NCBI RefSeq assembly: GCF_900143015.1
Contig: NZ_FSRT01000001.1
Location: 186,001 to 250,000, forward strand
Reading direction: 5' to 3'
DNA: 64,000 nucleotides
Source of the DNA: Fibrobacter sp. UWB11
GTDB taxonomy: Bacteria > Fibrobacterota > Fibrobacteria > Fibrobacterales > Fibrobacteraceae
This document shows, piece by piece, positions 1 to 64,000 of the stretch. Every line of letters begins with the position of its first letter. Position 1 is the stretch's first letter. The notes below the pieces were generated by a model that was not told the DNA's origin, ran no database searches, and saw only the letters and a list, made by a program, of their open reading frames with translations. A program made the position numbers and the translations under genes.

Positions 1-10
1 CTCTTTTCAT
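1..10 (-). CDS. Start of a gene leaving the window on the left
   Basis: Only the ATG and two further codons (Met-Lys-Arg) are inside the window, on the minus strand. The call rests on a consensus Shine-Dalgarno AGGAGG (positions 19-24) placed 8 nt before the ATG. A basic N-terminus would suit a signal peptide, as in the neighbouring lipoproteins, but this cannot be tested here. The product is unknown. Confidence 0.5.
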
Positions 11-237
11 CAGATTATCCTCCTGTTTGATCGTCTGATGCAAAGAATATATATAACCTAGAACATGAGTGTTATAGGCTGTTAGTTTGTATGATTATTT
101 TGTATGAAATTTGCGCTTCTTTATTATACTACACTTTGTTTCATATAATACAAAATTTTGATAAAAGTGCTTTATAATACACATGTAGGGTGTATAAAAT
201 ACGATTATTATATTTTTGTGTTAAAAATATTACAATA

Positions 238-819
238 CTAATGACGTGAGGTCTGTTTTTTGTACTTTTCGTAATCCGAAACGTTATCGTCGTTGGTGTA
301 ATTGCTTGGCTGTTGGCTGCTTGAACTAAATGTTTTCTTGCTGCTTGAGCTAGAGGCAAATGGCGAGATATCCCATCGTGCGGCGTTCTTTTTGCTTTGG
401 ATTCTCTTATCTCGTGCGCTAAGGTATTCGTTGATAGGCACAATTACATCGGCTTCTAAGAAGGATTCTGGACATTTCTTGTATTTTTCGTCGTTGTCTT
501 TGTCAAGAACCGAAAGAATGAATGGAACTTCTCTATAGCCATATTCTTTTGAACCATAAATTACAGAATCTCGCCTTGCAGAGATGACCATCAAATTGCA
601 TCTGTGGTCCAGATTATGCTTGAATGTGCATTTATCCGTGAAAGAACATACAATGCCTTCGTTTACGTAAAAATCGTATTTTTCGCCATCGGATGCTTCA
701 ATCGTTATAGTTTGCTCGTGATCGGTAAGCATGATTGCAAGCATTGTTACGCAACCTGTTAAGGGTGCGGTCAACGCAATTACGAATAAAAGGCATAGTA
801 TTCTTTTGATGGAACTCAT
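238..819 (-). CDS. Small hypothetical lipoprotein
   Basis: A 193-residue protein with a basic start, a hydrophobic stretch and a lipobox (LTGC, Cys about residue 23), so it should be a lipid-anchored envelope protein. The mature part has no domain I recognise. It includes a beta-strand-like section with three Cys (about residues 58-75) and a Ser-rich, low-complexity, hydrophilic tail. The ATG at 819 is preceded by a weak purine-rich ribosome site. It shares its orientation with the lipoprotein gene upstream but is separated from it by a strong hairpin terminator, so it is probably transcribed on its own. The function is unknown. Confidence 0.7.
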   Translation of the reverse strand: MSSIKRILCLLFVIALTAPLTGCVTMLAIMLTDHEQTITIEASDGEKYDFYVNEGIVCSFTDKCTFKHNLDHRCNLMVISARRDSVIYGSKEYGYREVPFILSVLDKDNDEKYKKCPESFLEADVIVPINEYLSARDKRIQSKKNAARWDISPFASSSSSKKTFSSSSQQPSNYTNDDNVSDYEKYKKQTSRH

Positions 820-861
820 ATCATCCGCAATATACTAAATCACTATTATGAAAAAATAAAA

Positions 862-897
862 CCGACCCCGTTTGCTGACGGGATCGGCTTTTTTTCA
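862..897. terminator. Hairpin terminator, probably bidirectional
   Basis: A 10-bp stem (862-871 with 878-887, one mismatch) is followed by seven T on the plus strand and flanked by an A-rich run that gives T on the minus strand. It lies just after the stop codon of the lipoprotein gene at 914-2557 and would end its transcript. Confidence 0.8.
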
Positions 898-913
898 GAT
901 GAATGGTTGTATA

Positions 914-2557
914 TTACGGATAGCAATAGCCTCTGTTGTACGGGCCGATAGACATGATGTTGAATTTGCCTGCAGAACCGGATTTGCCGTGTGCTAGAAA
1001 ATGAACTGCGGCAAGTGATTTGGCTGCTTCGGTTCCAGAAATCTTTTTGTCTCCATCGTACCATGATGGCTGCTGGAATTGCGACCATTTCACGTACACC
1101 GTGTTGACTTCTTTGCTTGCAGGAACCGAAACGATTGGCAATGCGTAATTCAGTTCTTCGTCTTTTTTATCGCCGAGTCCCATTTGTATATACATGTCAT
1201 TGTCGGATGTGTACGAAACGCAAACCCCGCCCATGTTTGTTGCATTTACTGTTGTCAGGTAAGCTTTGTTGCTTGCTGGGTCGGTTGCTTCTCCCGCTAT
1301 AATGATGCCTATTCCTGCAAATGGGTCTTTTTCATCGGGGAATTGGAATTTATCAAGATTGTATTCCGCGCAAATACCCTTACATTCTTCTATAAGCTCC
1401 ATTCTCCAACTGTCAAAGGAGTCCTCGCTGAAGTTGTCATAAGGCGGGTCTAACGGCCAGGTTATTGATGAGGCGCCATTTTGCTGGTCATCGAAAATGC
1501 TGAACCATATACCTGATGTTTTACTCCCGTTATCGTAACCGGTTTTGATTTCGAAATCTCTAGAACCGTGCCAAGTTTGGAATGGGTTTATAGATAGTTG
1601 TGCGACGGAATCTACATTTGGTAAAGTTCTGCAACTTCCGTAGCGACCGATAGACATGATGTTCAATTGGTTGGATTTGTCTTGGTTGCCCCTTAGCATA
1701 AACATTAGCGAGACGAGGTTCTTGGCCGCATCTACGCCGGTGATTTTCATATTGCCTGTGCCATCTTGTTTGAAATCTTTCCAAGTGAATTCTTTCATGA
1801 CAGGGGAGGTTGCAGGCGGGAGCGTTACGCGAGGAAAATCGGGTTCGAGAAACGTGTTCGAATTTTCGTCAATGTGCATTTCGAGCGAAATGTCCGAATC
1901 GGATGTGTAAACGACACAAATGCCATCTATGTCGGAAACATCAGCGGAATAAAGCTTATCTAGGTCGTCAATGCCAGCAATGTTAAATCCGATGCCTGCG
2001 TATAAATTGCTGACATTGTCTCGCTTTTTGAGTGTTTGTGTAACGCTAATAGCGCCGTACTGGTTTATCATTCGCGTAAAGCATTCTTCTGACCAGTCGC
2101 AGTCTAGTCTGGTAAAGCCATTCCAAGTGATTGTGGAGCCGTCGCCTTGATATCCTTCGTCGGTTCTTTCAAACCAATAACCGGATGTCTCGAAACCTGC
2201 ATCGAAACCGGTGTTGACTCGTGATTCTCTGTCTCTGCGTGCGCACCACATGTCGCCGCAAATTGCCTCTTTGGACTGTGTGGCGGGCGATTGCGCGCTA
2301 GAGCTCGATTGCGTAGAACATGATTGTGGAATCTGCGAACTAGAGAGAGATTCGCTGCTTGACGAAACCGTAATGTTGCTAGAAGAACCTGCTATAGCAT
2401 CGGAACTGGAAGATGCAAAAATGTCGCTACTGGATGAACTTGATTCAAATGAGGGCGGTGGGGCGACCGTATCGGAGTCACTGCAAGCGACAAAAGTTAC
2501 GGATGCAGCGATGACTGCTAATACATACAGTTTGAGAATTTTTTTCGTGTGATGCAT
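914..2557 (-). CDS. Two-domain lipoprotein of the repeated Fibrobacter family
   Basis: A 547-residue lipoprotein. Its signal peptide ends in lipobox FVAC (Cys25) and is followed by a Ser-rich linker (about residues 30-95). Two copies of a domain of about 200 residues follow (about 100-310 and 325-545). Each copy carries the family marks: an N-terminal Trp, a GYWF or GIWF turn, a GIGF/GIGI-type strand, a G(G/I)(V/I)CV(V/S)YTSD strand, a late (S)GxEAAK helix and a closing FNIMSIGxY strand. The same domain occurs in the five lipoproteins at 48787-58249, so this is an isolated paralogue without a neighbouring regulator. The fold resembles a beta-sandwich of carbohydrate-binding type, but that is inference. 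The start is supported by GGAGGA 6 nt upstream. Confidence 0.85.
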   Translation of the reverse strand: MHHTKKILKLYVLAVIAASVTFVACSDSDTVAPPPSFESSSSSSDIFASSSSDAIAGSSSNITVSSSSESLSSSQIPQSCSTQSSSSAQSPATQSKEAICGDMWCARRDRESRVNTGFDAGFETSGYWFERTDEGYQGDGSTITWNGFTRLDCDWSEECFTRMINQYGAISVTQTLKKRDNVSNLYAGIGFNIAGIDDLDKLYSADVSDIDGICVVYTSDSDISLEMHIDENSNTFLEPDFPRVTLPPATSPVMKEFTWKDFKQDGTGNMKITGVDAAKNLVSLMFMLRGNQDKSNQLNIMSIGRYGSCRTLPNVDSVAQLSINPFQTWHGSRDFEIKTGYDNGSKTSGIWFSIFDDQQNGASSITWPLDPPYDNFSEDSFDSWRMELIEECKGICAEYNLDKFQFPDEKDPFAGIGIIIAGEATDPASNKAYLTTVNATNMGGVCVSYTSDNDMYIQMGLGDKKDEELNYALPIVSVPASKEVNTVYVKWSQFQQPSWYDGDKKISGTEAAKSLAAVHFLAHGKSGSAGKFNIMSIGPYNRGYCYP

Positions 2558-2644
2558 AACTATCCTCCAACAACATTTAGATAATATATGTAATTTGGGG
2601 CGGAAAAGTGAAGTGTTTTTGCTTCAGGAAAATTATTTTGTCTA

Positions 2645-2672
2645 TATAATACGTCCGGAGCTTTTATAATAC
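2645..2672 (-). promoter_or_regulatory. Paired GTATTATA boxes upstream of the lipoprotein gene
   Basis: Read in the direction of the lipoprotein gene, GTATTATA occurs at 2672-2665 and again at 2652-2645, exactly 20 bp apart (two helical turns). The box resembles the GTATCATR boxes in front of the two TIGR02147 regulators, which govern genes of the same lipoprotein family. Similar boxes lie at 173-180 and 144-151 before the gene at the left edge. The role is inferred only, and AT-rich DNA makes chance matches possible. Confidence 0.35.
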
Positions 2673-2702
2673 GGAATGCATGGATGAAGGGGTGGAGGGG
2701 TG

Positions 2703-2735
2703 CAAAAAAAACAGGCGCTCCATGCGGAGTGCCTG
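2703..2735 (-). terminator. Terminator downstream of valS
   Basis: A 10-bp stem (2712-2721 with 2726-2735, one G-T pair) with a 4-base loop is followed on the minus strand by eight T. It lies after both the valS stop and the duplicated valS tail, which suggests the tail was the original end of the transcript. Confidence 0.75.
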
Positions 2736-2785
2736 CTTTGAAATGGATTGCCGCGGTTCCTTGCGGAACCACGCAACGACGTGAA

Positions 2786-2872
2786 CTACTTCAGTTCCTT
2801 CAATGCCGCTTCGTTTTTGGCAATGATGGGCACTTTTGCTTCGCTCAAGTGCCAAATGCTGGCCTCGGTCAT
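2786..2872 (-). pseudogene. Duplicated remnant of a valS 3' end
   Basis: This minus-strand stretch encodes 28 residues ending in IIAKNEAALKELK and a stop. The intact valS just upstream ends in IIAKDEAALKDLR and a stop. The match covers the last 13 codons, with only conservative changes (D/N, D/E, R/K), in the same orientation, 55 bp beyond the real stop. The first half of the remnant does not align. This is what would remain if an incoming valS replaced most of a resident gene but left its tail, or after a partial duplication. It has no ribosome site of note and is unlikely to be a functional gene. Confidence 0.6.
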
Positions 2873-2926
2873 GTGCAAATGAATTTACACGCGACTCTCG
2901 GCCTACGCATTTGTCTTGCTGAGAAA

Positions 2927-5689
2927 TTATCGCAGATCCTTCAGGGCTGCTTCGTCCTTGGCGATAATTTCTCTTTGCGTTGCGAGCTTGGTGCGTTCGG
3001 CGTTCACGACAGCTTCCGGAGCTCCATTGACGAACTTTTCATTCGACAACTTGCGTTCGATAGAAGCGGCGAATGCCTTGGCCTTTTCGATTTCCTTTTC
3101 GAGGCGTGCGATTTCTGCAGCCGGGTCAAGGATACCTTCGAGCGGAATGTAGAGCTCGCCACCCGGCACCACGGAGCTTGCGCTGAACTTCGGCTTTGCA
3201 GCCTTCACGGCCACAGAGAACGATTCAAGTCCACCGAGTTCGGTGATGATGGCCTGGCAGTCCTTCACGCTTGCTTCGGTTTCGGCGGTATCGACGCTCA
3301 CGACAGCCTTGAGCTTGGTAGCCGGGCTTACGTTGTAGCGACCGCGCACGCCACGCACGCTTTCCACGACAGCGAATGCCTGGTTGAAAGCGGCTTCGAT
3401 CTTGGCGTCGATGAGGCTTGCGTCGGCCTTCGGCCAAGCGCTGTTGATCACGCGTTCAGAACCCGGGAAGAGCGTTGCGTTCAGTTCTTCTGTGATGAAC
3501 GGCATTACCGGATGCAACAGGTCAATCACGCCGCGGAGCACGTGGCTGAGGATTGCCATAGCGTTCTTCTTTTCGGCGGTGAGCGTTTCGCTGTTGATCA
3601 CGGCCTTCTTGATTTCCAAGTAGCTAGAGCAGACATCGTCCCAGACAAAGCGGTAGAGGAAGCCGGCGAGTTCAGCAAAGTGGAACTCTTCGAGCATCTT
3701 CGTTGCGTCCTGGATGGTGGAGTTCAAGCGAGAGAGAATCCAGCGGTCTTCGAGAGCGAAGATCGAAGAATCCATCGGGAGCATATCCTTGGAAAGTGCG
3801 CCAGCCTGTTCCAAGTGCGGGAACAAGAAGCGGCAAGCGTTCCAGAGCTTGTTCGAGAAATTACGACCAATTTCGAACTTTTCGCTCGTGTTGATGACAG
3901 AACCATCTTCCTGCTTTTCCTTCTTCACCGGGAGACGAACGTCCTGGTTGTCGGTGCAGAGGCTTGCCATCACGAAACGGAGTGCGTCCGTGCCGTACTT
4001 CTTTTCGATATCCATCGGGTCCACGCCATTGCCCTTGGACTTGCTCATGGTCATGCCATTGCCGTCCAAAATCTTCGGGTGGATGTACACCGTGTGGAAC
4101 GGAACCGTACCCATGTTTTCCTGGCTGAAGAGCACCATGCGGGCGACCCAGAGCGTAATGATGTCGCGGCTCGTCACAAGCACAGAAGTCGGATAGTACT
4201 TCTTGAGCGTGTCCGTCTGTTCCGGCCAGCCCATCGTGGAGTGCGGCCAGAGACCACTGGAGAACCACGTGTCGAGCACGTCTTCTTCCTGCACAATCTT
4301 GTGACCGGCAACTGCATCTTCGGAGAGGTTTTCTTCTTCGGAGCAGATGAGCCAGATGCCGTTCTGTGCCTTGTAATAGTAAATGTCGTTACGGCCTGCG
4401 AAAGCCTTGCTCAAGTCCTCTTCGGTCGTCGTTTCGTCGGCGTGCCAAATAGGAATGCGGTGGCCCCACCAGAGCTGACGGCTGATGCACCAGTCGCGCT
4501 TTTCCTTGAGCCAGTCGAGGTACTTGTTTGCATAGCGTTCCGGAATGATTTTGATTTCGCCGCTCGTGACAGCCTTCATCGCGTTGTCGGCGAGAACGTC
4601 CATCTTCACGAACCACTGGTCGCTCAAGTACGGTTCAATCACAGTCTTGGAACGGTCGGAGTGACCCACCTGCATTTCGTGGTCTTCGACCTTGATGAGG
4701 AGGCCGAGATCTTCGAGACCCTTCACCACGGCGTCGCGTGCGGCCTGACCCTTCATGCCCTGGAATGGACCGGCGTTTTCGTTGAGGCTGCCGTCGTCGT
4801 TCATGATGTTGATCATCGGGAGCTTGTGGCGGAGGCCCGTAGCGTAGTCGTTCGGGTCATGTGCCGGAGTCACCTTCACGGAACCCGTACCGAATTCCAT
4901 GTCGACGAGGATAGCGTCTGCAATCACCGGAATTTCGCGGTTCACGAACGGAACCTTGAGCATCTTGCCGATGAACTGCTTGTAGCGTTCGTCGTTCGGG
5001 TGCACAGCGAGAGCCGTATCGCCCATGATCGTTTCCGGACGAGTCGTCGAAACCGGGATAAAGCCCGAACCGTCGGCGAGAGGATACTTGAATGTCCAGA
5101 AGTGACCCTTCACAGTTTCGTAATAAATTTCATCGTCTGCCACAGCCGTCTGGAGCTTGGTGTCCCAGTTCACGAGACGCTTGCCGCGGTAGATAAGACC
5201 CTTCTTGAAAAGGTTGAAGAATGCGTGGCGGACAGCCTTTGCGCAAACCGGGTCGAGCGTGAAGCGCTGACGGCTCCAGTCGCAGCTGACGCCGAGGCTC
5301 TTGAGCTGCTTCGTGATGCGGGCTTCGTATTCGTCCTTCCACTTCCAAATGCGTTCCACGAGGGCGTCGCGGCCAATGTCGTGGCGTGTCTTGTGTTCGT
5401 CCTGGAAAAGTCTCTTTTCGACGACAGCCTGCGTGGCAATGCCGGCGTGGTCCGTGCCCGGAATCCAGAGCGTGTCGCGGCCAGTCTTACGGCGATAGCG
5501 GACGAGAATGTCCTGCAGCGTGTCGTTCAGAGCGTGGCCGAGGTGCAAAGCACCCGTAACGTTCGGAGGCGGAATGACGACGGAGAACGGTTCACCCTTT
5601 CCGCTCGGGGCAAAATCATTATTCTTGTTCCATTGGTCGTGCCAACGGTCTTCTACAATTTTCGGGTTGTAACGTGTTTCCATTTCCAT
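2927..5689 (-). CDS. valS: Valyl-tRNA synthetase
   Basis: A 920-residue class I aminoacyl-tRNA synthetase that charges tRNA-Val in the cytoplasm. Seen in the sequence: the ATP-binding HIGH signature as HLGH (residues 49-52) after PPPNVTG, the KMSKS loop as MSKSKGNG (about 545), the editing-domain region in between with TTRPET and GTGSVKVTPAHDPND, and a C-terminal coiled-coil tail rich in Glu and Lys (about 855-920) as in bacterial ValRS. Length and domain order are normal. The long open frame on the opposite strand is a shadow caused by GC-biased codon use. The start ATG begins MEMETRYNP, and the gene appears to be transcribed alone. Confidence 0.97.
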   Translation of the reverse strand: MEMETRYNPKIVEDRWHDQWNKNNDFAPSGKGEPFSVVIPPPNVTGALHLGHALNDTLQDILVRYRRKTGRDTLWIPGTDHAGIATQAVVEKRLFQDEHKTRHDIGRDALVERIWKWKDEYEARITKQLKSLGVSCDWSRQRFTLDPVCAKAVRHAFFNLFKKGLIYRGKRLVNWDTKLQTAVADDEIYYETVKGHFWTFKYPLADGSGFIPVSTTRPETIMGDTALAVHPNDERYKQFIGKMLKVPFVNREIPVIADAILVDMEFGTGSVKVTPAHDPNDYATGLRHKLPMINIMNDDGSLNENAGPFQGMKGQAARDAVVKGLEDLGLLIKVEDHEMQVGHSDRSKTVIEPYLSDQWFVKMDVLADNAMKAVTSGEIKIIPERYANKYLDWLKEKRDWCISRQLWWGHRIPIWHADETTTEEDLSKAFAGRNDIYYYKAQNGIWLICSEEENLSEDAVAGHKIVQEEDVLDTWFSSGLWPHSTMGWPEQTDTLKKYYPTSVLVTSRDIITLWVARMVLFSQENMGTVPFHTVYIHPKILDGNGMTMSKSKGNGVDPMDIEKKYGTDALRFVMASLCTDNQDVRLPVKKEKQEDGSVINTSEKFEIGRNFSNKLWNACRFLFPHLEQAGALSKDMLPMDSSIFALEDRWILSRLNSTIQDATKMLEEFHFAELAGFLYRFVWDDVCSSYLEIKKAVINSETLTAEKKNAMAILSHVLRGVIDLLHPVMPFITEELNATLFPGSERVINSAWPKADASLIDAKIEAAFNQAFAVVESVRGVRGRYNVSPATKLKAVVSVDTAETEASVKDCQAIITELGGLESFSVAVKAAKPKFSASSVVPGGELYIPLEGILDPAAEIARLEKEIEKAKAFAASIERKLSNEKFVNGAPEAVVNAERTKLATQREIIAKDEAALKDLR

Positions 5690-6140
5690 AATGCGCCAAA
5701 TTTAGAAATTTTGCGTAGGGCGAGTGAAGTGGGTTTGCTTGCAAAACCATTTTTGAGCCCAGCCAAAAGCGCTCGAAGAGCGCCAAAGGCGAATGCCGCG
5801 GCAAAAGTGTGCAAGGCGAGAATGCGCAAAAACTTGTTTTTGCATTTGCGAGCCGTAGCCACTGACGTCGTAGACGTCAAAGCAACTTGTTGATTTGTCA
5901 TGGCTGAGCCGTACTAAATGCGTGCAAATCGAGTGTTGCAAAATCAAGTTAACTTGATTTTGTGACCGAGATGCCGCCGCATGAGATCGAAGTTGTCCAA
6001 ACCGCTCCAAAGGAGCTGCAATTTGGTAAAATACACTGATTGTCATTCCCGACTTGATCGGGAATCTCCTGTCATTTGCGATAAGTCGGAAAATTTCTAA
6101 AAAAGTTGAAAAATGGGCAAATGGGGATTTGAAGCATCTT
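5690..6140. other. Intergenic region with no convincing gene
   Basis: About 450 bp between valS and the truncated ORF6N gene. Open frames here have no start, ribosome site or recognisable motif. The only structured element is a short palindromic intergenic repeat near 6041-6072 (CATTCCCGACTTGATCGGGA), a type that recurs near 58410 and, in related forms, elsewhere in the window. The rest looks like degraded sequence. Confidence 0.5.
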
Positions 6141-6488
6141 CTAAGAAAAACCTTGTTCAGTGAATGCGTAGGGAGCGTAAACACGCCCGCCTTTTATACC
6201 CTTAACCTGTATCGTGGTCAAAAATTTTGATCTCGATAATTCTGCAAGTTTGTCATTGTTTAACTGAAAGCGAAAATCTTCGGCGAATTCTTCGATATTA
6301 TTTTTGACTTGCTGATTGAATGCCTTGGTTGTGTCCCCATAAATCTCGGCCAAATCGGCATCGAGCATCACCTTGACTCCGCGAATGGTGTGAATTCGCG
6401 ATTTGATCAAGGCTTCGTCTATCAAGGAAAAATAAGACTTTTCTGCAACGTAAGATACTTTTGTGGATGATGTTTTCTGCTTATTCAT
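6141..6488 (-). pseudogene. Truncated ORF6N-domain protein
   Basis: The 115 residues match the N-terminal ORF6N domain: an IHTIRGVKVMLDADLAEIYG block, then AFNQQVKNNIEEFAEDFRFQLN, and the closing block that normally reads YAFTEQG plus a hydrophobic helix. Here it stops two residues into that helix position (TEQGFS, stop). Family members usually continue for a C-terminal domain, and no other frame supplies the missing part, so the gene is truncated. The domain is known from phage and mobile-element proteins (KilA-N relatives) and probably binds DNA. GGAGG 4 nt before the ATG at 6488 supports this start rather than the in-frame ATG at 6503. It sits at the edge of the AT-rich accessory island. 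Confidence 0.7.
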
Positions 6489-6712
6489 TTTACCTCCGAC
6501 CACCTACATGCTGAAAAGGTGGACTAAAACGTTTTTGAATTATTTTAATAAATTGTAATGTCATATTGTGACATTTGATGAAATTATGTTAAGAAGTTGG
6601 AAAAATATGATTAAGTAGGATATGCGTGGAAGTAAAAAATGTTGCTTTGTTTATAGCCCTTGGCTAGAAAAATGGGTATATTTCGTGGTGTATGAAATTG
6701 CAGGAGTTTTAA

Positions 6713-8644
6713 ATGGCTATTCCCGAATTATCTCGAGAAAATATTAATCAGGCGTTGCTGTATATTGATGAAAATGGAGTTCCGCCTGGCTACGGAAGCA
6801 AGGCGTATGACTTGATCGTCAATGGAAAAAAGTATCCGCCTAAATATGTTGTTGCTGTTGCCAGACATCTTAAGGATGGTGCTGCTATAGACACTAGTGA
6901 TTATAATGGCGTTGAGGCGAAGAATTATTTTAAAGCGCGTGGGTATGAAATATTTGTAAAAAAAGAAATTTTGCCAGAAACAAATTATTGGCTGACGGGA
7001 ACATTCTTTAATAAAAAAGACATGATTGACGATTTTGTTGCCGACTCCTATTGGGAAGGTGGACAGGTTAATAGTTCTGCTATCATGACTTCGATAAAAT
7101 CTGTAAAAAAAGGGGATGTTCTAATTGCCAAATCAACGACTACAAAAGGACCAAATCATTCGATACCTCTTCTAAAGGTAAAGGCTGTTGGATTGGTTAT
7201 GTCTGATATGTGGCAGACGGAAGAACCTAATTGGTATAAATGTGATGTTGAATGGATTAAATTGCCGGAGTATAAGGATTATGAGGGGACCGCATATGGA
7301 AAGTATCTAGGAACAATGCATCTTTGTAAGGAACAGAATTTGATTGGATTTGCTAAAAAAGTTTTAGGAATCACCGTTATAGATGATTGCTCTTCTTATG
7401 TAAATTTGTTAAAGGCGAATCACAACATCATTCTTCATGGTGCTCCAGGAACTGGTAAAACATATCTTGCAAAGAAAATTGCTAAGGCCATGGGATGTGG
7501 GGATGATGAAATTGGTTTTGTTCAGTTTCATCAATCGTATGATTATACCGATTTTGTGGAGGGCCTGAGACCTGCAAAAAATCATGAAGATAAAGTTAGT
7601 GGCTTTGAGTTAAAAAAAGGTGTGTTTAAAAATTTCTGTGAACAGGCTGAAAAAAATTGGGTTGATAGCAAAAAGACGTCTAATGAATTACAAAGAGAAA
7701 AAAGTGTAGATGAGAGAATAGAGACGTTTTTAAATGAAGCCGTTGATTCAAAAAAAGAATTTGAAATTGCGACAGGAAATAAATTTTATGTAGAAAATCT
7801 GACGGAGAATTTTATTGAAGTTTCTGTTCCCGCAAATGAAAAGTCAAATGAATTGAACCTAAAAATATCTGAACTAAAGCAGTTGTTGCTTTCTGACAAA
7901 GAAATCATCAAAGGGAAAGATGTTCGAGAATTCTTTTCTAGGAAAAGACGACTTCAAGAGGATTCATACATTTTTGCATTATATCAGCAGTTAAAGAGCC
8001 TAGATGATAAAAATAATCAAGATGAAAAAATAAAAGTTGATTTGAAAAAATATGTTTTCATTATTGATGAAATTAATCGAGGTGAAATATCTAAGATTTT
8101 TGGAGAATTGTTTTTCTCAATTGATCCCGGATATCGAGGTGAAAAAGGACGAATCAAAACACAGTATCAAAATTTAGTGGATGAAGATGAAGTCTTCGCA
8201 AAGGGTTTCTTTGTCCCCGAAAATGTCTATATCATTGGTACAATGAATGATATTGACCGTAGTGTAGAAAGTATGGATTTTGCCATGCATCGTAGATTTG
8301 CTTTTAAAGAGATAAAGGCTGATGATCGCATTGAAATGCTTACTGATACAGAAAAAGGTCTTGGGGAAAATGCGGAAGAAGCGATTAAACGCATGCAATC
8401 GCTGAATAAGGCGATTGAAACAACAGAAGGACTTTCTTCTGCTTATGATGTTGGACCGGCATATTTCTTGAAGTTGAAAAACTATGATGGTGATTTCCAA
8501 CAGCTTTGGGATTATCATATTGAAGGTGTATTGCGTGAATATTTACGCGGTATAGATGATGATGGCAAAAAGTATGAAAAATTGAAAAATGCATATTTTA
8601 TAGCGGAATTGAAAGAAGAAAAGGCTGGTAAAACAGAAGAGTAA
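6713..8644 (+). CDS. mcrB: McrB-like GTPase of a type IV restriction system
   Basis: A 643-residue AAA+ protein, the motor and recognition subunit of a modification-dependent (type IV) restriction system. The N-terminal 75 residues have the YDLIVNGKKYPPKYVV block seen at the head of many McrA/McrB-like proteins. An EVE-like section follows (about 90-215) and may read modified bases. The AAA+ core has Walker A GAPGTGKT (about 243-250), Walker B FIIDEINRGE (about 449-458), the McrB-type sensor GTMNDIDRS (about 509-517) and an arginine finger region HRRF. GGAGT lies 8 nt before the ATG. Codon use is clearly more AT-rich than in valS or cotH, which fits horizontal gain. It is followed after 2 nt by mcrC. 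Confidence 0.9.
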   Translation: MAIPELSRENINQALLYIDENGVPPGYGSKAYDLIVNGKKYPPKYVVAVARHLKDGAAIDTSDYNGVEAKNYFKARGYEIFVKKEILPETNYWLTGTFFNKKDMIDDFVADSYWEGGQVNSSAIMTSIKSVKKGDVLIAKSTTTKGPNHSIPLLKVKAVGLVMSDMWQTEEPNWYKCDVEWIKLPEYKDYEGTAYGKYLGTMHLCKEQNLIGFAKKVLGITVIDDCSSYVNLLKANHNIILHGAPGTGKTYLAKKIAKAMGCGDDEIGFVQFHQSYDYTDFVEGLRPAKNHEDKVSGFELKKGVFKNFCEQAEKNWVDSKKTSNELQREKSVDERIETFLNEAVDSKKEFEIATGNKFYVENLTENFIEVSVPANEKSNELNLKISELKQLLLSDKEIIKGKDVREFFSRKRRLQEDSYIFALYQQLKSLDDKNNQDEKIKVDLKKYVFIIDEINRGEISKIFGELFFSIDPGYRGEKGRIKTQYQNLVDEDEVFAKGFFVPENVYIIGTMNDIDRSVESMDFAMHRRFAFKEIKADDRIEMLTDTEKGLGENAEEAIKRMQSLNKAIETTEGLSSAYDVGPAYFLKLKNYDGDFQQLWDYHIEGVLREYLRGIDDDGKKYEKLKNAYFIAELKEEKAGKTEE

Positions 8645-8646
8645 TC

Positions 8647-10029
8647 GTGAATTTCATTTCGTTAAAAGATAATACGCTAAATCAGGAATTTTCAGTAGGA
8701 AAGCCTTTCGATAGTGTTCGGAAGGCTTTGGATAGTGTTGCTGGCAAAAATCTAAAATCGTTGGCAGACAAGGATTTTAAATTCATTATTTATCCACCTT
8801 TTTTGAAAGAATTAGATGTGAAATGTAGTGATGTTATTTTTGATGTAGATTATTCAGATTTATCGAAGCCTAAAATTACAACCGGCAATATAATGGGCTT
8901 TGTTTGTCTTGATGACGATATTCGTGTCAATATAACATCACGATTTGATTCTGGTAACAAAAATTATTTTTTGCATTATATGTTGCAAAGAATATGCAAT
9001 GTTGTTTATACGCCACAAACGGATGCTGGAGATGATTCTTTTTTTGATTTCTTGTATTATTTATTTCCCAATTTTTTAAATGAGGCTCTTAAACAAGGCG
9101 TCTTTCGTGCGTATGTAAATCGTGTGTATAATGATGCGAATGTTCGTGGTCCCATAGATGTTTCTCGGCATGTTCGCTATAATATTCCGTTCAATGGGAA
9201 AATTGCTTATCACACACGTGAATATACTACAGATAACTATGTAACGCAATTGGTACGTCATACGATAGAATACATTCGTTTGCTTTCGTGTGGAAAGTCT
9301 GTTTTGGATGGGAACGTTTCTTCTAAAACATCTGACAATATAAGGGCTATTGATTTTGCAACGCCGACTTATAATAGAAAAGATCGTCAGTATGTCATAT
9401 CCAAAAATCTTCGCCCGATAACACATCCTTATTATACGGCATATGAACCTCTTCGTAGAATTTGCCTTGCTATTTTGATGCACAATAAATTGAGCTACGG
9501 AGAGAATTCAACTAGCCAAATAAACGGAATATTATTTGATGGCGCGTGTTTGTGGGAAGAATATTTGAATACAGTGCTTGTGAATAAATTTAAAGATAGC
9601 TTGATTCATCCTAATAATCGAACAGGATTTGGTGTTCAATATTTATTTAAGGATGATGGTTGTCAAAAAATCCGCAGGATTTATCCGGATTTCCTGATTG
9701 ATGGTAATGTAAAAGACGGAATGATTGATTCTGCGACTGCTATAATTGATGCTAAGTACAAGCGTCTTGATGAAAAAATTGATCGAGATGATGTTTTTCA
9801 GATTCTTGCTTATTTATTTCGATTTAAATCGAAACAAGGGTTCTTGATTCATCCAGTTGAATGTTGCAAAGCATGTGAGCCTAAAAATATGACTCTCTAT
9901 AATGATGATTCCGTCAAGCTTACGATAGTTCCCTTTGTTGTGCCAAAAACTTCAGGCTCGTTTGAAGAATTTTGTGTGGCGATGAAGAATGCTGAAGAAA
10001 AAATGCAAGAAAAATTGAAATTGATTTAG
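8647..10029 (+). CDS. mcrC: McrC-like nuclease subunit
   Basis: A 460-residue partner of the McrB-like protein. It begins at GTG 2 nt after the mcrB stop, so the two are translationally coupled. The N-terminal half matches the McrC fold that contacts McrB. The C-terminal half carries a PD-(D/E)xK nuclease core: PDFLIDG (about 346), then IIDAKYK (about 365-371) and a following helix with QILAYLFRF. In known McrBC systems McrC cleaves DNA near modified cytosines after GTP-driven translocation. Here the modification recognised is unknown. The final codons overlap those of the convergent, frameshifted gene by 4 bp. Confidence 0.88.
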   Translation: MNFISLKDNTLNQEFSVGKPFDSVRKALDSVAGKNLKSLADKDFKFIIYPPFLKELDVKCSDVIFDVDYSDLSKPKITTGNIMGFVCLDDDIRVNITSRFDSGNKNYFLHYMLQRICNVVYTPQTDAGDDSFFDFLYYLFPNFLNEALKQGVFRAYVNRVYNDANVRGPIDVSRHVRYNIPFNGKIAYHTREYTTDNYVTQLVRHTIEYIRLLSCGKSVLDGNVSSKTSDNIRAIDFATPTYNRKDRQYVISKNLRPITHPYYTAYEPLRRICLAILMHNKLSYGENSTSQINGILFDGACLWEEYLNTVLVNKFKDSLIHPNNRTGFGVQYLFKDDGCQKIRRIYPDFLIDGNVKDGMIDSATAIIDAKYKRLDEKIDRDDVFQILAYLFRFKSKQGFLIHPVECCKACEPKNMTLYNDDSVKLTIVPFVVPKTSGSFEEFCVAMKNAEEKMQEKLKLI

Positions 10030-10705
10030 ATTTTCTTTTTTGCTTTATTTTCTTTATGGTAATTCTTTATGGCGTCAGATAATAAGAAATTATCTATATC
10101 ACGCGGAGATAAGGTAATCTGTAGATTTTCTTCAAGCAATGTTTTTAATTCTAGAACTCTGCAAACGAAATCCCCATATTCCTTATCAAATTTATCAGGT
10201 TGCAAATTGTTTAGGATGCTTTTGTCTGGTCGTTCAACAAATTTATGAATTCCATCCCTTGCTCGGCTGTCGTAAATAAAAACCTTTTCAGGACAATGAA
10301 AATGTAGGTATTTTGAAGCTAAAGACCTTTTTTCTAAATGAGAGATTTTGTTGAATGTCTTTGTTAAAAATTTGTGTGTGTATAATAAATTGGTAAAATT
10401 TTCTGATGCAGACAGGGACAACTCTTCTATTTTTTTATCGAGTTCTTTGCTTATCCTTTTCATTTCAGGAGCTACTATATCAAAATAAAAGTCTCCTGTC
10501 TTTCTTCCATCTTTTCGTCGTTCTATTGCAGCAGCGTAGCTTCGCCAATAAGCCAAATTTTTCCGACAACAATATTTGAATTGTTGTGTTTAGGATTTTC
10601 TTTGCACATTTTGTAGAGGATGCTGTTGCCAAATTCCCAATCTTTTTTCTTTGTGGCTACAAAATGTTTATACAAATCAAGAACTTTACTTTCATCTTTT
10701 ATCAT
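10026..10705 (-). pseudogene. Unknown gene split by a one-base frameshift
   Basis: Two overlapping minus-strand frames join into one plausible protein of about 226 residues. The first frame reads up to KIWLIG near 10545 and then goes off course to a stop at 10523. The second frame resumes with RSYAAAIERRK and runs to 10026. Restoring a single C in the GGCGAAGC near 10543 would give an uninterrupted KIWLIGRSYAAAIERR. I do not recognise the family; the protein is soluble, Lys-rich and has no signal peptide. GAGG about 9 nt before the ATG at 10705 supports the start. It is tail-to-tail with mcrC, overlapping by 4 bp, so it may belong to the same island. A sequencing error would also explain the break. 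Confidence 0.6.
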
Positions 10706-10858
10706 ATTTCGAGCCTCTTTGGACAACGCTGAATGCTATATGAATATATATAATGTTTTTGACTTAATTCGTTATTTAAGTTAATTGGTCGTTGTATTTT
10801 AAGTAGTTTAGCTGTTTCGGGGTGATGTTAGAATATGCTTGTAATGGAATTGAAAACC

Positions 10859-10891
10859 ACCCAATCGCTACCCAATCACTACCCAATAAAG
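10859..10891. repeat. Three tandem 11-bp units
   Basis: ACCCAATCGCT, ACCCAATCACT and ACCCAATAAAG follow one another directly in the gap between the frameshifted gene and the next small gene. Eleven bases is one helical turn, so they could present one face to a protein, but no function is evident. Confidence 0.5.
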
Positions 10892-10943
10892 TGAAAAAAA
10901 TTTTAAGGGCTATCAAAAAAAACGCCAGCCACTTCAAGGTTAT

Positions 10944-11255
10944 CTAATTATCTTCTAGTACATCGTCTTCCTGTTTTTTCAATTCCTCATCTAATTGTTT
11001 TTGATACCATTCAGCTTCCTTCGAATTTATGCATTTGATGTATTGAATGTAGTTGCGATAGTCTTCTTCGGCAAAGTCACCACCAAAACCAAAAATTCCG
11101 TCAAAGATAGTATCAGCGTAATGATCTAAAATATTTAGGTCTTTTTCATGGCGAAACATTAACCGATAAAGCATTGCTGCGGCTTGGTCGTGCTGCGTGG
11201 CAACAAGTTCATTTTGATTTTTGATAGACTCGATAAAGTCTTCAGGTAATTCCAT
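10944..11255 (-). CDS. Small acidic hypothetical protein
   Basis: A 103-residue soluble protein rich in Glu, Asp and Tyr, predicted mostly helical, with a Lys/Glu-rich C-terminus. No motif or family is recognised. AAAGGA about 9 nt before the ATG supports translation. It sits inside the AT-rich island between the frameshifted gene and the hairpin-rich region, and could be an accessory or immunity-type protein, but nothing in the sequence shows this. Confidence 0.6.
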   Translation of the reverse strand: MELPEDFIESIKNQNELVATQHDQAAAMLYRLMFRHEKDLNILDHYADTIFDGIFGFGGDFAEEDYRNYIQYIKCINSKEAEWYQKQLDEELKKQEDDVLEDN

Positions 11256-11400
11256 AATTTGTGTCCTTTTTGCTTAAAATCTATATCCATGTATTTTATG
11301 CATCAAGGTCTTGAACTGCGGACGTTTTTTGTGGAAAGTTATATTCCTTGACGTCGCTATCCCGTTTATATATATTACTCCTGTAATTCGATAATCCCTG

Positions 11401-11600
11401 TGACAGTCGGCATAGACCTAATGGTCCGTACGTGCATCCGCGATGGGGCCCATCAACCTTCTTGTTGATGTTGTTGGATAGCTGGTAGGAACACGACCTA
11501 CTCATGTGCACTCGCAAAAGTGCCTAGTAATGCCGAGGAAAACCCTCGCCAATAGCATTGCAAGATTATCCGATTTTCTACGCGGGAAGTAGAAAATTTC
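11401..11600. ncRNA. Hairpin-rich non-coding stretch, possible structured RNA
   Basis: About 200 bp of non-coding sequence holds a row of hairpins: GACC/GGTC (11415-11426), CATCAAC/GTTGATG (11451-11470), GTAGG/CCTAC (11485-11501), GCACT/AGTGC (11508-11523), a two-part stem AATGC-CGAGG/CCTCG-GCATT (11529-11559) and a perfect 9-bp stem ATTTTCTAC/GTAGAAAAT (11573-11597). The strand cannot be settled; the last hairpin would suit the 3' end of a plus-strand transcript. It does not match tmRNA, SRP RNA, 6S RNA or RNase P RNA as I know them, and group II intron domain V is only weakly suggested. The rest of the gap (11256-11400) shows nothing else. Confidence 0.4.
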
Positions 11601-11658
11601 TCAAAAAAGTAATGTTGCAACAAATGGAACTGAGTCCTTTGTTGTATTGTAATATGTA

Positions 11659-11687
11659 TTGACAATAGTATATACATTTTCTATAAT
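11659..11687 (+). promoter_or_regulatory. Consensus sigma-70-type promoter of the toxin-antitoxin pair
   Basis: TTGACA (11659-11664), a 17-bp spacer and TATAAT (11682-11687) form a perfect consensus promoter. The toxin ATG lies only 14 bp after the -10, so the leader is very short. An inverted repeat TATTGT (11645-11650)/ACAATA (11662-11667) overlaps the -35 and could be an operator for autoregulation by the antitoxin. Confidence 0.8.
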
Positions 11688-11701
11688 AGTGAAGGTAATA
11701 A

Positions 11702-11944
11702 ATGAATATTACAAGACACGCTTTTGAGCGGATGCTTGAAAGGAATTTTACCGTAGAAATGCTTGGAAAATTTTTACGGCAAAAAAGGTTAAGATGGAGT
11801 CCTACAGAAAAAGACGGTGTGTCAAAAATTACTGCTGAAGTTGATAATCAATTTTGGACATTAATTGTAACTGACGATTTGAAAACTTTAATCACCATAA
11901 GGAGAGCTCATGAAGACGAGGTGCAAGATGCAAAAGAAGGTTAA
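11702..11944 (+). CDS. Putative toxin of a type II toxin-antitoxin pair (DUF4258/BrnT-like)
   Basis: An 80-residue protein with the layout of small RelE-superfamily toxins of the DUF4258/BrnT type: an N-terminal ITRHAFERMLERN helix containing His and Arg, a central section, and C-terminal strands with WTLIVTDDLKTLITIRRA. Such toxins usually cut RNA. GAAGG stands 6 nt before the ATG. The stop overlaps the start of the next gene by 35 bp, so the two are made together, toxin first. The assignment comes from size, layout and gene order rather than a clear catalytic motif. Confidence 0.6.
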   Translation: MNITRHAFERMLERNFTVEMLGKFLRQKRLRWSPTEKDGVSKITAEVDNQFWTLIVTDDLKTLITIRRAHEDEVQDAKEG

Positions 11945-12245
11945 GTTGCCCAAGGGCTTTAAGCTGGTGAAGGATATTTATCCTAAGGCGGTTATTGAGG
12001 AACTGGAAAATGATACCAGTGTGAAAAATTCGATGACGATTACCGGAGGCCATGAGTCGGAAACTCTTGAAGAATCCATAGCGCGAGTTAAGCGTGCGAT
12101 TGCAGAATCCAAGGAAGAAAAGAAAATGTATTCCATAAGGCTCAAGGTGAAAACTGTAGAGGCTATTAAGCGTAAGGCTGCCGAGGCAGGCATCCCGTAT
12201 CAGACTTATGTGAATGTTTTATTGGACAATGCGGCTTTGGCCTAA
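11910..12245 (+). CDS. Putative antitoxin with a C-terminal ribbon-helix-helix
   Basis: A 111-residue basic protein. The C-terminal 40 residues (YSIRLKVKTVEAIKRKA, then AGIPYQTYVNVLLDNAA) have the strand-helix-helix pattern of CopG/BrnA-type DNA-binding antitoxins. The N-terminal half would wrap the toxin. It begins inside the toxin gene. AAGGAG 6 nt before the ATG at 11910 favours this start over the in-frame ATG at 11928. The pair is followed by a strong terminator, so it is a self-contained two-gene unit, probably repressed by its own product. Confidence 0.65.
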   Translation: MKTRCKMQKKVKLPKGFKLVKDIYPKAVIEELENDTSVKNSMTITGGHESETLEESIARVKRAIAESKEEKKMYSIRLKVKTVEAIKRKAAEAGIPYQTYVNVLLDNAALA

Positions 12246-12263
12246 AAATTCCCCATAAAAAAT

Positions 12264-12287
12264 GCCCCGCTTAGGCGGGGCGCTTTT
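12264..12287. terminator. Bidirectional terminator between antitoxin and CLC genes
   Basis: A perfect 7-bp GC stem (GCCCCGC/GCGGGGC, 12264-12270 with 12275-12281) and loop TTAG, with T-rich tails on both strands, separates two convergent genes. Confidence 0.85.
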
Positions 12288-12301
12288 GCATAGGCTTCTC
12301 T

Positions 12302-13720
12302 TTAAATCTTAATCCTAATCTTTTTCTGCTTATAAATCGATTGCCCGCCGTTGCAGATATAGGCGACTGTGCAGACGATGAAAAATGCGGGGAGGCAATT
12401 GAATCCGAAGATTTCACCGGCGATGAGGATGGGCGCCCAGAGTGTGTTGCTTGCGCTTGCAAAAACGGCGGCAAAGCCGAGGGCTGCGGCGAGGGCGGCT
12501 GGCATTCCGAACATACTTGCAATGAATACGCCAAACGTAGCGCCGATGGCGAAAAGCGGGGTGACGACACCGCCGATAAATCCGGCGGAGAGCGTGAGGA
12601 TTGTGAGTGCAAATTTCAGAATCCAGTCATATCCGGCAATCCCGGCGGCACTCCCCGTAGCATTCCCGGCGGCAGTTCCTACAACATTCGCGGCATCCCC
12701 AATCAAGTCTGCATTTCCGGCAATTCCAAAACACATGTCCAACAAGTTTGTTCCAAGTCCGGCGTAACGTCCCTGGAAGAATACGAGTAAAAGTGCACTT
12801 AAACCCACACCCATAATTGCAATTCTCTTAATGCTATTGGAAAATTTTTTCGCGAAGAAATCTTGCGAGAGTCCAAGCAGCTTTGCAAATCCGCCGCCGA
12901 CAATTCCGAAGAGCACTCCCATCAGCGCGAGCTTCACAATGAACTTTCCGTCGAGCGTTCCTTCGTTTGTGAATACGCTTGCCGAGAATCCGCTTGCATC
13001 AAGGAGCGAATTCAAGTCAACGCTGAACTTGTGGAATCCGAGCATGCTCGAAACTTTGCATGCGGTAAATGCTGCGGCTGCAGCGGGCAACAAGGCCGTA
13101 AGTTCCATATGTCCGACGAGCAAGACTTCCAAGGCGAATGCGGTTGCTGCCATGGGTGTCTGGAAAATTCCGGCGAAGCCTGCGGCAAGTCCTGTGACGA
13201 GCATGATATGCGCTGAATTTTCAAATGGTAATTTCTTACTTATGTTGTACGAAAGTGCGGAGCCGATTTGCATAGCGGCCCCTTCACGACCTGCGCTTCC
13301 GCCGAAGAGTTGCGTAAGCCAAGTGCTCACTGCGGCCATCGGGATTGCTACCAATGGAAAGTCGGATTCTTTGTTGAGTCCAACGGCGAAAACTTGGTCC
13401 ATGCCGCGTTCTGTCCAACGTCCCCATTTCTTGTACGCAAATGCAATTGCTGCTCCGCCGAGAGCGAGTGCGGGAATGAAGTACAGCGGGTTTGCATCGC
13501 GGATTGCAGAAAGCCTGTCGCTGATGTCTCCGAAGCATGCGGTGAGCGCACCGATGATTGCTCCGAGTGTGATTCCAATCACCACAAATGTCGGGGTCGC
13601 AAGCCACTTTGTAATTTTTTCTTTAATACGAGCCTTTGCCATCTTCATCATCTGTTCTTTCATCTCGGGACTGAACTGATTGAACTGTTGACTCGCCTTG
13701 CTGAAGTCGCTGAAATTCAT
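12302..13720 (-). CDS. CLC-family ion channel or antiporter, fluoride-type candidate
   Basis: A 472-residue inner-membrane protein with about ten or more membrane segments. Family marks seen: GGSAGREGAAMQIG, which carries the gating Glu; GLAAGFAGIFQTPMAATAFALE; and GFIGGVVTPLFAIGA near the end. Chloride transporters normally have a GSGIP selectivity motif, which I cannot find. Absence of GSGIP together with GGSAGREG fits the CLC-F branch that exports fluoride in exchange for protons, but this is inference. The chosen start (MNFSDFSKAS, 13720) gives a normal cytoplasmic N-terminus; the frame is open further upstream but without a ribosome site. The gene stands alone between the toxin-antitoxin pair and the divergent CotH gene. 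Confidence 0.85.
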   Translation of the reverse strand: MNFSDFSKASQQFNQFSPEMKEQMMKMAKARIKEKITKWLATPTFVVIGITLGAIIGALTACFGDISDRLSAIRDANPLYFIPALALGGAAIAFAYKKWGRWTERGMDQVFAVGLNKESDFPLVAIPMAAVSTWLTQLFGGSAGREGAAMQIGSALSYNISKKLPFENSAHIMLVTGLAAGFAGIFQTPMAATAFALEVLLVGHMELTALLPAAAAAFTACKVSSMLGFHKFSVDLNSLLDASGFSASVFTNEGTLDGKFIVKLALMGVLFGIVGGGFAKLLGLSQDFFAKKFSNSIKRIAIMGVGLSALLLVFFQGRYAGLGTNLLDMCFGIAGNADLIGDAANVVGTAAGNATGSAAGIAGYDWILKFALTILTLSAGFIGGVVTPLFAIGATFGVFIASMFGMPAALAAALGFAAVFASASNTLWAPILIAGEIFGFNCLPAFFIVCTVAYICNGGQSIYKQKKIRIKI

Positions 13721-13921
13721 GTAAAATCCTGCTTTTGTTAAAATTTTTTCACGACAAAAATAGTAAAATGGAACGTCTTGTCCCGCTTTTTTCTGTGTTG
13801 TCAAATGCTCAATTCTTTTACAACGCGTATCCAAAAAAAGAATGACTTGCTTTGCTCTTCAATGTATAATTAAGCAAAGGGTTGGCTTGTGGTGTATCGC
13901 TAAAAATATAAGGGAATCGAA

Positions 13922-16900
13922 ATGAATCATTTTTCGAAAGCAGCGCTTTGTGGGATCGGTTTTGGTTTGATGTTCTCCGCTTGCGGTGACTCGAACGATA
14001 CTAATTTTAGCCCGATGGGACCTGGCAATGGTGAAGTCAGCTCCGATTCTAATGTAGGCTATCAAGCAGGATTTTCTAGCTCGTCGGCTGGATATTTGCC
14101 GGGATTGTCTTCGGTGGTAATTCCAGGAAGTTCTGCAGGAATTCCTGTTGGTTCTTCGGGATCGTCTCCTGTGATTCCGACTTCTTCGGGCAACGTGATT
14201 GTTGGCTCTTCGAGCTCTTTTGCGCTTCCGCAGAGTTCTAGCGTTCAAGAGGTGATTCCTCAATACCAGGGCAACAGCCCAGTTTTTCTCTCTGAGATTT
14301 CACCGACGAATGCAAACTTCAAGGACAATGACGGTAACGATCCGGGATGGGTTGAATTTTACAACTCGTCAGATGCTCCTGTAAGTTTGAAGGGCTTTTC
14401 TCTTACGGATGATTTGACAAATTCGCGTCGCTGGGTTTTTGGAAACGTAACGGTCCCGGCCAAGAGTTACATGATTGTGTTCCTTTCGGGCAAGGATTAT
14501 GCTGATTACGTTTTGCCGTCGGATTCACTTAACTTGATGGGGTCTGATTGCAGTTCTGAATCTGCTGCTGGTAGCACGGGTGGCTTCAACTTCCCGGGAA
14601 TGGGCGGTGATTGGGGCGGTGGTATGCCTGGCATGGGAGGCAATCCTGGTGGAAATCCTGGTACTGGCGGAAATACTTCTGGCAACAATGTTCAAAATCT
14701 TCAAGGCAAGTCATCTCTTTGCTTTAGCGAAGGCGGAGCTCAGCAAATTGGTGCCGTAATGAAGGTGGCTCAGGGCGGTTCTTATTCCCGCGTTGTGGTC
14801 AAGTCTAATAATGCATCGAAACTCAGCAAGGCCAATCAGATTGTTGTTCGCGGATTCATCACCAAGAATCACAAGATTCGCGTGAACTTTAAAGAAGGCG
14901 AAGAACTCAGCAATTGGACTGGCAAGAATCTTCGCGGTACGGGCGATTTGTCGTCGGTGTATTACGTTCGTTTAGACGACAATGCAAAGGACTTGAATCG
15001 CAATAAAATATCGGCAATGACTTTTGCCACTGAAACCCAGGGCAGCGAATCAACAACTATTCAGATTACATCGGTGGTTGCTCGCAACCGTGGACACGAA
15101 CCGCATGCGTCGTTCAAGATTGATAAGGATGGAGGCTCGTTGTACTTTGTGAATGCCGAAAATGCAATTCTTGATTCTGTGCGCTTTGGTGCTGTTCCGA
15201 CGAATGCTTCTTGGTCTCGTGATGGCGCAGGTAAGTGGGGCTTTGCTTTGCCGTCGCCTTATGGCAATACGCTTGGCGAAGTTTATGCAGAACAAGTGCA
15301 AGTGGCCGAAGTAAATATTCCACCTTCTGGATTCTATTCTTCTGCAGTGACGGCTACGTTCCCAGCAGGCACGCGTTGCGAACAGGGCGGTGCAGAACCG
15401 ACTGCAAATTCTCCGGTGGTACAGACAACGTTGTCGATTAACGCTACAACAGTTTTGCGTTGCCGTACTTATGCCACGGGCTCTTACCCGAGCGAAGAAA
15501 TCAATCGTACGTATGTTTTTGAACAGCAACCGTCGCTTGCTACAATCTTTGTGACGACTGATCCGCTTTCGATGTTCAGCCCTGATTCTGGCCTTTACAT
15601 GACGGGTAATGGTGCTGCAATGATGGACCCGAAGAAGGGTGCAAATTTCTGGAGCAACCGTGAACTCCCTGTGTATATCGAGATGTTTGAACCGGGTAAG
15701 CCGAAAACGCCTGCGTTTGGCATCAAGGGCGATTACAAGATTACAGGGCAGTATAGCCGTGCAAAAGAAAAGAAGTCGTTTGCAATTACCTTGCGCGAAG
15801 AATATGGCGACAAACGCCTGAAATACACCTTGTTCCCGGATTATCCGGAACTCAAGAAGTTCAAGGCTATCTCGTTCAGAAACTTCGGTAACAACAGCGG
15901 TGACGATTATTTGCGCGATCGCTTGGGCACTTCGATGACGGAAGGTCTCGGTGTGGATTACCAGCGTGGCCGTTATGTTATCGTGTATTACAATGGCAAG
16001 TATTATGGCATCCATGACATGCGCGAACGCAACAATGAATACTATTACGAAACCAAGTACGGCTATGACCCGAACGATATAGACCTTGTCGCTACCACGT
16101 CGAGTGGCACCAATGAAGCTGCTGCAGGTTCTGCCGCTGATTACAAGGCTATGATTGATTGGCTGCAAAGTAATAGCTTGACATCTGATGCGAACTATAA
16201 AAAGATTGCAGACCAGGTTGACGTTGATAACTTCATGAACTATATGCAGGCCGAAATGTTCCTGAATAACAGTGACTGGCCGCATAACAACTTGAAAAAG
16301 TGGCGTGTCGCAAGCCAGAAGACCAAGTGGAAATGGTTCATGTACGATGTGGACTTTGGCTTTGGCGTGTCTTACAATACCCAGAATGGCAACGTGTTCA
16401 GCTATGTGACAAACGCTAGCGGTACGCAGGGCATGGGTGGCATGAACTTCCCTGGTATGGGCGGCGATTTCCCGGGCATGGGTGGTGGCAACTGGGGCGG
16501 TGGCTTTGGTGGCCAGCAACCGCAAATGGCTGCAGCAAACGGCGGTATTTCGGAACATACAATTCTTATCAGTCGCTTGCTTGAAAATGCAAACTTCAAG
16601 AATGCATTTATCAACCGCTTTAGCGTGCTCCTCTCGATGAACTTCTCTGCTGAAAGACTCCTCAAGCGCATTAACGATTTGCAGTCTCAGGTGGAATCCG
16701 AAATGGCTCGTGATCAGCAATTCTGGAGCTATAACGCATCTTCGATGAGCAACAATTTGCAGACTATAAAGAGTTTCGCTCAGTCGCGTCAGGCTACGGT
16801 TCGTGAGCAGATGGTAACGTACTTCTCGCTGGGCTCGCCTGTCGAAATGACTCTTGCCTCGCAGGGCTCGGGAACAATTCTCGTGGACGGCCTCGCATTG

Positions 16901-17065
16901 GATCAGTCTTCGATGAAGTTGACGTTCTACACGGGCGTACCTGTAACGCTTACGGCTCAAGCATCTTCTGGTGGCGTGTTCACCGGCTGGAGCGATGGCG
17001 TGACCGATGTGACCCGCAAGGTGAACCCAGGCGAAGTGACATCGCTGAGCGCTGTGTTTAGATAA
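13922..17065 (+). CDS. Large CotH-kinase-like lipoprotein with lamin-tail domain
   Basis: A 1047-residue surface lipoprotein (lipobox FSAC, Cys21). After a Ser/Gly-rich linker (about 25-110) come a lamin-tail-like beta domain (about 118-215, with DPGWVEFYN and the LTDD turn), a chitobiase C-terminal-like module (about 463-530, FYSSAVTATFPAG) and a CotH domain (about 540-825) with YGIHDMRERNNEYYY and FMYDVDFGFG. The C-terminus has a small Bacterial Ig/InlB-repeat-like domain (FTGWSDGVTDVTRKV). CotH proteins of spore formers are protein kinases; the role outside spores is unclear. Two Gly/Met/Pro-rich inserts (about 225-260 and 838-865, built from repeated GMGG) interrupt the folded parts. Two terminators follow. 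Confidence 0.85.
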   Translation: MNHFSKAALCGIGFGLMFSACGDSNDTNFSPMGPGNGEVSSDSNVGYQAGFSSSSAGYLPGLSSVVIPGSSAGIPVGSSGSSPVIPTSSGNVIVGSSSSFALPQSSSVQEVIPQYQGNSPVFLSEISPTNANFKDNDGNDPGWVEFYNSSDAPVSLKGFSLTDDLTNSRRWVFGNVTVPAKSYMIVFLSGKDYADYVLPSDSLNLMGSDCSSESAAGSTGGFNFPGMGGDWGGGMPGMGGNPGGNPGTGGNTSGNNVQNLQGKSSLCFSEGGAQQIGAVMKVAQGGSYSRVVVKSNNASKLSKANQIVVRGFITKNHKIRVNFKEGEELSNWTGKNLRGTGDLSSVYYVRLDDNAKDLNRNKISAMTFATETQGSESTTIQITSVVARNRGHEPHASFKIDKDGGSLYFVNAENAILDSVRFGAVPTNASWSRDGAGKWGFALPSPYGNTLGEVYAEQVQVAEVNIPPSGFYSSAVTATFPAGTRCEQGGAEPTANSPVVQTTLSINATTVLRCRTYATGSYPSEEINRTYVFEQQPSLATIFVTTDPLSMFSPDSGLYMTGNGAAMMDPKKGANFWSNRELPVYIEMFEPGKPKTPAFGIKGDYKITGQYSRAKEKKSFAITLREEYGDKRLKYTLFPDYPELKKFKAISFRNFGNNSGDDYLRDRLGTSMTEGLGVDYQRGRYVIVYYNGKYYGIHDMRERNNEYYYETKYGYDPNDIDLVATTSSGTNEAAAGSAADYKAMIDWLQSNSLTSDANYKKIADQVDVDNFMNYMQAEMFLNNSDWPHNNLKKWRVASQKTKWKWFMYDVDFGFGVSYNTQNGNVFSYVTNASGTQGMGGMNFPGMGGDFPGMGGGNWGGGFGGQQPQMAAANGGISEHTILISRLLENANFKNAFINRFSVLLSMNFSAERLLKRINDLQSQVESEMARDQQFWSYNASSMSNNLQTIKSFAQSRQATVREQMVTYFSLGSPVEMTLASQGSGTILVDGLALDQSSMKLTFYTGVPVTLTAQASSGGVFTGWSDGVTDVTRKVNPGEVTSLSAVFR

Positions 17066-17085
17066 AATTGATTGACGATTGAATA

Positions 17086-17110
17086 TGCCCGGCTTATCGC
17101 CGGGCATTTT
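17086..17110 (+). terminator. Terminator of the CotH gene
   Basis: An 8-bp stem TGCCCGGC/GCCGGGCA (17086-17093 with 17099-17106) with loop TTATC and four T, 20 bp after the CotH stop. Confidence 0.85.
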
Positions 17111-17125
17111 GTCTGAAAACAAAAA

Positions 17126-17158
17126 CGGCTAAACGGTTATTCCGTTTAGCTGTTTTTT
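17126..17158. terminator. Second, bidirectional terminator between CotH and ACT genes
   Basis: A 10-bp stem (17127-17136 with 17142-17151) is followed by six T on the plus strand and preceded by A-rich sequence that gives T on the minus strand, so it can end both the CotH transcript and the ACT-paaK transcript. Confidence 0.75.
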
Positions 17159-17231
17159 GATTTACTGGATATTTCGTGGCGTAGCCACAAAGTATGACGT
17201 GTTGCGGGCAATCCTCCCGCGACGAAATCGC

Positions 17232-17657
17232 TTATCCGAGCATTTCTTGTGTGCTGAGAGTCTTGAAGTTCTTTTCTGCCAAGACCTTGAGCGCTTTTTC
17301 GGTATCGCTAAAGCGTAGAATCATGATGTTCGTTGCTGTTGCACATTCAGACGGATATGCATACATGTAGTCAATCTGCAAATCGCCAAGAACATCGAGA
17401 AGGTCGGCAAGGCCGCCTACCTTGTCTGCAACAGGGCATGCGACAACGTCGGTAACGGTTGCGCTGAGGCCTGCCTTGGCAAGAACATCAACAGCCTTTT
17501 CTGCTTCGTTCACAATCAGGCGGATAAGGCCGAATTCACCGGAGTCGGCGAGCGTGAGCGAGAGAAGGTTGATGCCTGCGTCGGCGAGCGAACGGCAAAC
17601 TGCCTGGAGACGACCCGGACGGTTCTGGACAAAAACTGAAACCTGTGGTATCTTCAT
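17232..17657 (-). CDS. Tandem ACT-domain protein
   Basis: A 141-residue protein made of two ACT domains (about 3-65 and 70-140): the first shows VQNRPGRLQAVCRSLADAGINL, the second DLLDVLGDLQIDYMYAY. ACT domains bind amino acids and usually act as sensors. A gene of this size next to phenylacetate-CoA ligase is a common pairing in anaerobes, where the two work in aromatic amino-acid metabolism with 2-oxoacid:ferredoxin oxidoreductases. Here it follows paaK after 20 bp on the same strand and is surely in the same operon. AAGGAG-type sequence precedes the ATG. Confidence 0.9.
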   Translation of the reverse strand: MKIPQVSVFVQNRPGRLQAVCRSLADAGINLLSLTLADSGEFGLIRLIVNEAEKAVDVLAKAGLSATVTDVVACPVADKVGGLADLLDVLGDLQIDYMYAYPSECATATNIMILRFSDTEKALKVLAEKNFKTLSTQEMLG

Positions 17658-17677
17658 TTTTTTCTCCTTTCTTCTTC

Positions 17678-19015
17678 TTAAATCTTCTTTCTGTTATCGA
17701 TAACGCGCTTGGCCTTGCCTTCGCTACGCGGCAAGGAATCCGGTTCGCAGAGCGTGACAATCACAGAAATGCCGAGAATCTGTTCGATGGAATGCTTGAA
17801 CTTCTTGGAGAGCTGTTCCATATCGCTCATGGAGTCGCTCACCATGTCGCGAGAAACTTCGACCTTGACTTCGAGCGTATCCATGTTGTTCTTGGTATCG
17901 AGCACAATCTGGTAATGCGGCAAGGCCTTTTCGGCGCGGAGGAGGGCCGTTTCGATCTGGCTCGGGAACACGTTCACGCCACGCATGATGATCATGTCGT
18001 CGCTGCGGCGGCCGATGCGGCGGATACGGCGGATGGTACGGCCGCAGGCGCACTTGGTCTTTTCAATAGCTGTGATGTCGCGGGTGCGGTAGCGGAGGAT
18101 CGGCATAGCGCGCTTGCTGAGCGTGCTGATGACGAGTTCGCCTTCCTCGCCGTCCGGAAGCGGTTCAAGCGTTTCCGGATCCACGATTTCGGGGTAGAAG
18201 TGGTCTTCGAAAATGTGGATGCCGTCGCGGCATTCGCATTCGCAACCCACACCCGGGCCGACAATTTCAGAAAGGCCGTAAATGTCGTAAGCCTTGATGC
18301 CCGTCTTTTCTTCGATGTAGTCGCGCATACCATCGCTCCACGGTTCTGCACCGAAGATGCCGCGCTTCACATTGAGCTTGGAAATGTCGACGCCCATCTT
18401 TTCGGCAACGTCGATGATGCGGACAAAATAACTCGGGGTGCCGCCCACGGCCGTAACGCCGAAGTCCTTCATGAGCATCACCTGGCGTTCGGTATTGCCG
18501 CCGCTAATCGGCACGACTGTTGCACCGAGGGCTTCGAAACCGCCGTGAATGCCAAGGCCGCCCGTAAAGAGGCCATAGCCGTAGAAGTTCTGTACAATGT
18601 CTGTACTGCGGAAACCACAAGCGAGGAGGCCGCGCTTCACGACCTGAGCCCAGACTTCCATGTCTTCCTTGGTGTAGCCGACGACAATCGGCTTACCGGT
18701 GGTGCCGGAGCTTGCATGCAGGCGCACGACTTCGCTCATGTCGACTGCGAAAAGGCCATACGGATAAGTGTCGCGAAGGTCCTTCTTCATGGAGAACGGA
18801 ATCTTTACGATATCCTTCAATGTCTTGATGTCTTCGGGCTTGACTCCCTTTTCGACCATGCGTTCGTGGAACAGCGGAACCTTTTCGTAGGCGAGTTTCA
18901 CGGTTGCGCGCAGACGCTGCAACTGCAATTCGCGCAATTTTTCTTCGGGCATAAAGTCAAGAGCCATTTCGGGCAAGACTTTGTTTTCTTCGTCGTTCCA
19001 AGCTGTAGATCGCAT
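17678..19015 (-). CDS. paaK: Phenylacetate--CoA ligase
   Basis: A 445-residue AMP-forming acyl-CoA ligase that activates phenylacetate or related aryl acids with ATP and CoA. Seen: the ATP-binding loop LHASSGTTGKPIVVGYT (about 93-110), YGLSEIVGPGVGCEC (about 245-260) and a C-terminal domain with RVNVFPSQIETALL. The start at 19015 (MRSTAW) is favoured by GAAGGA 5 nt upstream over a TTG at 19027. With the ACT gene it forms a two-gene operon. No ferredoxin oxidoreductase genes (iorAB) are in the window, though such enzymes often supply the substrate step. Confidence 0.93.
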   Translation of the reverse strand: MRSTAWNDEENKVLPEMALDFMPEEKLRELQLQRLRATVKLAYEKVPLFHERMVEKGVKPEDIKTLKDIVKIPFSMKKDLRDTYPYGLFAVDMSEVVRLHASSGTTGKPIVVGYTKEDMEVWAQVVKRGLLACGFRSTDIVQNFYGYGLFTGGLGIHGGFEALGATVVPISGGNTERQVMLMKDFGVTAVGGTPSYFVRIIDVAEKMGVDISKLNVKRGIFGAEPWSDGMRDYIEEKTGIKAYDIYGLSEIVGPGVGCECECRDGIHIFEDHFYPEIVDPETLEPLPDGEEGELVISTLSKRAMPILRYRTRDITAIEKTKCACGRTIRRIRRIGRRSDDMIIMRGVNVFPSQIETALLRAEKALPHYQIVLDTKNNMDTLEVKVEVSRDMVSDSMSDMEQLSKKFKHSIEQILGISVIVTLCEPDSLPRSEGKAKRVIDNRKKI

Positions 19016-19337
19016 AGTATCCTTCAATAGAGGGTGTAGGTTAAAAATTTTCGCCTTAAATATATATAATGCTCATGCAGCGTGTTTCAATAAGGTGCGT
19101 TTCTTTTTCTTTGCATAAAATACACGGCTTGTTTTTATCCATATATATGGATGCTTATAGTCCATAACGTAACACTTTCAAAAAGTGTAAAAACCGGGAC
19201 GAAATAACTCTTATTCCAACATTGTCGTTTAATCGTCGGTCGTTTGGCCCTTTTTAAAAATCTCGTGTGGGCGGGGGAGTGTAATTTTTGTATTTTTGGG
19301 CAGAAAATTTAAATAAACTGCTTTTATAGGTAGGTCT
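19016..19337. other. Divergent intergenic region between paaK and bamA
   Basis: About 320 bp, AT-rich, with no gene. It contains a perfect 16-bp palindrome ATCCATATATATGGAT (19138-19153), which could be an operator, and a small hairpin CACTTT/AAAGTG near 19169. No clear -35/-10 pair could be assigned to bamA. Confidence 0.5.
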
Positions 19338-19340
19338 ATT

Positions 19341-22127
19341 CTGCGTTCTCGTTCGCTTTTATTTGTTCTTGCTTTGGTCGGTATGTCGAATGCCCAATTG
19401 TTGGACATGTCGCAGATTTCCGACAAATATATGGTTGAGAATAAGATCAACAAGATTCATGTTGAAGGTACTCATCACATGGATGAACGCTCGGTTCTTG
19501 GGCGTATTGGAATCCGTACGGGGCAGAGTTTTTCTCCGTCTACGCTTTCTGAAAAGGTCCAGAACTCGGTGAGCACGCTTTATGCTTCCGGTTTGTTTGA
19601 CGATGTGACTGCATGGGTGGACTACGTTAACGAAGACGATTCCTATGTGGACTTAGTGTTCAAGGTCAAGGAGCTCCCGGCTCTTGATACGGCTATTTTG
19701 GATGGTTGCGATGAAGTTTCCGAAGACGACCTCCGTCTGAAAATTCACATGATTCCGGGGCAGGTATACAGCAAGGCTCAATTGGAACGTACGCGCCAGG
19801 CTTTGCTTGAACATTACCGCTCGGAAGGATTCCTCCTTGCAGAAGTGGGTATCCGCGAAGAACCGATTGATGAATACCAGAACAAGGTGACTTTTGTCAT
19901 TCGCGAAGGCTCCAAGGTACGTATCCGTGGTGTCGAAGTGAAGGGCAATGACCATGTGCCGGTCGAAGAAATCACGGAACACATGCTCTCGAAGGAAAAC
20001 CAATGGTGGGGCGGTGGCGAATTTAAAGAAAACATCTTTGAAGCCGACCGCGATACCGTGCTGAACGTATTCCGCCATTTCGGTTTCTTGGATGCAGAAC
20101 TGAACGATTACCATGCAGAGTACCTCCCGGATTCTACGTGCTTGTTCTACCTTGGACGCATGGTGCCGGTTGGGGAACGCCTCGCTCCGCTCTACTCGCA
20201 GTTGAACGAAGCCTTGGCTGATTCGTCGAGCGCGCTTTACAAGATTGCCGGCAAGCCGACGATGGAAGTAACGCACTATTATAGGAACATGCGCAAGGCT
20301 AGCGACAAGTATCCGCTTGCAAGGCGTTTGTCGCAGGTCAAGGACGAAGAAGGTGCCTGGAAGATTCTGAACGACATTATCCGCTACGAATCGGCGCGTA
20401 ATGAATGGCTTGGCTTGGTGAAAAACCAGAAGTGGAATAACCCGAAGATTGATTCCCTCCTGAACATCAAGAAGCGTTCCGCTTACGAAAGCAAGCTCCT
20501 TGTGCGCTACATGCTCGAAGACATGATTCCGGCACTCAACAAGTACGATAACATCAAGACTTCTAGCGATATTCTTGTGCATATCGACGTGACCGAAGGT
20601 CGTCGCTATTACATGGGCGGTCTCCACTTTACAGGTAACGAAGTCCAGAGCGATGCTATGCTTGGCTACGTGTTCCGTTTGGATAGCGGTGCCGTGTTTG
20701 ACCAGTACCTTTACGAAGCTTCCCGCAAGGCCTTGCTTGACTCCTACCGCGAAGACGGTTACCTCTTTGCTCAGTTCGACGAAGAAAGAACGTTCGAAAA
20801 CGATTCTGTCGTGAACCTCACCTATAAGATGAATGAAGGTTTGCCGGCCCAGATCCATAAGGTTCATGTGCGTGGCAATACCAAGACAAACGAAAAGGTG
20901 ATTCGCCGCGAAGTGCGTTTGTATCCGGGCGATACTTACCGCCAGTCGGCTTTGGAACGTAGCTTCCGCGATATCATGCAACTCAACTACTTTGACATGG
21001 TCGTTCCCGACATCAAGGTCGTTGGCGAACAGGAAGTGGATTTGGACTTTGCTGTTCAGGAAAAGCAGGCCGGTACGGGTCAGTTCAGCTTGGGCGTTTC
21101 TTATAGCGAAAGCGATGGCTTTGTCGGTACGGCAAGTATTTCCATCCCGAACTGCTGTATGGGCGATGGCCAGCAGGCAGCCCTTAACCTTGAATATGGT
21201 GCCGACAAAAAGAGCGCAACGCTTAGCTTTACGGAACCGTGGTTCCTCGACAAGCCGATTACGCTTGGTGCAAGCCTCAGCTATTCTTGGTGGAATATGG
21301 AAGACTATGACGACCATGACATTACTCGTTATGGTGGTAACATCTTCGTGGGTAAGCGCCTCAAGTGGCCGGATGACTACTTCTACGGCCAGATTGGTTA
21401 CGGCTGGCTCATGAACGATCAGGGTCCGAATATCCCCAATAGCTATGTGGTCTATACGGGTAAGGAATCTGCGTTCAACTTCCGCATCCAGCGTGACGAC
21501 AAGAACTTGCCGCAGTTCCCGACTGAAGGTTCTCGCTACGTGCTTGACGTGCAGTGGGCCAACAAGTACTTTGGTAGTGACTTTGAATTCATAAAGGCCG
21601 ACCTCTCTATCAAGTGGTGGTTCCCGCTCTTCCGCGACCGCCTGTCGATTGCCCTTACAAACGAATACGGCGTAATCTTTGGCGACAAGCTGCAACATCG
21701 CACCTTGTATAGAATGGGTGGTGTGCTTGGCTACGACGGTATGCTCCGTGGTTATAGCTCAGGTTCTATCGGTAACAGCCGTTTGGGCCGCAGCTACCAG
21801 TACGTTGGTGCTGAACTTCAGCTTGCCCTTGTGCCGCAGACTTTCTACCTCTTGCCGTTCTTCTTTGATGCCGGTAACGTGTTCGGTGATCGCATTGATA
21901 CGGACCAGAGAATCGATAAGCCGAAGAAGAACCCGCTCAGTGAATGGGATCCGACGAAACTCAAGAAGGATATTGGCTTTGGTTTCCGCGTTGTGGTGCC
22001 GATGCTCGGTATTATCGGTTTCGACTTTGCTTGGCCGCTTGACCCGGGTGAAATTTATAACACGGGTACGCAGTACGGCAAGGTGGGCGATATGGAATTC
22101 AACTTTGTCATTGGTCAGGCTTTCTAA
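19341..22127 (+). CDS. bamA: Outer-membrane assembly factor BamA, likely non-ATG start
   Basis: An Omp85 protein of about 928 residues that inserts beta-barrel proteins into the outer membrane. It has POTRA repeats (about 20-560), then a C-terminal 16-strand barrel (about 575-928) ending in Phe (FVIGQAF). The first in-frame ATG (19383) lies inside the signal peptide: codons upstream read LRSRSLLFVLALVGMSNA, a good signal sequence, bounded upstream by a stop before any ATG. AGGTAGG at 19328-19334 fits initiation at CTG 19341 (or ATT 19338, or a TTG further on). CTG is therefore given as the start with caution. skp follows after 18 bp, the classical bamA-skp order. Confidence 0.9.
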   Translation: MRSRSLLFVLALVGMSNAQLLDMSQISDKYMVENKINKIHVEGTHHMDERSVLGRIGIRTGQSFSPSTLSEKVQNSVSTLYASGLFDDVTAWVDYVNEDDSYVDLVFKVKELPALDTAILDGCDEVSEDDLRLKIHMIPGQVYSKAQLERTRQALLEHYRSEGFLLAEVGIREEPIDEYQNKVTFVIREGSKVRIRGVEVKGNDHVPVEEITEHMLSKENQWWGGGEFKENIFEADRDTVLNVFRHFGFLDAELNDYHAEYLPDSTCLFYLGRMVPVGERLAPLYSQLNEALADSSSALYKIAGKPTMEVTHYYRNMRKASDKYPLARRLSQVKDEEGAWKILNDIIRYESARNEWLGLVKNQKWNNPKIDSLLNIKKRSAYESKLLVRYMLEDMIPALNKYDNIKTSSDILVHIDVTEGRRYYMGGLHFTGNEVQSDAMLGYVFRLDSGAVFDQYLYEASRKALLDSYREDGYLFAQFDEERTFENDSVVNLTYKMNEGLPAQIHKVHVRGNTKTNEKVIRREVRLYPGDTYRQSALERSFRDIMQLNYFDMVVPDIKVVGEQEVDLDFAVQEKQAGTGQFSLGVSYSESDGFVGTASISIPNCCMGDGQQAALNLEYGADKKSATLSFTEPWFLDKPITLGASLSYSWWNMEDYDDHDITRYGGNIFVGKRLKWPDDYFYGQIGYGWLMNDQGPNIPNSYVVYTGKESAFNFRIQRDDKNLPQFPTEGSRYVLDVQWANKYFGSDFEFIKADLSIKWWFPLFRDRLSIALTNEYGVIFGDKLQHRTLYRMGGVLGYDGMLRGYSSGSIGNSRLGRSYQYVGAELQLALVPQTFYLLPFFFDAGNVFGDRIDTDQRIDKPKKNPLSEWDPTKLKKDIGFGFRVVVPMLGIIGFDFAWPLDPGEIYNTGTQYGKVGDMEFNFVIGQAF

Positions 22128-22145
22128 CCTGGCTGGAGGAGCGCT

Positions 22146-22661
22146 ATGATTCGTAAGTTGATAGTTTTACTTTCGGTTGTGTTTGCATGTGCAAGCTTTG
22201 CCGAAGACGGTCTTCGCATTGCTCATGTGGATTCAAAGATTATCTTTGACGGATACAAGGGCACCAAGAAGGCTCAAGAAGAATACGACCGTCAAGTGGC
22301 AAAGTGGGAGCAGCAGGCCAACCTTTTGCAGAAGGAACTAGCTGCTATCAAGGAACGTTTGGACAAACAGGTCTTGATGCTTTCTGATGAAAAGAAGCGC
22401 GAACTTGAAGCCGAATACAACAAGAAGGATACGGAACTCAAGTCGTTCATCGACCGCGTCTACGGACGTAACGGCGAACTTATCACCGAAAACGAAAAGG
22501 TGAGCGCTCCGATTATCCAGCTTATCCGCAAGGCTGTGAACGAAATTGCACTCCAGGAAGGCTATGACATGGTTGTAGACCGCGCTACCGGTGCCGTGCT
22601 TTTCTGGAAAAAAGAAAACGATCTTACGAATAAAGTGCTGAACTATTTGAATAATAGATAG
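22146..22661 (+). CDS. skp: Periplasmic chaperone of the OmpH/Skp family
   Basis: A 171-residue protein with a cleavable signal peptide (cut after ASFA, about residue 19). It keeps the family start RIAHVDSKIIFDGYKGTKKA, a long charged coiled coil (about 45-105, the tentacles) and a C-terminal MVVDRATGAVLF strand that closes the trimer body. Skp holds unfolded outer-membrane proteins on their way to BamA. TGGAGGAG lies before the ATG, 18 bp after bamA, so both are co-transcribed and functionally linked. Its natural terminator downstream has been broken by an insertion sequence. Confidence 0.92.
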   Translation: MIRKLIVLLSVVFACASFAEDGLRIAHVDSKIIFDGYKGTKKAQEEYDRQVAKWEQQANLLQKELAAIKERLDKQVLMLSDEKKRELEAEYNKKDTELKSFIDRVYGRNGELITENEKVSAPIIQLIRKAVNEIALQEGYDMVVDRATGAVLFWKKENDLTNKVLNYLNNR

Positions 22662-22689
22662 TTGTTGGAAACGTCGTTGCGTTCGCCTT

Positions 22690-22812
22690 TCACGTCATTG
22701 CGGGCCCCGGAACAAAGTCCGGGATAAACTCCGCGAAGCAATCTCTTAGTTTGGCTGCTTTTGCCTTGTCATCCTGAGCGGAGGCGCGATGCGCCGAAGT
22801 CGAAGGATCTAG
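22690..22812. repeat. Dispersed palindromic intergenic repeats
   Basis: Two elements of the GTCATT/GTCATCC class lie side by side: one built around CCCCGGAACAAAGTCCGGG and flanked by CATTGCG/CGAAGCAATC, the next starting GTCATCCTGAGCGGAGG and ending AGTCGAAGGATCT. Similar sequences recur at other gene borders in the window. Confidence 0.6.
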
Positions 22813-22833
22813 TTAAGTTTTGAAAAAGAACAT

Positions 22834-22842
22834 CCCGCAGTT
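22834..22842. terminator. Left arm of a terminator hairpin split by an IS
   Basis: CCCGCAGTT here pairs perfectly with AACTGCGGG at 24272-24280, which is followed by seven T. Removing the IS and one copy of its AGA target duplication restores a 9-bp stem with a 5-base loop (AAGAA). The intact hairpin would have ended skp on the plus strand and recQ on the minus strand. Confidence 0.8.
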
Positions 22843-22888
22843 AAGATGATGTGAACCCCGAAAGTTGAACACAACTTTCGGGGTTTTC

Positions 22889-23413
22889 ATGTATAAGAAA
22901 CACACAAAAGAAGAATGGGTAAGAGTCTTGGAAATGTTCCAAGAAGGGTATAGCACTATTGCCATCTCAAGAATGACGGGCATAGACAGGCGAGAACTTC
23001 AACATCGATGTAGGCAATACGAGATGACTGGTTTCTGGAACACGGAAAGGAAAACGAATATTCGCCCAAGTGCGGAATTAAAAAGGTCTGTCATATTAGC
23101 CGCTGAACAACAATCGCTATCTTTGGATGAAATCACTGTCAAATACGGAATAAGCCGCAGTTGTTTTCAAACCTGGCTGAAAAAATTCCGTCATGGCGGC
23201 TATGAAGAACTTCTTGCAACAAAGCCCAAAGGGAGGGCGCCGAAGATGTCGAAGCCAAAGAAACGCCGTAAGGAACCGAGCGAAGTTGAACGTTTAAGGG
23301 AAGAGGTCGCATACCTGAAGGCGGAGAACGCGTACTTAAAAAAATTGCAGGCCCTAGACCAGGAAGAAAATGCCGAGATGTTCGGTATAGGGCCAATGTC
23401 GTCAGAGAATTAA
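22889..23413 (+). CDS. IS150-like transposase OrfA
   Basis: A 174-residue helix-turn-helix protein. Two HTH units are visible (about 15-40, ISRMTGIDRRELQHRC; about 75-100, VKYGISRSCFQTWLKKF), followed by a Lys/Arg-rich linker and a C-terminal leucine-zipper-like helix (VERLREEVAYLKAENAYLKKL). It binds the IS ends and provides the N-terminal half of the OrfAB transposase after frameshifting. The start at ATG 22889 is preferred over the in-frame TTG inside the terminal repeat. Confidence 0.88.
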   Translation: MYKKHTKEEWVRVLEMFQEGYSTIAISRMTGIDRRELQHRCRQYEMTGFWNTERKTNIRPSAELKRSVILAAEQQSLSLDEITVKYGISRSCFQTWLKKFRHGGYEELLATKPKGRAPKMSKPKKRRKEPSEVERLREEVAYLKAENAYLKKLQALDQEENAEMFGIGPMSSEN

Positions 23414-24234
23414 GCTGCGAGCACGCCCTAAAACATCTCCTGAAGGCAAGCGGTCTGCCCCGCTCCACATACTACTACAATCTCCGCAAAAAACCGGACC
23501 GCTATGCAATTGAACGTAAGCGGATCAAGGCCTTGCACGCAGAACATCGCGGCCGATACGGATGCAAGCGCATCAGTACGCAGGTGAGGAACGAAGGGTA
23601 CTTAATCAACCACAAGACGGTTTACAGAATCATGAAGGAAGAAAACCTGAAGAACGTCCGCAGGCGCTGCAAGTATCGATCTTACAAGGGTGAAATCGGC
23701 AAGATCGCACCGAACATACTGAACCGCAACTTCACCACAACTGGGCCAAACCAGAAATGGACTACCGATGTGACACAGATAAACATAGGCGCTAGCAAGT
23801 GCTACCTCTCGCCGATACTCGATATGTACAATGGCGAAATCATCAGCTACACCATATCGGACCGTCCCGACTTGAAGATGGTCATGGACATGCTGACAAA
23901 GGCCTTCGCCAAGAGTCGTACAAAGAGCGGACTGGTACTGCACTCTGATCAGGGGTGGCACTACCAGCATGCAAGTTACCAGAAATCATTACGAGACCAC
24001 GAAATCGTCCAAAGCATGAGTCACAAGGGCAACTGCCTAGACAACGCCGTTATGGAAAACTTTTTCGGGATAATGAAATCGGAACTGCTCTATCCAAATA
24101 CATTCAATGATATGGATCACTTCAAACGGGAACTGAGAAAGTACATCGAGTATTATAACAACGACCGGATAAAACTGCGCCTAAAAGGAATGAGCCCAGT
24201 ACAATACCGGACTCATAACGCAGTTTTATCCTAA
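23338..24234 (+). CDS. IS150-like transposase OrfB (DDE), made by -1 frameshift
   Basis: The catalytic half of the transposase, read in the -1 frame relative to orfA. The two frames meet on a run of seven A (23338-23344), a suitable slippery site, and the -1 frame is open from there to 24234. The DDE triad is visible: Asp in WTTDVTQI, Asp in LHSDQGWHY, Glu in DNAVMENFFG. A translated block before the first conserved Asp (KRISTQVRNEGYLINHKTVYRIM) is typical of IS3-family integrase cores. Coordinates start at the presumed slip point, because the protein is expected as an OrfAB fusion rather than from its own start codon. Confidence 0.85.
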   Translation, partial: KKIAGPRPGRKCRDVRYRANVVRELSCEHALKHLLKASGLPRSTYYYNLRKKPDRYAIERKRIKALHAEHRGRYGCKRISTQVRNEGYLINHKTVYRIMKEENLKNVRRRCKYRSYKGEIGKIAPNILNRNFTTTGPNQKWTTDVTQINIGASKCYLSPILDMYNGEIISYTISDRPDLKMVMDMLTKAFAKSRTKSGLVLHSDQGWHYQHASYQKSLRDHEIVQSMSHKGNCLDNAVMENFFGIMKSELLYPNTFNDMDHFKRELRKYIEYYNNDRIKLRLKGMSPVQYRTHNAVLS

Positions 24235-24271
24235 CTTTAAACTGTCCAACTTTTTGGGGTTAGTTCAAGAA

Positions 24272-24289
24272 AACTGCGGGAATTTTTTT
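24272..24289. terminator. Right arm and T-run of the split terminator
   Basis: AACTGCGGG followed by AATTTTTTT. This is the partner of 22834-22842, 1.4 kb away because of the IS. The T-run touches the recQ stop codon. Confidence 0.8.
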
Positions 24290-26132
24290 ATTGTCTCATG
24301 TAATCGCAGATGGCGTCTACAAATTGCTGCCCGAATTTTCGGATTTTCATTTCGCCAAAGCCAAATACATCTTGCAGTTCGTTTATGGAAATGGGCGCCT
24401 TGTAGGCGAGGTCTTTTAGCGTACGGTCGGAAAGTACAACGTAGGCGGGCCAGTTGTTTTCTTCGGCGATTTGCCTACGGACTTTTCGCAGAGCTTCGAA
24501 CAGGGAATTGTTTTCGTCGGAGTCTGAGCTCGTAAATGTTGCGCGCTTGTTGCTGGCAGATGCGCGCGAAAATGCGCCGCGACTGCTTCTTGGTTTTGCG
24601 TCTTCTTTTGCTTCTGCTTTTGCTGCGATGGCAAGTTCCGCCGTCTTTTTCCCGAAGAGAACTTCGTTACCGCTTTCGGTAATTTTAAGGTGGTTGTTTT
24701 CGTTGTAGGCGATTTCGATGTAGCCGAGTTGCAACATCTGTAGCATGTAATCGTGCCAGTGCTTGAGCGTTGTCTTGGCCCCCACACCGAATGTCTTGAG
24801 CTTGTCGTAACCCTTTTGGACGATTTCGTCGCTGAGAGTACCCTTGAGAATGTCGGCGGTCATTGAAAAGCCGATATGCTCGCCGGTACGTTTGATGGCC
24901 GAGAGCGCTTTTTGCACGAGAATCGTGCCGTTGAAACGCTGTGGCGGGTGCTTGCAAATGTCGCAATTCCCGCAGTTGCTATTGTTGTTTTCGCCGAAGT
25001 AGTTTAGCAGAATGCGACGACGGCAAACTTGCGATTCGGCGTATTCCTGCATGCGGTCGAGCTTTTCGGAGTTGATATCTCGTTGGCCGCTTTCGTTTAC
25101 AAATTTGCGGAGTGTGATGATGTCCTGGAAATTGTAGAACAGCACCGTCTCGGAGGGGAGGCCGTCACGGCCCGCGCGCCCGATTTCTTGATAAAAACTC
25201 TCGATGCTCTTGGGGAGATTGTAATGGATGACGTAACGGACGTTGCTCTTGTCGATGCCCATGCCGAATGCGATTGTCGCGCACACGACATCGACGTTGT
25301 CATTGATGAAATCCTCTTGCACGTTGTTGCGTTCTTCGGCGGTTAGCCCCGCATGGTATGCCTTTGCGTAAACGCCTGCGTTGATGAGCTCGTCGGCGAC
25401 TTTCTCGGTGCTCTTACGCGAAAGGCAGTAGATGATTCCCGATTCGTGCTTGTGCTTTGAAATAATGGACAAAATCGCCTTCAGCTTTTCGGCTGAGGAA
25501 TAACCGCGCCGTACATCGAGACTCAGATTCGGGCGGTCGAACGAACTCACGAAAAGTCTAAAATCTCGCAAGTTCAACTGCCGGACAATATCTTCTTTTG
25601 TGAGTTTGTCTGCTGTTGCCGTCAACGCCATGACTGTTGCGCTCGGGAACGCCTGGTGCAGCTCGCCGAGCTGCGTGTATTCCGGGCGGAAATCGTGCCC
25701 CCATTGCGAAATGCAATGCGCCTCGTCGATAGCGAACAGCGAAACATTCAAGTGCTGTTGCATCCACGGAATTTCTCGTTGCAAACGCTCCGGCGAGATG
25801 TAGAGAATCTTGGTCTGGCCCGCTTTACAACGCTGTCGGATGGCCGCATTTTCGCCTTCTTCGTTGTTGCTGTTGAGCGCATCTGCTCCGATGCCGTTCG
25901 CATTCAGCGCGTCCACCTGGTCTTTCATCAGTGAAATCAACGGCGAAATAACGACAGTAATTCCATCGAAAATCAATGCAGGAATCTGGTAGCAAATGGA
26001 CTTTCCGCCACCAGTGGGCATTAAAACCAGAGCGTCGTTGCGTGCGACAACGTGGTTGATAATCTCTTCCTGCATGGGGCGGAAGGAATCGTAGCCAAAG
26101 ACGGATTTTAGAATTTCGTGAGCGGTGGGCAT
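24288..26132 (-). CDS. recQ: ATP-dependent DNA helicase RecQ
   Basis: A 614-residue superfamily 2 3'-5' helicase. It has Walker A MPTGGGKS (about 38-45), DEAHC (about 135), the aromatic-rich loop motif GHDFRPEY, and motif VI QEIGRAGRDG. The zinc-binding Cys set is present (CRRRILLNYFGE, then CGNCDIC, about 370-395), as are winged-helix and C-terminal HRDC domains (about 535-610), so it is full length. It unwinds recombination and repair intermediates. Its ATG shares one base with the stop of the upstream DUF262 gene (TAATG), so it is translationally coupled to the two DUF262 genes. That is unusual for a housekeeping recQ and may mean it serves that system. Confidence 0.93.
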   Translation of the reverse strand: MPTAHEILKSVFGYDSFRPMQEEIINHVVARNDALVLMPTGGGKSICYQIPALIFDGITVVISPLISLMKDQVDALNANGIGADALNSNNEEGENAAIRQRCKAGQTKILYISPERLQREIPWMQQHLNVSLFAIDEAHCISQWGHDFRPEYTQLGELHQAFPSATVMALTATADKLTKEDIVRQLNLRDFRLFVSSFDRPNLSLDVRRGYSSAEKLKAILSIISKHKHESGIIYCLSRKSTEKVADELINAGVYAKAYHAGLTAEERNNVQEDFINDNVDVVCATIAFGMGIDKSNVRYVIHYNLPKSIESFYQEIGRAGRDGLPSETVLFYNFQDIITLRKFVNESGQRDINSEKLDRMQEYAESQVCRRRILLNYFGENNNSNCGNCDICKHPPQRFNGTILVQKALSAIKRTGEHIGFSMTADILKGTLSDEIVQKGYDKLKTFGVGAKTTLKHWHDYMLQMLQLGYIEIAYNENNHLKITESGNEVLFGKKTAELAIAAKAEAKEDAKPRSSRGAFSRASASNKRATFTSSDSDENNSLFEALRKVRRQIAEENNWPAYVVLSDRTLKDLAYKAPISINELQDVFGFGEMKIRKFGQQFVDAICDYMRQ

Positions 26133-28042
26133 TATTTTGAAATAGGCGAAGTGCTTCGGGCGATTTCTTTTTCTAATAGGCTTAACATTTCTTGGTTATG
26201 CTTTTGGGCCAAATCGATAGTCCATTCATTATTCTTTTTGGTCATTTGTTCCATTACCATTAATTTAGGACTTTGCTTAATAATACTGTTATAGCTCTTT
26301 ATTTTTCCAATAGGATCGATATTTGAAAATCTAGAATTGCCTGATGTTGTTATTAAGGCCAGATTTCCAAAGGAATTCAAATCATTATCTTCCCATTTCG
26401 CCATTTCAGCGGGGTGCTGTGGGAAAAAATGTTCTATTGAGGTTCTGTACTGATATTGGTAATTGCTGGGAATATCAACTTTTTGACCATCTATCGAATA
26501 GCAATCTCGCCAAAGCAAGTAATCCAAAAAGGTAAATACGATTCGTTCAATTTGGAATCCTTTTGCAATTTGATAATTACTATCACGAACTTTTTCTCGA
26601 CAATATTTTTCAAGAATATCTACTAAATTTGAATTCTCATTGTCCAATAAATTCCGCAATGTGATTGTTATCCAATGCATCATTTTCGGAGATGTGTATG
26701 TAATCCTTAAACACGCCTCTAAAGTGCGGATTTTTCGGGTTGCATCAGTGTCTGCTGTTTCTTTATCGGCGAAATCTCCATTATATGTGCCGTAATACTG
26801 CGGCTTTAAGGCGTTGTTTCGGGATTCGTCTTTATAAGACTTTATCCCTTGCAACATCCATCTTCCTTCTTCTTGATAGTCCTTGTAGTATTCTCGCTTA
26901 ATAATGTATTTGTCGAATAAATAGCGACACTTCAACATCATAAAGATGAAATGCTTGGCCTCTTTTTCAGAAGCCCAATTGTGCTCAAGAATCTTAAGGA
27001 AGTGCTTGTCGTCTAGCCCTTCCTCGCCGCTATTAGAAATTGCAGAATTAACTTGCAATAAAAAGTTTGGGAATGAAATGATTGATTCAAATCGTTCTTG
27101 TTCTTCTCTTTCTGTCTTCTTTTTTTCGTCTTTAAGAGGAGCGTTGGCTTGCAAAAAATCACTTAAAATGAAAAAAGGTGGATCATTTTCTTCATTATCA
27201 ATTTTTTTCGAATTATTCTGTATATTTTCTTTGGTGAGTAATTCTGTAGCGCTATCGAATGAGTCGCAAAGTAATTCTTTCCAATTTTCGCCAAAAAGAT
27301 TCTTTCGGGATTCCGTATCAAAATTCATCTGTACATACGATTCCATTAGAGCGCATGCATCCCAAATTTTAGCAGCGATTTCTTTTTGATTCTTATTTAT
27401 AACGCTGATGATTCTTGCTTTTGCAATTTCGTGAGGTTCTAGTTGCTCACCTCTAGTGTTCATTATTTCAAAATAGTGGTTTAAATCGATTCCTTTGGGA
27501 ACTTGAACTCGGACTATTTTAACCTTTTTGAGCTTTTCTACAAAGTCTATGTAATCTTCGTTTTCCTTAAAATTTGATTTAAAGAAATCTTCAATGATTT
27601 TAAATCCGTTAATTAATTCTTCTGAAGACCATTCTTTTTCGTCTGATCCGTTTTTTATTCGTTTAAATGTATCATTTGATTTTTCACGAGCTTCAAATGT
27701 TAGGGTCCCTTCAGGAACTGATATTCGACAAGAAATATTTTTTTCTTTAAGTTGCTTGTCTAAATATAAAGACATCAAATAAAGTGTGGTTAATCGCTGT
27801 TGTCCGTCAATCACCTCATAGCGGTTTGGACCGGATTGATTCACGATAAGGCTTCCTAAATAGTATGATTCGGCATCCGGTAATACATCCCTGATATCTT
27901 GGATTAATCGATCTATTTGATCTTTTCCCCAAGCATAATTTCTTTGATAAATTGGAACCACATATTCAACATTGTTAAATACATCGTTAACGCTCATCAT
28001 TTTGGGTTGTTCAATTGTATTTTCTTTTTCTCGACTAGACAT
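26132..28042 (-). CDS. DUF262/DUF1524 protein, GmrSD-like nuclease candidate
   Basis: About 636 residues. The N-terminal DUF262 (ParB/sulfiredoxin-like) domain shows VPIYQRNYAWGKDQ and the key VIDGQQRLTTLYL block, which in relatives drives nucleotide hydrolysis. The C-terminal DUF1524-type HNH-like nuclease shows SIEHFFPQHP, then LNSFGNLALITTSGNSRFSN. The same domain pair occurs in GmrSD and related enzymes that restrict modified phage DNA. The start at 28042 (MSSREKEN) is chosen for its GGGGAT site. The ATG lies inside the end of the upstream gene (8-bp overlap). AT-rich codon use differs from nearby core genes, which suggests transfer. Confidence 0.85.
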   Translation of the reverse strand: MSSREKENTIEQPKMMSVNDVFNNVEYVVPIYQRNYAWGKDQIDRLIQDIRDVLPDAESYYLGSLIVNQSGPNRYEVIDGQQRLTTLYLMSLYLDKQLKEKNISCRISVPEGTLTFEAREKSNDTFKRIKNGSDEKEWSSEELINGFKIIEDFFKSNFKENEDYIDFVEKLKKVKIVRVQVPKGIDLNHYFEIMNTRGEQLEPHEIAKARIISVINKNQKEIAAKIWDACALMESYVQMNFDTESRKNLFGENWKELLCDSFDSATELLTKENIQNNSKKIDNEENDPPFFILSDFLQANAPLKDEKKKTEREEQERFESIISFPNFLLQVNSAISNSGEEGLDDKHFLKILEHNWASEKEAKHFIFMMLKCRYLFDKYIIKREYYKDYQEEGRWMLQGIKSYKDESRNNALKPQYYGTYNGDFADKETADTDATRKIRTLEACLRITYTSPKMMHWITITLRNLLDNENSNLVDILEKYCREKVRDSNYQIAKGFQIERIVFTFLDYLLWRDCYSIDGQKVDIPSNYQYQYRTSIEHFFPQHPAEMAKWEDNDLNSFGNLALITTSGNSRFSNIDPIGKIKSYNSIIKQSPKLMVMEQMTKKNNEWTIDLAQKHNQEMLSLLEKEIARSTSPISK

Positions 28043-29360
28043 TTTTAATCCCCATGCCAGAATATTTTTCCCAGTTTTCAATGTATCGTTTTGAACGATT
28101 CTCGTATGTCTTTTTCGATATTTTTTTCAATTTGGATGCATCTGGTTTTGATAGAGCATTTTCAAATAATTCCTTGGGTTGATTCATTTGATTTATTAAA
28201 GAAAATAGATTCAAACCATAGTTAATGTTATGATAGCCCAACGCGTATTTGTTAATGGATTCTTCATACACGCTATATAACGAAATACGGAGCATATAAA
28301 CCCATGAGAATAAATACCGATATACGGCTTCTGATAATTCTTTCTCACCGAATCTATCTACAAAAAACAACAATACATTGATGAATAGGTTTCTTACGAG
28401 TTGATCTCCACGACCTCCATCTGTTAAATCGGGAAATTTTTTTTCAACCATTTTATCAAGCTTTTTATACAATTCGTAATAATGAAGTGTGTAGAAAAAG
28501 AATCTTTTTCCTGCAATAAGTGGCTGAGTCAATTGAAACTGACTAATCTTTTTCTCGGATAGAACTTCGTAGACATTATTTTGATTTATCTGTTCTATAT
28601 ATAGATTTGCCGACTTGTGATAGACGGAAAAATTGTAAACGTTGCTCTTTTTTATTCCTTTAAAGAAACTGATTTTTTTTGAAGAATAACCGAGACCGTC
28701 CTTACCCCTAAACCATCGTACAAGTGGATATAATACATCCTTGAAGAAAGATGCTAGTTCGTCTTGGTTAGTGTCTTCCCACCGATTTATAAGCGATGTT
28801 TTCTCAGCGACGCTATCATCGTTCATTTCTCTCAGGTGATAGGATTTTAATAAATCATGAGGAGCTAATTCTTTTCCTCTTGAATTTTGTGAATCAAAGA
28901 ATTGGAATGCCTCCTGCTCGTTTTCAACGATTATCTTAACGATTGAACAATGATTTATTAGGTATTCTTTTAGGCCGGATTTCCTTTCGGTATCCAGGTT
29001 TTCGCACAATTGGGACAATGTGCTGAAATTTTGCGATACAGCCTTTTTTGACGCTTTGCCATATTTTTGTTTCAATAAGGCCGTCGATGAATTTTTATCC
29101 AAACAATAGAGCAGTAATGATATTGTTGTTAAACGTTGTTGACCATCGACAATATCATAAGATTTGGTTTTCCCGTTATAGCAAAGAATCACGGATCCGA
29201 TGCGGTATTCGTCCAATGAATTACTATATGCTTCAAAAACATCCCAATATAAGGTAGATGCTGATTTGGCGTTCCATGTATAGGGACGTTGATAATCTGG
29301 AAGGCTCAAGGGAACTGTCAACAAGTCACCGATAGATACTATTTTGGGCTCAGTACTCAT
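28035..29360 (-). CDS. DUF262 protein without recognised nuclease domain
   Basis: A 441-residue protein with an N-terminal DUF262 domain: LSLPDYQRPYTW and YDIVDGQQRLTTISLLLY. A helical section follows with SQNSRGKELAPHDLLKSY, also typical of the family. The C-terminal half is helical and has no HNH motif I can see, unlike its downstream partner. It may be the sensing or regulatory half of a two-protein system. It opens the operon DUF262, DUF262-DUF1524, recQ. The start is placed at ATG 29360 (MSTEPK). AT-rich like the next gene. Confidence 0.8.
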   Translation of the reverse strand: MSTEPKIVSIGDLLTVPLSLPDYQRPYTWNAKSASTLYWDVFEAYSNSLDEYRIGSVILCYNGKTKSYDIVDGQQRLTTISLLLYCLDKNSSTALLKQKYGKASKKAVSQNFSTLSQLCENLDTERKSGLKEYLINHCSIVKIIVENEQEAFQFFDSQNSRGKELAPHDLLKSYHLREMNDDSVAEKTSLINRWEDTNQDELASFFKDVLYPLVRWFRGKDGLGYSSKKISFFKGIKKSNVYNFSVYHKSANLYIEQINQNNVYEVLSEKKISQFQLTQPLIAGKRFFFYTLHYYELYKKLDKMVEKKFPDLTDGGRGDQLVRNLFINVLLFFVDRFGEKELSEAVYRYLFSWVYMLRISLYSVYEESINKYALGYHNINYGLNLFSLINQMNQPKELFENALSKPDASKLKKISKKTYENRSKRYIENWEKYSGMGIKNV

Positions 29361-29789
29361 TATTAAAAATCCATTTTTTCCCAAATATACATCATGTTGC
29401 TGTCATAAAATTTCAAAATGCAAAAAATCTTCTATAGCCCTAGCGCTTTGGCTCTATCTCAGCCAGGTCCTCTTAGGGCAGCCTCATTTTCACAGTATAT
29501 TGCAGTTTTTGTGTTAAAATGTATAATCTGGCGTGATTAATTAATGAAAATTTGCAAGATGTTGCGGATTTTTGCGCCTCCGTAAGCCCGTCTATGAGGG
29601 TTCCCCCCGCGAAACTGTAATACTTAAGGCAATCTGTTTGCAGATATTTCTATATTGAACACAACGAAAAAAAGGAAAAATAACAGGATCCTTCACATTC
29701 GTTCAGGATGACTTCGTCCTGAAAAACTTTTAACCTTATACCTCAATGGACCGAAGGTCCGCGCGTCCTCGAAGCGAAGAGAGTAAAAT
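29361..29789. other. Divergent intergenic region between the DUF262 operon and ettA
   Basis: About 430 bp without a gene. It holds a structured segment GCCCTA/TAGGGC (29437-29442 with 29474-29479) enclosing TGGCT/AGCCA, then AT-rich sequence, and a fragment of the palindromic intergenic repeat (CAGGATCCTTCAC...GTTCAGGATGAC, about 29687-29732) just upstream of ettA. No convincing promoter pair was found. Confidence 0.45.
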
Positions 29790-31484
29790 ATGGCCGAACA
29801 AAACAAAGCAGAAAAATTCGTTTTCTACATGTACAAAATGACCAAGTCCTATCCGCCTAACAAAGAGGTGCTGAAGGACATTTCTTTGAGCTTCTACTAT
29901 GGCGCAAAGATTGGTATTATCGGCCAGAACGGTGCCGGTAAGTCGACGCTCCTCCGCATCATGGCGGGTATCGACAAGGAATTCCAAGGCGAAGCTTGGA
30001 TTGAACCGGGCCGCACTGCTGGTTACTTGCCGCAGGAACCGCAGCTGGACCCGAACTTGACTGTCAAGGAAAACGTGATGCAGGCCGTTGCGAAAAAGCA
30101 GGCCGTGCTCGACCGCTTCAACGAAATTTCCATGAAGTTTGCTGAACCGATGGAAGACGACGAGATGAACAAGCTCCTCGACGAACAGGCTAAGCTTCAG
30201 GACATCATCGACGCTCAGGACTTGTGGAGCCTTGACCGCAGCATTGAAATTGCAATGGACGCTCTCCGTTGCCCGCCGGGCGATTGGCCGGTGACGAACC
30301 TATCCGGCGGTGAAAAACGCCGTGTGGCTCTCTGCCGCTTGCTCCTTGAAGAACCGGATTTGTTGCTCTTGGACGAACCGACGAACCACTTGGATGCTGA
30401 AACGGTTGCATGGCTTGAACGCCACCTCCGCGAATACAAGGGCTCCGTGATTCTCGTGACGCATGACCGTTACTTCCTTGACAACGTAACGAACTGGATT
30501 TTGGAAATTGACCGCGGTCGCGGCATTCCTTGGGAAGGCAATTACGCCCAGTGGCTTGACCAGAAGCTTGAACGCATGAAGAACGAAGAGAAGGGTGAAT
30601 CTGACCGTCAGAAGCGCCTCGCTCGTGAACAGGAATGGGTCAAGCAGAGTCCGAAGGCTCGCCAGGCAAAGAGTAAGGCTCGTCTCAAGGCATACGAAGA
30701 ACTCTTGGCCGAAGATTCCAAGGAACAGATCAAGGTGGCTCAGATCCACATTGCAAACGGCAAGCGCTTGGGCGATGTCGTCATTCAGGCGGAACATTTG
30801 CAGAAGGCCTTTGGCGACAAGGTGCTCTTCGACGATTTGAACTTCAGCTTGCCGCGCTCGGGTATCGTGGGCATTATCGGTCCGAACGGTGCCGGTAAGA
30901 CGACTTTGTTCAAGATGATCATGGGCCAGGAAAAGCCGGATGGCGGTACGCTTAAGATTGGCGAAACTGTCGAAATCATCAGCATGGAACAGGGCCGCGA
31001 AAGCCTGGACGATTCCAAGACGGTTTGGGAATCTATCACGGGCGGCATCGACGAAATCTTGGTGGGCGACCGCAAGATGAATGGCCGTGCTTACTGCGGT
31101 CTCTTTAACTTCACGGGTGCAGCTCAGCAGAAGAAGCTCTCGCAGCTCTCTGGTGGTGAACGCAACCGCGTGCTTATGGCAAAGAACTTGCAGAAACCGG
31201 GCAACCTCTTGTTCCTTGACGAACCGACGAACGACTTGGACATCGAAACATTGCAGGCTCTCGAACAGGCTATCCTTAAGTTCGCAGGTTGCGCCGTGAT
31301 TATCTCGCATGACCGCTGGTTCCTCGACCGTATCGCAACCCACATCCTCGCTTACGAAGGCGATTCGAAGGTCGTGTGGTTCGAAGGCAACTGGAGCGAA
31401 TACGAAGCCGATCGCCGCAAGCGCCTCGGCGAAGACGCTGACAATCCGAAGCCGATCAAGTACAAGACTCTCACGAGGCAATAA
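29790..31484 (+). CDS. ettA: Energy-dependent translational throttle protein EttA
   Basis: A 564-residue ABC-F ATPase with two nucleotide-binding domains and no membrane part. It has Walker A GQNGAGKST (about 50) and GPNGAGKTT (about 363), signatures LSGGEKRRVALCR and LSGGERNRVLMAK, and Walker B LLLLDEPTNHLD and LLFLDEPTNDLD. The linker between them carries the Lys/Arg-rich P-site tRNA interaction motif (VKQSPKARQAKSKAR). EttA binds the ribosomal E site and gates the first peptide bond according to ATP/ADP. The overall length and the MAEQNKAEKFVFYMYKMTK start match the EttA subgroup rather than Uup or antibiotic-resistance ABC-F proteins. Highly GC-biased codon use indicates high expression. 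Confidence 0.94.
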   Translation: MAEQNKAEKFVFYMYKMTKSYPPNKEVLKDISLSFYYGAKIGIIGQNGAGKSTLLRIMAGIDKEFQGEAWIEPGRTAGYLPQEPQLDPNLTVKENVMQAVAKKQAVLDRFNEISMKFAEPMEDDEMNKLLDEQAKLQDIIDAQDLWSLDRSIEIAMDALRCPPGDWPVTNLSGGEKRRVALCRLLLEEPDLLLLDEPTNHLDAETVAWLERHLREYKGSVILVTHDRYFLDNVTNWILEIDRGRGIPWEGNYAQWLDQKLERMKNEEKGESDRQKRLAREQEWVKQSPKARQAKSKARLKAYEELLAEDSKEQIKVAQIHIANGKRLGDVVIQAEHLQKAFGDKVLFDDLNFSLPRSGIVGIIGPNGAGKTTLFKMIMGQEKPDGGTLKIGETVEIISMEQGRESLDDSKTVWESITGGIDEILVGDRKMNGRAYCGLFNFTGAAQQKKLSQLSGGERNRVLMAKNLQKPGNLLFLDEPTNDLDIETLQALEQAILKFAGCAVIISHDRWFLDRIATHILAYEGDSKVVWFEGNWSEYEADRRKRLGEDADNPKPIKYKTLTRQ

Positions 31485-31550
31485 GGCTTTGCCTTATCGC
31501 CTCAGTAGGAAGTAGACAGTAGGCGGTAGAGTTGAACGGTTGTGCAAAAA

Positions 31551-31580
31551 AAGCAGGATTGAAGTCCTGCTTTTTGCTTT
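31551..31580. terminator. Terminator downstream of ettA
   Basis: An 8-bp stem AAGCAGGA/TCCTGCTT is followed by TTTGCTTTTTTT. An A-run upstream makes it usable on the minus strand too, for the convergent small membrane gene. Confidence 0.8.
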
Positions 31581-31617
31581 TTTTACGATGGGGTTGCTAA
31601 AAGATTTATCATGCTTG

Positions 31618-31977
31618 TCATTTGTTTTTGGGACTAGGTGGTGTATAAATCATATATACAACTAGGCAAACAACGATAAGTGTTAGTGCTAAAAGTATAA
31701 ACAAGAATGCATGATTTGCAATGAATTCAAGAAACAAATTGATAGCACCCAAGACAAAGGCGATTGCGAAAAATCCTCCACAACCAAGGGCTGCTTTTTG
31801 TGGATTTTTCTGAACAAGAGTGAAAAATGTAGCGATGCCTATGGCTAGCAAAAAAAGAGGAACCATTTTTATCGTTTGGTCTGTTGCCGCATTTGCCATA
31901 GCTGTACCAAGATTTGCATTGTTTGCAAATGCAAATGTGGTTGTAAATAGAATAAATGGAAAAATAGTCTTATTCAT
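31618..31977 (-). CDS. Small membrane protein of unknown function
   Basis: A 119-residue protein with an N-terminal signal-like segment (cleavage possible after FAFA) and three further hydrophobic segments (about 38-55, 65-85, 88-110), ending in a short basic tail. No family is recognised. It opens a group of four minus-strand envelope genes (31618-33765) with spaced-out starts that are probably not one operon. Confidence 0.6.
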   Translation of the reverse strand: MNKTIFPFILFTTTFAFANNANLGTAMANAATDQTIKMVPLFLLAIGIATFFTLVQKNPQKAALGCGGFFAIAFVLGAINLFLEFIANHAFLFILLALTLIVVCLVVYMIYTPPSPKNK

Positions 31978-32035
31978 AATTTTGTTAAAAATTTAATGAA
32001 AAACTATAAAGTTTATTTGCTGCTGCGGATGGAAA

Positions 32036-32521
32036 TTATTTTTGGATTAAATGATGCCGTTCAAGGACTTGTCTTTTTGCGATGTTCTTTGCTACCTCAT
32101 GCATTTTGTCTCCGGCAAGATCGAGTGCCGCGGCTTCTTTGAAGTCGAGCTTAACGTTTGCCTTGTTTGCATCGATGACTGTCTGAATAGTGTGGAGTAC
32201 GTTGCCTCCGGCGAGGTAATGCGCTTCAAGAAGGTCTAATTCGATAGGGATGTCTTCACGGCGGCTGAGAACGTGAGCATCAATGATTTTCTGTATTGGA
32301 ACTTTGTGTAACCGCATGCCTACAAGTTTAAAATAACTCACATTTACGTTGGAATGCAATGCCCTGACCCATTGGAAGAATACTTGTAAAAGACCCATGC
32401 TGATGATGGATATGATAATGGCGATTGCGATAAAAACGACTTTGTTGATGAATTGAACTTCCACAATTTTTTTCCGATATGAAGTTACTTCTTTAATATA
32501 CTTTTTTATGTGGAATAGCAA
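32036..32521 (-). CDS. Short FloA (flotillin-like)-type membrane protein, apparently truncated
   Basis: A 161-residue protein that aligns with the N-terminal half of FloA, the bacterial flotillin-like membrane organiser: a single membrane segment (about 27-47), then FKLVGMRLHKVPIQKIIDAH, LLEAHYLAGGNVLHTIQTVIDAN and LDFKEAAALDLAGDKMHEV. FloA proteins are about 330 residues, and the rest of the SPFH domain and the coiled coil are missing here. The next 100 bp do not encode them in any frame. The frame starts at TTG (32521); a GTG near 32468 is an alternative. It may be a remnant or a short paralogue. Confidence 0.65.
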   Translation of the reverse strand: MLFHIKKYIKEVTSYRKKIVEVQFINKVVFIAIAIIISIISMGLLQVFFQWVRALHSNVNVSYFKLVGMRLHKVPIQKIIDAHVLSRREDIPIELDLLEAHYLAGGNVLHTIQTVIDANKANVKLDFKEAAALDLAGDKMHEVAKNIAKRQVLERHHLIQK

Positions 32522-32593
32522 ACAAGAATCAGCTCAATGTTGGCTGTGGCGAACGAAATGGCTGAAGGTGACTCTCTCATCATTTATAATCAT

Positions 32594-33400
32594 TTAGAAA
32601 TTACGGGGAACTTCGTAGCCGTGTTTGCGTAACAGTGTTACGTAATCCTTGTTCTGCAAGCGTTCTTCAGACTTTTTGATAAAGTCAGGCTTTTTCTTCA
32701 GCAAACTCTCAATCGTTACTATTACGCTTGACACGAAAATCGTTGTTGTAAAACCAAGCAGGATGCAGAAAAAATTGCGAGATGAATATGGAATATTTAA
32801 AATCAGTATCAGCAACGCCACCGAAATAACAAACGAAACAACATTTACTTTCATAGAAATACGCCCTACATTCCAATTACCAAAACTTCGATTCAACGCG
32901 GGTTCCAAGCGTCCGTAAACAATCTGTTCCATTCCGCATTTGGGGCAGATGAATAACGGGCTGCCGTACATTGGCGAATTTCTTTCGTAAGGGTATTTAT
33001 GGGGTGTTCCGCATTTTCTGCAGCGCCAGTCCTTCTCGATAATTTCTATGGCTTGCTCGCTAGGAGTGTTGAGAGTGCTTTCTCGTTGGTGAACATCTCG
33101 GACATACGATTTAATTGCGTTGCGTTTTAGGAATGCATAAGCCACTAGCCCTCCAAAAAAGGCCAGCGCACTCCATAAGGCATTGTTTCCGTGGTTGAGA
33201 TCCTTAAAAAAGATTATTAGCAATAATGGGAACCATAATCCGCAAACCATTATCAGCCTCATCAGCAGATCACTTAAAAAATTGATTATAGCCCCAAACG
33301 GTAGAGATTTTGTGCTTTCAACCCATTTTTTTAGGATGTTGAATATCGGGAAGAACGCCAGTCCCCAAAGAAAATTTATAATACACAAAATTGCAATCAT
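32594..33400 (-). CDS. Membrane protein with a zinc-ribbon motif
   Basis: A 268-residue integral membrane protein. There are hydrophobic segments at about 1-18, 33-65, 75-95, and two more at about 185-235. Between them lies a soluble section with CRKCGTPHKYPY and FICPKCGMEQ, two Cys pairs of a rubredoxin/zinc-ribbon type. No family is recognised. The gene lies between the FloA-like gene and another small membrane gene on the same strand. A possible job is sensing or scaffolding at the membrane, but nothing proves it. Confidence 0.65.
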   Translation of the reverse strand: MIAILCIINFLWGLAFFPIFNILKKWVESTKSLPFGAIINFLSDLLMRLIMVCGLWFPLLLIIFFKDLNHGNNALWSALAFFGGLVAYAFLKRNAIKSYVRDVHQRESTLNTPSEQAIEIIEKDWRCRKCGTPHKYPYERNSPMYGSPLFICPKCGMEQIVYGRLEPALNRSFGNWNVGRISMKVNVVSFVISVALLILILNIPYSSRNFFCILLGFTTTIFVSSVIVTIESLLKKKPDFIKKSEERLQNKDYVTLLRKHGYEVPRNF

Positions 33401-33435
33401 GCTTATCCTCGGTTCTTAAATGGCTGCGACATAAC

Positions 33436-33765
33436 TTATTCTTTCTTCCTTTCGGCGATGAGTTCGTCAAAGGATTTTTTTCTTTCCCTTAAGCCCATGA
33501 TTTCGTCGAACTCGTCCGTTCCGTCACCGTGGTTGTAATCTTCTGAAAAATAATCATCGATGGATTGCAGATTCCCGTTTAGGGGCTTTTTTTCCGGAAA
33601 TACTCCAAATACAAAAATGCAGATTGCAGAAATAAGTGAATATGTAAGGAATGCGTAAAACGCTGTTTCAAATCCGAAAATAGGAATTAGAAAAGCTCCA
33701 AATATAAGCCCACCGGCACTATAAACCGCCCACACGTAGAGTTTATTTTTCAAATTATCGCTCAT
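33436..33765 (-). CDS. Small two-helix membrane protein
   Basis: A 109-residue protein with two membrane segments (about 12-30 and 33-55) and an acidic, then basic, cytoplasmic tail (YNHGDGTDEFDEIMGLRERKK). No family is recognised. It is 35 bp upstream of the zinc-ribbon membrane gene in the same direction, so the two may be co-transcribed. Confidence 0.6.
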   Translation of the reverse strand: MSDNLKNKLYVWAVYSAGGLIFGAFLIPIFGFETAFYAFLTYSLISAICIFVFGVFPEKKPLNGNLQSIDDYFSEDYNHGDGTDEFDEIMGLRERKKSFDELIAERKKE

Positions 33766-33897
33766 GACAAACCTGAAAATATAAAAGTATGCTACTAAAA
33801 ATACGAAATTTTTAGTTTAGTAGCACAAAATGACTGAAATCGCATTTTGCGTACATTTAAATCGTCCTTGCTAGAGCTCTTTTTTACTAAGTTCTAG

Positions 33898-33966
33898 GCA
33901 GGATTGCCGCGTCCCCTTACAGGGAACTCGCAATGACGTTGTACAGCCGACTTCTAACTTCCTACT
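33898..33966. repeat. Intergenic repeat fragments
   Basis: CAGGATTGCCGCGTCCCC and GGGAACTCGCAATGACG form one imperfect inverted repeat of the dispersed class, followed directly by TTCTAACTTCCTACT, the reverse of the AGTAGGAAGT-type unit found near 31505 and 60250. Confidence 0.55.
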
Positions 33967-33969
33967 GAT

Positions 33970-34614
33970 ATGCTCCACGTTTTTAAACACGAACTTCGAC
34001 TGATTTTCAGGGATCCTCGTTTTTGGATTCCGTTCATCATCCCGCCGGCGATTCTCGCGGCGAGCCAGGCGATTGCTGTGTCGCGTTATGGAACGCAGAT
34101 TATGGATGGCATGGGAAGCTACATGATGCTGTTGCTCGGTTGCCTGATGGCCCCGATGGGCGCGCCTTTGGCGGGTGACAGTTTTGCTGGCGAGCGCGAG
34201 CGTAATTCGCTTGAACTTTTGCAGCTTTCTCCGATTGCTCCTGCGAAACTTTTCTGGGGAAAACTTTTGGCGATTATTCCGTTTCCGATTGTGTTTGCTC
34301 TTTTGGCGCAGCTTGGTTATTGGTTCTCGCATCCTGACATTACTGCGCTGGAGGCTTGTGCTTCTATGCTTGGTGCGCTTTCGGCAGTGCTGTTGACGAC
34401 TGCATTTTCGTTGATGGTATCGCTTCGCGTTAAGACAGTCCGCGCGGCGACTCACATGACGTTGTTCTTTATCGTTCCGCTTCTTTTGCTTGTACAAATG
34501 GGGCATGAAGCCTTTTTGAGTAATTTGTTTATTCCGCTAGTGATTTTGGCTTTATCTGTAGTCATAAGCATTGCAGTCACTTTTGCCGGCATGAAAAAAT
34601 TTGTAAGTTTATAA
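33970..34614 (+). CDS. ABC-2-type transporter permease
   Basis: A 214-residue membrane protein with six hydrophobic segments and the ABC-2 permease pattern: an N-terminal HELRLIFRDPRFWIPFIIPP, a conserved AGDSFAGERERNSLELLQLSP loop that in relatives contacts the ATPase, and further helices. Related permeases export drugs, sodium or polysaccharide. No ATPase gene adjoins it, so its partner must be elsewhere or the gene is an orphan. The intergenic repeats directly upstream leave no room for a good promoter or ribosome site, which makes the start slightly uncertain. Confidence 0.8.
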   Translation: MLHVFKHELRLIFRDPRFWIPFIIPPAILAASQAIAVSRYGTQIMDGMGSYMMLLLGCLMAPMGAPLAGDSFAGERERNSLELLQLSPIAPAKLFWGKLLAIIPFPIVFALLAQLGYWFSHPDITALEACASMLGALSAVLLTTAFSLMVSLRVKTVRAATHMTLFFIVPLLLLVQMGHEAFLSNLFIPLVILALSVVISIAVTFAGMKKFVSL

Positions 34615-34640
34615 AGAAAATTTCAAAAAGGAGAAATGGA

Positions 34641-35186
34641 ATGAAAAAGTTTTTGCTGGCTTTGGGCTCGGTTGCGCTTGCATTTACTCTTGCTGCATGT
34701 GATGATTCTGCTTCGGGTGGCTCCGGTTCTAATGAAACGAGCGAAGTAAAGGGAAGTTTCCCGCCGAATGGGGATGAAGGTTTCTATTGTGTCGTTACGG
34801 ATGGTACAAATGAAGATGGTTCGTATTGGAAACAGATTAAGGTGAATATTCCGAAATACAAGGGACATGTGGAAAAGTTTACGTTTGACGAAAACGGTAC
34901 CGGAACGCAGTACTATGAAGATTCCCATTTTTATATAACGCCTCATGAAAAGGCGGCCATGTGCTTGGAATTCGAAGATGGAATAAAAGAAAGTTCTCAT
35001 AAGAGAAATTATACAGAAACCTATTGCAAAAACGGAGTTTCCTACTTTGTTATTAGTTTCCAAAACATGAGTTTGGGATCGCTTAATTCGGCAATTGTAG
35101 AATACGAAGAGGACTGCGAGGATTACAAACGAAAATGGAAAGACGGTGATTACGACGAAGCTATAAAAAGAAGACTTTCGAAATAA
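34641..35186 (+). CDS. Hypothetical lipoprotein
   Basis: A 181-residue lipoprotein (signal peptide, lipobox LAAC, Cys20) with a short Gly/Ser linker. The mature part is mixed alpha/beta with four Cys (EGFYCVV, AAMCLEF, ETYCKNG, EEDCEDY) that could form two disulfides. No known family. AAAGGAG 8 nt before the ATG is a strong ribosome site. It lies 26 bp after the permease gene in the same direction, so it could be co-transcribed, and is followed by a perfect 12-bp hairpin. Confidence 0.7.
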   Translation: MKKFLLALGSVALAFTLAACDDSASGGSGSNETSEVKGSFPPNGDEGFYCVVTDGTNEDGSYWKQIKVNIPKYKGHVEKFTFDENGTGTQYYEDSHFYITPHEKAAMCLEFEDGIKESSHKRNYTETYCKNGVSYFVISFQNMSLGSLNSAIVEYEEDCEDYKRKWKDGDYDEAIKRRLSK

Positions 35187-35220
35187 AAAAGAATAACTTC
35201 GAGGTGATTTAATAAGGAGA

Positions 35221-35247
35221 AAGCCTCCGCTGTTAGCGGAGGCTTTC
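35221..35247. terminator. Perfect 12-bp terminator between a lipoprotein gene and rnpB
   Basis: AAAGCCTCCGCT pairs fully with AGCGGAGGCTTT (35221-35232 with 35236-35247) around a 3-base loop. It sits at the 3' ends of two convergent genes and can serve both. Confidence 0.8.
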
Positions 35248-35251
35248 ATGT

Positions 35252-35612
35252 CGAGTAGTTATAAGCCGGGTTCTGTACTCCTTGCGGAGCGATGACCATC
35301 TCTCTGGACGAATCGTTACCGACCGCCTCAAGCGACCTACCCGGATATCCAGCTGGCACGGGCCGCACCAGGTTCTTGCGAACGGAATCCTGCTTGGTCT
35401 TGCACCGGATGAGGTTTACCATGCCACTCCTGTCACCAGTCGTGCGGTGAGCTCTTACCTCGCCGTTTCACCCTTACTCGCATTGCTGCGGGCGGTCTAT
35501 TCTCTGCTGCACTTTCTGTCGCGTTACCGCGCCTGGACGTTATCCAGCATCTTGCCCTGCGGTGCCCGGACTTTCCTCCAGCCGTGAAGCCGGCGGCCAT
35601 CCGCTACCCACC
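35252..35612 (-). ncRNA. rnpB: RNase P RNA (type A)
   Basis: The catalytic RNA that trims the 5' ends of pre-tRNAs. On the minus strand the conserved blocks appear in order: GGAGGAAAGTCCGGGC near the 5' end (CR-I), GGTGAAACGGCGAGGTAAGA and GTGCAAGACCAAGCAGG in the specificity/loop region, GGTAGGTCGCTTGAGGC (CR-IV/V), and AGAACCCGGCTTAT near the 3' end. The length of about 360 nt is normal for type A. The 5' end is placed by the promoter at 35618-35645; the 3' end is approximate. Short open frames across this region are not genes. Confidence 0.95.
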
Positions 35613-35617
35613 ATGAA

Positions 35618-35645
35618 ATTTAGAAAAAGCGGTGGAAACGTGCAA
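35618..35645 (-). promoter_or_regulatory. Promoter of rnpB
   Basis: On the minus strand TTGCAC (35645-35640), a 16-bp spacer and CTAAAT (35623-35618) stand about 6 bp before the expected 5' end of the RNase P RNA. Confidence 0.6.
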
Positions 35646-35677
35646 GATTCCAAACTCTAAATTTGTATATTATCTCC

Positions 35678-37570
35678 GTGAAAAATTTGATATTTAGTTT
35701 GTTGTGCTTTGCGTCTGCATCGTTTGCTGCTGCGGATGCTGATTCTATTGATTCTGTAAAATCTGTCGCGACTGAAATGGGGGCGGATTCTTCGATGTCC
35801 GAAGCGGTAGATTCCAATGCCGTATTCCGTGTCGATAAAATTCGCTACCACATTGGCGATGCTTTTGACGATTCGAAGGCCCACACGAAGTACGATCGCT
35901 GGGCGTATGATATTTTGAATTGGGTACATATCGAAACCCGCGAAATCACGGTCCGCAAGCTTTTGCTTTTTGATAAAGGCGACTTGGTCAACTTGAACTT
36001 GCTCCTTGAATCGGAACGTTTCTTGCGCAACCAGAAGTTCCTCTCGGATGCCAATATTACCGTTTCTAACGAAGATGGTAAAAACATTGTGGACGTTCAG
36101 ACGAGCGATAACTGGACGTTGACGATTCCCATTGCTTTCGGTTTTTCGGGAAGCGAGTGGAGCTACGACAATCTCGTTTGGGGCGTGGGTATTCAGGAAA
36201 GCAATTTCCTTGGTTTGGGGCAAAAGCTCGGCTTTTACTTTGGCCATGACGAGTTCCGCGATATGTGGCAGGTGGAATATGGCGACCCGCATTTCCTTTT
36301 CCGCTACAACCATTTGGATTTCTTGTACAGCTACAATACGGATGGCTACCTTGCTAGTTGGAAAATGTATGTGCCGTTCCTCAGCCGTAGCGTGAACCAA
36401 TGGGCATACACTCTCGAAGGTTTAAAGAATAAGCGTAATGCATTCTATTATGGTCGCGGAGAACTTCCGACGGGTGCAAAAATTTATGATTATACAAAAA
36501 ATCAGTTTTTCCTCAAACAGTTAGAAATCGCCCATAAGGATCCGGATAACAAGAAAAAGAGCGAACGTGAAATTGATTCGATTGCAACGAATAAATACCT
36601 TAATACTTTATCGCGTTACAATGGGAAAAAATCAGTGAAGCTTATGGCAATTGAGGATTTTATTACCGATTCCTTGAGCTTCCGATTCAGCCGCTCGTTC
36701 GGTGGAACCCAGCGCAAACTTTACTTGGGTGCGACTTATGATTACTTGCGTGAAACAGCAAATGAAGGTCTAGTATTACGTTATCCGTTTATATATGGTG
36801 ATAAAGTATATGCCATTGATTCTGCTAGTGCAGTAAATGATTGGACTCAGGAACGCAAGGATTCCCGCCTTGGCTTGTATATCATGTACTCGAACCTGCG
36901 TTATGAAAAAATCAAGAATTTCCATAACGTCAGATGGACTGAAGATATAGATAAAGGATTTTCAATTAAGGCTCAACTTTCGAAAAATTACGAACAACTT
37001 GGTGCAAATAATAACGATATCCGTTTAGATTTCTGGACAGACCTTTATCTCGGCCGTCAAAATCATCATTTGACTTTGAAGTCGTACATGTATTTTTATT
37101 TGGACCATGGGAAACGTCATGATTTTTATGGCCGTTTAAATGGCGAATACATTTTCCACCCGAGTACGCGTTTTTCTACGGCTTTGTCGGGACTTGTGGA
37201 TTTGTATGATGATGCTAAACTGGGCTATCAGTTGACTCTTGGCGGTTCTGATGGCTTTGTCGGCTTCCCGACGGGGTTCTATGCAGGGCAAGCTCGCGTT
37301 TACGGCAATTTGGAACAGCGCTGGTTCCCGGATTTTGAAATTTTGACGCTGGCTCCCGTTGTTGTTGCTTTTGGTAGTGTTGGCGAAACTGCGGCTTCTA
37401 TCAAGGATATCAGGCGTAAGAATTTGATTTATGTGGCTGGCTTTGGCATCCGCTTGGCTCAGACAAAGTCTATCACTCGTTTGATTAACAAGATTGACGT
37501 GAGCTTCCCGCTGAATGGTGCACGTAAAGGCGATGCCCATTACTCTGTGACAACCTCGTATTCTTTGTGA
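35678..37570 (+). CDS. Outer-membrane beta-barrel protein with a POTRA-like domain
   Basis: About 630 residues, with a signal peptide (FASASFA, cut about residue 18). A section (about 45-140) with VHIETREITVRKLLLF and a NWTLTIPIAF strand has the look of a POTRA domain. A long series of amphipathic strands with aromatic girdles follows, ending SVTTSYSL. It resembles Omp85/ShlB-type barrels but is not BamA, which is at 19341. The start is taken as GTG 35678, because the in-frame TTG at 35663 would put extra residues before the signal peptide. The substrate is unknown. Confidence 0.75.
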   Translation: MKNLIFSLLCFASASFAAADADSIDSVKSVATEMGADSSMSEAVDSNAVFRVDKIRYHIGDAFDDSKAHTKYDRWAYDILNWVHIETREITVRKLLLFDKGDLVNLNLLLESERFLRNQKFLSDANITVSNEDGKNIVDVQTSDNWTLTIPIAFGFSGSEWSYDNLVWGVGIQESNFLGLGQKLGFYFGHDEFRDMWQVEYGDPHFLFRYNHLDFLYSYNTDGYLASWKMYVPFLSRSVNQWAYTLEGLKNKRNAFYYGRGELPTGAKIYDYTKNQFFLKQLEIAHKDPDNKKKSEREIDSIATNKYLNTLSRYNGKKSVKLMAIEDFITDSLSFRFSRSFGGTQRKLYLGATYDYLRETANEGLVLRYPFIYGDKVYAIDSASAVNDWTQERKDSRLGLYIMYSNLRYEKIKNFHNVRWTEDIDKGFSIKAQLSKNYEQLGANNNDIRLDFWTDLYLGRQNHHLTLKSYMYFYLDHGKRHDFYGRLNGEYIFHPSTRFSTALSGLVDLYDDAKLGYQLTLGGSDGFVGFPTGFYAGQARVYGNLEQRWFPDFEILTLAPVVVAFGSVGETAASIKDIRRKNLIYVAGFGIRLAQTKSITRLINKIDVSFPLNGARKGDAHYSVTTSYSL

Positions 37571-37602
37571 TATTGTAGATAAATTTTTTAAGAAGAGAAA
37601 AT

Positions 37603-37953
37603 ATGGCAACGGACGAAGAAAAAAATCAAGACGAAAAGGCCCGCAGGAGAGAAAATGCGCGGGCGGTAAAATGCATTTTTATGCGTGTCGAAATTATTAT
37701 CGGCATTATCGCCATGATTGCAGGTGCATGGCTTTCGATTCTCGTCTGGAATGAAGGCTATTTTGCTGGCGCCTTGATGCTTGTGATGACTGGGGGCATC
37801 AACGTGTTCCTGGCTGCAAAAGAACTGATCAATCCAACGGACCATATTTTCCATTGGCAGGCGATATTCTTCTTGATTGTGCGCCGTGCGATGTTTTTCT
37901 TGAACGTTGTCCTGATTGCGCTTGTTGTCGGGACGATGACGCGCTTGCTTTAA
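37603..37953 (+). CDS. Small membrane protein
   Basis: A 116-residue protein with a charged N-terminus (EEKNQDEKARRREN) and three hydrophobic segments (about 30-48, 52-68, 85-110). No family is recognised. AAGAGAAA precedes the ATG, 32 bp after the barrel gene, so it probably belongs to that transcript. It is tail-to-tail with recG with a gap of 1 bp. Confidence 0.65.
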   Translation: MATDEEKNQDEKARRRENARAVKCIFMRVEIIIGIIAMIAGAWLSILVWNEGYFAGALMLVMTGGINVFLAAKELINPTDHIFHWQAIFFLIVRRAMFFLNVVLIALVVGTMTRLL

Positions 37954-37954
37954 G

Positions 37955-40048
37955 CTAGTGGACTCCGTCCTCGTTTGCGGAGGGCTTCTCGTTATACCAA
38001 GCTTGGATTTTTTCACGGGCGGTTTCGCTGAATGCGGAACCGTCTTTTAATATGTGGTCGGCGCGTTCGAGCGTTTGCGAGATGAGCTCTTGGTCGTGAA
38101 TCCAGTCGAACCAGCGGAATACCCAGGCCCCGCTTTGCTCGTTGCCTTCGAGGTTTCCGGCACCGCGAGTTTTCAGGTCGAGTTCTGCAATTTCAAAACC
38201 GTCTTCGGTGGCGGCAAATTGTGAAAGGCGTTCCATGCTCGTTTCGGCGGCTTCGCCTTCGGGAATCATCAAGAAGCACCAAGCTTCTTGATTGCCACGG
38301 CCTACGCGCCCGCGCAGCTGGTGAAGCTGCGCCAGACCGAATCGGTCTGGCTGGTCGATGACCATGAGGTTTGCTGCAGGAACGTTCACGCCGACTTCGA
38401 TGACGGTCGTTGCAACTAGAATTTGGATTTCGCCGGCGGCAAATTGCTTGATGATTTCGTCTCTTTGCGTGTCGTCCATTTGTCCGTGGACGCCGGCGAC
38501 TTTGAGCTTTGCTAGGTTCACATCAGTGTGGCCGAAGGCGGCTATAAAAGAACGCATTTCGTTCACGATGTCATCGACGCTGCGGGCGCTGCTTTCATCA
38601 GCGTTATCGGAACCATCCGCATTCACGCGGCTTGCAATCCAGTAGCAAAGATTTCCGCCTGCGGCTTCCTTGCAAATAAACTGCTTCATCGATTCGCGTT
38701 TTGCTGCGTTCACGAGACGTGTCTTGATGGGCTTGCGGCCTGCGGGCTTTTCCTTGATGCTGATGACTTTCAGGTCTCCGTATAGCGTCATCGCGAGACT
38801 TCGCGGAATAGGTGTTGCACTCATCACGAGCATGTCGGGGTAATCGCCTTTGGCGAGCAGCGCTTCGCGCTGGCTCACGCCGAAACGGTGCTGTTCGTCG
38901 ATGATGACAAAACCGAGCTTTGCAAAGAATACGTCCTTGCTAAAGAGCGCATGCGTTCCGATGACGATGTTGCAAAGCCCCATTTGGAGTTCGCCGAGAA
39001 TGACTTTTCTTTCGGCGGCGGGAGTTGCCCCGACAAGCAAATGCGCTCGGATTCCGGCTGCATCAAAGAACGGCTTGAGCGACTTGAAATGCTGACGTGC
39101 GAGAATGTCGGTCGGCACCATCAACGCGCATTGTTCACCAGCACCACAGACTGCCATCATGGCGAGCATGGCGACGACGGTCTTTCCGCAGCCCACGTCG
39201 CCCTGCAACAGTGCGTGGAATTGCTTTTTGCCATTGAGCCCGTCGATGATTGTAGAAAGCGCCGCGTCCTGACCTGCGGTCAGTTGGAACGGCAGGCGGG
39301 CCTTGGCCGCCATAACGTTCCCCAAATCAATCTGCCTTTCGTGACCGCGAATCTTTTGATTTTCGCGTCGCTTCACCATGCGCAGGCAGAACGGTAACAG
39401 CTCCAAAATCTTGAGTTCGCGCTTTGCCTTGTAAATTGTGTCGAAATCTTTCGGCATGTGGAGCGCACGGAGGTTGTCCATCACGGGTGCAAAGTGCAAA
39501 TAGTCCGTGAGTTCGCGCGGGCAAGCGTTCGGGAGTGTGAGTCCCGGAAAGTTGAAAATCGTCTTGTAAAGATTGCGGAAAAACCTCTGCTCCATCTTTG
39601 CTTCACGGCAAATTTCGCTGATGGGGTAGACGGGGAGAATTTGTCCGTTAAAGGCTTCGCCTTCGTCGAACGGCTGCATGTCCGGGTGCACCAGCTGGAG
39701 CCCTCGGTATGAACCTACAACGCCAGAAACAAGCCAACGCGTTCCGGGCTTGACGCGGTTTGCGATGAATCGTGTGCCACGGAAAAATAAAAGCTGGATT
39801 TCGCTTGTACCATCCGTAAGAACAGCCATGAATCGCGACGTGCGCCCTTTGACAATTCCTGCCCGCGTGATAATCCCAATCACGACTGCGCGCTCGCCAT
39901 CGTGCAAATCCGCAATCTTGGAAACCTTTGTCTGGTCTAAGTACGTACGCGGAATGTTGTATAAAAGATCGGCGACAGAACACAAGCCCGACTTGTTGAG
40001 TTTTTCAAGTCTCTTTGGGCCGAGTCCAGGCAGGTTGGCTAAATCCAT
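37955..40048 (-). CDS. recG: ATP-dependent DNA helicase RecG
   Basis: A 697-residue helicase that remodels stalled replication forks and branched DNA. It has an N-terminal helix-hairpin-helix-like part (LPGLGPKRLEKLNKSG), a wedge/OB domain (about 50-160), then superfamily 2 motifs: GDVGCGKTVVAMLAM (about 287), DEQHRFGV, TATPIPRSLA, and the TRG motif region QLHQLRGRVGRG. Length and order are normal. Its start follows directly on the stop of the MlaD-like gene (40049), so both are in one operon, although their functions differ. Confidence 0.95.
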   Translation of the reverse strand: MDLANLPGLGPKRLEKLNKSGLCSVADLLYNIPRTYLDQTKVSKIADLHDGERAVVIGIITRAGIVKGRTSRFMAVLTDGTSEIQLLFFRGTRFIANRVKPGTRWLVSGVVGSYRGLQLVHPDMQPFDEGEAFNGQILPVYPISEICREAKMEQRFFRNLYKTIFNFPGLTLPNACPRELTDYLHFAPVMDNLRALHMPKDFDTIYKAKRELKILELLPFCLRMVKRRENQKIRGHERQIDLGNVMAAKARLPFQLTAGQDAALSTIIDGLNGKKQFHALLQGDVGCGKTVVAMLAMMAVCGAGEQCALMVPTDILARQHFKSLKPFFDAAGIRAHLLVGATPAAERKVILGELQMGLCNIVIGTHALFSKDVFFAKLGFVIIDEQHRFGVSQREALLAKGDYPDMLVMSATPIPRSLAMTLYGDLKVISIKEKPAGRKPIKTRLVNAAKRESMKQFICKEAAGGNLCYWIASRVNADGSDNADESSARSVDDIVNEMRSFIAAFGHTDVNLAKLKVAGVHGQMDDTQRDEIIKQFAAGEIQILVATTVIEVGVNVPAANLMVIDQPDRFGLAQLHQLRGRVGRGNQEAWCFLMIPEGEAAETSMERLSQFAATEDGFEIAELDLKTRGAGNLEGNEQSGAWVFRWFDWIHDQELISQTLERADHILKDGSAFSETAREKIQAWYNEKPSANEDGVH

Positions 40049-41065
40049 TTACTTGCCTGCTTTGTTTTGTTCTTGTTGTGCTTTGGCTTCTTCCAATCGC
40101 TTGCGGGCTTTATCCCTAGCATTGTCGCCAATAATGTTCATGTTCTTCCACGTAATCAACTTGAGTTCGTTGCCGTTTTCGTCTTTGAACCCAAGATTCT
40201 TCGTGTCGATGGCCATGATGGCCTTGTTAATTCCGTTAATGAAACTGTTGATATTTTCGACAAGTTCCTTAGATTGTAAAAGCGTTTCGGAGTCAATACC
40301 TTTTTCGATATTCGTGATAATCTCGTTTGTCTTCTGAGCGTTTTCCTTAAGAGAATAAATGACAGAATCGACGAGTGAAATTTTTTCGTTTGCGGCTGCT
40401 GTAACAGTCTTGATGGCGGTATCTGCTTGGAGTGCTGTTTTAGAAAGCGCCTTGGTCGACGTGTTCATTTGCTTAAAGAGCTTGTTCAACTTAGGACTGA
40501 ACGAGCCTACCGTTTTTTCGGTGTGCGCAAAAATATCTTCGATGGAATGCATTGCGTCTTCGTAGATTTCTGTGGCGGACTTGTGCGAAGAGTCTCCTTT
40601 GGAAATCAGCAAAACCGTTTTTTGTACTGCATCGAGCTGTTCGTTGACATTTTCGATAAGTCGGAGCGTTTCTGCAATGCCCGGTTCAAAGTGGCCTTTG
40701 AACACATGGTTCTCTGGCATGACTTCGCCTGTTTTGGAAGGTATGATTTCGAGGCGACGTTGCCCCATGAGGGCGTAGTTGACGTTATTGAATTGAGTGC
40801 CAGCACGGAGCGTGAGCGGTTCGGTGAAATGAATCTTTACGCGAGAACGGTCTTTAAGCCAAATGACCTGTCCGATTGTTCCGACGCGGTAACCACGCAA
40901 CACAACTGGGTCTTCGGGTTGCAAAGAACCAAGTTCCTCAAAATCTACAATTGCTGTTTGGTGCACGTTTTGGTGTGCTTTCCACATACCAAAAGCAATG
41001 CCGCCAAAAATACAGGCAAAAACAAGAAGTGAAATGTAACCAAGCGCTCTGTCGGAAAGTTTCAT
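40049..41065 (-). CDS. MlaD-family (MCE) lipid-transport protein
   Basis: A 338-residue protein with one N-terminal membrane helix (about 9-29) and an MCE domain (about 38-115: FEELGSLQPEDPVVLRGYRVG, then a central VNYALMGQRRLEIIP). A long helical C-terminus follows that could form a periplasmic stalk. In Mla-type systems such subunits form hexamers that pass phospholipids between the membranes. The permease (mlaE) and ATPase (mlaF) genes are not next to it, so it is a solitary MCE gene here. The start is placed at ATG 41065; an upstream TTG-type extension has no support. Confidence 0.88.
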   Translation of the reverse strand: MKLSDRALGYISLLVFACIFGGIAFGMWKAHQNVHQTAIVDFEELGSLQPEDPVVLRGYRVGTIGQVIWLKDRSRVKIHFTEPLTLRAGTQFNNVNYALMGQRRLEIIPSKTGEVMPENHVFKGHFEPGIAETLRLIENVNEQLDAVQKTVLLISKGDSSHKSATEIYEDAMHSIEDIFAHTEKTVGSFSPKLNKLFKQMNTSTKALSKTALQADTAIKTVTAAANEKISLVDSVIYSLKENAQKTNEIITNIEKGIDSETLLQSKELVENINSFINGINKAIMAIDTKNLGFKDENGNELKLITWKNMNIIGDNARDKARKRLEEAKAQQEQNKAGK

Positions 41066-41172
41066 GGCTTTGAAAATAGTAAAAAAAAGACGGTGTATCG
41101 CCAAACTCCTTTTGCACAATCGATAAATCAAGAAAGGATGTTTATATTTACAGAGTAATCGAAGGTTGCCGG

Positions 41173-42210
41173 ATGAAATTGAAAATGAAAGTAATTTGGG
41201 GTTTGGTTTTATTTTCTGTAGTGTCTTTTGCCGAAGAGCCTACGGATGTTTTTGGATTTCAAAAATTTTTTGAAACAAAACCGGGTTCTGTTTCGTGGAC
41301 ATCGGAGCATTGGGCGAACGGGCATGCGCGTACTTTTGCAGACTGGTCGGATGACCCTGATGATCCGTTGCAGTGGTCGGATAGTCGTGGCGTCGATGGG
41401 GAAGGCTACAAAGTCGATGGCGAAGGCGTAATGCAGATGCTTGGTGTTGGGCCTCGCTTCCATATCAACGGACAACGCGAATGGGCTCCCCAAAAGCAGT
41501 TTTTCTTGAATACGGAATATACTGCTTATTTTATGCGAAATGAAATTGGTGGAAAAAATTATGGCGGTATGGTGGTCGGAGTCCGCAGTGGCGCTTTAGG
41601 GCATGGCTCTAGCGGTGGCAACAATTGCGATGCCAATACGTATTACGCAAGGTTCCGCAACGATGGCCGTTGGGATTTCGAAAAGGAATGGAAGCACCCG
41701 GCGAGCTATTACCGCAGTGGTTCGGGAATCGGCAAGCAAGACCCGCTTTGGGGTGGTGAACCCTTGCCATTGAACAAGTGGATTGGAATGAAGTACATTG
41801 TCTACAATAAGGATGAATCGACAGTCCGCTTGGAACTTTATATCGACTCTACAAGCAATGCGACCCCTCCTGGCAAATGGGAACTTGTGGGCTCTGCCGA
41901 AGATTCGGGCAAGGACTGGTCTGGTGCTGAAGCGGGAGCTGCTAAAATCGATGGCTGCAAGGATTATAATGGTCTTGAAAATGCTTTCGATGCAATCTTG
42001 AAGGGTGGGGGAGTCATCATCATGCGTACTGATGAGGATCATCCGTTTTACAAGTTCGTCTCGGTTCGCGAGATTGATCCCTCTTTGCCGATAAAGGCGG
42101 ATTCTACGATTGCGATTCGGCCTGCGTCTCGCCACGCCGCAAAAAGCGTTCATGAGAAGTTGAACATCAAGTTCTTCGACCTCCTTGGCCGCCGTGCATC
42201 GAAACGCTAA
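41173..42210 (+). CDS. Secreted protein with a short C-terminal sorting-like tail
   Basis: A 345-residue secreted protein (signal peptide to about residue 20, VVSFA). The main body is rich in Trp, Gly and Asp, with a lectin- or polysaccharide-lyase-like beta-sandwich pattern (KQFFLNTEYTAYFMR, GGMVVGVRSG, PLNKWIGMKYIVYNK, VRLELYIDS). This would suit a carbohydrate-active or binding role, but no catalytic motif is certain. The end, NIKFFDLLGRRASKR, resembles the start of the type IX secretion tails of Bacteroidota and Fibrobacterota (pattern V.VFDLLGRRV) but stops right after it. ATG follows GAAGG at 11 nt. Confidence 0.65.
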   Translation: MKLKMKVIWGLVLFSVVSFAEEPTDVFGFQKFFETKPGSVSWTSEHWANGHARTFADWSDDPDDPLQWSDSRGVDGEGYKVDGEGVMQMLGVGPRFHINGQREWAPQKQFFLNTEYTAYFMRNEIGGKNYGGMVVGVRSGALGHGSSGGNNCDANTYYARFRNDGRWDFEKEWKHPASYYRSGSGIGKQDPLWGGEPLPLNKWIGMKYIVYNKDESTVRLELYIDSTSNATPPGKWELVGSAEDSGKDWSGAEAGAAKIDGCKDYNGLENAFDAILKGGGVIIMRTDEDHPFYKFVSVREIDPSLPIKADSTIAIRPASRHAAKSVHEKLNIKFFDLLGRRASKR

Positions 42211-42240
42211 TTTTTTTGTTGTCTTTTCTAAAAAAATGCA

Positions 42241-42275
42241 ATTACTAGTAATTAATAGCTAGTAACTAGTAATTC
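42241..42275. repeat. Short palindromic CTAGTAA repeats
   Basis: The perfect palindrome ATTACTAGTAAT is followed by two further TAGTAA units (AGCTAGTAACTAGTAATT). Related low-complexity repeats lie at 60290-60410. The role is unknown. Confidence 0.5.
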
Positions 42276-42325
42276 AAATGACTATATTTATCCCGTCTAA
42301 AAAATTTTCTCAAAGGACATTCAAA

Positions 42326-43594
42326 ATGGCTAAAACAGAATCCAAGAAGAAAGTCGTCCTCGCTTACAGCGGTGGACTTGATACTTCCATCATCATTCCT
42401 TGGCTCAAGGAAACCTACGACGTCGAAGTGATTGCATTCGCAGCCGACCTCGGCCAGAATGACTTCCCGAACGCAAAGGCTCTCGAAGAAAAGGCTCTCA
42501 AGACCGGTGCTTCCAAGTGCTACGTTCTCGACCTCAAGAAGGAATTCCTTGAAGAATACGTTTGGCCGACCGTTCGCGCCGGTGCTAAGTACGAAGGTAC
42601 TTACCTCCTCGGTACGTCTTTCGCTCGTCCGCTCATCGCTAAGTACCAGGTAAAGATCGCTGAAAAGGAAGGCGCTTACGCTGTTGCTCACGGTGCTACC
42701 GGTAAGGGTAACGACCAGGTTCGTTTCGAACTCACCTACGCTGCCTTGAACCCGAAGCTCGAAGTCATCGCTCCGTGGAAGGACCCGCGCTGGACATTCC
42801 ACAGCCGCGAAGACGCTATCGACTACGCCGCTGCACACAAGATTCCGCTCAACGGCATCAGCAAGAAGAAGATTTACTCCGAAGACGGCAACCTCTGGCA
42901 CCTCTCTCACGAAGGTGGCGTCTTGGAATTCCCGGAACAGGAACACAAGTACGAATTCCTCAAGCACACCAACACGTATGAAAAGGCTCCGAACAAGGCC
43001 GATCACGTGACGATTTCCTTCGAAAAGGGCAATCCGGTTGCTATCAACGGCAAGAAAATGGGCGCTGTTGAACTTCTCGAATTCTTGAACGAAATCGGTG
43101 GCAAGAACGCTTGCGGTCTTTTGGACATCGTTGAAAACCGCCTCGTCGGCCTCAAGAGCCGCGGTGTTTATGAAACTCCGGGTGGCACGCTCCTTTACAA
43201 GGCTCACGAATGCTTGCAACAGCTCGTGCTCGACAAGGAAACTTTGTTCGAAGCCCAGAAGATGTCTATGACCTATGCAAACCTTGTCTACAATGGCCAG
43301 TGGTTCACTCCGCTCCGCCAGGCTATGGACGCCTTCTTCAATGAAGTGAACAAGGTTGTTACTGGTGACGTTACCCTCAAGCTTTACAAGGGCAACATCA
43401 TCCCGGCTGGCATCAAGAGCCCGTACAGCTTGTACGACATGGGCCTCGGTGGCTTCACGGACGTTGACATGTACGACCAGAAGGATGCTACTGGCTTCAT
43501 CCGTTGCTATGGCCTCCCGCTCAAGACTCGCGCTCTCTTGCTCGGCAAGAAGACGAACGTCGACTTCGGTGGCGTTCCGAGCCTCAAGAAGTAA
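42326..43594 (+). CDS. argG: Argininosuccinate synthase
   Basis: A 422-residue enzyme that joins citrulline and aspartate with ATP in arginine synthesis. The ATP pyrophosphatase P-loop AYSGGLDTS is at about 13-21; GATGKGNDQVRFE and the citrulline/aspartate site residues around it follow, as does the GRKSPYSLYD-equivalent KSPYSLYDMGLGGF near the end. The start at 42326 is chosen for AAGGA 8 nt upstream and the usual MAKxxxKKVVLAYSGG beginning; the open frame further upstream is not conserved in character. Strongly biased codon use suggests high expression. No other arg genes are adjacent. Confidence 0.95.
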   Translation: MAKTESKKKVVLAYSGGLDTSIIIPWLKETYDVEVIAFAADLGQNDFPNAKALEEKALKTGASKCYVLDLKKEFLEEYVWPTVRAGAKYEGTYLLGTSFARPLIAKYQVKIAEKEGAYAVAHGATGKGNDQVRFELTYAALNPKLEVIAPWKDPRWTFHSREDAIDYAAAHKIPLNGISKKKIYSEDGNLWHLSHEGGVLEFPEQEHKYEFLKHTNTYEKAPNKADHVTISFEKGNPVAINGKKMGAVELLEFLNEIGGKNACGLLDIVENRLVGLKSRGVYETPGGTLLYKAHECLQQLVLDKETLFEAQKMSMTYANLVYNGQWFTPLRQAMDAFFNEVNKVVTGDVTLKLYKGNIIPAGIKSPYSLYDMGLGGFTDVDMYDQKDATGFIRCYGLPLKTRALLLGKKTNVDFGGVPSLKK

Positions 43595-43839
43595 TTAGTA
43601 CTTCTAAAAGCATTCAAAAATCCCGACTCATCCGAGCCGGGATTTTTTTCATCAATTTGTTTTTCTTTAAAAAAATACGATAGAGCAACCAATATAAGAA
43701 TCGTACACGGAACAACGAATAAAAGCTCATCTCTAGACATTGGCTTTTGGGGAATGTTGCCAATTCCATATTGATTGCAAAAAGTTATAATACCTACAAT
43801 AAATGAAACAATAAATAACCGGCATAAAAAAGATTTCAT
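43507..43839 (-). CDS. Small membrane protein running antisense into argG
   Basis: A 110-residue frame with two membrane segments (about 5-22, 40-57) and a charged tail. Its last third crosses the argG terminator and 88 bp of the argG coding end on the opposite strand, so the true gene may be a truncated one that has lost its own stop. AGGA about 7 nt before the ATG supports translation of the first part. No family is recognised. Confidence 0.4.
   Translation of the reverse strand: MKSFLCRLFIVSFIVGIITFCNQYGIGNIPQKPMSRDELLFVVPCTILILVALSYFFKEKQIDEKNPGSDESGFLNAFRSTNYFLRLGTPPKSTFVFLPSKRARVLSGRP
43617..43649. terminator. Terminator after argG
   Basis: A stem TCCCGACTC/GAGCCGGGA (one mismatch) is followed by seven T. 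A-rich sequence upstream allows use on the minus strand as well. Confidence 0.8.
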
Positions 43840-43872
43840 ATATCATTCCTAATCTCTTTATATATTCGACTT

Positions 43873-44058
43873 TTATTTAAAAATATTTTCGTAACAAATC
43901 ACTCCAATTATGTAATATATAGTAACAAGAGTGAATGCACTGATAAAATGTTTTTTTGATCGAAAACCACATAGAATAAAATACCTAAAGAGATAGGCCA
44001 CAAGTAAAAGAAACCATAAGAATATATACAGTAGAATACTATTGCTTGTCATTGGCAA
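43873..44058 (-). CDS. Very small membrane protein
   Basis: About 60 residues with two hydrophobic helices (about 8-30 and 40-56) separated by a basic loop (GFRSKKHF). It starts at TTG 44058 or ATG 44052, and no clear ribosome site is seen. The function is unknown; it could be a holin-like or regulatory small membrane protein, but may also be a chance frame in AT-rich DNA. Confidence 0.4.
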   Translation of the reverse strand: MPMTSNSILLYIFLWFLLLVAYLFRYFILCGFRSKKHFISAFTLVTIYYIIGVICYENIFK

Positions 44059-44134
44059 ACTCGGCTTGCTTTGAATGGCTTTCAGAAAATATAATTCTAA
44101 AATTTATAAATTTACATATAAAAAATATCCAATC

Positions 44135-44614
44135 ATGACTAAATTGTTGTTTGTTTTTGTTTTGTTGTTCTTTTCCTCATGTGGATTGCTGTGGGGAACA
44201 TTTCTGGGTATTGGATATATTCCTTTCTTTCAATTTTCTTCGAAAAACATGAAAACTACAATATGCAATATAGAGGGAAAAAGAATCTTCTTATTTGGTG
44301 AAGACACAAATGTTCCTTATTTTAGTTTTAAAGAAGAATATCGCGTTTATCATATTTTATCTGAAGACAGCACTAATAAAGAATATATTGCAACATATAA
44401 ATTTCCTTTGACAACTGGGATTGGTGCTATAGTAGAAAATACAGATATCGCCATTGTCGAAACTCAAGAAGATATCACAATCTATTACAATCGCGAACCT
44501 GCAGGTGGATTTGTTATTGAACAAAATCCATTCTCAAAAAAATTAAGAGCAGAATTCCGCGATCGGTTATTTTATATAAAGAGTGTAGATGGAGCGTGCT
44601 ATTATAAAAAATAG
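44135..44614 (+). CDS. Hypothetical lipoprotein
   Basis: A 159-residue lipoprotein (hydrophobic start, lipobox FSSC, Cys16) with a second hydrophobic patch just after the Cys (LLWGTFLGIGYI). The rest is beta-rich with charged loops. No family is recognised. The start at 44135 places the signal peptide at the N-terminus; the in-frame upstream ATG at 44075 would add a basic stretch. It heads a run of three small exported proteins in AT-rich DNA. Confidence 0.6.
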   Translation: MTKLLFVFVLLFFSSCGLLWGTFLGIGYIPFFQFSSKNMKTTICNIEGKRIFLFGEDTNVPYFSFKEEYRVYHILSEDSTNKEYIATYKFPLTTGIGAIVENTDIAIVETQEDITIYYNREPAGGFVIEQNPFSKKLRAEFRDRLFYIKSVDGACYYKK

Positions 44615-44628
44615 CACAAAGGAATAAT

Positions 44629-45060
44629 ATGTTTCATAAAAGAATTTTTCTACTCATGTTTTTTGTTTTTACCGCAACTTTTATTTTTGCGGCAAAACCA
44701 ATGCCTTCTGAATCTGCATTTGTCAGAATAGAGTATGTAATTGATTCTTTTGACAATGAAGAAATTGATACGATTATGCCTCGCGCCACGTTAGAATCAA
44801 TCCTTCAAGATGTTGACAGTGTGTATTTGGCCCCCTATGGGTCTTGTCTGTGCGATTGTGCTGGAGGAGACTTGTTCTTTTATCTTTTTGAAAAAGGTAA
44901 AAAGAAACTGAAATTTCACGCTAATAAAGGAATGCCTGAAATTTGTAATTATTTTACTGACAGCTTGGACCTAGTTTTTAAATTAAAGGACGCAAGCAAA
45001 ATTAATGCGCTGGCAGATTCATTAATGAATAAATGGAAAACTCAACTTAAAAAGCGATGA
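44629..45060 (+). CDS. Small secreted or periplasmic protein
   Basis: A 143-residue protein with a signal peptide (cleavage after FAA, about residue 22). The mature part carries a Cys cluster (GSCLCDCAGGD) that could bind metal or form disulfides, plus a single later Cys. No family is recognised. GGAATA lies 8 nt before the ATG, 14 bp after the upstream gene, so the pair is co-transcribed. Confidence 0.6.
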   Translation: MFHKRIFLLMFFVFTATFIFAAKPMPSESAFVRIEYVIDSFDNEEIDTIMPRATLESILQDVDSVYLAPYGSCLCDCAGGDLFFYLFEKGKKKLKFHANKGMPEICNYFTDSLDLVFKLKDASKINALADSLMNKWKTQLKKR

Positions 45061-45093
45061 AAAATAATTAGATTCAAAGAGGTGATTTGTCCA

Positions 45094-45570
45094 ATGACTT
45101 ATTTTATCCGTTGTTCCTTAATAACGGTACTCTTTAGTGGCGCTTTTTTTCTTGCTCATTCAGCTTCTTCTCAAAATGGAGTTTGTAAATGGGACGCACA
45201 GCTTAGTCAAGCAATGTTTAAATATGAAAAATACTTAAACGGACAATATGAAGCAGACGATGCAGACATTCTTCTTCCGTTAGGGTATCGAAAAATGAAC
45301 TGCCTTCTTGATTCAATTATAAAAAAGGAAAAATATGACTTCAATCCATATACTTTGCTTTGGCTGACTGAAATTCCGGATTCTGTTTTTTATTTGTCTC
45401 CCGCTAGTGTGAAGTATTTGGTTGAAAATAAAAACAAACTTGTAAAAAATGCAGGTCGTTTGTTAGTCAATGAGAAAATGAAAAAGAATTACTCAATAGA
45501 CAATAATGTTATAGAAAAAAACACAACGCTAAAGACTTTTGATTGGTATGTTTTTTTTAACCTTACCTAG
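45094..45570 (+). CDS. Small secreted or periplasmic protein
   Basis: A 158-residue protein with a signal peptide (LAHSASS, about residue 25), then a helical, Lys-rich mature part with two Cys. No family is recognised. GAGGTGAT 8 nt before ATG 45094 makes this the likely start rather than the in-frame GTG at 45082. It is the third gene of the small secreted set. Its end overlaps the convergent barrel gene by 4 bp. Confidence 0.6.
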   Translation: MTYFIRCSLITVLFSGAFFLAHSASSQNGVCKWDAQLSQAMFKYEKYLNGQYEADDADILLPLGYRKMNCLLDSIIKKEKYDFNPYTLLWLTEIPDSVFYLSPASVKYLVENKNKLVKNAGRLLVNEKMKKNYSIDNNVIEKNTTLKTFDWYVFFNLT

Positions 45571-46085
45571 AACCCGTACGCATAGCCGACTTGCCATATT
45601 ACAGTCGGTTCATTGTGCTTCATAAAGCAGTGTACCGGAATGGCAATGTACGAAAATACTCCGTAGATGTTTGCACGAACTTCTGCCGAAATGTCGAGCG
45701 ATTCTTTGTAGTTGTACGAACGTACGTATTTTACTTTGTTTGCTCTATTCAGTGCTTTGTGGTATCCGTTCGGGGCCTTTGCAAATGCGTATCCGCTGCC
45801 GAATCCAGCGTCAATTGAAAAAGGCAGTTCGCGGAAAAACTTCCATGCAAAACTTCCTCGGAAACCGACCCAGTATTCATCCGGTTGCAAATGGAGTCCG
45901 CCTCCCATTGCCCTGAAAAAGAAGTTGTTGTATCCAACGCCTGCGTTTAACATGATAGGTGTCGGTCTGCCGGCCGAAATGCCGGCCTCGAACTGCCAGG
46001 GCGAACCTTGCGTGCTTTGGGCGGCGAACGCAATTCCTGCGAAAAAAGTAAAAATGAGGGCGAGGACTAGGCTTCTAGGTAACAT
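45567..46085 (-). CDS. Small outer-membrane barrel-like protein
   Basis: A 172-residue protein with a signal peptide (GIAFA, about residue 22) and alternating beta strands rich in Gly and aromatic residues (EYWVGFRGSFAWKFF, SIDAGFGSGYAFAK), ending in WQVGYAYGF with a C-terminal Phe as in outer-membrane barrels. It is too short for a transporter, and could be an OmpW/OmpX-like eight-strand barrel. No family is recognised. Confidence 0.65.
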   Translation of the reverse strand: MLPRSLVLALIFTFFAGIAFAAQSTQGSPWQFEAGISAGRPTPIMLNAGVGYNNFFFRAMGGGLHLQPDEYWVGFRGSFAWKFFRELPFSIDAGFGSGYAFAKAPNGYHKALNRANKVKYVRSYNYKESLDISAEVRANIYGVFSYIAIPVHCFMKHNEPTVIWQVGYAYGF

Positions 46086-46201
46086 GTTTATAATAATAGT
46101 AATCGAAAATTGACATGAACCCTTTTTTTTCCTAAAAAAATGTTATCTTTAAAGCAAACAACAGGTCTATGGGAAAGAAGGACCATAAACAAGGAAGGAA
46201 T

Positions 46202-47086
46202 ATGAAAAAATCGTTATTCGCAATCGTGAGCGCTGCTCTCATTTCCGCATCGGCAGCTTTTGCAAATGGGGGTATGTTCGACAAGTGGCTTCCGGAAAAC
46301 ACGACCGCAGATGTGGTCGCTGCCATCAAGTTTACCCGTATGCAGTTCAGCAACTGGAAATTCGAAGACGGTACGTCCTCTTACACATGGCTCTTCACCT
46401 ATGATGCTGACCTCAAGTCTCACTGGGCGGTCGCTGATTGGCGCAACAAGCTGAACCTTGCTCTTGGCTACACTTGGACGGACGGCCTTGGCAAGCGCAA
46501 GTCTTCAGATAAGATTTTCTACGAAACCATGGGTGACTTCAACGCTTCCGAAAAGATCAAGCCGTATGTCGGCGCTCGTTTCGAATCGCAGTTCACGAGA
46601 GGCTATGACTATAGCGAAGACGCTGATGGCAACGAAATCAAGACTACCGTTTCTCACTTCATGGCTCCGGGCTATGTGACGCAGATGGCCGGTGTGGGCT
46701 ACTTCCCGAACGACAACTTCTCTACGCGTCTTGCTTTTGCAAACCGCATGACGATTACTGCCGATGGTTCCGATACTTATCTCTACTCTGACGATACGGA
46801 TACGAGAAAGATTGAAAAGTTCAAAAACGAACCGGGTCTCGAAAGCATCACGGAATTCAAGTACGATTTTTCTGAAATCGTAACTTTCAAGAGCCGCTTG
46901 TGGGCTTTTATCAACTTCAAGGGTTTTGATGAAATCGATGGCAAGTGGGAAAACCTTCTCGCATTGTCGCTTTCTCCGCTCTTCGAATTCCAGGTCAGCT
47001 ATGATATCGCTTACGACAAGGACTTGGACAAGGATTCTCAGCACAAGAACGTGATTCTCGTTGGCGTGACTTGGCGTTGGTTCTAA
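46202..47086 (+). CDS. DUF3078-like outer-membrane protein
   Basis: A 294-residue protein with a signal peptide (ASAAFA, about residue 19) and a series of amphipathic strands: WLFTYDADLKSHWAVADWRNKLNL, KPYVGARFESQFTRGYDY, and a final ILVGVTWRWF with a terminal Phe. This pattern matches DUF3078 barrels of Bacteroidota and Fibrobacterota, whose role is unknown. AAGGAAGG stands before the ATG at 46202; an in-frame ATG at 46169 would wrongly extend the signal peptide. Codon bias suggests good expression. It is followed by a UUCG-loop terminator. Confidence 0.75.
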   Translation: MKKSLFAIVSAALISASAAFANGGMFDKWLPENTTADVVAAIKFTRMQFSNWKFEDGTSSYTWLFTYDADLKSHWAVADWRNKLNLALGYTWTDGLGKRKSSDKIFYETMGDFNASEKIKPYVGARFESQFTRGYDYSEDADGNEIKTTVSHFMAPGYVTQMAGVGYFPNDNFSTRLAFANRMTITADGSDTYLYSDDTDTRKIEKFKNEPGLESITEFKYDFSEIVTFKSRLWAFINFKGFDEIDGKWENLLALSLSPLFEFQVSYDIAYDKDLDKDSQHKNVILVGVTWRWF

Positions 47087-47114
47087 TTTAGAATCAAATT
47101 CAAATTAATTATGA

Positions 47115-47138
47115 GAACCGCTTCGGCGGTTCTTTTTT
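47115..47138 (+). terminator. Terminator with UUCG tetraloop
   Basis: The stem GAACCGC/GCGGTTC around TTCG is followed by six T, 28 bp after the DUF3078-like gene and before hisH. Confidence 0.9.
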
Positions 47139-47172
47139 CTATCTTTGCACGTGTAAAATTAAAGAGGTTTCT

Positions 47173-47787
47173 ATGGCTATTACTGTTGTGGATTACAATG
47201 CGGGCAACTTGACTTCTGTGATGAATGCGCTCAAGTACATTGGTGTTGATGCCAAGGTGAGTCGCGATCCTGATGAAATCGCAAAGGCTACGCGTTTGAT
47301 TTTCCCGGGTGTCGGTGCTGCCGCGTCTGCCATGGAAACGCTCACGAAGACTGGTATCGGCGAAGCTATTAAGGCTGTGGTGAAGGCTGGGAATCCGGTG
47401 CTTGGCATTTGCATCGGCTGTCAGATTATTCTTGAAGAAAGCGAAGAAGATGGTGGCGTAAAGACGCTTGGTCTTATTCCGGGTCGCGCCGTGCGTTTCA
47501 AGGATGAACCGGGTCTCAAGATTCCGCACATGGGCTGGAACCAGGTGAACTTCACTCGCGAACACCCGATTATGAAGGGTATCCGCAGCGGTTGCGATTT
47601 TTATTACGTGCATTCCTACTACCCGCAGGTGCCGGCTGAATACGCTTTTGCCGAAACGACTTACGGCACACAAACGTTCACCGGACTTATCGGTAAGGAT
47701 AACTTAATTGCAAGCCAGTTCCATCAGGAAAAGAGCGGCGAGGTTGGACTTGCCATGCTCAAGAACTTCTGCGACTGGAACGTTTAA
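47173..47787 (+). CDS. hisH: Imidazole glycerol phosphate synthase, glutaminase subunit
   Basis: A 204-residue class I glutamine amidotransferase that supplies ammonia to HisF in histidine synthesis. It has the nucleophile elbow GICIGCQIILE (about 76-86) and the catalytic His/Glu in SQFHQEKSGEVGLAML near the end; the start DYNAGNLTSVMNAL is typical. AAAGAGG precedes the ATG. Its partner hisF and the other his genes are not in the window, so hisH stands alone here. Confidence 0.93.
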   Translation: MAITVVDYNAGNLTSVMNALKYIGVDAKVSRDPDEIAKATRLIFPGVGAAASAMETLTKTGIGEAIKAVVKAGNPVLGICIGCQIILEESEEDGGVKTLGLIPGRAVRFKDEPGLKIPHMGWNQVNFTREHPIMKGIRSGCDFYYVHSYYPQVPAEYAFAETTYGTQTFTGLIGKDNLIASQFHQEKSGEVGLAMLKNFCDWNV

Positions 47788-47847
47788 ACAAATTCGCGGC
47801 AGTTCTGCAAGTTGCCGGTTTCGTTCTAAGTTGTTTCGAAAAAAATA

Positions 47848-47854
47848 GTATCAT
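47848..47854 (+). promoter_or_regulatory. Distal GTATCAT box of regulator 1
   Basis: The first GTATCAT, 119 bp before the regulator ATG and 70 bp before the proximal copy. It continues as AAAAATAC, so that GTAT and ATAC form a small inverted repeat. The same is seen upstream of regulator 2. Confidence 0.55.
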
Positions 47855-47917
47855 AAAAATACGATTTTTGTGAAATTTGCTAAAAATGGCGTTATTTTGC
47901 GTGTAAATGGCGCTAGA

Positions 47918-47959
47918 GTATCATGGCCTATTGTTTTTCGGAATGAATTAATATATATT
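47918..47959 (+). promoter_or_regulatory. Proximal GTATCAT box and promoter of regulator 1, leaderless
   Basis: GTATCAT (47918-47924), 6 bp, TTGTTT (47931-47936), 17 bp, TATATT (47954-47959), then 7 bp to the ATG at 47967. A start of transcription at the usual distance would fall on or next to the ATG, so the mRNA should be leaderless; there is no Shine-Dalgarno sequence. The box just upstream of the -35 is where an activator would sit. Confidence 0.65.
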
Positions 47960-47966
47960 TACGGCC

Positions 47967-48797
47967 ATGAAGCCGGTTACGGAATACGAAGATTATCGCG
48001 TTTATATGCAGGATTATTATACTGAGCGAAAAAGAGTCTCGTCTTTTTCGTGGCGTGAATTTACTCGTGCTTCGGGCTTCACTTCTCCGACTTATCTAAA
48101 ATTGGTGTGTGAATGTAAGACCCGCCTTTCGCCTCAAGGGGCCGAAAAGGTGGGGATGGCAATGGAACTGGCCGGTTTTGAACTTGAGTATTTCAAGTCG
48201 ATGGTCACTTATTGCCATGCCAAGACCGATCAGGAACGCAAGAGCGCTTATGAAACAATGCTAGAGCTTGCTTCGAACAACAAAGTAAAAGTTGTCGATG
48301 GCGATGCGTTCAAGTATTTTGAATCGTGGGTGCATCCGGTTGTGCGTGAACTTGCGCCGGTGATGTCTGGGGCAACTCCTGGCGATATCGCCAAGCGCTG
48401 TTGTCAAGTTGTTTCTGCTGCCGAAATTCGTGAATCGCTTGATTTTATGGTCCGGATTGGGCTTTTGAAAAAGAATGGCGATAACTATGTGCAGGCGGAC
48501 AAGCATTTGAAAGGTATGACTTCGGCCGTGTCTGTTGCTTTGCGCTATATGCACAGGGAAATGGCTCATTTCGCAGAAGAGGCAATTATCCGGTTTACGC
48601 CATCGGAACGAAACTTTACCGGGCTTACCATGGGAATTTCTGCAGAAGACTATAAAAAGATTTTGCAGGAACTCGATGTTTGCCGAAAGAAAGTCGCCCA
48701 AATTGCGCTGAACAGTCGTGGCACAGAAAGAGTTTATAGATTGAATTTACAGTTATTCCCATTGACGTGGAAAGAGGATAATTCCGATGTTAGGTAA
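47967..48797 (+). CDS. TIGR02147-family transcriptional regulator 1
   Basis: A 276-residue soluble protein of the Fibrobacter-expanded TIGR02147/DUF4423 group. An N-terminal helix-turn-helix-like section (about 25-75: SWREFTRASGFTSPTYLKLV) is followed by conserved helical blocks (YFESWVHPVVRELAPVM, ATPGDIAKRC, LDFMVRIGLLKKNG, ERNFTGLTMGIS) and a C-terminal RVYRLNLQLFPLTW. It is closely similar to the regulator at 51870. Family members are predicted regulators; the ligand is unknown. The last 11 bp overlap the start of the first lipoprotein gene, so the two are translationally coupled. Its leaderless promoter with GTATCAT boxes suggests autoregulation. Confidence 0.85.
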   Translation: MKPVTEYEDYRVYMQDYYTERKRVSSFSWREFTRASGFTSPTYLKLVCECKTRLSPQGAEKVGMAMELAGFELEYFKSMVTYCHAKTDQERKSAYETMLELASNNKVKVVDGDAFKYFESWVHPVVRELAPVMSGATPGDIAKRCCQVVSAAEIRESLDFMVRIGLLKKNGDNYVQADKHLKGMTSAVSVALRYMHREMAHFAEEAIIRFTPSERNFTGLTMGISAEDYKKILQELDVCRKKVAQIALNSRGTERVYRLNLQLFPLTWKEDNSDVR

Positions 48798-50139
48798 AAT
48801 TATTAATTTGTCTGCCTTTGCTCTTTTGCTAGGCGTCGTGGCGTGTGACAAAAAAACATCCGGAATTACCGAAGAAGGCAATTCTGTCACCGCGTATGAC
48901 TTGTGGAACGGCGCCGATGGTGCTGGCGGTTTTAAGTATGCTAACGTAGCTGCTCGCTGGTATAGCGTTGACGATGAAAACGATGGCGGAACGTCGTCAA
49001 TTGTATTCCCGACCATCGAGGGTAACAACCTTACGTCCGAAAATATGGAATCGCTGGTCTCGTATTGCGGCGGCCTCTGCGGAACGGTTGAACTGGGCGA
49101 ATCGTCTGCCCCGAGTGCTGGCGTGGGTATCGCACTTACAGAAAATGATTCTGCTATCGATATTTCTGAATGGGATGGCCTTTGCGTATCTTATGAATCT
49201 GCTCTGCAAATGAAGGGCGTGCTCGGCTACAAGGATGGCGGTACGCTGTCTGCAAACGATATGCCGACTGTTGAATTTGACAAGACCGAGAATGGGGCTT
49301 ATGCATCTCGTTGTGCAAAGTGGGCTGATTTCAAACAAAGTTCTTCGAACAATAATTCTGGTGTCGAAGCATCCAAGAAAGCAACGTCGCTTATTTTCAA
49401 GTTTGTCGGTAAAGCGAAGGAATCTGGGTTCTTCAATATCAAGGGAGTAAGCTCCTATAAGCATGGTGTTCAAAACTTGGATTCTATTGAATATGTAGAA
49501 CCCATGAAAGTAGATACGAGTGCTTGCTTGTGGAACGGAACCTTAGATAATCCGGGTTCTATGGTGATGAACGATTTGGATGGAACTCGTGGCGGACTTT
49601 GGTATTCCTACAATGACCGTAACGATGGCGGTGCGTCTCTGTTGTATTGGTCTGCAGAAGCCCCGAATTACAAGAACGCATTTGAATGGTTGGCGGATGA
49701 TGAACTCTTTAAAGGCGGGCTTTCGGCAAGTGTTTCTTTGGACAAAGGAAGCGCACCTCAAGCTTATGCCGGTATAGGTTTTAGAATGGCTGTTCGCGAT
49801 TCTGCAAATGCTGATTATTCTGCTAAGGCTACTGATATTAGCGGCTGGGGTGGAATTTGTGTGTACTACATGGCCGAAAAAGATATGCGCATGGTGCTTG
49901 CCTCTGATTCTCTTGAAAAAGATTATACTCTGGCGGCTTCTACGACTCCTGTTGAAAAATGCATCACTTGGGATGAAATGTCTACTGCAGGTTTAGAAAA
50001 ATCCGCTAGCGATATTAAGTTCGAAGTTCGTTCGAGTGAAAATGTATTTAATCAAATCCGGTTCAATATCATTGCTGTTGGAAAGTACAAAGAAGGCGGT
50101 GCGTGCATTGCCGATGAATCTAAAGTAAATCCCTTCTAG
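48787..50139 (+). CDS. Two-domain paralogous lipoprotein 1
   Basis: A 450-residue lipoprotein (lipobox VVAC, Cys20) with almost no linker. Domain 1 (about 35-225) and domain 2 (about 240-445) are copies of the family domain. Each carries the marks WYS or LWYSY, a GG(A/T)S strand, ISEWDGLCVSY or ISGWGGICVYY, and a closing FNI(I/K)xVG or GVSSY strand. Domain 1 has CGGLCGT. It starts inside the regulator gene with GAGGA 7 nt upstream. The protein is outward-facing and likely binds or senses extracellular carbohydrate, but this is inference from fold-like features. Confidence 0.82.
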   Translation: MLGKIINLSAFALLLGVVACDKKTSGITEEGNSVTAYDLWNGADGAGGFKYANVAARWYSVDDENDGGTSSIVFPTIEGNNLTSENMESLVSYCGGLCGTVELGESSAPSAGVGIALTENDSAIDISEWDGLCVSYESALQMKGVLGYKDGGTLSANDMPTVEFDKTENGAYASRCAKWADFKQSSSNNNSGVEASKKATSLIFKFVGKAKESGFFNIKGVSSYKHGVQNLDSIEYVEPMKVDTSACLWNGTLDNPGSMVMNDLDGTRGGLWYSYNDRNDGGASLLYWSAEAPNYKNAFEWLADDELFKGGLSASVSLDKGSAPQAYAGIGFRMAVRDSANADYSAKATDISGWGGICVYYMAEKDMRMVLASDSLEKDYTLAASTTPVEKCITWDEMSTAGLEKSASDIKFEVRSSENVFNQIRFNIIAVGKYKEGGACIADESKVNPF

Positions 50140-50146
50140 TAAGTTG

Positions 50147-50175
50147 TTGACTTCTTATTGTCTATAATTTATATT
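50147..50175 (+). promoter_or_regulatory. Internal promoter before lipoprotein 2
   Basis: TTGACT (50147-50152), a 17-bp spacer and TATATT (50170-50175) lie between the first two lipoprotein genes, 28 bp before the GTG start. Lipoprotein 2 may thus be expressed independently of the regulator transcript. No GTATCAT box is present here. Confidence 0.55.
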
Positions 50176-50203
50176 AAGCGGTAAAGTGTAGGAGGATACT
50201 TTC

Positions 50204-51697
50204 GTGTTCAGAAGGTTATTGAAGATTGCGGTGTTGCCCGCCGTATTGGGCATTTGTGCTTGTTCCGATGACAAAACAAGCGGAGTCTCTGTAGAAGATA
50301 ACGTCATTACTGCAGGTGATGTTTATTCTTCTAGCGAAATGCTTTCTAGTTCAAGCATAGAAAGTTCTAGCCATGGTGTGCAATCGTCTTCGGACCAAGA
50401 AGTTGTCGAAGTTTGTAAAAACGACCTCTGGGATGGTGCTGCTGGAATTACCAAGGTAAAAACGGAAAGTGAAATTACCGGGTACTGGTACACTTGGGGG
50501 GATGATGGGGGCGCATCAAGGATTGTGTTCCCTGTTGAAATGGGGAATAGCTATTCGGATGATGCTTTAGATGCCGTTGTTGAACATTGCGGAGGCTTTT
50601 GCGGAACGATTAAGTTTGATTATTCCGATTCTTCGCCTGCAGTCGGTATTGGATTTTTAGTTGCGGAAGAAGGCAAAAGTACCGATATTTCGTCATGGGG
50701 TGGTATTTGCGTGACATACTCATCCGATGTGAGTTTCTGGCTTGGCATTGCATCGGAATATAGTGATGCGTCGAATGTTTTTTCGATGGTGGGAATTCGG
50801 TTCCCTAGTGTAGTGTCGGGTGATACTTCTTTGTGTGCCCGCTGGGAAAACTTCTCTCGTAATTCGCCTGCTGTAGCTCCTGAAGATCGACGTGGTGACG
50901 TGGATGCGAAAAAGGCTAAAGCAATTCTCTTTAGATTTTTAGGTGATGGTTCAGAATCAAGAAATTTCAATATCAAGGCCGTGGGCACATACGACGGAGA
51001 TTTGCCACAGGTGGGCCTGCGGTCAGAAGATGTGCAAAACGGAGAAAATGAAGCGAATGAAGATTCGGCGACTTGCGTGTGGAAGGGCTCGGCACATTGG
51101 GAGTATGAATCTCAAAACGGCGCTGGAACTTGGTTTGTTTATGCTGATGACAATGCATCGAAGTTGTATTTTCCGATTGATAATGGGGTTAATTATTCTT
51201 TCTGGAAATATGATCCAACACTGGATTACTGTGGTGGCTTCTGCGGAACGATGGTGTTGGACCGTCAAGATGGCGGTGAATCGTTCGTAGGTATTGGCTT
51301 AGCCATTGCTGGGTATAATATGACTTCGGATGTCTGTGATAGTGATGTGTGTTTTTTTGATGGTATTAAAACGAAAGACATTGAAGATTGGGGCGGAATT
51401 TGTATAACGTATCAGTCGCAAAAAGATGCCTATTTAAAGTTGGGTATTGGCTCGGCCGATGAAGATTTGGAGTCTATGGATTTTCCAAATTTGCATCTCC
51501 CCAAATCGACGACAATAATCGAAAAATGTTATAAGTGGGATGAGTTTGACAAGTTGACTTCTGACCAATTAAAGAGTGTATCTGTGATTGCGTTTGAGGC
51601 TCGTAGCCAAACTCCACCGGAAAACGTAGAGTTCGGTGTGTATGCTGTTGGGAAATATTCTGCTCAGGGTGCATGTCGCCTAAAACCATACAATTAA
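50204..51697 (+). CDS. Two-domain paralogous lipoprotein 2
   Basis: A 497-residue lipoprotein starting at GTG, with AGGAGGA 7 nt upstream. The lipobox region is LGICAC, followed by a Ser-rich linker (about 40-70). Domain 1 (about 73-265) has GYWYTWGDDGGASRIVFPVEM, CGGFCGTIKF and ISSWGGICVTYSSD; domain 2 (about 285-495) has CGGFCGTMVLD, an insertion with two extra Cys (SDVCDSDVCFFDG) and IEDWGGICITYQSQKDAYL. The closing strand of each is FNIKAVGTY or FGVYAVGKY. It is the last gene of module 1. No terminator is obvious after it, but an AT-rich gap follows. Confidence 0.82.
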   Translation: MFRRLLKIAVLPAVLGICACSDDKTSGVSVEDNVITAGDVYSSSEMLSSSSIESSSHGVQSSSDQEVVEVCKNDLWDGAAGITKVKTESEITGYWYTWGDDGGASRIVFPVEMGNSYSDDALDAVVEHCGGFCGTIKFDYSDSSPAVGIGFLVAEEGKSTDISSWGGICVTYSSDVSFWLGIASEYSDASNVFSMVGIRFPSVVSGDTSLCARWENFSRNSPAVAPEDRRGDVDAKKAKAILFRFLGDGSESRNFNIKAVGTYDGDLPQVGLRSEDVQNGENEANEDSATCVWKGSAHWEYESQNGAGTWFVYADDNASKLYFPIDNGVNYSFWKYDPTLDYCGGFCGTMVLDRQDGGESFVGIGLAIAGYNMTSDVCDSDVCFFDGIKTKDIEDWGGICITYQSQKDAYLKLGIGSADEDLESMDFPNLHLPKSTTIIEKCYKWDEFDKLTSDQLKSVSVIAFEARSQTPPENVEFGVYAVGKYSAQGACRLKPYN

Positions 51698-51747
51698 GAA
51701 ATTTGCTCCATTCATACTACGAATGGGGCTTCTTTTTTGCTTTGATT

Positions 51748-51754
51748 GTATCAT
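51748..51754 (+). promoter_or_regulatory. Distal GTATCAT box of regulator 2
   Basis: GTATCAT 122 bp before the regulator ATG and 73 bp before the proximal copy. It continues as GAAAATAC, again placing GTAT and ATAC in an inverted arrangement. Confidence 0.55.
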
Positions 51755-51820
51755 GAAAATACATTGTATTTTTAAGATTTTAAATAAAAACTGCTTAAAT
51801 TGCTAAAAATTGAATAAAAA

Positions 51821-51862
51821 GTATCATGAAATATTGCGGTTTTTAAAATAGAAGTGTATATT
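51821..51862 (+). promoter_or_regulatory. Proximal GTATCAT box and promoter of regulator 2, leaderless
   Basis: GTATCAT (51821-51827), 6 bp, TTGCGG (51834-51839), 17 bp, TATATT (51857-51862), 7 bp, ATG 51870. The spacing is identical to regulator 1 at every step, although the bases between the elements have diverged. That supports a functional, conserved architecture. Confidence 0.65.
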
Positions 51863-51869
51863 TGTTATT

Positions 51870-52697
51870 ATGAAGCCGATTACGGAGTATCAGGATTATC
51901 GCTGCTACATGCAGGACTATTACGATGAACGGAAGCGTGTATCATCGTTTTCCTGGCGTGAATTTGCGCGTGCGGCCGGCTTTACATCGCCGACTTACCT
52001 GAAACTTGTCTGTGAAGGCAAAACGCGCCTTTCGTCTGTTGGGGCGGAAAAAGTCGGTGCCGCGATGCACTTGGCAGGTTACGAACTTGACTATTTCAAG
52101 TTGATGGTGGAATGTTGCCATGCCAAAACGGATGCGGACCGCAAAGTCATTTTTGAATCAATGCTGAAGATTGCGAAAGACAATGCTGTGAAAGTTGTCG
52201 ATGGCGATGCGTATAAGTATTTTGAAACTTGGATACATCCGGTGGTAAGAGAGCTTGCTCCGGTGATGCCAGGAGCGACTCCGGGTGAAATTGCGAGGCG
52301 TTGTTGTTTGGAGGCCTCAGCGGGGGAGGTCCGCGAGTCGCTCGATTTTATGGTAGATGCAGGCCTGTTAAAGAAAAACGGGGATGCCTATGAGCAGGTT
52401 GGTAGGCATCTGACTGGTTCTCCTAAAATTATGTCCGTGGCGATGCGTTCTTTGCATCACGAAATGATTCATTTTGCGGATGAGGCTCTTGAAAAATTTT
52501 CTGCGACGGAACGTAATTATTCTGGACTTACCATGGGAATTTCGGACGAGGATTACGAGAAAATTGTGCAAGAGATTAATGCTTGCCGCAAGCGTATTGC
52601 TCAAATTGCTTTGAACGGCCGTGGCGTCGGTCGTGTCTACAGGTTGAATTTACAGTTGTTCCCGCTGACGTGGGAGGAGGGAAAAAATCATGCTTAA
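51870..52697 (+). CDS. TIGR02147-family transcriptional regulator 2
   Basis: A 275-residue paralogue of the regulator at 47967, alike along its whole length (same PSTxYxxY-equivalent MKPxTEYxDYR start, HTH SWREFARAAGFTSPTYLKLV, GATPGEIARRCC, ERNYSGLTMGIS, RVYRLNLQLFPLTW end). The best-conserved parts are the HTH and the C-terminal block; the middle differs, which may mean different signals. It overlaps the next lipoprotein gene by 8 bp. It heads module 2. The regulator most likely controls the lipoproteins that follow it and possibly itself. Confidence 0.85.
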   Translation: MKPITEYQDYRCYMQDYYDERKRVSSFSWREFARAAGFTSPTYLKLVCEGKTRLSSVGAEKVGAAMHLAGYELDYFKLMVECCHAKTDADRKVIFESMLKIAKDNAVKVVDGDAYKYFETWIHPVVRELAPVMPGATPGEIARRCCLEASAGEVRESLDFMVDAGLLKKNGDAYEQVGRHLTGSPKIMSVAMRSLHHEMIHFADEALEKFSATERNYSGLTMGISDEDYEKIVQEINACRKRIAQIALNGRGVGRVYRLNLQLFPLTWEEGKNHA

Positions 52698-54987
52698 GAA
52701 ACTTCTTAACATATCGGCGTGCATTTCTGCATGCTCGTTTGTGTTTGGCATTGTGGCGTGTTCGGATGACAATACAGCGGGAGTCACGGAAGATGGCAAT
52801 CCGATTGCCTATGGTGAAAGTAGCTCGTCTGTTTATGGCGAAAGCAGTTCGTCTGTTGTGGGCAGCTCCTCTGCTATTGAAAGCTCTTCTGCCGTCCAGT
52901 CCTCTAGCAGTGTAGAGGCTGTTCCGAAGTTTGACTTGTGGAATGGTAAAACGGACAACAAGATCAATACGTATAACGAAAATACGGGGTATTGGTTCAG
53001 CTTTAGCGATGATTATTATTCTCGTATAACTTGGCCTGTGGAAATGGGTAATGAATATACTGCAGATTTCTTGGATCCTGTTTTTGAATATTGTGAAGGC
53101 GTGTGTGGTACAGTTGAGTTGCATGGCTCGGAGACGATGCCTTGGGCGGGTATTGGCTTTACGCTTGCCGAAGAAAATTCAACGGTGGATATCTCTGCAT
53201 GGGGCGGCATCTGTGTAACGTATGTCTCTGAATATCCGGTGAGTGTCTATCTCAATGTGAATGTTGGTGGTTTAGATACGATTGACGTTGTGTCTCCGTT
53301 TGTGGCCTATCCGGGCATTACGCTCCCGAAATCGGTGACGGATGCACCAACGCTTGTGAATATGCTTGGTTCTGATGCTGCTATTACGCGTTGTGCCAAA
53401 TGGAGCGACTTTATGGTGTCTAGCTGGGCGGTACACAATAGTTCGAAATTGAGCAAGATCTATTCTGGCGAAGAGGCTGTCAAAGAAATCAGGGCGATTA
53501 ACTTTGTATTTATTGGTAACTCCGATGGCAAGGGTGAATTCAATATCGTTGGTATCAGTACTTACGATGAAAATCTTCCGCAGTGGAATCACAATGGCGG
53601 CACGAATGCACAGGATGTAGGCCTGGTTACTACAAATGATGATTCCTTGACTTGCCTGTGGAAAGGCTTGGATGGATCTGGAATAGTAAATACGGGTTAT
53701 AATGACCGGGATGAATTTGTCGGAATGTTGTATGAATTCGATGCTTCTCCCGAGGGGGCGTATTCTAAAATAGAATTCCCCGCGTATAGGGAAATGGAGT
53801 ATGAACCCTATATGTATGAGCCGATTATCGTTGAATGTAAAGGCTTTTGTGGAACGATGGAGTTTACTTTAGAAAAAGCGGATTATGCCGCGTCTGCTGT
53901 AGCCTTCAATATTGCTGAAGATACATTGACATCTTGTGAAGGCAATACTTGCTATGGAGAAGCTAAATTTGCCGATATCAAGGATTGGGGCGGCATTTGC
54001 ATCACGTATTATTCCGAAAAGGATGCTTACTTAAATGTTGTTGTAAAAGGCGTTCCGTATGAAGAATCTCCGAAAGCATTTCTCCCTGCTACGGGGGCAC
54101 TTGTAGAAAAATGCTTTACCTGGAATGACCTTGCCCCGAATGATCCTAATATGGGGTCTGCGGTAAGTACGGTTCAGTTTATTGTGAAGAGTTATGAAAA
54201 CGGCGACAGAAACCAGTTTAATATAGCGGGGATCGGAAAGTATTCTGCTAATGGGGCTTGCTCTATTCCAAAAACCGCTTATGCGCCGATAAGTTCTTCG
54301 AGCCGAACCCCGCGCAGTTCCAGCAGTAGCAAGGTGTATAAAGATGAGTGCTCTTTCAAGAATCTTAGCCCAGTTTGGTATGGTCCGGATGGTTATTTGG
54401 GTGTAAAAACTGGGTATTCGACAGCGACAAGCGAAGGCGGCCATTGGTATGCATTCAAGGATAATGACGAAGTCAATATGACTTTTCCTGTACAAGTAAA
54501 TGGCGAGTTGGGTCAGGATTCGTTGCAACCTGTTCTAAACTACTGTCAAGGACTTTGTGTAACGCATAAAGGCGCAGGGAATGCTGGCTTCGGATTTAAC
54601 ATTGCTGATAAAGATGGAAATGGCAAGTTGCTGGCGAAAAGTCTCAAATATTGGGGCGGCATGTGTGTTGTTTATGCATCGGAATATGATTTGCATATTG
54701 CTATAAATGATGCAGAGCAAAATGATTTTGCAAACGTATCTAAATTGCCGGGCGTGACGTTGCCACAGACTGATGGTTATGCCAAGATTGAATGTAAATC
54801 CTGGAATGAATTTGTTGACAGCGAAACAAGGGCACCTATCGATCCTTCCAAGATATCGTCAATTTTATTCTATGATTATGCCAAGAATAATGCCAGTAGT
54901 TCGTTCAATATCTTGGAAATTGCCCCGTATCAAGAACTGGATGGTACATCCTATTTAAAATGCCAGGAACCTGCCTACTTGAAATAA
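52690..54987 (+). CDS. Three-domain paralogous lipoprotein 3
   Basis: A 765-residue lipoprotein, the longest of the set. Lipobox GIVAC (about Cys25), a Ser-rich linker (about 35-75), then three copies of the family domain (about 78-305, 315-525, 555-762), the last preceded by a second Ser/Arg linker (SSSRTPRSSSSS). Visible marks: GYWFSFSDD and CEGVCGTVEL; CKGFCGTMEF and IKDWGGICITYYSEKDAYL; CQGLCVTHK and LKYWGGMCVVYASEYDLH. The third copy lacks the CGT ending (CVT), so it is more divergent. GGAGG before the ATG, inside the end of the regulator gene, ensures coupling. Confidence 0.82.
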   Translation: MLKKLLNISACISACSFVFGIVACSDDNTAGVTEDGNPIAYGESSSSVYGESSSSVVGSSSAIESSSAVQSSSSVEAVPKFDLWNGKTDNKINTYNENTGYWFSFSDDYYSRITWPVEMGNEYTADFLDPVFEYCEGVCGTVELHGSETMPWAGIGFTLAEENSTVDISAWGGICVTYVSEYPVSVYLNVNVGGLDTIDVVSPFVAYPGITLPKSVTDAPTLVNMLGSDAAITRCAKWSDFMVSSWAVHNSSKLSKIYSGEEAVKEIRAINFVFIGNSDGKGEFNIVGISTYDENLPQWNHNGGTNAQDVGLVTTNDDSLTCLWKGLDGSGIVNTGYNDRDEFVGMLYEFDASPEGAYSKIEFPAYREMEYEPYMYEPIIVECKGFCGTMEFTLEKADYAASAVAFNIAEDTLTSCEGNTCYGEAKFADIKDWGGICITYYSEKDAYLNVVVKGVPYEESPKAFLPATGALVEKCFTWNDLAPNDPNMGSAVSTVQFIVKSYENGDRNQFNIAGIGKYSANGACSIPKTAYAPISSSSRTPRSSSSSKVYKDECSFKNLSPVWYGPDGYLGVKTGYSTATSEGGHWYAFKDNDEVNMTFPVQVNGELGQDSLQPVLNYCQGLCVTHKGAGNAGFGFNIADKDGNGKLLAKSLKYWGGMCVVYASEYDLHIAINDAEQNDFANVSKLPGVTLPQTDGYAKIECKSWNEFVDSETRAPIDPSKISSILFYDYAKNNASSSFNILEIAPYQELDGTSYLKCQEPAYLK

Positions 54988-55026
54988 TATATATTACTGG
55001 TTACAGATAAAATGAAGGATTGTTGT

Positions 55027-56613
55027 ATGTTTAGGAGAATTCTTGGAGGCGTGATTTCTGCCTTGTTGCTTGGCGTTATCGCCTGTTCAGATGACAATCC
55101 TTCGGTTCCATTTGTTGAACCTATCGCAGGTGAAAACAGCTCCTCTGCAGGAACGCTTTCTAGTGATGACCGCGTAATAGGATCATCCTCGAGTGACGGC
55201 GGCGTAATAGAATCTTCTTCAAACGGAGCGTTGTCTTCAAGTGGTGCGGTAAAGGCCCGCCGCTATAATTTGTGGGACCCAGCTGTAGACTACAAGGTCA
55301 ATACAGGAGACGATAGCACAGGCTTTTGGCGAACCTTTGGCGATGACTTGTTTGGCCAACAGGGTAAATCGAAGGTTGTTTTCCCTGTCGAACTTGAAAA
55401 TTCATCGATTCCTTTGGCTTCTGTTTTTAAACATTGCGATGGTCTATGCGGATCGGTTGAATTCGATACTTCAATGTTTAAACCTTGGGCGGGTTTTGAA
55501 ATCCAACTTGCCAGGGACGGCGCTACGGCGGATGTCTCGTCTTGGGATGGTATCTGTGTCACTTACGAATCTGATTATTGGATGTACGTCTATTTGAAGG
55601 TTAATATTGATGGAATTGATTCCAATAGCGAAATATTGCCGTTCGAAGCATATCCTGTGGGCATTCTAAATATAACGGCGAACGGAGGTTCTTTTGATCC
55701 AACACTTCGTGATTTGTATTGGATTAACGAGCCTAAAACTGTATGTGCAAAATGGAGCAATTTCGATATAACACATTGGAAATATTCCCAATATTCAATC
55801 AATCGCCAGGTATATACGGGAGAAGAGGCTGCAAAGGAAATCGTGTCGATCATGTTTAAGATTGATAGCCGTGGTGATGTTGATAAGAGAACTTTCAATA
55901 TTAGGGGAATCAGTACTTATAAACCGGACGAATCTTCGTATGATTGGGGGTTTCATAATGATGGCGTCAATGTAGAATTTCCTTATGATGATTCCTTGAC
56001 TTGCATGTGGAAAGGGGTTGACGGAACCCATGTGAAAACAGGCTATAATGATCGTAGCAGATACGCGGGATGGTTGGAACAATTTGATGAGTCTCCTGGT
56101 GACGCTTATGCTCATATTGAATATCCGGTGGAACTGTCGGGGGAGTTTGAATATGAAGTGTATGGAGGTCTTATTGAGACATGTCTCGGTTTTTGTGGAA
56201 CGATGGATTTTACCCTGAAAGGGGCCGAATACGCTATTGGCGGAGTCTCGTTTAATATTGCGGGCTTTAATGATGGCGATTACGTTTTTGAAGATATCCA
56301 AGACTGGGGCGGTGTTTGCGTCACTTACTATTCCGAAAAGGATGCTTACCTGAACTTTGTTGTAAAAGATGTTCCTTACGAGAACTCTCCTAAGGTCGCT
56401 TTGCCAAAGTCCAAAGGTCTTGTCGAAAAATGCTTTACCTGGAATGAAATTGCGCCGAATGATCCTGATATGGGGCGTGCGGTGGGTGCAATCCAGTTTG
56501 CTATAAAGGGTACTGTAGATTATGAAAAATGCAGATTTAATTTGGCGGGTATAGGGAAGTATTCCGTTAATGGCGCGTGCTCTTTTGAAACTCCAGCCAT
56601 TTCTGGAAACTAG
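55027..56613 (+). CDS. Two-domain paralogous lipoprotein 4
   Basis: A 528-residue lipoprotein (lipobox GVIAC) with a Ser/Gly linker (about 30-75) and two family domains (about 80-300 and 315-525). Domain 1 has CDGLCGSVEF and VSSWDGICVTYESD; domain 2 has CLGFCGTMDF and IQDWGGVCVTYYSEKDAYL, nearly the same as domain 2 of lipoprotein 3, which points to recent domain duplication. The start at 55027 (MFRRILGG) is preferred because AAGGA stands 7 nt before it; the in-frame ATG at 55012 has no site. It follows lipoprotein 3 by 39 bp. Confidence 0.8.
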   Translation: MFRRILGGVISALLLGVIACSDDNPSVPFVEPIAGENSSSAGTLSSDDRVIGSSSSDGGVIESSSNGALSSSGAVKARRYNLWDPAVDYKVNTGDDSTGFWRTFGDDLFGQQGKSKVVFPVELENSSIPLASVFKHCDGLCGSVEFDTSMFKPWAGFEIQLARDGATADVSSWDGICVTYESDYWMYVYLKVNIDGIDSNSEILPFEAYPVGILNITANGGSFDPTLRDLYWINEPKTVCAKWSNFDITHWKYSQYSINRQVYTGEEAAKEIVSIMFKIDSRGDVDKRTFNIRGISTYKPDESSYDWGFHNDGVNVEFPYDDSLTCMWKGVDGTHVKTGYNDRSRYAGWLEQFDESPGDAYAHIEYPVELSGEFEYEVYGGLIETCLGFCGTMDFTLKGAEYAIGGVSFNIAGFNDGDYVFEDIQDWGGVCVTYYSEKDAYLNFVVKDVPYENSPKVALPKSKGLVEKCFTWNEIAPNDPDMGRAVGAIQFAIKGTVDYEKCRFNLAGIGKYSVNGACSFETPAISGN

Positions 56614-56644
56614 AATTTATAATTAAAAAATAAAGGAGTGCGTT

Positions 56645-58249
56645 ATGTTTAGGAGAATTTCTGGTATTGCGGCAAGTGCCTTGTTGCTAGGCTTTGTCGC
56701 CTGTTCAGATGACAATCCATCGGGTGGCTTTGATGTTCCCGCTTACGGCGATAGCAGTTCGTCAGTGGAACCTGCTCCCCAAAGTAGTGACGATGTTGGC
56801 GGGAGTGCTGCGAATGTCGCATCGAGCAGTAGTCAAAATGTTGCAGAGTCATCAAGTAGCGTGATTGCGAATTCTTCAAGTAGCGCAAAAACGCCGAAGA
56901 ATACGGCTGCTTGTTTGTGGAATGCTAGCAAAGGTGACTATTTGGTGAATACGGGATTTGATCCTGATAGTACACGTGGTGCTGGACTTTGGTATAATAT
57001 TAGCGATGATCCTGATGGCGGTGTTACTGAGGTTTATAGCCCGGATGTGTGCGGTTTTGAAGCTCCCGAGTATGAATGTGCGGAAGCGCTTGTAGAATAT
57101 TGTGGTAGTTATTGCGCTGAATATCGTTTTAGAAAAGGAACCTCTGCTGAAATTTTTGGGGGAATGGGATTCAATGTTGCGGGCGTTGAAGATCCCCATG
57201 CCTCGCACGCCCTAAGGTATGGTGACATCAGCGATTGGGGGGGCATCTGTGTGACGTACGCTGCGGATAGGGATGTGCTCTTGAGGCTTTATACAGACGA
57301 TACCTTTTATCAGGCTGAATTTGGCAAATCAACTGAATTTGTAGAAAAATGCGTTACATGGGATGCTTTGAATGCGGCCGAGGCTTCAAAACATGTGTCT
57401 AGCATTCGTTTCATTATGCCGGGTACCGATGGAACAAAGGGACACCTCTCTATTGCCGCTGTCGGTAAATACGATGCGAATGGAGCTTGCGATGTCGATG
57501 GCTATGCCTATGTTTTGCCAAAGAGTAGTGTTGACGAAGGGATTATTGTATTGCGCAGTTCAAGTTCTAAACAAAGTAGTTCTGAACAAAGTTCTTCTAG
57601 CGGTATCACTGGGCCTTGTACGACTCCTGAGAGTGTCAGTGATTTATGGTATGGTCCGAGAAACGCCCGTAATGGTAACGACTTTGTAAATACTGGGCTC
57701 GATAACGGTTCTGAAACATCCGGATATTGGTTCAGTTTCAGTGATGAAAAGGGCGATGCATTTGTCTCGTGGCCCGTAATGCAATATGAATATGAAAATG
57801 TAATGAATTTGCTTATAGAAGTATGTGAGGGTATTTGCGGGACGTTCAAGTATAGAAGTGAGGGCGTTGTGGGTATCGGTTTTAATGTTGCCGGGGAAGC
57901 TTTGTCTGGAAAAAATGGAGCCCCGGACATAGCCGATGTTTCTGCTTGGGGCGGTTTGTGTGTGACTTATACCTCGGAATCGGACATGGATGTGGTAATG
58001 TCTAACGATACGGCATTTACCTATATCGAGAAAATTGCGTTATTGCCTAAGGTTACGTTGCCCAAGAGTGTTGAGGTCAAGACAGTGTGCTCGAAGTGGA
58101 GTGATTTTGTCTCCTATGCAGAAACCCCTAGTGACCCGACTCATGTCGCGTCGATTTTATTTGTAGTCTACGGAAATGCGGGCTCTGAGAGCAAGTTCAA
58201 TGTGATTGGCATTGGTAAGTATGCCGATGTGCAAAACATCTGCAAATAG
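56645..58249 (+). CDS. Two-domain paralogous lipoprotein 5
   Basis: A 534-residue lipoprotein (lipobox GFVAC) with a long Ser-rich linker (about 30-80) and two family domains (about 85-285 and 320-533), separated by a second Ser/Gln linker. Marks seen: CGSYCAEYRF (the CGT is not kept), ISDWGGICVTYAADRDVLL, then CEGICGTFKY, VSAWGGLCVTYTSESDMDV and FNVIGIGKY. AAAGGAGT lies 8 nt before the ATG. It is the last gene of module 2. Confidence 0.8.
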   Translation: MFRRISGIAASALLLGFVACSDDNPSGGFDVPAYGDSSSSVEPAPQSSDDVGGSAANVASSSSQNVAESSSSVIANSSSSAKTPKNTAACLWNASKGDYLVNTGFDPDSTRGAGLWYNISDDPDGGVTEVYSPDVCGFEAPEYECAEALVEYCGSYCAEYRFRKGTSAEIFGGMGFNVAGVEDPHASHALRYGDISDWGGICVTYAADRDVLLRLYTDDTFYQAEFGKSTEFVEKCVTWDALNAAEASKHVSSIRFIMPGTDGTKGHLSIAAVGKYDANGACDVDGYAYVLPKSSVDEGIIVLRSSSSKQSSSEQSSSSGITGPCTTPESVSDLWYGPRNARNGNDFVNTGLDNGSETSGYWFSFSDEKGDAFVSWPVMQYEYENVMNLLIEVCEGICGTFKYRSEGVVGIGFNVAGEALSGKNGAPDIADVSAWGGLCVTYTSESDMDVVMSNDTAFTYIEKIALLPKVTLPKSVEVKTVCSKWSDFVSYAETPSDPTHVASILFVVYGNAGSESKFNVIGIGKYADVQNICK

Positions 58250-58280
58250 GGTGCAGAACCGTTTGTTGCCGGTACAAAAT

Positions 58281-58305
58281 AGCCCGCGATCTTTGAATCG
58301 CGAGC
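58281..58305 (+). terminator. Weak terminator after module 2
   Basis: AGCCCGCGAT and ATCGCGAGCT pair with small bulges around TTTGA. The T-tail is poor (TTATCCTTT), so termination is uncertain. Confidence 0.5.
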
Positions 58306-58319
58306 TTATCCTTTCAACT

Positions 58320-58490
58320 TGTCATCCCGGCCTTGTGCCGGGATCTAGAATGTAAAAGATGGCGGATCAAGTCCGCTATGACGTTGTCAAACGACAGTTG
58401 TGATGTTGTCATGCCCGACTTGATCTCTTTGACTACTTGCAGCTATGCTGCTTAGTAGTCATGATCCGCGTATGGGGAGGGCATCTCCTT
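58320..58490. repeat. Composite of palindromic intergenic repeats with a nested palindrome
   Basis: The first unit is GTCATCCCGGCCTTGTGCCGG followed by AAAGATGGCGGATCAAGTCCGCTATGAC. The second, GTCATGCCCGACTTGATC...GGGCATCTCC (58409-58488), has its centre interrupted by an unrelated 30-bp palindrome (GACTAC...GTAGTC, 58431-58460, core GCAGCTATGCTGC). Confidence 0.6.
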
Positions 58491-58491
58491 T

Positions 58492-59217
58492 TTACGGCAG
58501 TTCGCCGCCAATCAATTCCATCTGCATCTTGTAGATTTCCTTGCAGGCATTTTCGCCGAGGTCGAGGAGCTTGTTGAGCATGGCGCGGTCAAAGCTGGCG
58601 TGTTCGCCCGTGCCCTGCACTTCAATGAAATTCTTGGCATCTTGCATGACGACGTTCATATCGACGTCAGCGGCAGAATCTTCGACATAGCAAAGGTCGC
58701 AAAGCGGATTGCCGTTCACAACGCCTACAGAAATAGCGGTGATGCCGTGTTTTAAAATCTGCTGCGTGATGCCAAGGCGTTCCTTGATTTTCTTGACTGC
58801 AATGGCAAGGGCCACGAAGCCGCCGATAATGCTTGCGGTACGTGTACCACCGTCGGCTTCGATCACGTCGCAGTCGACCACGATAGCGTTCTCGCCGAGG
58901 GCTGCAAGGTCGGCTGCGCCGCGCAGCGAGCGGCCTACCAAGCGCTGGATTTCTTGCGTACGGCCGCTCGCGCCCTTGCGCTCGCGTTCCACGCGCTTGC
59001 CCGTACTTTGCGGAAGCAAGCTGTATTCAGCCGTAATCCAGCCCGTGCCGCGACCGGCGAGCCAGTCCGGAACTTTCGGGAGGAGCGTTGCATTGCAGAT
59101 GACGCGGGTGCGTCCCATTTCGATAAGGACGGAACCGTCGGCGCTAGAGATAAAGCCCGTGGTCATCTTGAGATTGCGATATTCTTCAGGTTTTCTATCA
59201 GTACGTTCGTATGCCAT
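58492..59217 (-). CDS. rph: Ribonuclease PH
   Basis: A 241-residue phosphorolytic 3'-5' exoribonuclease that finishes tRNA 3' ends. Seen: the RTDRKPEEYRN start, the phosphate/RNA-binding RVERERKGASGRTQEIQRLVGRSLR block, and the catalytic DCDVIEADGGTRTASI section, so it appears functional. The start at 59217 has AAGGAG 6 nt before it, better than the ATG-less extension to 59238. It is followed on the same strand by no gene; repeats lie on both sides. Confidence 0.95.
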   Translation of the reverse strand: MAYERTDRKPEEYRNLKMTTGFISSADGSVLIEMGRTRVICNATLLPKVPDWLAGRGTGWITAEYSLLPQSTGKRVERERKGASGRTQEIQRLVGRSLRGAADLAALGENAIVVDCDVIEADGGTRTASIIGGFVALAIAVKKIKERLGITQQILKHGITAISVGVVNGNPLCDLCYVEDSAADVDMNVVMQDAKNFIEVQGTGEHASFDRAMLNKLLDLGENACKEIYKMQMELIGGELP

Positions 59218-59233
59218 ATAATCTCCTTGCGTT

Positions 59234-59352
59234 GTCACCCCGACCTCGTCATTCTGATCTTGTCATCCTGGAGCCGAAGGCGATAGGATCAATTAATTTT
59301 TGTAATCACGTTTTTCGCATGTGGTGACCCCGGCACAGCGGCCGGGGTGACA
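59234..59352. repeat. Dispersed palindromic intergenic repeats
   Basis: Two units between pheA and rph: GTCACCCCGACCTCGTCATTC and GTCATCCTGGAGCCGAAGGCG, then GTGACCCCGGCACAG with GGCCGGGGTGAC, a near-perfect inverted repeat. They belong to the class found at 22690, 33898 and 58320. Confidence 0.6.
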
Positions 59353-59359
59353 ATTGTGC

Positions 59360-60232
59360 TTAATAACTTAATTTCTCCGTTGTTCCTTCGCGGAAACTTC
59401 CGAGACGGTAGATAAAGTCTGTGTATTGCTGTAGTTCCTTGAGCGCTTCGACGACGTTCGGGTCCTTCGGGTTCCCTTCGAACGAAAGGTGGAAAATGTA
59501 TTCCCACGGACGGTCTGGATGCGGGCGGCTCTCGATGCGTGTGAGGTTCAACTTGCGCTTGGCAAAGCATCCGAGCGCTTCGTACAAAGCACCTGATTTG
59601 CTAGAATCGCTCAACATGAACAAAAGCGTTGTTTTGATGGGAGGCTTGCTTGCATCGTTTGCCGAAAAATCCGGCAATTCAATCGCTGTCTTTTGGATTG
59701 CGTAAAAGCGCGTGAAGTTCACGCCCGGCAAATTTTCGAGTCCTTGCTTTAGAATGTCAAGACCGTAGAACTTGGCGGCATATGCGCTTGCGATTGCACC
59801 GATGTGCTTGTCGCCGCGCTTTGCGATTTCTTCGGCGCTGCCTGCGGTATCATAGAATGCCGTGCTCTTGATGTTCGGATGCTGTCCGAAAAAGCGGCTG
59901 CATTGGGCGAGACCCTGCGGGTGGCTCAACACTTCGGTAAGGTCTTCGAGCTTTGTGCCCGGCAATGCGCAAAGCGTATGTTCAATCTGCAACTTGACTT
60001 CGGCGACAATCGGATGGCGCCACTTGTAAAGCAAGTCGTAGTTGTCGTAAATAGAACCTGCTGTCGAGTTTTCTATAGGGATGGCGCCTCCATCAACGAC
60101 GCCTGTTTCAATGCCCTGGAAAATTTGTTCGAACGTGTCCATCGGCACGACTTCGATATCGTTTCCGAACAGGTGGTAGGCGGCACTTTCACTATAGGCC
60201 CCGCGACGGCCCTGGAATGCAATTTTCTTCAT
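59360..60232 (-). CDS. pheA: Prephenate dehydratase
   Basis: A 290-residue enzyme making phenylpyruvate from prephenate in phenylalanine synthesis. The N-terminal catalytic part (about 1-185) has FQGRRGAYSESAAYHLF, DGGAIPIENSTAGSI and the NFTRFYAI (TRF) motif. The C-terminal ACT domain (about 200-280) has GALYEAL and IESRPHP, the phenylalanine-binding GALV and ESRP motifs, so feedback inhibition by Phe is expected. There is no chorismate mutase domain, so it is the stand-alone type. The start is the only reasonable ATG, and repeats lie upstream. Confidence 0.94.
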   Translation of the reverse strand: MKKIAFQGRRGAYSESAAYHLFGNDIEVVPMDTFEQIFQGIETGVVDGGAIPIENSTAGSIYDNYDLLYKWRHPIVAEVKLQIEHTLCALPGTKLEDLTEVLSHPQGLAQCSRFFGQHPNIKSTAFYDTAGSAEEIAKRGDKHIGAIASAYAAKFYGLDILKQGLENLPGVNFTRFYAIQKTAIELPDFSANDASKPPIKTTLLFMLSDSSKSGALYEALGCFAKRKLNLTRIESRPHPDRPWEYIFHLSFEGNPKDPNVVEALKELQQYTDFIYRLGSFREGTTEKLSY

Positions 60233-60248
60233 GATATGAAATATAAAA

Positions 60249-60418
60249 AGTAGGAAGTTAGAAGTAGGAAGTAGGAGGAAAAAAGAATATGGAATTTAGT
60301 AGTTGGTCATTAGTCAATAGTCATTGGTTGTTGGTTAATTGTTTCTAGTTATTGTAATCGCGCCATCGGCGCCTCATTTAAAACTAATGACTAAGAGCCA
60401 TTGACTAAAAACTAACTC
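60249..60418. repeat. Low-complexity repeats AGTAGGA and GGTCATTAGT
   Basis: AAGTAGGAAG is repeated three times (60250-60281). Then GGTCATTAGTCAATAGTCAT and, further on, CTAATGACTAAGAGCCATTG, which are reverse-complement related, so the block can fold back on itself. The same AGTAGGAAGT unit is found near 31503, and its complement near 33950. Confidence 0.55.
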
Positions 60419-61303
60419 CTACTTAAATCGTCTTGCGCCTTTGTATTTGGACGACCAATAGTTATCGTCCATGGATGTAATCACCACACCCTTACTTGTA
60501 CTGGCGTGGATAAAACGGTTCCCTTTTAGGTAAATACCGACGTGACTGATTTTCCAGAAGTTTCCGAAAAATACAAGGTCACCTTCTTGCAATTTTTTGC
60601 GCTTGATGGAGTAGCCGCGACCATCGTCATAAATGTGTTGAGCGCTGTGGTCGAGCGATATCCCGTAAAAACCTTTGTAGACTTGCATCACGTAGCCGGA
60701 GCAGTCTGTCTTCTTTTTGCTTGCCGCACCGTAAACGTATTTTGCGCCAAGCCATTCCTTTGCGTACTTTTCAAGATTTGTGGGCTTGGCGGCTGGCTTT
60801 GTCTGTTTCTTCGTTGCCTTATCTGTCTTTTTTGCGCTTGCTTTGTCTGTAGTTTTTTCGGTTTGTTTTTCTACCGTTTTTGTGGTGGCGTTAACGGCAA
60901 CTTTTGTAGTATCGCTATTTCGAACTTGTGTGCTGTCTTGCTTTTGCTTTTTGGTGACAGTTCCTTTGTTTGCGCTGGAATCGCTCAAGGCCAAACTGTC
61001 TGTTTGCGGGGTTAAGTTTTTACCCGTAGAATCAAGCGTACTCGCGACAACGGAATCAGATGCATTCGCTTGATTGTTCCCGGTGTTTTTAGAGGCTGCC
61101 GCAAGAATTTCTTCTTGCACCAATTCTTCCTGCGAGTCTATTGTAGTGGTGTCAGCTTCTACGACTTCTTTTTTGGGGACTCTGTAGCGCTTGTAAGAAC
61201 CGCTTTTTCGATCGTATCCGGGACGTACAGGAAAAGCGCAGTTTGATAGAACCAAACTGCACGCAATTGCAATTCCCATGATGAGGCGATTTCTAAAAGC
61301 CAT
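60419..61303 (-). CDS. NlpC/P60 cell-wall hydrolase lipoprotein
   Basis: A 294-residue lipoprotein (lipobox LSNC, about Cys22). After it comes a long Thr/Lys/Ser-rich low-complexity spacer (about 45-170, with many KKTDKATKK-type units), then an NlpC/P60 domain (about 178-294). The catalytic Cys is in KTDCSGYVMQVY, the His in ISHVGIYLKGN, and the third residue is the following His in FIHAST. Such enzymes cut D-iGlu-mDAP peptide bonds in peptidoglycan. The spacer would let the anchored enzyme reach the wall. The start at 61303 (MAFRN) is preferred over TTG 61306. Confidence 0.88.
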   Translation of the reverse strand: MAFRNRLIMGIAIACSLVLSNCAFPVRPGYDRKSGSYKRYRVPKKEVVEADTTTIDSQEELVQEEILAAASKNTGNNQANASDSVVASTLDSTGKNLTPQTDSLALSDSSANKGTVTKKQKQDSTQVRNSDTTKVAVNATTKTVEKQTEKTTDKASAKKTDKATKKQTKPAAKPTNLEKYAKEWLGAKYVYGAASKKKTDCSGYVMQVYKGFYGISLDHSAQHIYDDGRGYSIKRKKLQEGDLVFFGNFWKISHVGIYLKGNRFIHASTSKGVVITSMDDNYWSSKYKGARRFK

Positions 61304-61352
61304 CAAGTAAAATTTACATAATTACGGCTTTCAGGAAAAGTTTTAGTGGCTT

Positions 61353-62327
61353 TTAGCCGATAAATCCGTGCGGCTTGAATCCGAGACCTTTTACGAGCTC
61401 GAAATCCTTGCTGCTATTTGTGCCTGCCGTAGTGAGCATGTCGTCCGTGATGGCAGCATTTGCGCCACTCTTGAATGCACGCTTGCCGTCATCGCCCAAA
61501 ACGCCACGGCCACCCGCGAGGCGGATAAATGCCTTTGGGTTGATGAATCGGTAAATCGCCACGATGCGGCAGAATTCGTCATTCGTGAGCTTCGGCAGGT
61601 TTTCGTACGGCGTTCCGGGAATCGCGTTCAGCACGTTCACCGGAGTCGACTTGACGCCGAGTTTGCGCAAATCCAAGCACATGTCGATGCGGTCTTCCAT
61701 CGTTTCGCCAAGGCCCATGATTCCGCCGCTGCAAATTTCGAGGCCAGCGGCAAGAGCGTTCTGGAGCGCGCCAATCTTATCGTCGTAAGTGTGCGTCGTG
61801 CAAACGTCCGGGAAGTGGCGGCGGTATGTTTCCAAGTTGTTGTGGAAGCGGGTGAGGCCAGCTTCCTTGAGCTTGTCGAACTGTTCCTTGTTTAAGAGAC
61901 CTGCCGAAAGGCAAATCGAAAGCTTTGTCTCTTTTTTCAGGCGGCGGAGCGCTTCGCTAATTTGTTCTACATCGCGGTTCGAAAGCGTACGACCCGATGT
62001 CACGATGGAGTAGCGCGGAATGCCTGCCGCTTCTTTCTTCTTTGCGTCTGCGACAATCTCGTCGGCGCTGAGCAACTTGTATTCCGGGGCGCCGGTGTGG
62101 TAGTAGCTGCTCTGGGCGCAGTACTTGCAGTTCTCGGAGCAGCGACCGCTGCGCGCGTTTACGATGGAACAAAAATCAAAGTCGTCGCCGTGGAACTTTT
62201 CGCGGATTTCGTTGGCGGCTTGCGCGAGTTCATCGAGGTCTTCGCTTAAAAGTTTGATAGCCTCTTCGCGTGTAATCTCATAACCTTCATTTAAAACTTT
62301 GTTTTTCAGTTCTTGAACGAAAGACAT
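61353..62327 (-). CDS. bioB: Biotin synthase
   Basis: A 324-residue radical SAM enzyme that inserts sulfur into dethiobiotin. The [4Fe-4S]/SAM motif CSENCKYC is present (Cys63, Cys67, Cys70). The second cluster ligands are in the expected places (SICLSAG; CTTHTYDD; RLAGGRGVLG with the Arg ligand). Length is normal. GGAGT lies before the ATG at 62327. No other bio genes adjoin it. Confidence 0.95.
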   Translation of the reverse strand: MSFVQELKNKVLNEGYEITREEAIKLLSEDLDELAQAANEIREKFHGDDFDFCSIVNARSGRCSENCKYCAQSSYYHTGAPEYKLLSADEIVADAKKKEAAGIPRYSIVTSGRTLSNRDVEQISEALRRLKKETKLSICLSAGLLNKEQFDKLKEAGLTRFHNNLETYRRHFPDVCTTHTYDDKIGALQNALAAGLEICSGGIMGLGETMEDRIDMCLDLRKLGVKSTPVNVLNAIPGTPYENLPKLTNDEFCRIVAIYRFINPKAFIRLAGGRGVLGDDGKRAFKSGANAAITDDMLTTAGTNSSKDFELVKGLGFKPHGFIG

Positions 62328-62633
62328 TTCTCACTCCAGGTTGGGCTTTTTCGCGCGCAAATATAGAAAATTACTTTTTTGCGCGGTAGGCTGCAATTTC
62401 TGCTTCAATCTCCGTTTCGCTCATGTTTGCTGTGCCGTTTTTTAGCAGCGTCTGCTTGCAATGCTCGAAGAATGTCTAATCCCATTTTTTTTGAAAAGCT
62501 CGTGAAATGTTTGACTCTTATCAAAATTTGGATGATGCTATTTGGAAATGGATTATGTTTCTGGTATTGTAAACGATAATGTACCGGGGATTTATTTTAT
62601 TTATATTTGTTGCGCTTAGTTGGAGTGAATTTT
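62328..62633. other. Intergenic region before the FISUMP genes
   Basis: About 300 bp. It contains the tail of a decayed antitoxin-like gene on the minus strand (62371-62424) and an AT-rich leader. The last 35 bp (ATTTAT...TTAGTTGGAGTGAATTTT) closely match the leader of the second FISUMP gene at 63550-63584, so promoter and ribosome site were duplicated together with the gene. Confidence 0.5.
62371..62424 (-). pseudogene. Remnant of an antitoxin-like C-terminus
   Basis: Seventeen codons, MSETEIEAEIAAYRAKK and a stop, with an open frame extending upstream to about 62473 (FEHCKQTLLKNGTAN). The acidic EIxAEIxxYRxxK ending is common at the C-termini of type II antitoxins and similar small proteins, but no full gene or toxin is present. 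Too short to be sure. Confidence 0.3.
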
Positions 62634-63494
62634 ATGACTTTGAAAAAATTTTTGATGGCTGGTTTTGTGGTTGCGGTGCTGGTGGCTTGCGGCGATGACG
62701 GCAGCAGCAATTCCGTAACTGATTCCGATGAGGATTCTTCTTCGTCTGTTTGCGTGGATTGCGACGGTTCGAGCAGTTCGTTGGTCGGAAGAACATCGTG
62801 CAATGTGAACATTGATGAAAATTGTATGAAAGACTCCCGCGATGGCCAGACCTACAAGACTGTTAAAATCGGTACCCAGATCTGGATGGCAGAAAACCTC
62901 AACTATGCTTATACGGATGTACCCTATAACATTACCATTAATGGACGCTACTACACCTCCGATTCCATTAGTTGGTGTTTTGATGACGATGCGTCCAACT
63001 GCGCCAAGTACGGCCGCCTATACACCTGGGCCGCCGTGATGGATAGCGTGGGGGCATGGACTATGAACGGCAAGGGCTGTGGCGATGATAAGACTTGCTC
63101 ACCGACGTACCCTGTGCGTGGTATTTGTCCCGAGGGCTGGCACCTGCCTACGAAGGTTGAATTTGAAGCCCTTTTCATTGCGGTTGGCGGTACACAAGAA
63201 GCTGAGAAAGAATGGCTTTGGAACGATGTGGGCAAGATGCTCAAGTCTACTAGCGGCTGGTATAACAGCCGCAACGGAACGGACGCCTACGCCTTCTCGG
63301 CGTTGCCTGCTGGCAGCAGGAGCCATCGAGGTTTGTTCGACGACTTTGGCTACTATGCGAGCTTCTGGAGTTCTACTGAGTTCGATAGCGAATGCGTGTA
63401 CCTCATGGACTTGTACTACTACGACGACTTTGCGAACCTGCATGCCATCAATAAGGACTACGCGTATTCAGTTCGTTGCGTTAAGGACGAATAA
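62634..63494 (+). CDS. FISUMP-domain lipoprotein
   Basis: A 286-residue lipoprotein (lipobox VLVAC, Cys19) with a short Ser/Asp linker and a FISUMP (Fibrobacter succinogenes major paralogous, TIGR02145) domain. Marks in order: DGQTYKTVKIGTQIWMAENLNY, CAKYGRLYTWAAVMD, GICPEGWHLPTKVEFEAL, FSALPAGSRSHRGLF, FWSSTEFDSECVYLM and a final YSVRCVKD. This large family is surface exposed and of unknown function. The start ATG has TTGGAGTG 8 nt upstream; the GTG-type extension to 62607 is less likely. A tandem paralogue follows after about 90 bp. Confidence 0.9.
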   Translation: MTLKKFLMAGFVVAVLVACGDDGSSNSVTDSDEDSSSSVCVDCDGSSSSLVGRTSCNVNIDENCMKDSRDGQTYKTVKIGTQIWMAENLNYAYTDVPYNITINGRYYTSDSISWCFDDDASNCAKYGRLYTWAAVMDSVGAWTMNGKGCGDDKTCSPTYPVRGICPEGWHLPTKVEFEALFIAVGGTQEAEKEWLWNDVGKMLKSTSGWYNSRNGTDAYAFSALPAGSRSHRGLFDDFGYYASFWSSTEFDSECVYLMDLYYYDDFANLHAINKDYAYSVRCVKDE

Positions 63495-63584
63495 GGTGAG
63501 TGTTTTGCGTAAAGTGGTGGCTCTTGGAAATGTTCTGGGAGCTTGTTTTGTCTATATTTATCATGTTTAGTTGGAGTAAATTTT

Positions 63585-64000
63585 ATGACTTTGAAAAAGT
63601 TTTTGATGGTTGCTTTTGTGGCTGCAGTGCTGGTGGCTTGTGGTGATGACAGCAGTTCTGCGACTGATTCCGACGAGGTTTCATCTTCGTCTGTTTGCGA
63701 GGACTGCGACGATTCGAGCAGTTCGAAGGCTAAGTCGAGTAGTTCTTCTGCAAAATCAAGCAGTAGTTCGGCGAAGTCTTCGTCATCTGCTGTGTATGTG
63801 GAACCATGCAGGACAGACAGTGTGGATACCTGCGAGTATGGCGACTTGGTGGATGAACGTGACGGGCAAACTTACAAGACTGTGAAAATCGGTATGCGGA
63901 CTTGGATGGCCGAGAACTTGAACTACAAAACGGATTCCAGTTACTGCTATGATGACAAATCATCGAATTGTACCAAGTACGGTCGTCTTTACACATGGGA
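63585..64000 (+). CDS. FISUMP-domain lipoprotein, cut by the window edge
   Basis: The first 138 residues are inside the window. The signal peptide is almost identical to that of the previous gene (MTLKKFLMxxFVxAVLVAC), then comes a longer Ser-rich linker with three SSSSAKS-type units (about 45-70), then the FISUMP start DGQTYKTVKIGMRTWMAENLNY and CTKYGRLYTW. The leader and ribosome site (TTGGAGTA) copy those of the upstream gene. It is a tandem duplicate whose linker has expanded. Confidence 0.9.
   Translation, partial: MTLKKFLMVAFVAAVLVACGDDSSSATDSDEVSSSSVCEDCDDSSSSKAKSSSSSAKSSSSSAKSSSSAVYVEPCRTDSVDTCEYGDLVDERDGQTYKTVKIGMRTWMAENLNYKTDSSYCYDDKSSNCTKYGRLYTW

Follow-up and report, generated by a model that had tools for sequence, protein, structure and literature searches.

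Putative private operator pairs of conserved geometry upstream of TIGR02147 regulator genes in Fibrobacter

Many regulator genes of the TIGR02147 family in Fibrobacter are preceded by two copies of a short box about 70 bp apart, the sequence of which differs among paralogs, and each such regulator quite probably recognises its own private operator pair. This self-recognition is inferred from sequence alone, namely from statistics on the geometry, the private boxes, the covariation of helix and box, the asymmetry of the inverted repeats, and the phasing of the A-tracts, with no binding, expression, or transcript data. The starting point was a pair of loci in the window, i.e., the whole 64,000-nucleotide stretch of Fibrobacter sp. 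UWB11 DNA that was analysed (positions 186,001–250,000 of contig NZ_FSRT01000001.1), followed by a sample of about 250 TIGR02147 family genes from Fibrobacter genomes. The family is present in all 61 Fibrobacteria-class genomes sampled, with up to dozens of copies. The literature that we searched mentions DUF4423 but not TIGR02147, describes no operator or mechanism for TIGR02147 (Fsuc_second)/DUF4423 proteins, and, where Fibrobacter promoters and regulons were searched for, contains no prior description of the operator system; the pattern thus offers a lead on mechanism for this family. It also provides a natural experiment in how paralogous regulators diverge without cross-talk, in a rumen bacterium with dozens of sister regulators for surface proteins, most of those examined having a putative two-site switch with its own box.

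The two regulators of the window are 69% identical in coding DNA and 70% in protein, and 72 of 123 aligned columns are identical between their upstream regions. The first-pass annotation had described identical operator-promoter geometry before both genes, and the series GTATCAT, 6 bp, -35, 17 bp, TATATT, 7 bp, and ATG was found exactly as given at each of them (Table 1); the identity holds from the proximal box to the ATG but not for the distal copy, which is offset by 70 bp at one gene and 73 bp at the other. At both genes the distal inverted repeat is without its left arm, and a partial dyad, GTATCAT(A/G)AAAATAC, is kept instead. The similarity of the two modules, in protein identity and in alignable flanking DNA, would also be expected if they were simply tandem duplicates and the GTATCAT pairs functionless leftovers of a copied promoter. 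However, the same geometry with different, internally matching boxes stands before many distant paralogs in many genomes, and in a decaying remnant the two copies would not stay matched to one another and to the helix of the regulator, which makes descent alone extremely improbable. An additional GTATCAT at 51939, inside gene 2, looks incidental.

Table 1 Features of the two TIGR02147 loci in window coordinates
Feature	Position	Strand	Remark
Distal box GTATCAT, gene 1	47848-47854	+	offset 70 from proximal copy
Partial dyad GTATCATAAAAATAC, extension of gene 1 distal box	47848-47862	+	left arm absent
Curved spacer with phased A/T tracts, gene 1	47855-47917	+	computed curvature
Proximal half-site GTATCAT, gene 1	47918-47924	+	6 bp upstream of -35
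-35 TTGTTT, gene 1	47931-47936	+	family consensus TATTG
-10 TATATT, gene 1	47954-47959	+	7 bp to ATG 47967
Regulator 1, TIGR02147/DUF4423, 276 aa	47967-48797	+	profile matches
Predicted recognition helix, regulator 1, residues 41-48 PTYLKLVC	48087-48110	+	alignment transfer from regulator 2 model
Lipoprotein gene, 11 bp overlap with regulator 1, putative operon	48787-50139	+	lipobox by sequence
Second lipoprotein gene behind regulator 1, GTG start	50204-51697	+	
Distal box GTATCAT, gene 2	51748-51754	+	offset 73 from proximal copy
Partial dyad GTATCATGAAAATAC, extension of gene 2 distal box	51748-51762	+	left arm absent
Curved spacer with phased A/T tracts, gene 2	51755-51820	+	computed curvature
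Proximal half-site GTATCAT, gene 2	51821-51827	+	6 bp upstream of -35
-35 TTGCGG, gene 2	51834-51839	+	
-10 TATATT, gene 2	51857-51862	+	7 bp to ATG 51870
Regulator 2, TIGR02147/DUF4423, 275 aa	51870-52697	+	profile matches
Predicted recognition helix, regulator 2, residues 41-48 PTYLKLVC	51990-52013	+	structure model, covariation
Lipoprotein gene, 8 bp overlap with regulator 2	52690-54987	+	
Further lipoprotein-like gene	55012-56613	+	
Further lipoprotein-like gene	56645-58249	+	

Taken singly, GTATCAT shows no enrichment in the window (8 copies vs 5.8 expected), and the 3.76-Mb genome contains 295 copies in all. Exact pairs with a gap of 56–75 number three in the genome, compared to about 0.2 expected from the single-box count, and all three lie directly before TIGR02147 genes, of which this genome has 39. 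Across 80 genomes of the genus, 144 GTATCAT pairs were counted vs 14 for a backwards control pattern. Among 67 fetched pairs (offset 67–75), 54 have a family gene within 220 bp downstream, and two more show the start of one (L170, masked; L295, at a contig end). The enrichment before other TIGR02147 genes, the absence of which would have refuted the first-pass reading, is therefore strong at this spacing. The pair of gene 1 is weak when taken alone (its score was reached by 14 of 60 shuffles in a single-locus test), and for this reason family-wide tests were used. One locus (L310, pairs at 100 and 362) carries two complete GTATCAT pairs in tandem, 262 bp apart, before one regulator gene. Short tandem GTATCAT arrays were also seen at G017:C24:29583-29685 and G005:C22:5982-6054 (e.g., GTATCATTTTTTGTATTTATG), apparently unrelated to promoters.

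GTATCAT was rejected as a family-wide box, since other paralogs carry other boxes, including GTACTAT, GTATAAT, GTTGCAT, GTAGCAT, GTTTCAT, and GTATTCC. The promoter-side box instead recurs 70–74 bp upstream within the same gene and not in the promoters of other genes. Allowing at most one mismatch, we searched 114 non-redundant upstream regions for self-matches of the promoter-side 9-mer, using as control the proximal region of one gene paired with the distal region of another; the 9-mer recurred at 70–74 bp in 43 cases vs 8.8 in the control, with a second peak at 91–92 (13 vs 3.2). In a replication set of 63 other regions from named Fibrobacter genomes, fetched regardless of their boxes, 48 matched at 70–73 vs 14.6 in the control, which is probably higher here owing to the many closely related genes in this set that have a box in common. 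Generic self-similarity of AT-rich DNA was rejected as an explanation, given that the cross-locus control is flat and the offsets peak at 70–74. The distance between distal and proximal boxes is sometimes about 60 (about one helical turn less) or 91–92 (two turns more). The two sites are not alike: the distal box forms the right arm of an inverted repeat (arm match of at least 6/7, gap usually 4–5 bp) in 47 of 86 promoters, whereas no proximal box among the 86 has such an arm (0.5% in shuffled sequences). Judged from sequence, the feature common to these family members is the geometry, not the box.

The pair was found under a strict rule in 113 of 246 sampled family genes, about half being without it, and several subfamilies, including ones with other leaders, seem to lack it. 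Even gene 1 of the window scores too low for the strict rule, as only a short stretch matches. Counting from the ATG alone missed genes with long leaders, and a promoter-anchored search was therefore made, which added 16 pairs, some of them weak. The box finder presupposes a GT start and a set of allowed offsets, so that some boxes may be mis-set. The long-leader subfamily of this genome (L011, L012, L013, L015, L018, and L022), mostly with an AGGAGG-like ribosome site, has its promoter about 60–145 bp upstream, with pairs there in some members (GTGTTGT, TTGTGAA). A distant subfamily with an SSGLYLDL helix (L002, L046, L054–L057, and L063) has GTGTTCCC boxes 73–74 bp apart at -36 to -41, and the operator layout may thus be older than the main expansion.

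Both window regulators match the TIGR02147 profile (286 and 285 bits vs a cut-off of 50; profile positions 1–270 of 272) and DUF4423 (98–99 vs a cut-off of 30; residues 104–266), and the closest named relatives of regulator 2 are from Fibrobacter (up to 96% identical). A Pfam scan of the regulator returned DUF4423 only, with no helix-turn-helix profile match; a PDB sequence search with the regulator alignment gave nothing significant, and nothing was found in PHROGs. In an AlphaFold model of regulator 2 (mean pLDDT 85), helices 29–36 and 41–48 are placed as a helix-turn-helix, the second of these being the predicted recognition helix. Residues of about 7–90 of the model align to HigA, DdrO, P22 c2, and 434 Cro at Z 6.8–8.9, weak evidence at this middling level because the fold is mostly helical; MarR matches in the Foldseek list were left out on account of their large rmsd. 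DNA binding by these proteins has only indirect support, from the predicted helix-turn-helix, the XRE-like fold, and the covariation between helix and box.

This covariation is visible when helices are grouped by box. SPTYLKLV and SPSYLKLV go with GTATCAT, SPSYLKM/D/T with GTACTAT or GTACTGT, SPNYIQLV with GTATAAT/GTATTAT, SSSYMKVV mostly with GTTGCAT, SPSYMKVV with GTAGCAT, SSGFLKLV with GTTTCAT, and SAVYLKYV mostly with GTATTCC-like boxes. Scanning all 275 regulator positions, we found that the one following box base 3 most closely is residue 41 (MI/H 0.52, next 0.22) and the one following box base 4 is residue 46 (MI/H 0.46, next 0.20), while in the same scan no helix residue clearly explained base 5. 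The best six-residue window for covariation with the box is residues 41–46, and the partial Mantel correlation between helix and box, with overall similarity removed, is 0.49 vs a null maximum of 0.19. The residue ranking is the key evidence, because common ancestry should raise every column alike. The geometry stays constant while residues 41/46 and bases 3/4 change together, even between near-sisters (L097 with M46 and GTACTAT vs L211 with L46 and GTATCAT; L151 with P41 and GTATCAT vs L233 with S41 and GTTTCAT). A tree-based independent-pairs test yielded only three pairs on well-supported branches, none of them contrary, too few for significance. The two window genes share GTATCAT because of their common recognition helix, SPTYLKLVCE. 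The proposal that GTATCAT is the binding box of the regulators is accordingly supported by covariation, without binding data, for the window pair and not for the family. One locus (L073, G002:C8:96916-98122) has GTATCAT in both distal arms and a GTATCAT-type helix with a GTACTAT proximal half-site, and is possibly caught between two boxes.

Similar correlations between residues and bases reveal specificity residues in the GntR, MerR, LacI, and IclR families (PMC4494728, PMC5045206, PMC4052901, PMC8222616). Those families are spread over many species and pathways, whereas the diversity of TIGR02147 lies within a lineage-specific paralogous expansion inside single genomes with a fixed operator geometry.

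Alternatively, the boxes might be recognised not by the TIGR02147 products but by a global regulator, or a small number of them, the TIGR02147 proteins being merely part of the regulated operons. Such a promoter is indeed used without an adjoining regulator gene: at L160, L282, L285, and L306 (pairs at locus position 1500 or 100), a GTATCAT pair with the same promoter precedes lipoprotein genes without a neighbouring TIGR02147 gene. With a global reader, however, the box would not differ from paralog to paralog, and of all columns of the adjoining regulator it is residues 41 and 46 that bases 3 and 4 follow most closely, so we give this explanation very little credence. If the TIGR02147 products read the boxes themselves, the four orphan pairs mean that some outputs seem to be controlled in trans.

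In 69 promoters, a few bases separate the end of the proximal box from a TATTG -35, with TATATT about 17 bp further on and 7–8 bp before the ATG. In 13 others (the -38 class), the box lies one turn closer, at the position of the -35, and no TTGAC remains. Since the -10 is so close to the ATG, the regulator mRNA is predicted, by inference, to be leaderless. We infer activation somewhat more readily than repression, because of where the proximal site lies, because one class is without a -35, and because the -35s of the window promoters are weak. With the same anatomy, a regulator could also repress, looping the promoter shut or masking it until the regulator is released on a signal that the DUF4423 domain senses, and this reading retains considerable weight, even if it is the less probable one. 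The box of the -38 class overlaps the -35 region, good cores occur in part of the -50 class (L010, for instance, has TTGACA ... TATATA), and Rco of plasmid pLS20 represses with a 75-bp loop (PMC4207663). On the other hand, the larger class has its proximal box upstream of the -35 and not over it, and the -38 class, without a recognisable -35, suits an activator-dependent promoter, as do the weak window -35s.

Between the boxes, AAAA tracts follow one another at 10-bp steps, with peaks near -5, -15, -26, -35, -45, and -56 from the proximal box, and alternate with TTTT tracts. The computed curvature of the spacer exceeds that of shuffled sequences (mean z -2.9, n=86), and in the segment from -115 to -52 relative to the ATG it reaches z -4.6 for gene 1 and -3.8 for gene 2. 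Among 22 upstream segments, the two window regulator promoters have the strongest curvature (lowest end-to-end ratio) and the lowest z, the others averaging near -0.4. A-tracts directly upstream of a -35 can act as UP elements, and the phased tracts may accordingly be an element bound by the alpha subunit of the polymerase, with the boxes merely flanking it and no protein loop. We consider this possible but unlikely, as the tracts run for six helical turns, about 50–115 bp upstream of the predicted start, and end at the distal box, and the offsets shift by about whole turns (60, 70–74, 91–92). The phased spacer and the whole-turn steps rather favour an oligomer with a short protein-bridged loop, an inference that we hold only slightly better than even. 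The suggestion that two boxes might allow looping thus gains from the phased A-tracts, the loop itself not having been demonstrated.

Combining these inferences, we propose that every such TIGR02147 gene has upstream of it an operator pair recognised by the protein that the gene encodes, with a distal site that in about half of the cases is a clear inverted repeat of the box and a proximal site that is a single half-site abutting the -35, or replacing it in one subclass. The regulator, an XRE-like helix-turn-helix joined to DUF4423, would bridge both sites along the intrinsically curved spacer and most likely touch RNA polymerase from the proximal site, switching on its own leaderless message together with the lipoprotein genes behind it, and when abundant it may dampen its own expression. 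Box bases 3 and 4 would be set by recognition-helix residues 41 and 46; paralogs with different helices would thus have private operators, and those with the same helix, such as the two window paralogs, should cross-regulate. The arrangement resembles a natural recognition code by which sister switches are kept apart. In its widest form, the proposal is of a bank of 20–40 self-activating and largely insulated switches in each genome, all with one looped and curved type of operator and keyed by a two-residue/two-base code. Surface lipoproteins would thereby be turned on independently, perhaps bistably, and the code would be simple enough for trans targets to be predicted from the sequence; this remains tentative, and we would not expect all of it to hold.

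Self-regulation is common among XRE/lambda-repressor-like autoregulators. The N-terminal fold of the model resembles this group (HigA, DdrO, P22 c2, and the C proteins of restriction-modification systems) at a middling Z of 6–9, but the match concerns the fold only. The N-terminus of TIGR02147 proteins is fused to DUF4423 and their sites lie about 70 bp apart; no toxin, restriction, or phage genes were seen beside the window genes. Rco is a helix-turn-helix regulator with two operators 75 bp apart, a statically bent spacer, and a tetramer loop, and it both activates and represses its own promoter (PMC4207663). TIGR02147 loci with the pair likewise have two putative operators of the same motif about 70–75 bp apart, with a spacer that is intrinsically bent by computed curvature only. 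In contrast, Rco is a single switch on a plasmid and has its one motif in several copies, whereas TIGR02147 comprises dozens of paralogs per genome with different boxes. Rco also acts on divergent overlapping promoters in a conjugation module, while a divergent promoter is not part of the TIGR02147 pattern: the window loci have no divergent gene, their upstream genes lying on the same strand, and no conjugation genes occur among the window neighbours examined. The likeness is one of how the two may work, and membership is not claimed.

The genes behind the regulators are likely their outputs, and their operon with the regulator is inferred. The next gene overlaps the regulator by a median of 8 bp, and under a crude rule it has a lipobox in 102 of 137 family genes with enough downstream sequence. 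The five lipoprotein-like genes of the window (48787-58249) include four that are 30–35% identical to the first. Three of the five were scanned and had no Pfam match, and a lipoprotein structure prediction (pLDDT 63) was too poor for a structure search. Further along the window, the ORF at 62607-63494 (GQTYKTVKIGTQIWMAENLNYA) has a sequence that looks like the Fibrobacter major paralogous domain. At one further locus (L290), a GTATCAT pair precedes an ORF for a secreted protein.
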